The notes beneath the pieces are model-generated. The model worked only from the letters and a program-made list of their open reading frames with translations, was not told the DNA's origin and did no database searches. From positions 1-37,436 of the forward strand of contig SYIT01000084.1 of NCBI GenBank assembly GCA_005798685.1: a stretch of DNA of 37,436 nucleotides, read 5' to 3'. The translations under genes were made by a program, and so were the position numbers. Positions 1-37,436 of this stretch are shown here, piece after piece (the first letter of the stretch is position 1; each line of letters starts with the position of its first letter). The DNA comes from Actinomycetota bacterium. Its GTDB lineage: Bacteria; Actinomycetota; Thermoleophilia; Solirubrobacterales; Solirubrobacteraceae.

Positions 1-213
1 CATCGAGCCGTGGCCGCCGCTGAGCACGAAGCGATCGCGATCGGGCCAATGCGGGTCGGTCGGATCAAAACGCATGATCTTCTGGAACAGCACGTAGGCA
101 ACCGGCGCCATTCCAAGCGGCAATCCGGGGTGCCCGGAATTTGCCTTCTGAACCGCGTCCATCGAGAGGGCGCGGATCGCATCAACTGATTGCTGGTCTA
201 GTTCGTCGCTCAC
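1..213 (-). CDS. tkt: Transketolase, N-terminal part (runs off the left edge)
   Basis: Manual reverse translation from GTG at 213: [71 protein letters not shown], a transketolase N-terminus ([27 protein letters not shown]). Absent from the ORF track. Confidence 0.93.
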
Positions 214-272
214 AGCTACGGAGTATCCACTAGCGGGCCGACCGAGGTATTGCGACTCTGTGAAGGAACGAC

Positions 273-1169
273 TCAGTCGGACTTGCCCGACTTGGCCTTC
301 TTCTTCTCCCCGCCGCCGCTCCCGACTGCCGGCGCCGAACGAGCTGCGCGAAGCTCATAATCCTTGCGCACGCCGTGATCAGCCGTGGAAAGCACCTTGT
401 CGGCCTTCAGCGCGCGCGCGAAAGCCTCACGCGGGCCACGGCCGATCGCCGACATGACTTGATTGAGCGGGCCGACCGAGCGCGGCACGAAGACGTCGAA
501 GCGCGGTTGCCGCAGCGCCGAGAGAATCTCATCGGCGACGTCCTGCGGCAGCGCCTGCTTGACGGCGCGCGTCTCAGCGAGGCCACCGCCAAGCTCGGTC
601 TGAACTGCCACCGGCATCACGCAGGAAACCTCAACGCCGGTGCCGCGCAGCTCGGAACGGATCGCTTCACTCATTCCGACGACGTAATGCTTCGTGCCGC
701 AGTAAGTGGCGCCGTGGGCGTACCCAGCCTTGCCTGCCGCCGAGGCGATGTTGACCACGTGGCCGTGGCCGCGGGCAACCATCGAAGGGATTGTCAGGCG
801 GCAGCCGTAATCAACGCCGTAGATGTTGATGTCGATCATCCGCTTCGTCGTCGCCATATCCTCATTGAGGTAGGGGCCGAGCTGCATGATCCCGGCGTTG
901 TTGATGATCACGTCGATCGGACCGAGCTGCTCCTGTACCAAGGCTACGAAGGCCGAGAAGGAATCGAAGTCGGTGACGTCGAGCTGGAGTCCAACTGTGC
1001 CGGCGCCGATCTCGCCGGCGGTCTGAGCCGCGAGCGGGCCGTCGAGGTCGCCGATCGCAACCTTCATTCCGGCGCGCGAGAGAGTTTGCGCTGTGCTCTT
1101 GCCGATTCCGCGAGCACCGCCGGTGATCGCGACAATTTGACCTACGAGATTGCGTTCTTGCTTAGCCAT
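273..1169 (-). CDS. SDR family oxidoreductase
   Basis: TGGARGIGK cofactor motif, NNAG, YCGTKH active site. GAAGGAG Shine-Dalgarno-like sequence upstream of the ATG. Confidence 0.93.
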
Positions 1170-1232
1170 TTTGGTGCTCCTTCGGACGTCCTTCGGTAGT
1201 AAGTAAAAGCTACCGCAAGTCGGGCGATGGCA

Positions 1233-1835
1233 TCACTCTTCCTCGCCGCGCTCGGTCCAAGCGGGGCCGTCGTCGCGGTAGAGGTCGTCGCCGCCAAGGG
1301 CGGTGCTGAAGCTACGCCGCAGGATCTGGCGATCAAGTCTCCAGGAGCGGTTTTCGATGTACCAGAGGTCAAGTTCGATCCGCTCGTCCCACGGCAGCCC
1401 GGCGCGGCCGTTGACCTGCGCCCAGCCGGTGATGCCAGGACGAACGGTGAGCCGACCGCGCTGGCGCGGCGTGTACTGCTCAACCTGTGAGGCGACGGTT
1501 GGTCTTGGGCCGATGATCGCCATCTCGCCGCGCAGAACGTTGACCAGGTTCGGCAGCTCGTCGACCGAAGTGCGTCGCAGCAGGCCGCCGAGCCGAGTGA
1601 TGCGCTCGTCGCGTTCGCTGACCGCGAGGCCGGCGCCAAGATTCTCAGCGCCGCTGATCATCGTTCGAAGTTTGATCACTTCGAACTGGCGGCCGTCAAG
1701 GCCAACGCGGCGCTGGCGGAAAATCGGTGAGCCGCGCGACTCCAGCGGCACCGCGATCAGCGCCAGCAGCAGCAGCGGCGAAGTGATCACTAGCGCTGCC
1801 GCGGCAACGACGAGATCGAAGAGCCGGCGCAGCAT
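1233..1835 (-). CDS. Bacterial sugar transferase (initiating undecaprenyl-phosphate glycosyl-1-phosphate transferase type)
   Basis: MLRRLFDLVVAAAALVITSPLLLLALIAV...SPIFRQRRVGLDGRQFEVIKLRTM...DELPNLVNVLRGEMAIIGPRP...RPGITGWAQVNGR. The ATG at 1835 overlaps the upstream stop (TGATG). Confidence 0.92.
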   Translation of the reverse strand: MLRRLFDLVVAAAALVITSPLLLLALIAVPLESRGSPIFRQRRVGLDGRQFEVIKLRTMISGAENLGAGLAVSERDERITRLGGLLRRTSVDELPNLVNVLRGEMAIIGPRPTVASQVEQYTPRQRGRLTVRPGITGWAQVNGRAGLPWDERIELDLWYIENRSWRLDRQILRRSFSTALGGDDLYRDDGPAWTERGEEE

Positions 1836-2980
1836 CAACGCGTTCCCTCCGGCGGCGCCCAACCAGCCGGCGTTCCGTGGCGCAGGTAGTCCCACAGGCC
1901 GGCGCCGATCGACGCAGTGGTGAGAACGTAGTAGCGCGCGATCAGCAGTGGCCTCAATGGGATCACTGCTCCGAGTAGCGCCGCCAGCAGCAACAGCAGC
2001 TGCAGCGCCAGCGTTACGAGGTAGATGCTGCCCTGCCCGATCAGAATCAAATTGGCGACGAAGGTGACGATGTGGAGCGTCGGCGTTGCATAGCGCAGCC
2101 CGCGGTGGCAGTAGATCATCACCGCGTAGGGGAAGGAATAGCCGCGCGGTGACAGCAGGCCGCCGCGCAGGACGATCGGCCAAGCGTGGCTCATCATCCT
2201 GCGCTTGCGCGCAAACTCGCCTTCGACCGTCGGCACCATCTTCTCGCTGGCGCGCGCGCCGGGGGCGTAGAGCGCGCGGTGGCCGCGCTTAACGAAGTTA
2301 AACGGGAAGCTGAGGTCATGGCCCATCACAGGATCAACCTCGATGTAGTCGGCTCGCCGCACAGCGTAGATCGCGCCGTTGCCGCCGGTGACGGAGGCTA
2401 GCTGCGATTCACGCGCGCGCTGCCACATCTCCAAGCGCCAGTAGAGCCCCTCTTGGTTGCTTGAACCATCGGCGCCACTGAAGCGAACTTGGCCGCAGAC
2501 GTAGCCGACGCCTTCGAGCTCGAGCTCGCCGACCAGTAGGCGCAAAGCATCCGGCTCCCAGCTGGCGTTGGCGTCGGAGAATGCGATCACGGTAGAACGC
2601 GGGTCGCTGGCGGCGACGGCGGCATCCTGCGCGCGCACCTTCCCTCCCCACTCCAGCTCGAGGACTATGTCGGCGCCGGCGCTGCGGGCCTCGGCTGCAG
2701 TGTCATCCGGGGAACCGTCGCAGGCGACGATCACTTCAAGCCGGTTGGCCGGCCAATCGAGCTGGCGCGCGTTTGCGACGCGAGCGGCGATCACCGACTG
2801 CTCACGGTGGGCTGCGATGACGAGCGTGACGAAGGGCTCTTCGCCAGCCGCGATCGGCGGTGGCGCCTGGGCGCTGCGGCGACTCAGCTTTGCCCAAAGG
2901 CCGAGCACCAGTGGATAGCCGATTTGAGCGAAAACGAGCAGTCCCAAAGAGATCCAAAAGATCACTTCAACGACGATCAT
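1835..2980 (-). CDS. Glycosyltransferase family 2 (membrane-associated)
   Basis: N-terminal TM, FVTLVIAAHREQ, IVACDGSPDDT, FSDANASWEPDAL, and hydrophobic C-terminal helices. Confidence 0.85.
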   Translation of the reverse strand: MIVVEVIFWISLGLLVFAQIGYPLVLGLWAKLSRRSAQAPPPIAAGEEPFVTLVIAAHREQSVIAARVANARQLDWPANRLEVIVACDGSPDDTAAEARSAGADIVLELEWGGKVRAQDAAVAASDPRSTVIAFSDANASWEPDALRLLVGELELEGVGYVCGQVRFSGADGSSNQEGLYWRLEMWQRARESQLASVTGGNGAIYAVRRADYIEVDPVMGHDLSFPFNFVKRGHRALYAPGARASEKMVPTVEGEFARKRRMMSHAWPIVLRGGLLSPRGYSFPYAVMIYCHRGLRYATPTLHIVTFVANLILIGQGSIYLVTLALQLLLLLAALLGAVIPLRPLLIARYYVLTTASIGAGLWDYLRHGTPAGWAPPEGTR

Positions 2981-4083
2981 CGGCTTCGGCCACCAATCAG
3001 CTTTGAGTAGAGCTCAAGGTGGAGCGCTGCAACTCGATCCCAGTCGTAAAGCTCGCGCGCTGCGGCGGCCCCGGCGGCCAACCGTTGGCGGGCGGGCGCG
3101 TCGGCGAGCAGCCGCTGGAGCGAGCTGCGCAGCGCAGGCGCGTCACCGCTGGGAACGATTTCGGCCGCGCCGGCGGCAGCGATCTCAGGAAAGCCACCAA
3201 CGTCGCTGAGCAGCATTGGCACCCCGAAGGCGAGCGCCGTGAAGCAGACGCCTGAGTGATCAATTTCGCGGTACGCCAGCAGCGCGAGGTCAACGCGCTC
3301 GAAGAGAGCGGGAATCTCACGGTCCTCGACGAAGCGTTCGACGAACCGGACGTTGCTCGGCGCCGCGGCCTTCAGCGGCGCCGTATCCATCCGCGGCATG
3401 CCGACGATCCAAAGCTCGGCATTCTCGATCCCGCGCCAGGCCTCGATCGCCACATCGAGCCCCTTGTAGGGGCGCATCAAGCCGAAGCAGAGAACGACCG
3501 GCCCTTCAACCTCGGCCAGCTCGGGCGGCAGCGGCGCGCGGTCCTGAATCTCGGCAAGGTGAGTGAAGCTGCCGTGCGGGATTACGTGGCAGCGAGCGGC
3601 CGCAACGCCAAGCTCGCGCTGCAGCCGCTCGCTGCCGTCCTCGCTGTGGACGACGACCGCGTCGGCTCGCGCATAGGCGCGGCGCAGGCCGGCGATCTGG
3701 CCGGGGCGCGGCTCGCGCGGAACAACATCGTGGGCGGTAATTACGAGCGGGCGGTCGGTCGGCAGCAGCGAAGCGCCGAGCTGTGGCAGCGGCAGCCACT
3801 GGAAGTGGACGACGTCGGCGCGGCGCGCTGTGCGGCGGTAGCGCAGCATCTCTGGAAGCTCGGCCGCCAGCCGCGAAGCGGAGCGCAGCTTTGAGCCGGG
3901 TCGCCCACGCAGCATGCCGCCGAAGCACTGATCTACTTGATAACCGTCTGCGGCAGCGACATCGCCGTAGCTGAACGGGCCGCTGCAAAGCGTTACTTTG
4001 GCGCCCGCGCCTGCAAGCGCGGCGCAAAGCGCACGGTCGTACGGAGGCGTGTAAGCGGGAGGGTCGACGACGTGAATGCGCAC
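2977..4083 (-). CDS. Glycosyltransferase family 4 / GT-B type
   Basis: VRIHVVDPPAYTPPYDRAL..., LVITAHDVVPREP, VVLCFGLMRPYKGLDVAIEAW, FGVPMLLSDVGGFPEI. The track starts at TTG 4095; GTG at 4083 is preferred because it gives the natural VRIHVV start and lies 8 nt from a TATTGT box. Confidence 0.85.
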   Translation of the reverse strand: MRIHVVDPPAYTPPYDRALCAALAGAGAKVTLCSGPFSYGDVAAADGYQVDQCFGGMLRGRPGSKLRSASRLAAELPEMLRYRRTARRADVVHFQWLPLPQLGASLLPTDRPLVITAHDVVPREPRPGQIAGLRRAYARADAVVVHSEDGSERLQRELGVAAARCHVIPHGSFTHLAEIQDRAPLPPELAEVEGPVVLCFGLMRPYKGLDVAIEAWRGIENAELWIVGMPRMDTAPLKAAAPSNVRFVERFVEDREIPALFERVDLALLAYREIDHSGVCFTALAFGVPMLLSDVGGFPEIAAAGAAEIVPSGDAPALRSSLQRLLADAPARQRLAAGAAAARELYDWDRVAALHLELYSKLIGGRSR

Positions 4084-4103
4084 TGAGCAGCACAATACGA
4101 GTT

Positions 4104-5045
4104 GTGGCCGAAGTCGATCTCAGTTATTGCGTAGTCAACACCCAGCAGCGGGAGCTGCTGCTGCGCGCGCTTGACGCGATCGGGCGCGAGCAGGAAGCGC
4201 TTAAAATCACTACAGAAGTGCTTGTTCTCGACAACTCTTCGACCGACGGTTCGGCTGGAGCGGCGCGCGATCATCCGGTAGTTGACGACCTCGTGGTGCT
4301 CGAGCAGCGGGCTGGCAAAGCCGAGAACGACTCGATGCTGCTCGAGCGCGCGAGCGGCCGTTACGCGCTGCTATGCAACGAGGACACCGAACTTCAGCCC
4401 GGCGCCACGCAGGCGCTCTACGCAGCGCTTGAAGACAACCCTCAGGCTGCAGCGGCGGGAGCGAAGCTGCTCAACCCCGACGGTTACGCCCAGCCCAGCG
4501 CGTGGAGGTTCCCCGGGCCGCTGACGGCGCTGGCATCGGCGCTCTTCATCCATCACTGGACAACCGTTCAGAGCAGCGGCGAGATAACGAAGCCGGTCGA
4601 CTGGGCGCAAAGCGCTGCGCTGCTTGTGCGCCGCGATGCCGGAAGTCAGATTGGTTGGCTCGACCCGCAGTTCTTCGTCTACTCCGACGAGGTTGACTTC
4701 TGCAAGCGACTGGCCGATCAAGGCTGGCAGACGCTCTTCGTGCCAAGTGCGCAGGCAATCCACCACGAGCAGCTCTCGACCGGTGCGCTGCCGGAGAAGC
4801 GGATTGTTGAGCTCTCCCGCAACCGTGATCGCTACATGCGCAAGCATCACTCGCCGATCTCGGCGGCGCTGGTGCGCTGGCTGACGGCTTGGACCTATTC
4901 GCTGCGCGCGATCGCGGCGACCGTGCTGCCCGGCCACAACGCCGCCCGCTACCGCGCCCACGCGCGCGCATCGCTCCATCCCGATCAGGGCGAAGGGCTG
5001 CGCGAAGCGGCGCTCGATTACAACCGCGGCGGGCGCAGGCTGTAG
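4104..5045 (+). CDS. Glycosyltransferase family 2 (rhamnosyltransferase-like)
   Basis: DLSYCVVNTQQRELLLRALDAI, VLVLDNSSTDGSAGAA, LCNEDTELQPGATQAL, FVYSDEVDFCKRLADQGW. Confidence 0.87.
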   Translation: MAEVDLSYCVVNTQQRELLLRALDAIGREQEALKITTEVLVLDNSSTDGSAGAARDHPVVDDLVVLEQRAGKAENDSMLLERASGRYALLCNEDTELQPGATQALYAALEDNPQAAAAGAKLLNPDGYAQPSAWRFPGPLTALASALFIHHWTTVQSSGEITKPVDWAQSAALLVRRDAGSQIGWLDPQFFVYSDEVDFCKRLADQGWQTLFVPSAQAIHHEQLSTGALPEKRIVELSRNRDRYMRKHHSPISAALVRWLTAWTYSLRAIAATVLPGHNAARYRAHARASLHPDQGEGLREAALDYNRGGRRL

Positions 5046-6469
5046 CGAAGCGTCTGTAGTTCGCCAACCGTTACGACTCGAGCCAAGACCAACGCGGCGG
5101 CGATTGCCGCCAGCAGCAGTGAGCGTTCCACCAGCCCATCGATCCCGTCGTCGGGCAGCAGCCCGTTGCCGGCAACGCTGAGCACGGCGACGATGACGAC
5201 CAACGGAACGATTCTGCGCCATTCGAACGGCACCGTGAAAACTTTGCGAGTCAAGAGGAAGAGGACGACGAGCATCGCGATGTAGGCGGCGCAGAGGGCA
5301 ATCGCTGCGCCGACAACCCCCAGCAACGGCACCAGCCAGATCAGCAGCCCTACGTTGACGACGAGCCCCGCAGCGGCGGCCGGCAAGGTTCGGACGGTCA
5401 CCTTCGCGCGGCCGGCAATCGTCACCAGAACGAGGTAGAGGCCGTAGAGCGCCCAGCCGAGTGCCAGCCAAGGGAGGGCCTCGTTGGCGGCGAAAAAGTC
5501 GGGCGCTGTAAGTAGCCGCACCAGCCACGCGCCAAGCAGCGTGAACGCGGCTACCAGCAATGAGCTGACGACCATGTAGGCAGTAGTGACGCGGGCGTAA
5601 ACCTGCTGCGCGCGCTGCTCGTCGGCGATCGAGTAGGCCAGCGGCGGCCACGCCAGCTGGAAGGCACGGACGAGGATGATCACCGCTGTCGCAAGCTTCA
5701 CGGCCACCGAGTAGAGGCCGGCAGCGGTTGGGCTGTCGGCGCGAAGCAGGTAGGCGCGGTCGATCACGTTGAGCAGGAAGACGGCGGCGTCAGCAGGGAT
5801 CGTCGGCGCGCCATAGCGCAGCAGCGGCCCCAGCAGCAGCGGCCCGCGCGGAACGCCGACGTGCTCGCGCAGCACAAAGACCCAAAGACCAACCAGCACT
5901 GCCGCCGAGGCGACGTAGTTGCCGAGCACGTAGCCGCGCGCCCCCTCGCCGAGAAAGACGACGAGCGTGACGGTAAGCGAGACAGTCAAGATCACGTTCA
6001 CCGACGAGGCGATCAGATAGGCGCGGCGGCGATCACTCACGCGCAGCAGCGCATAAGCCATCTCCAAATTGGTGAAAGCCCAGATCCCGAAGACCCCGGC
6101 CGACATCAGCGGCGCGTCGGAGGTTCCAAGCAGCAGCTCAGAGAGCGGCGCGGCAAGCAAGATGCCGACTGCCAACGCCACTGTCGAGCTAATCAGCACG
6201 GAGCCGCTCGTCGTCCGCACAAGATGGCGGCGAGCGGCCTCTCCACCGGCCTCGTGCCAGTGGCGGATGAAGGCCTCGCCAAGGCCAGCCCGCAGCAGGA
6301 TGCTGGTGAGGATCACCAGCGTCAGAAGCGTCTCGGCGTAACCAAACTCAGCCGCCGTTAGCGAGCGCGTATAGAGCGGGAGCGTGAAAAGCGCCAGCAG
6401 CCCGGCCAGCAGGCTCGAAGCCTGAAACGCCATCCCTGAGGTCGCGAGCCGCTTAAGAATGCTGTCCAT
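5018..6469 (-). CDS. Oligosaccharide flippase family protein (Wzx/MATE-like, polytopic)
   Basis: 483 aa with many TM helices; MDSILKRLATSGMAFQASSLLAGLLALFTLPLYTRSLTAAEFGYAETL is typical of polysaccharide exporters. Confidence 0.88.
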   Translation of the reverse strand: MDSILKRLATSGMAFQASSLLAGLLALFTLPLYTRSLTAAEFGYAETLLTLVILTSILLRAGLGEAFIRHWHEAGGEAARRHLVRTTSGSVLISSTVALAVGILLAAPLSELLLGTSDAPLMSAGVFGIWAFTNLEMAYALLRVSDRRRAYLIASSVNVILTVSLTVTLVVFLGEGARGYVLGNYVASAAVLVGLWVFVLREHVGVPRGPLLLGPLLRYGAPTIPADAAVFLLNVIDRAYLLRADSPTAAGLYSVAVKLATAVIILVRAFQLAWPPLAYSIADEQRAQQVYARVTTAYMVVSSLLVAAFTLLGAWLVRLLTAPDFFAANEALPWLALGWALYGLYLVLVTIAGRAKVTVRTLPAAAAGLVVNVGLLIWLVPLLGVVGAAIALCAAYIAMLVVLFLLTRKVFTVPFEWRRIVPLVVIVAVLSVAGNGLLPDDGIDGLVERSLLLAAIAAALVLARVVTVGELQTLRYSLRPPRL

Positions 6470-6527
6470 CTAAAGGCGGACGCTACCCACCCGCGCGGTG
6501 GAGCCCCGCGCGGCTAGGCTGGCGGCC

Positions 6528-7598
6528 GTGAGTTCTCTAGCCAACAAGCGGCAGCCGATCTGCGTGCTGCTACTGGCACGCGAGCTGGAGCAGTTCATTC
6601 TGCGTGAGCAGGCCGAGGACCTGCTGCGCTCGCCAGCCGTTGTAGCTGTAGAACCGCCGCGCCTGCGCTACGGCGCGATCGCGCGGCTGCCACGGAGAGT
6701 CGGCTCGGCGCTGGCAGCGCGGCAGGCGAAGCGGCTCCTGAAGACGCTGCGCAGCGACCGCGGCGAGCCGCGCGTTGTCGTGATCTTCCACCCGCTGCAA
6801 CTGCCGCTGGCGCAGGCGATCCAAGCCGACTGCATGGGTTGTGAGATCTGGTACTCGCGCTGGGATCGCTATGAGCTCGCTTACGACGCGACGCCTGAGC
6901 GCCGCGAGCGCCTCGTCGAGCTGCACGAACAGGCATCAGAAGCCTCATCGCTGACATTCGCCGTCTCCGAGACTTTGGTTGAGATTGAAACGGCGGCCGG
7001 CCGCGAGGCGCTGCTGGTGACAACCCCCGCCGATTCGTTCCCAGCACCACAGATTGACGAAACGGTCGTTGCAGTCTCGCTCGGCCACCTTGGCTGGCGC
7101 ACCGACTGGGCGCTGCTGCGTGCCGTCGCCGAGCAGCTCAGCGAGCGGCTCGTGCTGCTGCTGATCGGCGACTGGCACGACGATGAATGCGCCAACGACC
7201 CTGACTTCGCCGCCTGCCGCGCCCACCCCAGCCTCGTCTGGCTCGGCCGCCAGAGCGACGAGCAGGCATCACGATTGATCCTCACCGCCGACGTTGGAAT
7301 CATTCCCTTCAAGCTTGAGCCCTTTAACGACGCCGGGTTACCGAACCGAATTCTCAAGTACGCGCGGCTCGGGCGCCGCACCGTGAGCCCAATGCTCTCC
7401 GGCGTTACAAGCTGGGCGCCCGCGGTTACGCGCGCAGCCGACGCCGAACAGTTCGCCGCGGCACTACTCGAGCAGGCCGGTGCGCGCACGCGGCCTGACG
7501 CCGAACTGCGCGAGTGGGCGATGGCGCAGACAGCCAGGCGCCAAAACGCACCGCTCTGGCAGCGGCTTGAACAGCTCGGCGTGGCGCGCGACAGCTAG
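6528..7598 (+). CDS. Glycosyltransferase (GT-B, family 4-like)
   Basis: VGIIPFKLEPFNDAGLPNRILKYARLGRRTVSP resembles GT-B donor-site motifs. The track starts at 6498; the in-frame GTG at 6528 is preferred, 7 nt after TAGGCT. Confidence 0.72.
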   Translation: MSSLANKRQPICVLLLARELEQFILREQAEDLLRSPAVVAVEPPRLRYGAIARLPRRVGSALAARQAKRLLKTLRSDRGEPRVVVIFHPLQLPLAQAIQADCMGCEIWYSRWDRYELAYDATPERRERLVELHEQASEASSLTFAVSETLVEIETAAGREALLVTTPADSFPAPQIDETVVAVSLGHLGWRTDWALLRAVAEQLSERLVLLLIGDWHDDECANDPDFAACRAHPSLVWLGRQSDEQASRLILTADVGIIPFKLEPFNDAGLPNRILKYARLGRRTVSPMLSGVTSWAPAVTRAADAEQFAAALLEQAGARTRPDAELREWAMAQTARRQNAPLWQRLEQLGVARDS

Positions 7599-9028
7599 CG
7601 GCAGCGGGCCCAGGCCGAGATTTGCCCGTGTTTGGTGATCAGCCTGAAGCCACGTGGCGCAAAGTCGGTGTCGACAGGCACTCCGTCAGCGCGGCCGTAG
7701 CGTTGATGCGTCTTGTCGCCGACGAAGACGAGCGCCACGCCGCTCGTCGGCGACACGTCGGCCCGAGCGACAACCGATCCGGCCGCTGAGTTACGGATCC
7801 AAAGCGAGTCCGGAATCAGCCCGAAAGCCGGGAGACTTAGCGGCCCACAGCGCAGCGCAGCGACCACCTTCGGATCGGCAAGGGTCGCCTCAAGGTCATT
7901 GTGGACGGCCGATATGTAGCGGATCTCTACGCCAGCGCGGCGGAAGATGTCAGTGCGGTGAACCGTGAAAGCAGCGCCGGCGATCACAACCGCTAATGCC
8001 GCCAGCGCCCAGCCCCGGCGCAGCCAGCTTCCGCGATCGAGCTCGGCCCAGCCTGCCAGCGCGTAACCGGCAAACAGCAGCAGAGTTATCGAGGGGATCG
8101 TAAGGTACCGCGGCAGCAGCGAGAGGCCGAAGATGCCAACGCAGATGAAGGTCAGAGTCCCGGTCGCGATTAGTCCCAGTGGAAGGTAGAACGACTTCGC
8201 CCTGCGTCTGAAGATCTCGATCAAGATGCCAACCCCGATCAGCATCAACTGCGGGTTGCGTATAACGCCTACCAGCGCGTCGATGAATGTCGCCGGCACT
8301 TTGGCGATGCCGCGCTCACGACCGAGTTCGGCGGCTAGGCTGCTGGTCGCCGTCAGTGCGTATAGCGGCTGGCCTACCGCCCACCAGTCGAAGAGTCCCC
8401 ACAGCAGCGGCGCGACGAGGACCAAGGCCAGCAGCCCGAGGTGCGGGCTGCGCCGCCCGCTGGAATAGTCCTTCGGCCAGCAGCACCAGAGCCAGTAGAT
8501 GCCTGCCAGAAGCCAAGCCTCAGGGCGCAGCAGTCCGGCCGCAGCGAGCAGCACCAGCACCGAGACACCGCGTCGTTTGCGCTCCGCCTCGAGCGCAGCA
8601 GCGACGAAGATCAAGGCCAGGAACGGCATGTCGGCGAAGCCGCGCGCGGCGTAGAGAATCAAGCTCAGGTTGGTCGCAACCAGCAGCGCCGCGACGATCC
8701 CCGGCCAAGCTCCGAATACAACGCGGCCGATCCGCCAGATCGCCCACGCACAGACGACCAGCGAGAGCGCACATATGAGGACCATCAGCTGAGCACTGTC
8801 GTCACCGACGATTGCTCCGAGGATCGCCGCGAGCAGCAGATAGAGCGGGTGAGCGGTCGGAGCTCGGTAGGCGTCTATCGCCGGAACCTGCCCGGCGAAG
8901 AACTCGCGGCCCCAGACGAGGTGGTAGTAGGCGTCGTAGCCCGGGTAGCTGCCCGCGAGCAACCAGACGACGATCGTCAGCGCCGCCGCCAGCGCCAACA
9001 CGATCAGTTCACGACGCGAGAAAGTCAC
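7595..9028 (-). CDS. Polytopic membrane protein, GT-C (family 39 / mannosyltransferase)-like
   Basis: Many TM helices; GYDAYYHLVWGREFFAGQVPAIDAYRAPTAHPLYLLL resembles the first lumenal loop of GT-C enzymes. Confidence 0.65.
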   Translation of the reverse strand: MTFSRRELIVLALAAALTIVVWLLAGSYPGYDAYYHLVWGREFFAGQVPAIDAYRAPTAHPLYLLLAAILGAIVGDDSAQLMVLICALSLVVCAWAIWRIGRVVFGAWPGIVAALLVATNLSLILYAARGFADMPFLALIFVAAALEAERKRRGVSVLVLLAAAGLLRPEAWLLAGIYWLWCCWPKDYSSGRRSPHLGLLALVLVAPLLWGLFDWWAVGQPLYALTATSSLAAELGRERGIAKVPATFIDALVGVIRNPQLMLIGVGILIEIFRRRAKSFYLPLGLIATGTLTFICVGIFGLSLLPRYLTIPSITLLLFAGYALAGWAELDRGSWLRRGWALAALAVVIAGAAFTVHRTDIFRRAGVEIRYISAVHNDLEATLADPKVVAALRCGPLSLPAFGLIPDSLWIRNSAAGSVVARADVSPTSGVALVFVGDKTHQRYGRADGVPVDTDFAPRGFRLITKHGQISAWARCR

Positions 9029-10491
9029 CGACTCGAACTCTCGTCCTGCTCCTGCGAGCGGGCGGCGGCCAGCGAAGTGGCGACGCCGAGCAGAACCCAG
9101 GTCAGTGGGTCTTCAAGGAAGGCCGCGTAGATCAAGGTGTGGACGACGACAGCCGTGAATGCGGCGGCCACACCGACCTGCATCTCGGGCCATGGCGCCG
9201 AGCGAGCTCCACGCAGCGCACGGATAAATGCCAACACCAAGAGAGCCAGATAGGCGAAGAGGCCAACCACGCCCTGCTCCGCAGCAACTGTCACCGGGAT
9301 CGTGTGCGATGCCGAAGCGGCGCGCTCGAATGAAACGTCGTTGCTTCGCCGGTACTGGCGCGAGAACGACCCCGCCCCCCAGCCCTGAACTGGGCGCTCG
9401 ACGAAGAGCTTGCCGCCTCCGGTGACGAGCGCGGCTCGGCCACTGGTAACGCGCTCGGCCGTCTTACCACCACTCAGCGCGCCGCTGCCAACAGCCGCGG
9501 CAATTCCTCCCAGCAGCACTGCCGCAACGACGACGCCGACCGTCCAGCGCACACTCCAGCGCAGCGCAGCGATCACTGCCAAGCCGGCGAGGAGCGCGAC
9601 GAAGCTCGATTGCGAAAGCGTGATCAACAGCCCGCCGAAGAGAATTGCTGCCGCAAGCGCGCCGAGCGCGACCTGCCTGTTGCGCTTCTGCCAGCAGATC
9701 CAAGCGACGAGGAGGACGATCACAACAACGAGGAATCGGCCGAAGATGTTGGGGTCGAAAAAGACCGAGTTGACGCGGAAGTAGTCGGTGAACTGGTTCG
9801 ATGCGATCACCTTCGGATTGAGAAAGATGTGGCGCGTGGCGAATTCGAAGAAGCCGACGGCGGTGAGCACTAAGGCCAGCCCGACGAGCACGGCAAGCGC
9901 GCGGCCGGCGAGCTTCTCGGTCCAGCGCGAGCGTGCGATCAGGACGAACAGCAGCGCGAACGGCACGTAGAAGAAGACGACGTTCTCAAGCGCCGGGGCG
10001 CTGCCAAGGCCGTATGCGCTCTGAACCGAGTAGATCACGAGCACGGCGGCGACCACCCACTCCAGAGCGCCTGGCCTTAGCCCTTCTTCGCTGGCGCCGC
10101 TACGCAGCCGCGGCAGCAGCCACGCAAGCGCGCCGGCGGCGACAACGAGATAGAGGCCAAGCAAGAGGCTGGCCGTCGAGTCGCCAACGGCGATCGGGAT
10201 CCGGAATGGCAAGGTGAGCACTACGGCGATTGGGAAGGCGGTGGGCCGCCGCGTGAAAAGGATCACCAGAGCCGCCAAGGCCAAAATTCCGATCAGCAGC
10301 GCTGCAACCGCCAGAATCGGACGGTCGCGCAAGGTCGCCAGCTGGTCGGCGTCAGCGACGTGGACGACGAGAATCAGCGGCGCAACGACCAGCGTCGCGA
10401 GCATCAGCCGCGCGCGCGCCGTCGCCGAGCCGACGACGAGCGTCGCTCCGGCCAGAAGGCTGCAGATTGTTAGCGCGAGAGCAGTTGCCAT
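9025..10491 (-). CDS. O-antigen ligase family (Wzy/WaaL-like) polytopic membrane protein
   Basis: Multi-TM; FFDPNIFGRFLVVVIVLLVAW, TLSQSSFVALLAGL, and a large loop with RPVQGWGAGSFSRQYRR...ASASHTIPVTVAAEQGVVGLFAYL. Confidence 0.87.
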   Translation of the reverse strand: MATALALTICSLLAGATLVVGSATARARLMLATLVVAPLILVVHVADADQLATLRDRPILAVAALLIGILALAALVILFTRRPTAFPIAVVLTLPFRIPIAVGDSTASLLLGLYLVVAAGALAWLLPRLRSGASEEGLRPGALEWVVAAVLVIYSVQSAYGLGSAPALENVVFFYVPFALLFVLIARSRWTEKLAGRALAVLVGLALVLTAVGFFEFATRHIFLNPKVIASNQFTDYFRVNSVFFDPNIFGRFLVVVIVLLVAWICWQKRNRQVALGALAAAILFGGLLITLSQSSFVALLAGLAVIAALRWSVRWTVGVVVAAVLLGGIAAAVGSGALSGGKTAERVTSGRAALVTGGGKLFVERPVQGWGAGSFSRQYRRSNDVSFERAASASHTIPVTVAAEQGVVGLFAYLALLVLAFIRALRGARSAPWPEMQVGVAAAFTAVVVHTLIYAAFLEDPLTWVLLGVATSLAAARSQEQDESSSR

Positions 10492-12260
10492 GAGCGCGTC
10501 ATCAGTCCTTGAACATCAGGATCGGTTGCTAGTCGTGAAGGGAGCTGCGGTAGGCCGTACCGAATCACGGTTCCCTTGCCAACGCGGAAAGCGACGATCG
10601 TTAATGCGCCGACGCCGGTCACCGCCGAGGCCAGCGGTTCACCCTGAGGAACCGTCTTCGTTTCCTCGATCACGTCGTAGTCGTTGAAGAGCCCGCTCGT
10701 CCCCTTGAAGAGTTTGATTCGATCTTCGCCGGCGGTGATGTCGAAGTTGCCGCCCGCAGGAGGCTCCAGCGTGCTGCCAAAGATGTCGGCTGTAGCTGCT
10801 GGCAACGGCGAAACAAGGTTGGCCCTCTTCGTCAGCGTGACGGAGCGAAGCAGCGAATCGGTTCCTGCCTCAACGAGCGTTCCACCAGCAGTCACGAAGG
10901 TGCGCAGCTTGCGCGCCGCGGCCGCTGGCAGCCACACCGTGTCGCCGACCAGCAGCACACCGGTGTGGCCGGCGAGCGTCGGCCCGCGGCCACTCGCGAG
11001 GCCGTAATCGGTCGTCAGGTCGTAGCGGTATCGGTTACGGGCAAGCCATTTCATTATCGGCTGCTCTTGCAGCGCAAAGCGCGCCGGCAGCGGCGTGCCA
11101 AGGACGCGCCTGAGCGCTGCCGGGCCGCCTGTGGTAAGCAGGTTGGGTTCGCCGTCGCCATCATCGTCAACCGGGTTTCGGCCCTGCCATGTGATTAGCG
11201 GCAGCACGACCAACACCGGGTGCGAGCCGGCATCGTCGATGGGGAGCGGAACAGATGCCCGCAAGGCTCCCTTCTTGGCCGTGAAGAGCATCAGCTGCGA
11301 GGCCTTGCCGCGCGGTTTGACGCGAACCATCGAGGCCGAGCTGCGACCGCGCTGCGTGGCAGGCTCGCCGAGCCGGCTGAGCGTCCAGCTAAATCGCTGA
11401 CCGTTGGCCAAGACCGCCACACTGGCGACCGAACCGGCCTTGGTTGGCAGCAGCGGCGGCTGCGCGGCAATCGGGCGAACCGCGATGCCACCACGGCCTG
11501 GCAGCGGCTGGCCGTAGACGGTGATCGGCATGCCCTTTGAATCGAGCGGTACCGAGCTGCCGAGAACTCCGGCCGCATCGCGGCGCTGCGCGACAACAAG
11601 GTAGGTTCCGGGCGCTACCAAGCGGCCGTCGGCACCGCGCCCGCTCCAACTTGCGCGGTCGGAGCCTTCCGCGATCGGCAGCTCAGCAACCTGCTCGGTT
11701 GGCAGCGGCGCAGTGCGGAAAATCAACAGCCTCCCTTCGCGCGCGGCGCTGTTGAGGCGAATCTCTGCTGGCTGGCCATCGGCGCGCGGCAGCAGCTCTG
11801 GGCCCGCGCCGGCGCCGGGGCCGATCGAGACGACGGTGATCTTAGGCGGCGTGTCATCAACGCGAAACGACTTCGGAACGACGATGCTGCGGCCCTCACG
11901 GCGAAGAGTGACGCGAATTCGGTAGCGGCCGTCGGCGGCGACCTTGCCGTTGGCGTCGCGGCCATTCCAAGTCAGCGGTGCGATTGTGCGGTAGGCGGGA
12001 AGCTCAATTCCGGAGGCGATTTCACGGATGCTGTCGCCGCGCTGATCAACGACAGCTACGTCCACCAGTTCGCTGCGCTTCAGCCGAAAGGTGATCCGCT
12101 GCCGTTCGAAACGGCCGTCACCGTTCGGCGAGATTGCCTCCGAACCGAGCCGGAACGAGAGCAGCACCGGATCGGCGGTCTTCAGCTCCTGGGCGAAGAA
12201 GAAAGCAGCCCCGGTGGCGAGCACGAGCAGCGCGAAAAAGAGCTGTGCGAGCCGTGTCAA
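10470..12260 (-). CDS. Secreted/anchored protein with FlgD-type Ig-like domain and a large uncharacterised C-terminal region
   Basis: N-terminal [36 protein letters not shown]...[24 protein letters not shown] is a FlgD_ig-like signature. Confidence 0.65.
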
Positions 12261-12784
12261 AGCGCCACAAGGCTTCCGTTATCGGGGCGCTCCGACCCGT
12301 CCCTGCCGGCAGCACGCAGCGCAAGGCGGATCACGTTGCCATGGCAGATAATCACGGTTGCCCCAGTTTCGCTGCGCGCGCGCCAATCGTCCAGCCCCGC
12401 CGCCACGCGTGCAGCCTGAGTCGCAAAACTCTCACCGCCCGGGAATCCCCAGTCGGCCTCTAGTTCAACAAATGCCGTGAACGCTTCGGGATCCTCCGCG
12501 GCGACGTCGGCAAAGCTGCGATCGGTCCACTCGCCGGTCTCGGTTTCAGCGAAACGGGCATCGATCTGTGGCTCAAGACCGATCAACTCGGAGACGATTG
12601 TCGCCGTCTGCAGTGCCCGTGAAATGTTGCTTGAGACCAGCGTTATCGGCTCCACGGCGGCTACCGCCAGCGCCAACTGACGAGCCTGCTCGCGACCGGT
12701 TTCGTTGAGCGGCACGTCGCCCCAACCCTGAAAACGTCCCTCCAAGTTGTAGGCGGTCTGTCCGTGCCTTGCTAGATAGATCAC
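12257..12784 (-). CDS. Histidine phosphatase family protein (phosphoglycerate mutase-like)
   Basis: [35 protein letters not shown] (RHG motif); late His in [11 protein letters not shown]. Confidence 0.93.
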
Positions 12785-13989
12785 TGCGCTTGATCGGCAC
12801 CGAGCACTACGACGACGACGGCGCTCTGGCCGAGGACGCGGATGTTCTCGTCGATCACCGTCACAGCAGAGCTGCTCAGTCCGAGTGTCTTTGCCACTTC
12901 ATCTGCGGCCGCTTTAGCTCCAGTGTCGTAGTAGACCGTCGAAGTCTGGGCGGACTGGTCGGGTGCCGTTGAGACCGGCCCGACCTGAGTGAAACCCGCC
13001 GTTTGAAGTTTGTCGGCCGCCGCTCTGGCCAGGCCACTGCCGGTCGTGCCGTTAAGGACGGCGACCTGCGTCTTGGCCTTGTCAACAGTTCCGCCGTCAG
13101 GGGCTGTTTGCGTAGTCGTCGGCGCCGGCTCAACGCTGTTGGTTGCGGGAGTGGAGGTAGTACTTGAGCCACCACCACCAAAGACCTGAGTGATCAAGAC
13201 GAAGGCGATCACGATGATTGCGAGCCCACCGACGATCACCAGCACCAGCGACCGTCTGCCGCCTTCGGCTGGCTCTCCGCTATCGGCGCGGCTGGCGCGC
13301 GGCGCCGGTGGGCGCACCAGTGGGATCGATATCTCATCGGTCGCGCCCCGGGCCGGCGCAACGGGCCGTGGGCGCGGGCGCGCTGGCGGTGGCCGCGCGG
13401 CGGCGCTGGTGGCAGGTGCCGGCGCAGGAGGCGCCGGTGGAATGGCCGGCGGCGGCGCAGCCGGCGCAGCGGCTGCTGGCGGCGCATCGCCGGCGGGCGG
13501 CGCGGAAGGATTGGCGGCAGGCTTCTCTGCGGCCTTGGCGGAATCGCCAGCGGCCGGTTTCGCGCCAGGTGTAGGAATAGCGCCGGTCGTCGGCTTCGCT
13601 GGCTGCCTCGGAACAGCGCCGCCTGAGGCCTTCGGCGCTGGCCCTGGCACAGCACCGGTGACCGGCTTTGCCCCCGGCTTCGCTGGCGGGGGCTTAACCG
13701 GAGCGCGCGGGCGCCCTGCCGCTGTAGCGGCAGCGCCGGTTGCCGCTCCTGCGGTGGCGGCGGCAGTAGCTGGCGCCGGGCGCGCAGCCTCCTCGCTGAT
13801 CCGCTCAGCTGCCTCGGCGTCACGTTCGGGGGAGCGCCCGGCCCAGTCACGGAGCCGTTTGACTTCGCGCGCCTGCGCCGCATAGAGCGCAGCGAGCACG
13901 CCGAGGCCTACTACTGCGGCTAGGCCGGCGAGCGCACCGATGTGGTCGATCTCGCTAGAGATCGAGAGAGCAGCAGGAACAAGCGTCAT
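12781..13989 (-). CDS. LytR C-terminal domain-containing membrane protein with long Pro/Ala-rich linker
   Basis: Two TM segments, a low-complexity P/A/K region, then [34 protein letters not shown]...[21 protein letters not shown] (LytR_C-like). Confidence 0.82.
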
Positions 13990-14001
13990 CGAGGCTTGAT
14001 C

Positions 14002-15960
14002 TTATGCGTTAGAGTCGCTGGACTGCTGATCGAGCGCCGCTGTAGCCGCATCTTGAGACCGATCGGCGTCTGTGAAGGCGGCAACTTTGGCCGCCAGCGC
14101 GGCAGCATCACCGCTCGCCGTCAACACTCCGATCTCATCAAACCAGGCAGCAATCTCGCCACTCTGGCGCGCTTTACGCGATGCGTGGACGATCTTCTCA
14201 GCCGGCGTTGGCTGCGGTCGCTCATGCGGGTTGAAGAGCTCCTCGTGGAGCTTCTCGCCCGGTCTGCGGCCGATTACCTCGATCGCGATGTCACTGTCAG
14301 GCTCTAGCCCCGAAAGCTCGATCATGTCGCGCGCAAGGCCGATGATCGAAACTGGCTCGCCCATCTCAAGCACGAAAATCTCGCCGCCGCTGCCAAGCGA
14401 ACCGGAACGAATGATCAGCTGGACAGCCTCGGGAATCGTCATGAAGTAGCGCGTCATCCGCTCGTCGGTCACGGTCACAGGGCCACCGCGATCGATCTGG
14501 CGGCGGAAGATCGGCACGACTGAGCCGGAGGAGCCGAGCACGTTGCCAAATCGGACCGAGGCATAGTTGGTCTTTGGAAAGCGCGACCCCATCTCTTCGA
14601 CGGCATACTCGGCGAGTGCCTTCGAAGCGCCCATCACGGTCGCCGGGGCGACCGCCTTGTCGGTCGAAACGAGCACAAAGTTGCGAACTTCAACCTCGCC
14701 GGCCAGCTCCGCGACAAGCCGCGTCGCGACGGCGTTGTTACGGATCGCCTCGACCGGGTTGCTCTCCATCAGCCCAACGTGCTTGTAGGCGGCGGCGTGG
14801 AAGACAAATGTTGGGCGGTGCTGCTCAAAAACCTCGCGCATCCGCTCAGCGTCCTTGCAGTCAGCCAGCACCGCCGTCAGCGACGAGGGGTGGACGTGGC
14901 GATCCTCCTCAAGTTCGCGCTGGATCGCGAAGAGATTGTCCTCAGCGTGATCAAGGATCACGAGCCGGCGCGGCGCAATTCGCGCAATCTGGCGGCAGAG
15001 CTCGGCGCCGATTGAGCCGCCAGCGCCGGTCACCAGCACAATCTCCTTCGAGAGGTAGCTGCCTACCCGGTCCAATTCCATCCGCACCGGCTCGCGGCCG
15101 AGAATGTCCTCAACCTGAACTTCACGGACTTGGCGGACGACATGGCCAGAGCCGGCCTGCAGCAGTTCGAAGACGGTCGGCAGTGTGCGGACGGGGATCC
15201 CGCGATCGCGGCCGGCGCGCACGACGCGGCCCCGCAAGGTTCCTGGCGCCGAAGGAATTGCAATCAGAATCTCGTCTGGCTCGGCCTCGTCGAGGATCCG
15301 CCCCAGCTGCTCGGTTCCGCCGAGCACCTTTACGCCATCGATCCGAAGCCCGGCCTTAAGCGGGTCGTCGTCAACGAAGCCGACCGGGTTAAGCGCCAGC
15401 GTCGGGTTGCGCAGAATCTCGCGCAGCGTCAGGCGGCCGCCGTCACCGGCGCCGATTATCAGCACGCGGCGAGCATTCTTATCGGCGCGAAAGCCGCGGA
15501 TCGGCCGTTCACGGACGGTTCGGGCAACGAAGCGCACACCGCCGACGAAGAGCAGCATCAGCAGGAAGAAGAGCGCGAGCACGCCGGTTGGGACGAGCAC
15601 GTTGATCTCGCCGCCGGCCGATTGGTAGCTGACCGGGTGAATCAGAGCGACCAGCCCAGCGAGCGCGACGGTCAGTAGCGCGACGGCCTGCAGCACGCCG
15701 AGATAATCGCCCTGAGTTGCGTAACGCCACTGGCGCTGCTCGGCTCGCAGCAGCAGGAAGATCACGAGTGTCAGGACAACGACCCAAGGAATCGTCTCCT
15801 CAAAGAGCCGCTCGTAGCGCGGCGGCGGGCCAGCCGCTTGGTCGAAACGGAGCTGGAAAGCGAGAAAATAAGCCAGCGCGGCAAGCACCCCGTCAACCAG
15901 CAGCTGGGCAACTGAGTGGCGATGGAGCGGGAAAACTGCCGAGCGGAGACGACTGCGCAT
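14002..15960 (-). CDS. Nucleoside-diphosphate sugar epimerase/dehydratase (CapD/FlaA1/WbpM-like)
   Basis: Four N-terminal TM helices, VLIIGAGDGGRLTLRE, VLVTGAGGSIGAELCRQIA, STDKAVAPATVMGASKALAE, VRFGNVLGSSGSVVPIF, RRPGEKLHEEL. Confidence 0.95.
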   Translation of the reverse strand: MRSRLRSAVFPLHRHSVAQLLVDGVLAALAYFLAFQLRFDQAAGPPPRYERLFEETIPWVVVLTLVIFLLLRAEQRQWRYATQGDYLGVLQAVALLTVALAGLVALIHPVSYQSAGGEINVLVPTGVLALFFLLMLLFVGGVRFVARTVRERPIRGFRADKNARRVLIIGAGDGGRLTLREILRNPTLALNPVGFVDDDPLKAGLRIDGVKVLGGTEQLGRILDEAEPDEILIAIPSAPGTLRGRVVRAGRDRGIPVRTLPTVFELLQAGSGHVVRQVREVQVEDILGREPVRMELDRVGSYLSKEIVLVTGAGGSIGAELCRQIARIAPRRLVILDHAEDNLFAIQRELEEDRHVHPSSLTAVLADCKDAERMREVFEQHRPTFVFHAAAYKHVGLMESNPVEAIRNNAVATRLVAELAGEVEVRNFVLVSTDKAVAPATVMGASKALAEYAVEEMGSRFPKTNYASVRFGNVLGSSGSVVPIFRRQIDRGGPVTVTDERMTRYFMTIPEAVQLIIRSGSLGSGGEIFVLEMGEPVSIIGLARDMIELSGLEPDSDIAIEVIGRRPGEKLHEELFNPHERPQPTPAEKIVHASRKARQSGEIAAWFDEIGVLTASGDAAALAAKVAAFTDADRSQDAATAALDQQSSDSNA

Positions 15961-15969
15961 CAGAGCGGC

Positions 15970-15975
15970 ATTCTA
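15970..15975 (-). promoter_or_regulatory. Predicted -10 element (leaderless) of the CapD-like gene
   Basis: TAGAAT on the minus strand, 9 nt before the ATG at 15960. Confidence 0.5.
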
Positions 15976-16024
15976 GCTCTAATGCGCTCTCCCTTCAGCG
16001 CCGCGCAAGGATGCTCGCAGGCTT

Positions 16025-17032
16025 TCAGTGGGCGCTCAGCAGCAGCTCTACGAGCAGCTCTGGATCACGGCGCACGCGCGCGGCCTGCGTTGTTGCCCAG
16101 TCGGCGGCCGATCTGCGAGTGAGCACGACCGCGGCCGGGTCCTCAAGCCGCCCCATTCGGCGGTCGGCGATCAGCTTCTCGTCGACAGCGCCGATCTTTC
16201 CTTCGAAGCTCGTCAGCACCGGCGTGCCTAGCGCAACGGCCTCGCGATTCATCGTCCCACCAGCGCTGACGACGAGGTCAGCAAGCGCCACCAGAGATGG
16301 TCCATCGATCGCGATTTCAGGAATCACAAAGCCGCCGGCGGCAGCGAGTTCAGCACGCTGCTGCTCAGTCCGCGGCAGCACTACAACCTGACCCTGCTCG
16401 CGGAGACGAACCAAAACCTCGCTGAAGGTGTTGTTCTCAAAGCGGTGGTAGAGCGAGACGGACGGCGGCGTGCGAACGACGGCTAGTGGCTGTTCGCCGT
16501 CAAGGCCAAGCAGCTCGAGCACGGCGCGGTCGGGCTCAAAGTCGGCGAGGTAGTACTCCTCCTTTAGCCCGGGGTAACGACGGAGCTTGCCGCGCGCTCC
16601 ATAACGGTCTAGCCGCTCCGGCGGGATTACGTCAGGCACGACGACGGCCTGAGCGAGGCGGCAATTGACGTTGTGCTGGACGGTTGCCCACTCGTAATCG
16701 AACATTGTTGCGGCCGGAACGCTGAGCATTCGCGCCGCAACGTTGACGTCGTTTGAGCCGTGGCCGATCGCCAGATCGAAGTTGCGCCCGCGGGCCCAGC
16801 CGCGCAGCGCCAGCGAACGGTCGACAAGGCCACGCGCCTTCGCCGCCAGCTTGCCGCCGCGGTGACGGCCGATCACGGTCGCGTCGATTCCGTGCAGTTC
16901 GCAGAGCGCAACCGTCTGCGCGAAGTCGCGCGCCGTCACCTCGACCTCGGCGCCACGCGCTCGCAGCCGCTCAATCACCGGCGCCAGCACGAGCACGTGC
17001 GGCGAATTTGTTAGATCGACCCAGGCGCGCAT
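16025..17032 (-). CDS. DUF354 domain-containing protein (GT-B/epimerase-like fold)
   Basis: MRAWVDLTNSPHVLVLAPVIERLRARGAEVEVTARDFAQT...IGHGSNDVNVAARMLSVPAATMFDYEWA is a typical DUF354 N-terminus. Confidence 0.85.
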   Translation of the reverse strand: MRAWVDLTNSPHVLVLAPVIERLRARGAEVEVTARDFAQTVALCELHGIDATVIGRHRGGKLAAKARGLVDRSLALRGWARGRNFDLAIGHGSNDVNVAARMLSVPAATMFDYEWATVQHNVNCRLAQAVVVPDVIPPERLDRYGARGKLRRYPGLKEEYYLADFEPDRAVLELLGLDGEQPLAVVRTPPSVSLYHRFENNTFSEVLVRLREQGQVVVLPRTEQQRAELAAAGGFVIPEIAIDGPSLVALADLVVSAGGTMNREAVALGTPVLTSFEGKIGAVDEKLIADRRMGRLEDPAAVVLTRRSAADWATTQAARVRRDPELLVELLLSAH

Positions 17033-18120
17033 TAGCCGAGCGCGGCGCGGGTAGCGTCAACAACCTGCTCAATTTGCTGATCGCTGATCGTGGCGCTGAT
17101 CGGAATAGCAAGGTGGCGCCGAGCTGCTTGGTCGGTTCCGGGCAGCGTTGCTTGTTGCGGACGCCAAGCACGCATTGATGGCTGTTCGTGAATCGGGCTG
17201 CGGTAATAGCCTCGCGCTTCAACCCCGCTGGCGCCAAGCTGCTCTGCAAGCTGATCGGGGTTGTCGGTCGCAACGACGTAGAGGTGCCAGGCCGGCGTCG
17301 CTCCCGCCGTCGCCTGCGGCAGCGTCACCAGTTCGCCCAGACCGAGTTCGCCGTAACGCTGGCCGGCGGCCGCGCGGTGATCGGCCCACTGTGAGAGCTG
17401 CGGCAGCATCACGCGCAAGACGGCCGCCTGAATCTCGTCGAGGCGCGAATTAAAGCCGACCTCTTCGTAATTCACGCGGTCGCGCGAGCCGTGGAAGCGC
17501 AGCATCCGCACGCGCTCGGCGAGCTCCTTGTCGGAGGTCGTGATCGCGCCACCGTCGCCGAAGGCGCCAAGGTTCTTCGACGGGTAGAAGGAGTGCGAAG
17601 CGATTGAGCCGAGCGCACCAGGCCTGCCATCCGGGCCGACCGAACCGGCAGCTTGCGCGCAGTCTTCAACGACCGGGAAGCCGAGCGCCTCGATTTCGGC
17701 GACCGGCGCAATGTTGCCGAAGAGATGGACAGCGACAACGGCCTTCGTGCGCGGCGTCACCACCGCTTTGACCTGCTCGGCCGTTGATATGTAGCTCACT
17801 GGATCGACGTCGCAGAAGACAGGCACGGCGCCGGTCGGCGGAATCGCTTCGGCGCTGGCGTAATAGCTGAATGATGGAACGATCACCTCGTCGCCGGGCC
17901 CGACGCCTAGCGCACGCAGAGCGATCGTGATCGCCTCGGTTCCATTCGCTACGCCGATTGCCTCAGCGGTGCCGACAAACTCTGCGAACTCCTGCTCGAA
18001 AGCCTCGACGTTGGGACCAAGGATGAACTGCCCGGCGGCGGAGACCTCGAGCAGCGCGGCGTCGATCTGCTCGCGCAGCGGATCGATCGCCGTCGTTGGA
18101 TCAAAGAGCGGAACGTTCAT
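17032..18120 (-). CDS. DegT/DnrJ/EryC1/StrS family PLP-dependent sugar aminotransferase
   Basis: MNVPLFDPTTAIDPLREQI...VEDCAQAAGS...SFYPSKNLGAFGDGGAITTSD (PLP lysine)...GFNSRLDEIQAAVL. ATG at 18120 preferred over the track start at 18318, which would overlap the divergent UppP fusion. Confidence 0.94.
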   Translation of the reverse strand: MNVPLFDPTTAIDPLREQIDAALLEVSAAGQFILGPNVEAFEQEFAEFVGTAEAIGVANGTEAITIALRALGVGPGDEVIVPSFSYYASAEAIPPTGAVPVFCDVDPVSYISTAEQVKAVVTPRTKAVVAVHLFGNIAPVAEIEALGFPVVEDCAQAAGSVGPDGRPGALGSIASHSFYPSKNLGAFGDGGAITTSDKELAERVRMLRFHGSRDRVNYEEVGFNSRLDEIQAAVLRVMLPQLSQWADHRAAAGQRYGELGLGELVTLPQATAGATPAWHLYVVATDNPDQLAEQLGASGVEARGYYRSPIHEQPSMRAWRPQQATLPGTDQAARRHLAIPISATISDQQIEQVVDATRAALG

Positions 18121-18130
18121 TACGACCCCA

Positions 18131-18140
18131 ACGCTACCCT
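18131..18140. promoter_or_regulatory. Overlapping divergent -10 elements for the DegT aminotransferase (-) and DedA-UppP fusion (+)
   Basis: ACGCTACCCT: on +, TACCCT (18135-18140) is 8 nt before GTG 18149; on -, TAGCGT (18136-18131) is 10 nt before ATG 18120. Confidence 0.5.
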
Positions 18141-18148
18141 CTCGACCG

Positions 18149-19279
18149 GTGCCGCTCCCCACGCTTCCCGTCCTCGCGGCGATCACTGACAAATTGGCTG
18201 ACTGGGCGACCGGCGTCGTTGGCGCCCTCGGCTTGGCTGGGATCTTCGTGCTGATGACGCTGGAGAGCACGTGCATCCCGATTCCCTCCGAGCCGACGAT
18301 GCTCTCCGCAGGCTTCAATCTTGAGAAGGGGACCTACTCCTTGCTCGCCGTCGGCAGCGTTGGTGTGGCCGCCAACGTGCTCGGTTCATGGATCGCCGAC
18401 GGCTTTGGCCGCTTCGGCCAGCTGGATCTGATTGAACGGCGCGGCAAGTTGCTACCGACCCCGCCGGGCTCACTTGAGCAGTCGCTACCGCTGCGCCACG
18501 CGCTAGCGCTGGGGCTGATGCACGGCCCTGCAGAGCTGCTGCCAATCTCCTCCTCGGGTCACACGACGCTCGTTCCGTGGCTGCTCGGCTGGCCATACCC
18601 AAAGCTTGATCCAGCGCTACGCAAGAGTTTTGAGGTTGCGCTCCATGCCGGCACCGCAGTCGGGCTGCTGATTGCGCTCCGTAGCGAAGTAAGCGAGGCA
18701 GCCAGCTCGTTCGACCGCCGCCGCGCAATTCTGATCGCTGGTTCATTCATCCCCCCGGCGATCGTCGGTTACACGCTCGAGGGGCCGATCGAAAAGCGGC
18801 TCGGGACGCCGGCCTCAATCGCCGCTGGGCTGTTAGTTGGCTCGGCAGCGATGGCGCTCGCCGATCAGTTCGGGCCGCAGCAACGCGAGCGCGACGATGC
18901 TGGCCTGATCGACGCACTGCTGCTCGGGGCGGCGCAGGCCTCGGCGCTAATGCCAGGAACCTCACGTGGCGGAATGACGCTCAGCGCGATGCGCGCGCGG
19001 GGCTTCACCAGGCCTGCCGCCAGCGCCCTATCGAGGCACGTTGCCTTACCGGTGATCCTCGGCGCCAGCGCTTTGAAAGGCGCGCGGCTTGCGCAGCAGG
19101 GTCTGCCGCCGGGAGCCGGCTCGCGGCTTGCGCTCGGCGCCGTCGCGGCGGCCGCTTCGACGCTTCTTGCGGCGCGACTTGTGCCGGTCGAAAGAGTTGG
19201 CGCGCTGCTCCCTTACGCCGCCTACCGCAGCACGCTGGCGGCAATCACTCTGCGGCGCCTGCGAAGATCGCAAACATGA
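18149..19279 (+). CDS. Fusion protein: N-terminal half of a DedA/SNARE-associated domain + undecaprenyl-diphosphatase (UppP/BacA)
   Basis: GTG at 18149. N-terminus GLAGIFVLMTLESTCIPIPSEPTMLSAGF...NVLGSWIADGFGRFG (DedA hallmark), then LALGLMHGPAELLPISSSGHTTLVPWL...MPGTSRGGMTLSAMRARG (UppP motifs). Confidence 0.85.
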   Translation: MPLPTLPVLAAITDKLADWATGVVGALGLAGIFVLMTLESTCIPIPSEPTMLSAGFNLEKGTYSLLAVGSVGVAANVLGSWIADGFGRFGQLDLIERRGKLLPTPPGSLEQSLPLRHALALGLMHGPAELLPISSSGHTTLVPWLLGWPYPKLDPALRKSFEVALHAGTAVGLLIALRSEVSEAASSFDRRRAILIAGSFIPPAIVGYTLEGPIEKRLGTPASIAAGLLVGSAAMALADQFGPQQRERDDAGLIDALLLGAAQASALMPGTSRGGMTLSAMRARGFTRPAASALSRHVALPVILGASALKGARLAQQGLPPGAGSRLALGAVAAAASTLLAARLVPVERVGALLPYAAYRSTLAAITLRRLRRSQT

Positions 19280-20334
19280 GCGACGCCTACGCCGCTGCCG
19301 GCGTAGATACCGACCAATCTGACCTCGCGGTTGACGCGCTGGTTGACGTCCTGCGCACAATCGATCTTGACCGTCCATCGCGCTCGATCGTCCGCTCAGG
19401 CCATTACGCCAGCGTGCTCAAAGTCAGCGATGAACTGGGACTGGCGATGTCAACCGACGGCGTCGGCTCAAAGCTCGTCCTCGCCGAGCAGGCCGATCGG
19501 CTTGAAACGGTCGGCATCGACTGCATCGCAATGAACGTCAACGACATCATCTGTGTCGGCGCGGAGCCGATCGCAATGCTCGACTATCTGGCCGTGGAAC
19601 AGGCCGACCCGACTGCGCTGGCGCGGATCGGGGAAGGTCTAAAAGTCGGAGCTGAGCAGGCCGGGATCGAGATTCCAGGCGGCGAGGTTGCCGTCCTGCC
19701 CGAGCTGATTCGCGGCCACCCGTCACCGCACGGCTTCGACCTTTGCGGTACGGCGATCGGCACGGTAGCTCCTGACAAGATCATTCTTGGCGATGAGATC
19801 AGCCCAGGCGACGCACTGATCGGGCTTCCCTCCAGCGGCGCCCACTCGAATGGCTACACGCTGGCGCGCCGCGTGCTCGTCGAGAACGGCCCGGGGCTCG
19901 ACGCGACGCCGCCGCAGCTCGGTGGCGAAACGATCGCTGACGCGCTGCTTGCGCCAACCGTGATCTACGTCAAAGCGGTGCTCGACCTGCTCGCGAGCGG
20001 GCTCGCCGTTCATGGCCTTGCGCACATCACCGGCGGCGGCCTGACAAACCTGCGCCGCCTTGCGCCCGGCCGCGTCGGCTACTCAATTGAGAACCCACTG
20101 CCAGTGCCGCCAGTACTTGAGCTAATCGGCGAGCTTGGCAAGGTGCCAGAGGACGAGATGTGGGAGGTCTTCAACATGGGCTGCGGCCTGATCGCCGTTG
20201 TCGCCGAAGCCGACGTCGAGGCCGCGACTGCGATCCTCGCCGCCCACCATCCCGGTGCAGCCTGCGTCGGAACTGTCACCAGCAGCGGCGACCAGACGCT
20301 CGGGCCTGGCGGAATCGTGGTGGGCGCGAGCTGA
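19276..20334 (+). CDS. purM: Phosphoribosylformylglycinamidine cyclo-ligase
   Basis: DAYAAAGVDTDQSDLAVDAL, STDGVGSKLVLAEQ, CIAMNVNDIICVGAEPIAMLDYLAVE, GLPSSGAHSNGYTLAR, HITGGGLTNLRRL. Confidence 0.97.
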   Translation: MSDAYAAAGVDTDQSDLAVDALVDVLRTIDLDRPSRSIVRSGHYASVLKVSDELGLAMSTDGVGSKLVLAEQADRLETVGIDCIAMNVNDIICVGAEPIAMLDYLAVEQADPTALARIGEGLKVGAEQAGIEIPGGEVAVLPELIRGHPSPHGFDLCGTAIGTVAPDKIILGDEISPGDALIGLPSSGAHSNGYTLARRVLVENGPGLDATPPQLGGETIADALLAPTVIYVKAVLDLLASGLAVHGLAHITGGGLTNLRRLAPGRVGYSIENPLPVPPVLELIGELGKVPEDEMWEVFNMGCGLIAVVAEADVEAATAILAAHHPGAACVGTVTSSGDQTLGPGGIVVGAS

Positions 20335-20401
20335 ACACGCACCCGATGAGCCGCCGCGGAATCAACCAGGAATGCCCTCCCCGATCGCTCGCTGAGGCGC
20401 T

Positions 20402-21895
20402 GTGAGCTCGCCGGTTGGCACGGTCCTCGGCGGCCGTTATGAGATCGACGAGATGATCGGTCGCGGCGGCATGTCGACCGTCTACCGCGCCCATGACCTA
20501 ACGCTGGAGCGCTGGGTAGCGGTCAAGATCATGCACCGCGAGGTCGCTCGCGAAAGCGAGCAGCTCGAGCGCTTCCGCCGCGAGGCCAAGTCGATCGCGA
20601 AGCTCTCGTCGCCTTACGTCGTTGGTGTGATCGACGCCGACGAGCAGGATCAAACTCCGTACATCGTGCTCGAATACGTCGACGGTCAGACGCTCAAGCA
20701 GCGGATCCGCGACTTCAAGCGGCTCGAGATCGCTGAGGCGGTGGCCTTTGCGATCGAGATCGCGCGCGGCCTCGAAGCGGCGCACGAGCGCCAGATCGTC
20801 CACCGCGACGTCAAGCCGCAGAACGTCCTGCTCGATGAGGACGGTGCGGCGCGCGTGACCGATTTCGGGATCGCTCGCCAGCTCAACGACGAGTCGCTAA
20901 CGGCCGATGGCCGCGTGCTCGGCACAACCGACTACGTCAGCCCCGAACAGGCGCTCGGCCACGACGTAACGCCGCAGTCTGACCTCTATTCGCTCGGCGT
21001 TGTGCTGTTTGAGATGTTGACCGGAGACGTTCCCTTCCACGGAGAAAATCAGGTTGCGGTGGCGATGTGCCATGTTCGTGACGACCTCCCTGACGTTCAG
21101 CAGCTGCGGCCCGAAATTTCGACGGTGCTGGCAACGGTCGTCGACACGGCGACAGCGAAGGATCTCGGCACCCGCTACCGCGATGCACCCAGGATGATCG
21201 CTGATCTGGAAGAGGCGCTGACGGTCGAAACTGCTCGCAGCGGCCGCATCACCGGCGAGGCGACCGCCGTCTTTGACTCGCTTCCGCGCGAAACGCGTGA
21301 GCGCGTCTCCATGAAGATGTCCCACCCATGGCGCTGGCTCGCATTGATCGCGCTGGGAGCGGTGGTCGTCGTCGGCGCCTTCGCCTACGTCGCCAGCACG
21401 GCTCAGCGTGGCACCGGGACCGACAATGCCCGCGCCAGCGACGGGTTGACGGCGGTTTCGCTCAGCGCAACTGCGGCTCAGGCCTACGACCCAACCGGTG
21501 ACAATACCGAGCACGACGACGAGGCTGCCTTCGCCGTCGACCGCAGCCCGTCGACGATCTGGTCAACCGAGGATTACCTGGGCGGCAATCTCGCAAAGCC
21601 TGGGCTCGGCCTCGCAATCGATGCCCGCCCTTCGCTTAAGGCACGGGCGATCGACATCGTTAGCCCAACCCTAGGCTGGTCGGGCAAGATCCTCGCCGCA
21701 AGCAGCAGCGAGCTGCCGGCCTCAATAGATGACCCAGATTGGGCCGAGGTTGGGCAGGTGCGGGGCGCGACGGCTCGAACGAGAGTCCGCCTGACGACCG
21801 ATGGCAAGTCCTACCGTTGGTACCTAGTTTGGATTGAACGATTCGCCCCCGGCCAGAGCACGGTTGAAATCAGCGAAGTCTTCCTCTACCGCTAG
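20402..21895 (+). CDS. Membrane Ser/Thr protein kinase with discoidin-like extracellular C-terminal domain
   Basis: GGRYEIDEMIGRGGMSTVYRAHD, VAVKIM, HRDVKPQNVLLD, VTDFGIAR; single TM (WLALIALGAVVVVGAFAYVA); C-terminal AFAVDRSPSTIWSTEDYLGGNLAKPGLGLAID... resembles a discoidin/F5-8C-like fold. Confidence 0.88.
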   Translation: MSSPVGTVLGGRYEIDEMIGRGGMSTVYRAHDLTLERWVAVKIMHREVARESEQLERFRREAKSIAKLSSPYVVGVIDADEQDQTPYIVLEYVDGQTLKQRIRDFKRLEIAEAVAFAIEIARGLEAAHERQIVHRDVKPQNVLLDEDGAARVTDFGIARQLNDESLTADGRVLGTTDYVSPEQALGHDVTPQSDLYSLGVVLFEMLTGDVPFHGENQVAVAMCHVRDDLPDVQQLRPEISTVLATVVDTATAKDLGTRYRDAPRMIADLEEALTVETARSGRITGEATAVFDSLPRETRERVSMKMSHPWRWLALIALGAVVVVGAFAYVASTAQRGTGTDNARASDGLTAVSLSATAAQAYDPTGDNTEHDDEAAFAVDRSPSTIWSTEDYLGGNLAKPGLGLAIDARPSLKARAIDIVSPTLGWSGKILAASSSELPASIDDPDWAEVGQVRGATARTRVRLTTDGKSYRWYLVWIERFAPGQSTVEISEVFLYR

Positions 21896-22893
21896 AAGCG
21901 GTAGCCGCTCTGCTCGCGGTAACGTGCGAGCGCAATTTCCAGCAGGTGCCCGCAGAGCTCGGGGTACTCAATACCGCTCCCCTGCCAAAGCTGGGCGTAG
22001 ACGCTGGTTGCCGTGAAGCCAGGCATCGTGTTCAGCTCATTGAGCAGTACGTCCTCACCGTCAACAAAGAAGTCGGCGCGCGCGAGGCCGCTGCAATCGG
22101 CCTCGCTGAAGGCCCGCAGCGCAAGCTCGCCGACGCGCGCGGCAGCACTCTGGGAGATCCGCGCCGGGACGATGAGTTCCATGCCACCCGGTGCGTACTT
22201 GGCCTCGTAGTCGTACCAACCACCAGGCGAGGCGCTGCGCAGGACAACGATCTCACCGGCCACGCTGACCTGCGCCTGCTCGGCGCTGCCAAGGACTGAG
22301 CATTCAACCTCGATGCCGGCGCAGGCCGCTTCGACGATCACGCGCGGGTCGTAAAGAAAGGCTTGCTCGAGGGCCGTAACCAGCTGATCGGGCTCAGCCA
22401 CGCGAACGATCCCGACAGAGGAGCCAAGCCGCGCCGGCTTGACGAAGAGCGGCAGCCCAAGCGCCTGAATTTGGGCGCCGAACGAGGCTCGGTCGGCCTC
22501 ATAACCCGAGCGAGTCAGGGCGACGAAGTCGACCTGCGCGATGCCAAGGTGATTAAACAGCTGCTTCAGCGCCAGCTTGTCGATGCAGACCGCCGAGGCG
22601 CGCACGCCGCTGCCGACATAAGCGATGTCGAGCATCTCGAGCAGGCCTTGAATCGTGCCGTCCTCACCGAACGGGCCGTGGAGAACCGGGAAGGCAACAT
22701 CGGCGTCGAGCAGGCCGTGGCCGGGGCGCAGCTCAATCTCGTTCGATCCGCAAAACCAGCGGCCTTGCGCGTCAATTTCGATCTCGCGCAGTTCGTGGCC
22801 TGCACGTCGGACGCCGTCGGCAACGGCGGCACCGCTAATCAGCGAGATTTCGCGCTCCGACGAGCGCCCGCCTGAAATAACAGCGACGATCAT
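21892..22893 (-). CDS. ddl: D-alanine--D-alanine ligase
   Basis: VAVISGGRSSEREISLISGAAV, FPVLHGPFGEDGTIQGLLEMLDIAYVGSGVRASAVCIDK, FVKPARLGSSVGI, LNELNTMPGFTATSVY. Confidence 0.96.
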   Translation of the reverse strand: MIVAVISGGRSSEREISLISGAAVADGVRRAGHELREIEIDAQGRWFCGSNEIELRPGHGLLDADVAFPVLHGPFGEDGTIQGLLEMLDIAYVGSGVRASAVCIDKLALKQLFNHLGIAQVDFVALTRSGYEADRASFGAQIQALGLPLFVKPARLGSSVGIVRVAEPDQLVTALEQAFLYDPRVIVEAACAGIEVECSVLGSAEQAQVSVAGEIVVLRSASPGGWYDYEAKYAPGGMELIVPARISQSAAARVGELALRAFSEADCSGLARADFFVDGEDVLLNELNTMPGFTATSVYAQLWQGSGIEYPELCGHLLEIALARYREQSGYRF

Positions 22894-24794
22894 CGGCTCC
22901 AGCTCCGCAAGCGAGCGCCACCGGCAGGCGGCGGCCTGTAGCGTCCAACGCCGATCGTCACAGTCGAACCGGTCGGCGCCGAACCGCCCGAAGGGTTCTG
23001 CGAGACGACGGTGCCGTCTTGGCTCTCCTGAGCAACGTCGACGCGATCGACGCTGACCGTGAAGCCGGCGCTTTGAATATCGGAAATTGCTGAGGCCTCA
23101 TCCTCTCCAACGGTATTGGGCACCTTGGTCGTTGCTTGCTTCTTGGCGACGACGATCGCAACCGTTGCGCCCTTGGTGGCCTTAGTTCCGGCGCCAGGAT
23201 CCTGCCTCAAAACGGTTCCTTCGGCCGAGCTCGATTCCTCCGTCGTCACGCTTACGCCAAAGCCAGCGCCGCGCAGCGTGGCGCGCGCGTCGTCGACGTT
23301 CTGGCCAACGACGGGAGGCACTTCAACAGTCTCTTTACCGCTGGAGACGACGAGCGTAACCGTTGAACCTCGGTCTACCGGCGTGCCCTCTGGTGGCAGC
23401 GTCTCAATGCTGTCGCCACTGGGCACGGTGTCGGACGATTGCTTGCGCGTTCGAACCGTGAAGCCGGCGTTGCGAAGTTTTCGCTGCGCTTGAGAGGAAG
23501 ACAATCCGGCGACCGACGGCACGAAAACTGAGACCGGTCCGTCGGAGACCGTCAGCGTGATCGTCGAGCCCTTGTCGGCCTGTTCGCCACCGGGCGGATC
23601 TTGGCCGACGACCTGCCCCTTCGGCGAATCCGATTTCTTGACCACGCTGTCGGTTTTGAACCCGGCGCGCGCCAAGACCGACTGCGCCGTCGACTCCTCG
23701 CTGCCAACGACGCTCGGAACGGTCGCTTGGTCGGGCTTAAGCAGAAGCAGCAGCAGGACCAAGAGCGCAACAGCGACGACGGCGCCTCCAGCAAAAAGCC
23801 ACCAGCGGCGGCTTGGCCCGTCGTCCTCATCGCCGCGGTTCGCGTAGCCGACGGTGGCGGCCCCTCCTGCGGCGCCCGCGGCCAGCGTGTGGCCGCTCAT
23901 TCCAATCGCCGTCGATTCGCCAACCCCAGCCGGCGCAGCTATCGGCGGCGCTTGCGCAGGCATCGCTCCAGAGCGGGCCCGCTCCAACGCGTCAATGAAC
24001 TCGTCGGCGGTAGCAAAGCGCTGCGCTGGATCTTTCGCCAATGCGCGCATAATCACGGCCTGAAGCTGCGGGCTGATCGCCGGATTGATCTGGCAAGGCG
24101 GGGTTGGAGCTTCACTGACGTGCTTGAGCGCGATTGTCACAGCGCTCTCGCCATCGAACGGCACCTGGCCGGTGACCATCTCGTAGAGGATCACGCCGAT
24201 CGAATAGAGATCGGACTGCTCGCTAACGGAGTGGCCTTGCGCCTGCTCCGGCGAGAGGTATTGAGCGGTTCCCATGATCGAGCCGGTTTGCGTCATATCC
24301 GAGGCGCCGGCGCGGGCGATGCCGAAGTCGGTCACGGTCGCTAAGCCGTCGTCGTCAACAATCACGTTGTGCGGCTTGAAGTCACGGTGGATCACCTTGC
24401 GGCGGTGGGCAAAACGGGCGGCGCGCAGAATCTGCTCCGTCATCTCGATCGACCAGTCGGAATCAATCGCGCCGTACTCGTTGATGATCGCCTTCAGCGT
24501 TCGGCCTTGGAGGTACTCCATCACGATGTAGTAGGTGCCGTCCCACTGGCCGCGGTCGTAGACCGAGACGACGTGCTGGTGCTGGAGTCCGGCGGCGGCC
24601 GATGCTTCGCGTCTAAAGCGCTCGACAAACTCAGCGTCCTGAGCGAAGCGGCGGTAAAGCAGCTTGATCGCCACTTCACGATCGAGCTGAAGATCGGTCG
24701 CGCAGTAGACGTCGGCCATGCCGCCTGAGCCGAGCAGGTATTCAATGCGGTAGCGATCGTCGATCGTCGTTCCTGGCTCTACTTCCGTGCTCAT
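22890..24794 (-). CDS. pknB: PASTA-domain Ser/Thr protein kinase (PknB/StkP-like)
   Basis: Kinase motifs (YLLGSGGMADVY, VAIKLL, HRDFKPHNVIVDDDG, TDFGIARAG), TM, then four PASTA repeats (TVPSVVGSEES, FVPSVAGLSSS, EVPPVVGQNVD, KVPNTVGEDEA). Confidence 0.95.
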   Translation of the reverse strand: MSTEVEPGTTIDDRYRIEYLLGSGGMADVYCATDLQLDREVAIKLLYRRFAQDAEFVERFRREASAAAGLQHQHVVSVYDRGQWDGTYYIVMEYLQGRTLKAIINEYGAIDSDWSIEMTEQILRAARFAHRRKVIHRDFKPHNVIVDDDGLATVTDFGIARAGASDMTQTGSIMGTAQYLSPEQAQGHSVSEQSDLYSIGVILYEMVTGQVPFDGESAVTIALKHVSEAPTPPCQINPAISPQLQAVIMRALAKDPAQRFATADEFIDALERARSGAMPAQAPPIAAPAGVGESTAIGMSGHTLAAGAAGGAATVGYANRGDEDDGPSRRWWLFAGGAVVAVALLVLLLLLLKPDQATVPSVVGSEESTAQSVLARAGFKTDSVVKKSDSPKGQVVGQDPPGGEQADKGSTITLTVSDGPVSVFVPSVAGLSSSQAQRKLRNAGFTVRTRKQSSDTVPSGDSIETLPPEGTPVDRGSTVTLVVSSGKETVEVPPVVGQNVDDARATLRGAGFGVSVTTEESSSAEGTVLRQDPGAGTKATKGATVAIVVAKKQATTKVPNTVGEDEASAISDIQSAGFTVSVDRVDVAQESQDGTVVSQNPSGGSAPTGSTVTIGVGRYRPPPAGGARLRSWSR

Positions 24795-26233
24795 CGAAGC
24801 AGCGACTCCATCACAGCTTTGGCGATCGGCGCAGCGTCGGTTCCACCGAAGCCGCCGACCGTCTTTTCGATCGTGACGGCGATCGCGACCTGCGGGTCGG
24901 AGGCGGGGGCGAAGGCAATAAACCAGGGCTGCGTGATGTTGTTGATCACGTCACGCTCAGCGGTTCCTGTCTTGCCGGCTACTTCGATTCCCGAAAGCGC
25001 GGCGGCCGTGCCGGTTCCCTCCTGGACGACGCGCTGCATCATCGCCGTCAGCTTCTCGGCGCTGGCAGCCGACATCACGCGTGAGAATCGCTGCGGCGTA
25101 TTTTCGTATGCGGTGCGCCCTTCGGGATCGATCGTCCGAGTGGCAATCGCCGGCTGCATCAGGATCCCGCGGTTGGCGACGGCGCTGGCGACCATCGCCA
25201 TCTGCAGCGGCGTCGCCAGCAGCTTGTCTTGCCCGATCGAAGCGCGACCGATGTCGACGCAGCTATCGGTCGGACTAACGACCTCACGATTTCCATCAGG
25301 CGAGCAATAGAGGCCGCTGGCGAGCCGCTCACTGGGCGGCAGATCGACCGGCACTGGGCTGCCAAAACCAAAACGCTCCATGTACCGACTGATTCGACGC
25401 TTGCCGACGCGCTCCCCCACCTGCGCCCAAACCGTGTTGACCGATTGCGTGAGCGCCGTCGTCAGATCGACCTCACCGAAGCTCTGACCGCCATCGTTGT
25501 TGAGCGGAACGCCGGAGATCTCAACTCCGTTGTCACCGTTGACGGTCGAGCTTGGTTCGTAGAGGCCACTGTCGATCGCGGCCGCGGCAGTCACAATTTT
25601 GAAGGTCGAGCCGGGCGGGTAGAGCCCCGCAGTTGTGCGATTCAGCAGCGGCGCACCAGGCGCGGAGTTGAGCCTCGCCGTCTGTTTTGCGCTGCGCAGA
25701 ACGTTCGGGTCGTAGCTGGGAATCGAGGCCATCACCTTGACGCGGCCGCTGCGTGGGTCGAGCGCCACAACGGCGCCCGCCCTGCCGGCCAGCTGATCGA
25801 TCGCGACCTGCTGCGCCTGCGGGTCGAGCGCGGTCTGGAGATCATTTCCTTGCTGGCGCTTGCCTTGAAGCTTGCGGAGCGTCCCTTCGAGCCCAGCCGT
25901 GCGCCCCGTCAGCTGGCCGTTGTAGAAGCGCTCGAGGCCTGCAGTGCCGGGGTTGAGGAAGGAGTAACCAACGGTCTGCGCAAAGAGCCCGTTCTCCGGG
26001 TAGTGGCGCGCGTATGTGCCATCGGAGCGGCGGATCGAACGCGCCAGCACGGTGCCACTGGCCGCTTCAATCGAGCCGCGCGCAATTCGCTGCTGTGCCA
26101 GCAGCTCGCGCTTATTTTGGGGGTTATCTTGGAGCGCGGCGCGGTCAATCACGGTCCAGCGCGTCGTGAAATAGGCGAGCAGCCCGAACAGCACCAGCAG
26201 CACTGCAAAGACGCGGATGATCGGCTTGTTCAT
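24791..26233 (-). CDS. pbpA: Penicillin-binding transpeptidase (PbpA-type, class B)
   Basis: N-terminal TM; GLYPPGSTFKIVTAAAAI (SxxK), QSVNTVWAQ (SxN), GKTGTAERD (KTG). Confidence 0.95.
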   Translation of the reverse strand: MNKPIIRVFAVLLVLFGLLAYFTTRWTVIDRAALQDNPQNKRELLAQQRIARGSIEAASGTVLARSIRRSDGTYARHYPENGLFAQTVGYSFLNPGTAGLERFYNGQLTGRTAGLEGTLRKLQGKRQQGNDLQTALDPQAQQVAIDQLAGRAGAVVALDPRSGRVKVMASIPSYDPNVLRSAKQTARLNSAPGAPLLNRTTAGLYPPGSTFKIVTAAAAIDSGLYEPSSTVNGDNGVEISGVPLNNDGGQSFGEVDLTTALTQSVNTVWAQVGERVGKRRISRYMERFGFGSPVPVDLPPSERLASGLYCSPDGNREVVSPTDSCVDIGRASIGQDKLLATPLQMAMVASAVANRGILMQPAIATRTIDPEGRTAYENTPQRFSRVMSAASAEKLTAMMQRVVQEGTGTAAALSGIEVAGKTGTAERDVINNITQPWFIAFAPASDPQVAIAVTIEKTVGGFGGTDAAPIAKAVMESLLR

Positions 26234-27525
26234 CGCCGCGCCTCACGCCGCGCTCGGTCTGAGATCAGCAGCAGCAGCGCGAGGATCACAAAGTTGGCGA
26301 CGATTGACGAGCCGCCATAAGAGACGAATGGCAGCGTCACGCCGGTCAGTGGAATCACCTTTGTAACGCCGCCGACGATCACAAAGACCTGCAGTGCAAC
26401 GACCGTCGTCAGGCCGGTCGCCAGCAGCTTCGAGAACGAATCGCGGGCCAGAACGGCTACACGGAAGCCACGCTCAATCAGCAGCACGTAAACCAACAGC
26501 AGCGCAATTGAGCCGATCAGACCAAGCTCGTTGACGATCACGGCGTAGATTAGGTCGGTCTGTGCCGCAGGCAGAATCGGGCTGTCACCAACGCTGATTA
26601 GGGCTTGGCCGAAGCCCTGCCCCCAGAGGCCGCCGTCGGCCTGCGCGAAGAGCGATTGGGCGATCTGGTAGCTGCCGCCGATCTGCTCGTAGAGCCTTGG
26701 GTCGAACGGGTGTTGCCAGGCGCTGATGCGGTCACCGACGTGGCCAACGGTGGTCGCAAAGAACCAAGCGCCGACGCCGAAGAGGCCGAAACCGACAACC
26801 GGGAAGATCAGACGGTCGGTCGCAACGTAGAGCATCGCGAGAAAGCCACCAAAGAACATCAGCGATGAGCCCAGATCGCGGATGAAAACCAGCATCAGCA
26901 TCGCCAGCCCCCAGACCAGCAGCAGCGGGCCGATGTGTTTTAGCCGCGGCAGCGTGATCCCGTATCGCTTTCGCGAAACCAGCAGCGCGCGCGTATCACG
27001 CAGGTAGCTGGCGAGGAAAATGATGATGCCGATCTTGGCGAATTCGGCCGGCTGGAACGAGACCGGGCCGAGGCTAATACTAAGGTAGGCGCCGTTGGCC
27101 TGCTGGCCAATCCCAGGAACGCGTGGCAGCAACAGCAGCGCAATGCTGGCGGCCGCAATCAAGTACCGATAGCGCTCCAGAAGTCGGTAGTCACGCAGCA
27201 GGATGATCGTTGCCGCGAAGGCGACTAGGCCGATCACAAACCACTGAGCTTGGTCGCGCGCAAGTGTTTCGTTGAGGCGGTAAATCATAACCAAGCCGAT
27301 GCTCGCGAGGACGGCGATGATCGGCAGTAGGTAAGGGTCGGCGTCGGGCAAGCGCGCGCGGATGATTAGGTGGGCGGCGAAGCAGAGCCCGAGGAAGATC
27401 GCCCCGTAGGTCAGCGAAAGGTTGTTCAGCTGCGTGCGCTCCTGCAGAAAGACGGCGCCAAACCCAGCGACAATCAGCAGCGAGGCCGGAAGCAGGCCGA
27501 ACAGTTCGCGGTTACGCGCGCTCAC
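26230..27525 (-). CDS. rodA: FtsW/RodA/SpoVE family glycosyltransferase
   Basis: Multi-TM; QPAEFAKIGIIIFLASYL, FIRDLGSSLMFFGGFLAMLYVAT, LPAAQTDLIYAVIVNELGLIGSIALLLVY, PLTGVTLPFVSYGGSSI. Confidence 0.95.
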   Translation of the reverse strand: MSARNRELFGLLPASLLIVAGFGAVFLQERTQLNNLSLTYGAIFLGLCFAAHLIIRARLPDADPYLLPIIAVLASIGLVMIYRLNETLARDQAQWFVIGLVAFAATIILLRDYRLLERYRYLIAAASIALLLLPRVPGIGQQANGAYLSISLGPVSFQPAEFAKIGIIIFLASYLRDTRALLVSRKRYGITLPRLKHIGPLLLVWGLAMLMLVFIRDLGSSLMFFGGFLAMLYVATDRLIFPVVGFGLFGVGAWFFATTVGHVGDRISAWQHPFDPRLYEQIGGSYQIAQSLFAQADGGLWGQGFGQALISVGDSPILPAAQTDLIYAVIVNELGLIGSIALLLVYVLLIERGFRVAVLARDSFSKLLATGLTTVVALQVFVIVGGVTKVIPLTGVTLPFVSYGGSSIVANFVILALLLLISDRARREARR

Positions 27526-28715
27526 GGAGTGCTGCTCCCGAGCCGCCCCAGTTCAAGCTGGCGGACGAGATCGTCAGCGTCGCTGCGCGAGCGCAGGTTG
27601 TGCTCGGTAATTGTCGTGCGCTCGCTGACGGGAAGCTGCGAAAGGTTGATACCGGAGATGTAATCCTCGCGGTAGAGGTTGATCCCCAAGGGCAGTTCGT
27701 AGGGGACGCCTTGATAGACGCTGACGAAGCCCTCACGGTCGGCGCCGACGAAATAGACCGCCTGCGAGGCGAAGTAGATCCCCGAAAGCAGCAGCGCGGC
27801 GACGAAGAGCGCCAACACGGTGCCAATCCCTGGCTTCCAGCGACGGCGGCGCTTCGCGGTAGGTGCGCGCGGATCGCGTGGCATCCGCCGCTCGACGCTG
27901 GCCGCCGCGGCGCCACCAACGGGCGCCTTCGCAGCCGGTAGCTCAGCGACGTCAAGACCAACCTGCGTTGCCTCGATCTCACTTGCGGCGGCGGATCCGA
28001 GCACTTCGAGGCGCATCAGCACGACGGTAATGTTGTCGCGCCCGCCGGCCTCGTTGGCGGCCGCGATCAAGCCACGTGTGGTCGCCTTCAGCGGCTCGCC
28101 ACGGGCGAGTATCGCGGCTATCTGCTCGTCGCTGATCATCGTCGAAAGACCGTCGCTGCAGAGCAGCAGCAGATCGCCGTCGCGCGCGCCGACCGTCTGC
28201 GCGTCAGGCTCTACTACCGACTCCGGCCCAAGCGCGCGCGTGATGATTGAGCGCTGCGGATGATCGAGCGCCTGCTCCTCGGTCAACTGACCTTGCCTGA
28301 CCATCTCCTCAACCAGCGAGTGATCGTCAGTCAGGCGCTCGAGCGCACCGTCACGCCAGCGGTAACAGCGGCTATCACCAACGTGCACCAGCGTCACGTG
28401 TTTTTCACCAACGTAGGCGGCGGTGACAGTGGTTCCCATCCCTGCCCGCTGATCATCGGCCACCGAAAGCGCGTGGATCTGCGAGTTGGCCTGCCGAACG
28501 CTTTCGCTCAGCTGCTGCTCAACGCTCTCACCTTCGCCCAAGCCGCCGGAGAGCACCTCAATCGCCGTGGCTGAGGCAATCTCACCGGCCTGCGCACCTC
28601 CCATTCCATCGGCAACCGCGAAGAGCGGCGCGCGGGCCAGGAATGCGTCCTCGTTCGCGCGGCGCTGGCGGCCGGTGTCGGTCAGCTCGGCATGTTCGGC
28701 AACGCGCAGCATCAA
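27522..28715 (-). CDS. pstP: PP2C-family Ser/Thr phosphatase (Stp1/PstP-like)
   Basis: RRANEDAFLARAPLFAVADGMGGAQAGEIAS, VTLVHVGDSRCYRWRDG, LLLCSDGLSTMISDEQI, NEAGGRDNITVVLM; C-terminal TM. Confidence 0.95.
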   Translation of the reverse strand: MMLRVAEHAELTDTGRQRRANEDAFLARAPLFAVADGMGGAQAGEIASATAIEVLSGGLGEGESVEQQLSESVRQANSQIHALSVADDQRAGMGTTVTAAYVGEKHVTLVHVGDSRCYRWRDGALERLTDDHSLVEEMVRQGQLTEEQALDHPQRSIITRALGPESVVEPDAQTVGARDGDLLLLCSDGLSTMISDEQIAAILARGEPLKATTRGLIAAANEAGGRDNITVVLMRLEVLGSAAASEIEATQVGLDVAELPAAKAPVGGAAAASVERRMPRDPRAPTAKRRRRWKPGIGTVLALFVAALLLSGIYFASQAVYFVGADREGFVSVYQGVPYELPLGINLYREDYISGINLSQLPVSERTTITEHNLRSRSDADDLVRQLELGRLGSSTP

Positions 28716-29200
28716 GAATCAACGAACAAGAACTCACTGTCACCTATCCGCACGCGGTCGCCTTGGTGCAGTGGTTGAGGACCATTGACCGTCTCTTCAT
28801 TGAGGAAGGTGCCGTTGGTTGAACCGAGATCCTCGAGCACCACGCGGCCGCCCTGCAGAACGAGCCGTGCGTGAGCCGAGGAGGCGTACGGATCATCGAG
28901 CCGAATCTCTGCCTGTTCGCCGCGGCCAAGAACGGCGCCTCCGGCAATCTCGTACTCCATTCCCGGCGTATGGCCGGGGGCGCGTTCAACGACGAGCCTT
29001 GGATCGCCCACCCCTGACGGGGCGGCGCCCGCGGTGACGGCGCTATGGATCCCAGTTGCGTCGGCCGGTGGTGAACCAGCGACACGCTGCTCATCGGGGC
29101 GACTCAGATCCCGCATCGTGCTGCGCACAACCCAGGCGACAAAGAGGAAGAGGACGAGCAGGAAGGCGCCCTGCAGCACGATCGCCGTCGGCTGCAGCAT
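28712..29200 (-). CDS. fhaB: FHA domain protein with N-terminal TM (FhaB-like)
   Basis: GAVLGRGEQAEIRLDDPYASSAHARLVLQGGRVVLEDLGSTNGTFLNEETV; position between the fhaA-like gene and pstP. Confidence 0.9.
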   Translation of the reverse strand: MLQPTAIVLQGAFLLVLFLFVAWVVRSTMRDLSRPDEQRVAGSPPADATGIHSAVTAGAAPSGVGDPRLVVERAPGHTPGMEYEIAGGAVLGRGEQAEIRLDDPYASSAHARLVLQGGRVVLEDLGSTNGTFLNEETVNGPQPLHQGDRVRIGDSEFLFVDS

Positions 29201-29940
29201 CAGCGAGCCTCAAAGCGGCCGCTGACCGGCCCCAGCTTGATCTGGTCACCATCGCTCAGTCGCAGCGAGCCGTTGACGCGGCCACCGTTGACGACGACGC
29301 CGTTTGTCGAACCGAGGTCCTCGACGATCCACCCCTCAACGTCGTCGCAAAGGATCTGCGCGTGTTGGCGCGAGACGTCAGGGCTCGCCAGCACTACGTC
29401 ACAGGAGCTGCTGCGGCCGATCACTGACCCGCCCCGGGAGATCGTAAAGCGCGTCCCTTCGGCTTCGAAGATCGCCCTGGCCGGCATCGGCGCCAACGGT
29501 TCGCGCGCTTTGGCTGCAGGCGCCGGCGCCGGCGCTGCTGACGGCGGCGGCTCCTTAGCTGGGATCTGATCGAGCTGAACGACGCGAGTCTCAATCCCAA
29601 ACTCACCAAGACCGAGCGCTGCATCGACGCCAAATTGAATTATCGGACGCGATACGAGCGTCAAACGCTCGGAGCGGGCGTGTTCAAGCAGGTGTCCGGC
29701 CAGTTCGTCGGCGACCTCATCCTCGACGCCGTCGTAACGGGCGCGATCTTCAGGCGAAAGCCAGATCACGTACTCGTTCGGGGCGTAGCTGCGTGAGAGC
29801 GAAACTTTGACGTTCTGATCCATCTCACGCGTAAGCCGACGTGAGATCTCAACCGGGCCAACCTCGGTGCGGAAGACGCGACCGAATGTGCCTTCGACGA
29901 GGCCACTCAGTCGCTGCTCAAGGTTACGTAGAACGCTCAT
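29200..29940 (-). CDS. fhaA: DUF3662 + FHA domain protein (FhaA-like)
   Basis: MSVLRNLEQRLSGLVEGTFGRVFRTEVGPVEISRRLTREMDQ...YAPNEYVIWLSPEDRARYDGVEDEVADELAGHLLEHA; C-terminal FHA GSVIGRSSSCDVVLASPDVSRQHAQI...DLGSTNGVVVN. Confidence 0.93.
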   Translation of the reverse strand: MSVLRNLEQRLSGLVEGTFGRVFRTEVGPVEISRRLTREMDQNVKVSLSRSYAPNEYVIWLSPEDRARYDGVEDEVADELAGHLLEHARSERLTLVSRPIIQFGVDAALGLGEFGIETRVVQLDQIPAKEPPPSAAPAPAPAAKAREPLAPMPARAIFEAEGTRFTISRGGSVIGRSSSCDVVLASPDVSRQHAQILCDDVEGWIVEDLGSTNGVVVNGGRVNGSLRLSDGDQIKLGPVSGRFEAR

Positions 29941-30047
29941 AGTTTGGGGGCCATCACGGTGCGCGCTGAAAGCCGATCATACGGTCTTTCCTGCTCGTGC
30001 GACCATGCTACGGACTGGACCTGCCGCTGCGCGTCAGAGTCTATTTT

Positions 30048-31793
30048 TCAGCGGTTTTCGCGGACCGCTGCCGCGGCCAGCGCAACCAGCGCGGCCAGCG
30101 CACTGCCCGCTACCAAGACGCCGCTCGGCGGCGTTGCCAACGGCCAGTTCAGCGCGCCTGCAAGCAGAACGCTGGCCGCCGTCAGCGCCGCGGCCCAAAG
30201 CATGGCCGTTGCGAGCTGAACTCCGGCAAGGCGAGTGGCCATTATCGACGGCAGCATCCACGCCGCTGCAGCCCAGACCAGCGCAACCAAGGGAACGCCG
30301 TGGCCGACGATCGAGATCACGACTTCGCCAGCGGCTGCGGCTGAGCCGGCCCAGTTTTCGGGCAGCGCAGCATCACCAAAAAGCAGCCTGCTCTGGGCGA
30401 CCGGTTCTGCAAGTGCCAACCACCAGAAGCCAAGCCCGCCAAGCGCGGCGCGTTCCTTGGCGCTAGCCCTGAAGCCGGCGAAAGCTGGAGAGGCGAGCGC
30501 CAAGCTGACGAGCGCCAGCAACGGCGCGAGAAACGGCAGCAGCCAGATTGTCGGATCGCGCGGCAGCAGCAGCACTGTTGGCACCAGCGCCGCCCACAGC
30601 AGCACCGCCCAGCCAGGCAATCCAGCAGCTACGAAGAAGGCGCTGAGCACGGCAGCAACGAGCAGCGCGCCAATCCGTGGCAGCAGTGCCACAGCCAGTA
30701 CGGCACAGAGCGTGACCCACAACAGCGGCAGTTGCGGCGCCTTCGCAATCGGCGCGAGCGCCAGCATCGAAGCAACCACCAGCGCCGCCGCCGCGGCCGC
30801 GGCGATCAGCCGCTGCGGAACTGAAACCGAGCGATCGAACGCAGCCTGCTCAGGCCATTCGAGTGGCCCGTCCTGCTCGTAACCCTCAATCAAGCTGGTG
30901 TCGACGGCGCCAGCCGTCGTGTCGGTCTGCGGAAGGCCGTCGATCAACCCCTCGCGCAGCTCCGCCAAGCTGCCTCGGTTAAGCTCCTCCGGCTGCACCG
31001 CCCAGTCGATCGCATCGCAGATCTGTTCCGGCAGCTCTGGCCGAAGCTGGCTCAGCGGTGGCAGCGTCGTCCCGACCCTGCGCGCCGTCGCCGCTGCGCC
31101 AGCGGCGCGGATTGGGTTGATGCCGCTGAAGGCCTCGTAGAGAACCAGTGCCATCGAGTAAAGGTCGCTCTGGCCGCTGACCGGGTTGCCGTCGGCCTGC
31201 TCGGGAGCCATGTAGGCGAGCGTGCCAACGACGTCGCCTGTGCGCGTCAGGGCATCGTCGCCAGCGATCAGCGCAATTCCGAAATCGGTCAGCTTGACAA
31301 TCCCAGCCTCCCCATCGGGACGATCGGGAATGATGATGTTGGCTGGCTTGATGTCACGATGGATCACGCCGCGCGCGTGCGCGTGGCTGAGCGCGTCGCA
31401 GAGCGCGACGCCGATCCGACCAACGTCACGGTCCGAAAGCTCGCCCGCGACGAGCCGCTCACGCAGCGTCTTGCCGCGGACCATCTCAGAGACGAGATAG
31501 ACAGCTTCAGCGTCACGGCCGGCTTCGTGGAGGGCAACTATTCCGGCGTGATTGAGCCGCGCAGCGGCGATCGCCTCACGCTCAGCTCGCGCCGCCATCT
31601 CCGAATCATGGGCCTCGATCCGTTTCACCGCTACAACGCGGTCGAGCCGCTCGTCCAATGCCAACCAGACGACGCCAAAGGCGCCGGCCCCGAGGCGGCG
31701 CATCAGCCGATATCGCTCGAGCACAACGGTCGCCGTACCCTCGCTCTGCGGCGGCGAATCAAGCTGAACGAGAGTTCTATCGACGGTACCCAC
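30048..31793 (-). CDS. Ser/Thr protein kinase with polytopic membrane C-terminal half
   Basis: YRLMRRLGAGAFGVVWLALDERLDRVVAVKRI, VIHRDIKPANIII, LTDFGIALIAG, GTLAYMAPEQADG; about 260 C-terminal residues are mostly hydrophobic. GTG start. Confidence 0.93.
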   Translation of the reverse strand: MGTVDRTLVQLDSPPQSEGTATVVLERYRLMRRLGAGAFGVVWLALDERLDRVVAVKRIEAHDSEMAARAEREAIAAARLNHAGIVALHEAGRDAEAVYLVSEMVRGKTLRERLVAGELSDRDVGRIGVALCDALSHAHARGVIHRDIKPANIIIPDRPDGEAGIVKLTDFGIALIAGDDALTRTGDVVGTLAYMAPEQADGNPVSGQSDLYSMALVLYEAFSGINPIRAAGAAATARRVGTTLPPLSQLRPELPEQICDAIDWAVQPEELNRGSLAELREGLIDGLPQTDTTAGAVDTSLIEGYEQDGPLEWPEQAAFDRSVSVPQRLIAAAAAAALVVASMLALAPIAKAPQLPLLWVTLCAVLAVALLPRIGALLVAAVLSAFFVAAGLPGWAVLLWAALVPTVLLLPRDPTIWLLPFLAPLLALVSLALASPAFAGFRASAKERAALGGLGFWWLALAEPVAQSRLLFGDAALPENWAGSAAAAGEVVISIVGHGVPLVALVWAAAAWMLPSIMATRLAGVQLATAMLWAAALTAASVLLAGALNWPLATPPSGVLVAGSALAALVALAAAAVRENR

Positions 31794-31936
31794 TAGCTCC
31801 TACATTCTGCGTTATTGGCGCGCTGCCTGCCGCAGTAGCGCAGCGGCCGATTTGCGAGCAAACTTGCATCGCGGCCAAGTTTCGGGTTTCGTCGTCATAC
31901 TTCGCACCAGCGGCTTACGTTTGCAGCGCCTTCCTA

Positions 31937-33064
31937 GTGTCTTTCTTCGACAACGACCCAACTCAAGTCAGTTCCGTCCCTCGGCGCCCAGCCGAGCCGC
32001 GCCGTCCTGCTTCGCCTTCAGGCGACACCCCTCCGGGTGACCGGCAGACGATGCGCATGCGCCAGGCGATCGCGATCGGTGTCGGCGTAATCCTGCTGCT
32101 GATAATCATCTTTGGCGTCAAGGGCTGCCTCGACACCGCCAGCGAAAGCGCGCTGAAGGATTACAACCGCAATGTCGCGGCGATTGTCGCCAACTCCGAC
32201 AAACAGGTGGCGGCGCCATTCTTCGAACTGCTCAGCGGTGGCACGGCCGGGGCAGCGGCCGGCGACCTGCAGGTACAGATCAACCAGATCCGCCTCGCTG
32301 CCGAGGAAGACGGCAAGCGAGCCGACGAACTTGACGTGCCAAGTGAGATGCGTGACGCGCAGCAGAACCTCGTCCTGGCGCTAAACCTGAGATCCGGCGC
32401 GCTGACGAAGGTCGCCGAGCTGCTGCCGAAGGCGCAGGGGAACGGGCAGGCGGCAGAGACCGCGACGAACGAGATCGCCGGTCAGATGCAGGCCTTCTTA
32501 GCTTCCGACGTCGTTTATTCACAGCGCACCGCACCACTGATCAAGCAAGCGCTGGACGAAGCCGGGATCACCGGTCAGACGATTGAGCCGAGCCAATCGT
32601 TGCCCAGCTACACCTGGCTGGCACCAAAGACGATCGCAGCGGCTATCGGCGGGCAGGCAGGGCCCGGAACGGCTGGCGGCGCGGTCGCTCCTGGCCTCCA
32701 CGGTCACGCGATCAACGGCACGACGATCGCTGGAACTGAGCTTCAGCCTTCACCAGCAGCCAACAAGGTTTCAGCAGCACCGCCGGTAGCGGTCACCGTC
32801 AAGCTGCTCAACGGCGGCGAGAGTAACGAGGCGAACGTCACCGTGACGGTCACGCTCACCGCTCCGGGTGCCAAGCCGGTAACCGCGAAGAAGGTCATAA
32901 ACCAGACGACCGCCGGTTCTGAGATTGATGTAGCGATCGCGCTGCCCTCGGTGCCTGCCAGTGGCACCGCAGCCACGTTGACGGTCAAGGTTGACCCCGT
33001 CCCGGGCGAGACCGGCACCGACAACAACGAAGCGACCTACACAGTTCTCTTTGCCGGCGGTTGA
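31937..33064 (+). CDS. Membrane-anchored extracytoplasmic protein with C-terminal CARDB-like domain; function unknown
   Basis: TM MRQAIAIGVGVILLLIIIFGVKGCL; C-terminal VKLLNGGESNEANVTVTVTLTAPGAKPV...VDPVPGETGTDNNEATYTV is CARDB-like. GTG 31937 preferred over the track start 31658, which lies inside the divergent kinase gene. Confidence 0.72.
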   Translation: MSFFDNDPTQVSSVPRRPAEPRRPASPSGDTPPGDRQTMRMRQAIAIGVGVILLLIIIFGVKGCLDTASESALKDYNRNVAAIVANSDKQVAAPFFELLSGGTAGAAAGDLQVQINQIRLAAEEDGKRADELDVPSEMRDAQQNLVLALNLRSGALTKVAELLPKAQGNGQAAETATNEIAGQMQAFLASDVVYSQRTAPLIKQALDEAGITGQTIEPSQSLPSYTWLAPKTIAAAIGGQAGPGTAGGAVAPGLHGHAINGTTIAGTELQPSPAANKVSAAPPVAVTVKLLNGGESNEANVTVTVTLTAPGAKPVTAKKVINQTTAGSEIDVAIALPSVPASGTAATLTVKVDPVPGETGTDNNEATYTVLFAGG

Positions 33065-33080
33065 TAGCCCCCCTCGGGTC

Positions 33081-33086
33081 TATCCT
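33081..33086 (+). promoter_or_regulatory. Predicted -10 element (leaderless) of the DUF4446 gene
   Basis: TATCCT 9 nt before ATG 33096. Confidence 0.45.
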
Positions 33087-33095
33087 CTGGGCAGC

Positions 33096-33617
33096 ATGAA
33101 CGCCCTAGACAGCAGCGCGGGACAAATCGCCGTCATTGCGCTCGTCATTGCGGCGCTCGCCTTGTTCGCCGTGATCGTTGCGCTGCGCAAACTGCGCAGC
33201 TTACGGCGCGATCAGAGGCTCGTGATCGGCGAGAGCGAGCGCGACATCACCGCTCACGCGGCAGACCTCGAGCGTCAATTTGTCGCACTCCACGACCACC
33301 TGATCGACATAGCGACGCGGCTGGATGGCCGGGTCGCCAGCGCTGAGAAACGGCTCGACGGCGCGATCAGCCACCGCGCCGTCATCCGCTACGACGCCTA
33401 CAACGAGCTCTCCGGCCACCAGTCGGTTTCAATTGCTCTGCTCGACGCCGCTCGTTCAGGGGTCGTTATCTCCTCGATCCAGCACCGTGATCAGACGCGC
33501 TTCTATGTTCGCCAAGTTGAGCGAGGAAAGGGCACAGTCGAACTCTCGCCAGAGGAGCAGCAGGCGGTCGATGGAGCAATTGCCGGCGAACTGCTCGACC
33601 TCGCTGAGAGCGGTTGA
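33096..33617 (+). CDS. DUF4446 family protein
   Basis: N-terminal TM, RKLRSLRRDQRLVIGES..., RYDAYNELSGHQSVSIALLDAARSGVVISSIQHRDQTRFYVRQVERGKGTVELSPEEQQAV. Confidence 0.85.
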   Translation: MNALDSSAGQIAVIALVIAALALFAVIVALRKLRSLRRDQRLVIGESERDITAHAADLERQFVALHDHLIDIATRLDGRVASAEKRLDGAISHRAVIRYDAYNELSGHQSVSIALLDAARSGVVISSIQHRDQTRFYVRQVERGKGTVELSPEEQQAVDGAIAGELLDLAESG

Positions 33618-34462
33618 TGCGCGTCGGTTATCTTGGCCCGGCCGGAACCTTCAGCGAGCAAGCGATGCGCGAATCGCCCCAGCTCACTGGCCTGACCGAT
33701 CCGCAGATCATTCCCTTGGCAACCGTCCACGATGTTGTCAGCGCGGTTCAAGACGGAGTTGTTGACCGTGCGATCGCGCCGATTGAGAACTCGGTTGAAG
33801 GCGGCGTCAACGAGGTAATCGACGCGCTCGTCCACGACGCCCCCGACGTCTCAGTGATTGGCGAGTACGTGCTTGAGGTCAACCCCTGCCTGATTGCCCG
33901 CGAAGGCACCGCTTTGAGCGAGGTAACAACGGTGATTTCGCACCCACAGTCGCTCGCCCAGTGCGCCTCATTTCTGCGCCGCGAACTCCCCGGCGCCAAG
34001 CTCCAGCCAAGTAATTCAACGGCTGCCGCCGCCGCAGAGGTGCTTTCCAGCGAGCAGCCACTGGCGGCGCTCGCCAGCCCGGCAGCGGCGGCACAGGGCG
34101 GCGCCGCTGTGCTGGCCGATTCGGTAGCCGACCATGACCTGCTGGCGACCCGTTTCATCTGGCTCTCACGCCAACCGGCTGAGGCTCCAACGTCGCAGCA
34201 AGGCGGCAAGAGTTCGATCCTCTTCTCCGGCAGCGGCGATGGCGCGCCCGGATGGCTGCTCGACTGTCTCTCGGAGTTCGCGAGCCGCTCGGTCAACCTG
34301 ACGCGGATCGAATCACGGCCGGCGCGGCTTGAGCTGGGCCAGTACATCTTCTTGATCGACATCGACGGCCGAGTCGACGAGCCCGGGCCGGCGGCCGAAG
34401 CTCTCGCTGGGCTAGCCGCCCACTGCCAACGGGTTCGCGTTCTCGGCAGCTACCCGATCTAG
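33617..34462 (+). CDS. pheA: Prephenate dehydratase
   Basis: MRVGYLGPAGTFSEQAM, APIENSVEGGVNEVIDAL, ISHPQSLAQC, DLLATRFIWL (TRF motif), C-terminal ACT domain (SVNLTRIESRPARLELGQYIFLIDIDG). Confidence 0.96.
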   Translation: MRVGYLGPAGTFSEQAMRESPQLTGLTDPQIIPLATVHDVVSAVQDGVVDRAIAPIENSVEGGVNEVIDALVHDAPDVSVIGEYVLEVNPCLIAREGTALSEVTTVISHPQSLAQCASFLRRELPGAKLQPSNSTAAAAAEVLSSEQPLAALASPAAAAQGGAAVLADSVADHDLLATRFIWLSRQPAEAPTSQQGGKSSILFSGSGDGAPGWLLDCLSEFASRSVNLTRIESRPARLELGQYIFLIDIDGRVDEPGPAAEALAGLAAHCQRVRVLGSYPI

Positions 34463-34542
34463 CAGCCGCGCCAGTTGGCCCAATCGCGCTAGCGGCGATG
34501 CGCCAACCGCAGGCGACACGGTTAGACTCGCGGGCGAGCGAG

Positions 34543-35121
34543 ATGAAGACGCTAACTGCATCTGCCCCCCTCGAGTTGGCGCCGCCTATCGCGCGCGACA
34601 GGCCGCTGCGCGATGTTGGCCGCGTTCTCGTTCTAAATGCGACCTACGAACCAATAAACGTCTGCACGGTCCGCCGCGCTGCGGTGCTGCTTCTCAAAGA
34701 GAAGGCCGACATGGTCGAGCGCAGCGACGGCGAGCTTCGCTCCGAGCACCGAGTACTGCAGCGGCCGGTCGTGATCAAGCTGCGCCTTTACGCCAAGGTG
34801 CCGCGCGATAGTTCAAAGCGCAAGATTACGCGGCGCGCCGTTTTCGCGCGTGATGGCTGGGCCTGCCAGTACTGCGGTACGCGCTCCAACCTGACCGTCG
34901 ACCATGTGATCCCTCGCTCCAAGGGAGGGCTTTCGACTTGGGAGAACATCGTCTCCTCCTGCGCTCCTTGCAACAGACGCAAGGCTGACCGACTTCCAAC
35001 CCAGATCAACATGCACCCGCGCAAGCCGCCGCGCGTTCCGGGTGCGCACGTTTTCATTACCGTCGCAGCGCAGAGGATCCCCGCCGCGTGGCTTCAGTGG
35101 TTACCTGCTGAAGCGGCCTGA
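34543..35121 (+). CDS. HNH endonuclease family protein
   Basis: VLVLNATYEPINVCTVRRAAVLLLKEKADMVE...FARDGWACQYCGTRSNLTVDHVIPRSKGGLSTWENIVSSCAPCNRRKADR. ATG 34543 preferred over track start 34498 because a TAGACT box lies at 34523-34528. Confidence 0.93.
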   Translation: MKTLTASAPLELAPPIARDRPLRDVGRVLVLNATYEPINVCTVRRAAVLLLKEKADMVERSDGELRSEHRVLQRPVVIKLRLYAKVPRDSSKRKITRRAVFARDGWACQYCGTRSNLTVDHVIPRSKGGLSTWENIVSSCAPCNRRKADRLPTQINMHPRKPPRVPGAHVFITVAAQRIPAAWLQWLPAEAA

Positions 35122-35159
35122 TAATTGTCCCTAAGTCCTGCTAGCTTTGGCGCTACCAG

Positions 35160-35397
35160 AGAAAGGGGGTGGTCCAAATCGATAGACCAATGTTTTTCGG
35201 GACCCTGGAGGTGACCGGCCGCTAGCGCGGTTGGCTGGAACCGCTAAGCGGAAATCCAATCCGGGACACCGTTGGCCGATCCGCCGGAGCTGGTCCCCCC
35301 GGCCGCCCGCCAAAGTGGCGAGTGAATTCCGATCGGCCAATTCAAATTCAGTCAGCTGTCGGGAAGGGCGTCGGGTCTTAGATCCGGCGCCCTTCTC
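35160..35397 (+). ncRNA. Structured noncoding RNA candidate (possibly a raiA-motif-type RNA; identity unverified)
   Basis: Noncoding 288-bp gap with nested inverted repeats: TGGTC/GACCA (35170-35174/35185-35189); CCGCT..GCGGTT/AACCGC..AGCGG (35219-35251); TTGGCCGATC/GATCGGCCAA (35272-35281/35331-35340) enclosing GCCGG/CCGGC and CGCCA/TGGCG; ends in a strong hairpin. Confidence 0.7.
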
Positions 35398-35400
35398 CTT
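35363..35400. terminator. Hairpin terminator between the + strand RNA and convergent gyrA (possibly bidirectional)
   Basis: GAAGGGCGTCGG (35363-35374) pairs with CCGGCGCCCTTC (35384-35395) with one G-U; the stem extends inward (GTC/GAT) to a 3-nt loop; followed by TCCTT on +; ends about 15 nt from the gyrA stop. Confidence 0.8.
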
Positions 35401-35409
35401 TGCGGCGAG

Positions 35410-37436
35410 CTACTCATCCTCTTCGTCGGCCGCCTCAACCTCGTCCTCCTCTTCTTCAGCGACATCTTCTTCCGGCTCGAGTTCTGCTTCGCTGATCTCG
35501 GCCTCTTCGCCGATCTCTTCGGTCGTCGCCTCCAGCTCGTCGCCGTTGAGCTCCGCTTCGCCAGCGCTGCCTTCGGCGTCCTCTACGACCATCGCAACGG
35601 CGCTGACGACGTCACCGTCACGCACGTTCATTGTTTTGACTCCTTGTGCGCTGCGGCCGTAGCGGTTGATGCCGCTGGCTGCGGTTCGCTGCACCATCCC
35701 CTCGCGTGAGATGAAGATCAGGTCCTGATGCTCGCGCACGACCAGCGCTCCGGCGAGCCCGCCTTTCGCTTCGGTCAGCGCGATTGTCTTGACGCCCTTG
35801 GCGCCACGCTTGGTCTTGCGGTATTCGCGCACCTGTGTACGCTTGCCGTAGCCGTTGTCGGTGATTACGAGTAGATCCATGTCGTCGCGGGCGATGTCCA
35901 TCGCGATCACTTCGCTCTTGTCGCCAACGTCCATCCCCTTGACGCCGCTGGTACTGCGACCCATCGATCGGGCGTCCGATTCAGCGAAGCGGACGGTCAG
36001 GCCGGCCCGTGAGGTGATCAGCACCTCGTCATCCTTGTCAACGCCACGGACGACGATCAGCTCATCGTCGTCGCGGATCTTAATCGCGATGATGCCGTCG
36101 GCCTTGATCGGCGTGTTGTACTGCTGCAGCTCGGTCTTCTTGACGGTCCCCTTCCTGGTTGCGAAGACGAGGTACTGCGTCTCTGTGAAGTCGCGCGTCG
36201 CGAGCACCGATTCGATCCGCTCACCTTCACGCAGCGGCAGCACATTCACCAGCGCGCGGCCTTTCGCCGTGCGCGAGGCCTCAGGCAGCTCATAAACCTT
36301 CGAGCGATAAACCTTGCCACGGTTGGAGAAGAAGAGCAAGAAGTCATGCGAGGAGCAGACGAAGAGGTGCTCAATGAAGTCGCCATCCTTCATATCCATC
36401 CCAGTCACGCCGCGGCCGCCGCGCTGCTGCTGGCGGTAGGTACCAAGCGGCAGCGACTTGATATAGCCGCTCTGCGTGATCGTGATCACCATCTGCTGGT
36501 CGGCGATCAGATCCTCAATATCGATCTCATCCTCGCTTTGGGAGATCAGCGTGCGGCGCTCGTCGGCGAAGCGTTCGCTGATTTCACCCAGCTCTTCCTT
36601 AATCAGATCGAGCACCGCCTGCTCGCTGCCAAGCAGTTCACGCAGCTCACGGATCCGTTCCATTACGTCGTCGTACTCGCTCTTGATCGCGTCCGACTCG
36701 AGCGCCGTCAACTGCGCGAGGCGAAGCTCAAGGATCGCACTGGCCTGAATTGCCGAAAGCTTAAAGTCCTTGACCAGCTTCTCGCGCGCAACGTCGCGAT
36801 CGGAGGCGGCGCGGATCAGCTTGATCACCGCGTCAAGGTTGTCGAGCGCAATCAGCAGGCCCAGCAGGATGTGAGCGCGCGCCTCCTTGATCCCGAGCTC
36901 GTGTTTGGCGCGGCGGACGACGACCTGGCGCTGATGAGCAACATAGGCGGTCAAGACTTCGCGCAGCGACAGCGTCCGCGGCACGCCGTCAACGAGCGCG
37001 ACGGCGTTGACACCGAAGGTCGACTGCATCGAGGTGTGCTTGTAAAGCTGGTTTAGAACGACCTTCGGAATTACGTCGCGCTTGAGTTCAATCACGAGCC
37101 GCATTCCGTTGCGGTCCGACTCGTCGCGCAGATCGGTGATGTCGGGAATCTTCTTCTCGTGGACGAGCGCCGCGATCTTCTGGATCAGGCCGCCCTCGCC
37201 GCCCTTCTTGACCATGTAAGGCAGCTCGGTGACGACGATTGCTTCTTTTCCCTGCGTCAGCGGCTCAATGTGCGCCTTGGCCTGTACGCGGACGCGGCCA
37301 CGGCCCGTTTCGAAAGCGTCACGGATCCCCTGGACGCCGAGGATCGTTCCACCGGTCGGAAAATCGGGGCCCTTGATGTGCCTCATTAGCCCGTCAAGCG
37401 AGATGTCGGGATCGTCGATCAGCGCGATCGTCGCCG
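35410..37436 (-). CDS. gyrA: DNA gyrase subunit A, C-terminal portion (5' end off the right edge)
   Basis: Frame continues past the track start: ATIALIDDPDISLDGLMRHIKGPDFPTGG...; GyrA-box QQQRGGRGVTGM; beta-pinwheel repeats; acidic C-terminal tail. Confidence 0.96.
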   Translation of the reverse strand, partial: ATIALIDDPDISLDGLMRHIKGPDFPTGGTILGVQGIRDAFETGRGRVRVQAKAHIEPLTQGKEAIVVTELPYMVKKGGEGGLIQKIAALVHEKKIPDITDLRDESDRNGMRLVIELKRDVIPKVVLNQLYKHTSMQSTFGVNAVALVDGVPRTLSLREVLTAYVAHQRQVVVRRAKHELGIKEARAHILLGLLIALDNLDAVIKLIRAASDRDVAREKLVKDFKLSAIQASAILELRLAQLTALESDAIKSEYDDVMERIRELRELLGSEQAVLDLIKEELGEISERFADERRTLISQSEDEIDIEDLIADQQMVITITQSGYIKSLPLGTYRQQQRGGRGVTGMDMKDGDFIEHLFVCSSHDFLLFFSNRGKVYRSKVYELPEASRTAKGRALVNVLPLREGERIESVLATRDFTETQYLVFATRKGTVKKTELQQYNTPIKADGIIAIKIRDDDELIVVRGVDKDDEVLITSRAGLTVRFAESDARSMGRSTSGVKGMDVGDKSEVIAMDIARDDMDLLVITDNGYGKRTQVREYRKTKRGAKGVKTIALTEAKGGLAGALVVREHQDLIFISREGMVQRTAASGINRYGRSAQGVKTMNVRDGDVVSAVAMVVEDAEGSAGEAELNGDELEATTEEIGEEAEISEAELEPEEDVAEEEEDEVEAADEEDE

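Follow-up and report, generated by a model that had tools for sequence, protein, structure and literature searches.

The gap between an HNH endonuclease gene (Pfam PF01844; 34498-35121, forward strand) and a convergent gyrA gene (35410-37386, reverse strand) raises the question of which RNA it encodes and what such an RNA might do. It spans positions 35122-35409 of the window, by which we mean the whole stretch of 37,436 nucleotides that was analysed. The original prediction for this gap was a highly structured intergenic RNA, and that description is borne out by conservation and by covariation of helix P1a, a pseudoknot and helix P6a (Table 1). Here we describe evidence that the RNA belongs to RF02471 (Ms_IGR-5), an actinobacterial sRNA family which, to our knowledge, is of unknown function and is filed as non-coding, and that it carries an almost complete complement of the 16S rRNA tail followed by a conserved and probably translated micro-ORF.

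Identity and distribution of the RNA

The Rfam scan proposed with the original prediction returned neither raiA nor any other family at gathering threshold (zero matches over the whole window). Run permissively over the gap, it again lacked raiA and had RF02471 as its top match (35155-35348; 22.6 bits, with E 0.0028 for the 401 bases searched), with the window aligned over the full length of the model (positions 1-184). The window itself thus lies below the strict Rfam criterion, the gathering cut-off of RF02471 being 45 bits; a homologue from the same genus and gene context reaches 45.5 bits, just above it. At a loose E of 10, RF02471 matches were found in 50 of 61 relatives.

A second model, R1, was built from 27 Thermoleophilia sequences including that of the window, and its score of 153 bits for the window is circular because the window is one of its training sequences. 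R1 detected homologues in 86 of 199 genomes of the class at E <= 0.01, the weakest among them being uncertain. One locus (G031:C1:347492-347745; L094) has two overlapping R1 matches of 69.9 and 27.1 bits, perhaps through tandem or partial duplication. In the reverse search, R1 recovered 28 of the 28 RF02471 loci tested across the phylum, mycobacterial and Streptomyces-like ones included, with E values from 6e-33 to 2e-3. On the strength of these reciprocal profile matches and the full-length alignment, and despite the sub-cut-off score, we call the window a divergent RF02471 homologue; membership of the structured RNA at 35155-35348 (forward strand) in this family is well supported by the profile comparisons, which also provide evidence that RF02471 is widespread in Actinomycetota. 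The window RNA and RF02471 share the 5' block AGGAGGUGGUCC, the GAGGUG motif, the positions of P4 and P6 and the setting of a stand-alone intergenic gene, whereas they differ in gene neighbours (HNH and gyrA in the window, against a pabC-like gene in M. gordonae).

The suggested likeness to raiA does not extend beyond similar size and complexity. The RF03072 (raiA) model also found no match in 41 relatives, a search that lacked a positive control since none of 14 control genomes gave a match either. The accompanying proposal, that an RNA which is not raiA would be undescribed, is refuted by the reciprocal matches to RF02471, and we give practically no credence to either a raiA-motif RNA or an undescribed class.

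Table 1. Features of the Ms_IGR-5 locus, in window coordinates.
Feature	Position	Strand	Basis or remark
Extended -10 element TGCTAGCTT	35139-35147	+	Predicted transcription start ~35154-35155
Predicted transcript, divergent Ms_IGR-5 RNA, ~190-245 nt	35155-35400	+	RF02471 full-length match; R1
P1a 5' strand CCAG	35156-35159	+	Pairs with CTGG 35205-35208; 98.6% of cells paired
Extended Shine-Dalgarno AGAAAGGGGGTGGTCC	35160-35175	+	Complementary (two G.U pairs) to 16S 3' end GGAUCACCUCCUUUCU
Micro-ORF, 15 codons + UAG, AUC start	35178-35225	+	Frame conservation across homologues
Pseudoknot strand GGGACC	35199-35204	+	Inside micro-ORF; covariation
P1a 3' strand CTGG	35205-35208	+	Partner of CCAG 35156-35159
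P3 5' strand GGTG	35210-35213	+	Pairs with CACC 35267-35270
Hairpin P4, micro-ORF stop 35223-35225 in loop	35215-35234	+	Fold; both-sided changes
Hairpin P5 TGGA..CCGC TAA GCGG..TCCA	35236-35258	+	Fold; pairing register uncertain in distant homologues
P3 3' strand CACC	35267-35270	+	Partner of GGTG 35210-35213
P6a 5' strand TTGGCCGATC	35272-35281	+	Pairs with 35331-35340; swap-test covariation
P6b stem-loop GCCGG..CCGGC, carries pseudoknot loop	35283-35303	+	98.1% of cells paired; three pairs with both-sided changes
Pseudoknot partner GGTCCC	35292-35297	+	Loop of hairpin P6b; covariation
P6a 3' strand GATCGGCCAA	35331-35340	+	Pairs with 35272-35281; swap-test covariation
Strong terminator-like hairpin between convergent RNA and gyrA genes	35364-35397	+	Fold

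Conserved structure and transcript ends

All of the segments named in the original prediction are present in the gap. The fold of 35155-35410 is better than that of 200 shuffles (z -3.16), but z shrinks to only -1.78 when the terminator hairpin is left out, so that the case for structure rests on conservation and not on folding energy. Compared across homologues, P1a, the pseudoknot and the P6 helices are well supported. P1a has both-sided changes in three of its four pairs, its variants comprising CCAG/CTGG, CACA/TGTG, CACG/CGTG, CGCA/TGCG, CGTA/TACG, CTTC/GAAG, CGAG/CTCG and others. A tested structure made up of P1a, P1b and P4 gave 103 double-change cells against 40 ± 4.6 after shuffling, a signal that was lost when the partners were slid.

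The covariation check suggested for homologues found that the proposed pseudoknot and the 10-bp helix both covary. The pseudoknot pairing of GGGACC with GGTCCC is upheld in Thermoleophilia, where it and the P6b stem together show 6 double-change cells against 0.6, and across the phylum, where a swap test on 23 P1-strand types matched 5.39 nt to the own complement and 4.66 ± 0.16 nt to swapped ones (0 of 2000). Variants include UCGACC/GGUCGA (L074), GCGACC/GGUCGC (L122) and UGGACA/UGUCCA (L060), and a P6b-type hairpin of at least 5 bp with GUCC in its loop occurs in 94 of 105 homologues (shuffled, 32 ± 3.5). In L104 and L123 the pseudoknot hairpin seems to be replaced by a plain terminator-like hairpin. 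The pseudoknot competes for the same 3' strand with P1b (GGUCC/GGACC), which RNAalifold favours; covariation supports the pseudoknot and not P1b, which has one-sided changes only, scored 186/2000 in the swap test and was rejected. For the 10-bp helix TTGGCCGATC/GATCGGCCAA (P6a), which the window contains as predicted, outer helices at this place covary among homologues, own partners pairing over 8.0 bp and swapped ones over 6.06 ± 0.16.

The remaining helices vary in their support. P3 pairs in 25 of 27 Thermoleophilia sequences without covariation, and a CACC partner lies 40-110 nt downstream in 98 of 105 homologues; P4 has both-sided changes in five of six pairs, yet in the MAFFT alignment pairing is seen in just 60% of cells. 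The segments of the 33-nt hairpin predicted at 35219-35251 exist, but are better read as the adjacent hairpins P4 and P5, and the TGGTC/GACCA helix (35170-35174/35185-35189), although present in the window, is not general among homologues. Likewise the predicted terminator stem is there as a hairpin, but a consensus scan over it calls no intrinsic terminator. At the other end, a TANNNT element stands 10-14 nt upstream of the first base of the RNA in 63 of 105 homologues (3.8 ± 2.2 in shuffled sequences), and transcription therefore probably starts at about 35155.

A 16S rRNA complement and a conserved micro-ORF

The 5' part of the RNA, AGAAAGGAGGUG[G/A]UCC, is a 16-nt complement of the 3' end of 16S rRNA and hardly varies across the phylum. 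In relatives, three genomes of the same genus included, the 16S genes were read directly and end in ...GGCUGGAUCACCUCCUUUCUA; the complement of the tail GGAUCACCUCCUUUCU is AGAAAGGAGGUGAUCC, from which the window (AGAAAGGGGGUGGUCC) departs by two A-to-G changes, both of which still allow G.U pairing. An exact pattern search for AGAAAGGRGGTGRTCC over the genomes of 41 relatives finds this RNA, in the ...GGTCC form, together with twelve ...GATCC places, ten of which coincide with the antisense of located 16S ends; the other two fall in genomes outside the set used to locate those ends. Apart from 16S antisense, the 16-nt complement is almost unique to this RNA in these genomes.

The statement that the gap has no credible ORF is true for ordinary ORFs and overlooks a conserved one of 15 codons downstream of this complement (AUC GAU AGA CCA AUG UUU UUC GGG ACC CUG GAG GUG ACC GGC CGC UAG), which in the window would encode the peptide (M)DRPMFFGTLEVTGR, provided that initiator tRNA reads AUC. 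The AUC codon lies 8 nt past the Shine-Dalgarno core, and the in-frame AUG at 35190 lies 20 nt from it, which is far for initiation. An AUC codon at 8 nt with no nearer NUG is found in 26 homologues, the window included. L077 alone lacks an in-frame start of the NUG, AUC or AUU kind, and has ACG at the 8-nt spacing.

Conservation of this frame is seen in several ways. A stop codon lies exactly 9 nt past GAGGTG in 101 of 105 distinct homologues (TAG 80, TGA 15, TAA 6; never TGG), and in 100 of 101 one of TTG, ATG, GTG, CTG, ATC and ATT occurs in that frame among the five codons that follow the Shine-Dalgarno and the frame stays open, against 37 ± 5 for shuffled loops and 49 and 4 for the other two frames. 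Because the sequences are related, such counts overstate independence, which is partly corrected by taking 27 diverged loop-cluster representatives: the GAGGTG frame passes in 23 of them and the other two frames in 8 and 3, the shuffled value for the former being 6.7 ± 2.3 with a maximum of 14 in 2000. The four representatives that fail are L077 and L104, L106 and L123; the last three retain a UUG and a stop in frame with each other, but with the frame shifted by one, and the same one-base shift occurs in L102, which is not among the 27. In all of these shifted homologues start and stop have moved together relative to GAGGTG, which is hard to explain by RNA constraint. A frame-free test, requiring a start 7-14 nt after the core and the first in-frame stop 12-20 nt after the start of GAGGTG, is passed by 104 of 105 homologues (shuffled loops 23.5 ± 4.0, maximum 38 of 105). 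As all of these frame tests rely on related sequences and on single-base shuffles, their tails are not to be taken as probabilities.

The conserved ORF is 10-17 codons long, begins with UUG, AUG, GUG, CUG, AUC or AUU, no single one of which is common to all homologues, and ends with UAG, UGA or UAA at one site, in or beside hairpin P4. Its L, E and V codons have no synonymous change among homologues; a codon-substitution test is weak, since the lack of synonymous change in GAG GTG reflects strong RNA constraint. From these comparisons the 16S-tail complementarity and the conservation of the ORF are well supported, like family membership. Judged by sequence conservation, there is an ORF behind a ribosome-binding site, which is one of the marks of a dual-function sRNA, and it is probably translated.

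Gene neighbourhood

The 30 best RF02471 loci in the genomes of relatives mostly adjoin HNH, gyrA or both. Neighbourhoods were read closely in four contexts, the window and three others in which names were in part assigned by eye from translations: in M. gordonae (L151 4471-7093) the RNA is flanked by a pabC-like gene on one side and a convergent gene on the other, in another member of the phylum it converges on ligA, and in a Streptomyces-like genome a same-strand gene begins ~340 nt past it. The product of the convergent gene in M. gordonae starts, by eye, like a TIR-domain protein. A function linked to HNH was dropped, no HNH homologue lying near the RNA at the phylum-level loci tested. Within the window, GyrA has a long acidic C-terminal tail of ~60 residues rich in E and D (35410-35600, reverse strand), and a DUF4446 protein (PF14584; 33057-33617, forward strand) is encoded immediately upstream of a prephenate dehydratase gene, which it almost overlaps.

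Discussion

Earlier reports describe Ms_IGR-5 transcripts in M. smegmatis and Streptomyces (PMC10454040, PMC8079986, PMC8780764), with ncMSMEG15794c overlapping Ms_IGR-5 (PMC10454040), and ribosome-protected reads on it in M. abscessus and M. smegmatis, with the caution that structured non-coding RNAs can yield ribosome footprints without being clearly coding (PMC4974804). The open-licence literature that names Ms_IGR-5, supplements aside, treats it as an sRNA and in its accessible portions makes no mention of an ORF, a 16S complement, P1a or the pseudoknot; for the M. tuberculosis homologue that literature holds nothing usable. Against this body of work, as far as it is accessible, the 16S-tail complement and the conserved micro-ORF are new. 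An anonymous sRNA, expressed in mycobacteria and Streptomyces, thereby becomes a testable candidate for a ribosome-linked regulator, on the basis of its wide spread, its near-full complement of the 16S tail, its covarying pseudoknot and its micro-ORF with frequent non-AUG starts, and the case shows that a tiny ORF can hide inside a curated RNA family.

According to the model that we favour, Ms_IGR-5 RNA would be made from its own promoter as a free-standing molecule, showing the extended Shine-Dalgarno at its 5' end in a loop closed by P1a and by the pseudoknot formed with the P6b loop. There a 30S subunit would dock and often start at a weak non-AUG codon (UUG, AUC, CUG or AUU; AUC in the window), and the 10-17-codon ORF would be translated up to a stop in or beside hairpin P4. 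Because the ORF overlaps one strand of the pseudoknot and one strand of each of the helices P1a (3'), P3 (5') and P4 (5'), the translating ribosome would have to open the fold, and the RNA could thus act as a translation-gated regulator that responds to initiation capacity. We give this reading, in which a free-standing RNA engages ribosomes and is opened by translation of its micro-ORF, a slightly better than even chance; we infer that the ORF is actually translated in this organism and that the fold switches, as well as any target of the RNA. The published ribosome-protected reads in two mycobacteria are in keeping with this reading, subject to the caution given with them. Sensitivity to initiation factors is plausible, given that in S. 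aureus non-canonical starts accompany extended Shine-Dalgarno motifs (infC AUA, cvfC1 AUU, ccpN AUA; PMC13009471). A bolder version, in which Ms_IGR-5 is a phylum-wide, free-standing initiation sensor whose start at a weak codon, behind the near-full 16S-tail complement and within the loop closed by the pseudoknot, would signal the state of 30S or IF3 and switch the fold, the peptide being irrelevant, strikes us as doubtful, if conceivable.

The RNA might instead be a small mRNA whose 10-17-residue peptide is the product, with RNA structure merely tuning its translation. Thermoleophilia do have a partial peptide consensus, (start)-S-D-S-x-x-G-T-L-E-V-x-G-R, with a related one in other families, and the Ser codon after the start varies among AGT, TCT, AGC and TCA and the Asp codon between GAC and GAT. 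Across the phylum, however, there is hardly any conservation of the peptide: the codon in P1a specifies L, R, C, P, Q, H, E, Y or V, tracking the helix, E and V are fixed where the RNA fixes GAGGTG too, and the peptides of divergent members, for instance (M)QQDCGGGSS and (M)LKTSGGDCR, are unrelated. We therefore think it unlikely that the peptide is the product, and since it is weakly kept between families the act of translation is the likelier conserved function. Somewhat less likely still is a non-coding decoy that pairs with the 16S tail and holds 30S subunits untranslated, the ORF being a by-product of RNA constraints. The near-uniqueness of the 16-nt complement, which could trap 30S without initiation, and the footprints described in PMC4974804 would suit such a decoy, but start codons are replaced by other starts and stop codons by other stops while both stay in frame, even where the frame shifts relative to the RNA, and stops abound in the other frames. 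A leader or cis-acting attenuator serving a neighbouring gene would account for the leader-peptide layout of short ORF, competing helices and end hairpin; on the four contexts read closely we hold it to be very improbable, the next gene being convergent in the window, in M. gordonae and in the ligA member, and the same-strand gene in the Streptomyces-like genome beginning only ~340 nt further on. It is the free drift of the peptide, together with a neighbourhood that differs by clade, that leads us to favour the free-standing, translation-gated RNA over both a peptide gene and a cis attenuator.

Several known systems share parts of this arrangement. The dual-function sRNAs SgrS/SgrT and SR1/SR1P are likewise regulatory-type RNAs that hold a short ORF, whereas here the peptide is poorly conserved and the ORF of 10-17 codons often starts at a codon other than AUG. 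In S. aureus infC, cvfC1 and ccpN a very strong Shine-Dalgarno similarly drives a weak start codon, but these begin real protein genes, in contrast to the tiny ORF of the stand-alone RNA described here. The 6S-like RNA Ms1/scr3559 is also a stand-alone structured RNA of actinobacteria, but occupies a separate locus from Ms_IGR-5. We set the two apart because map positions differ: in S. coelicolor scr3559 and 6C RNA both flank gene SCO3558 (PMC8539372), and PMC8079986 places Ms_IGR-5 of S. lividans at 3.70 Mb and 6C RNA at 4.53 Mb.
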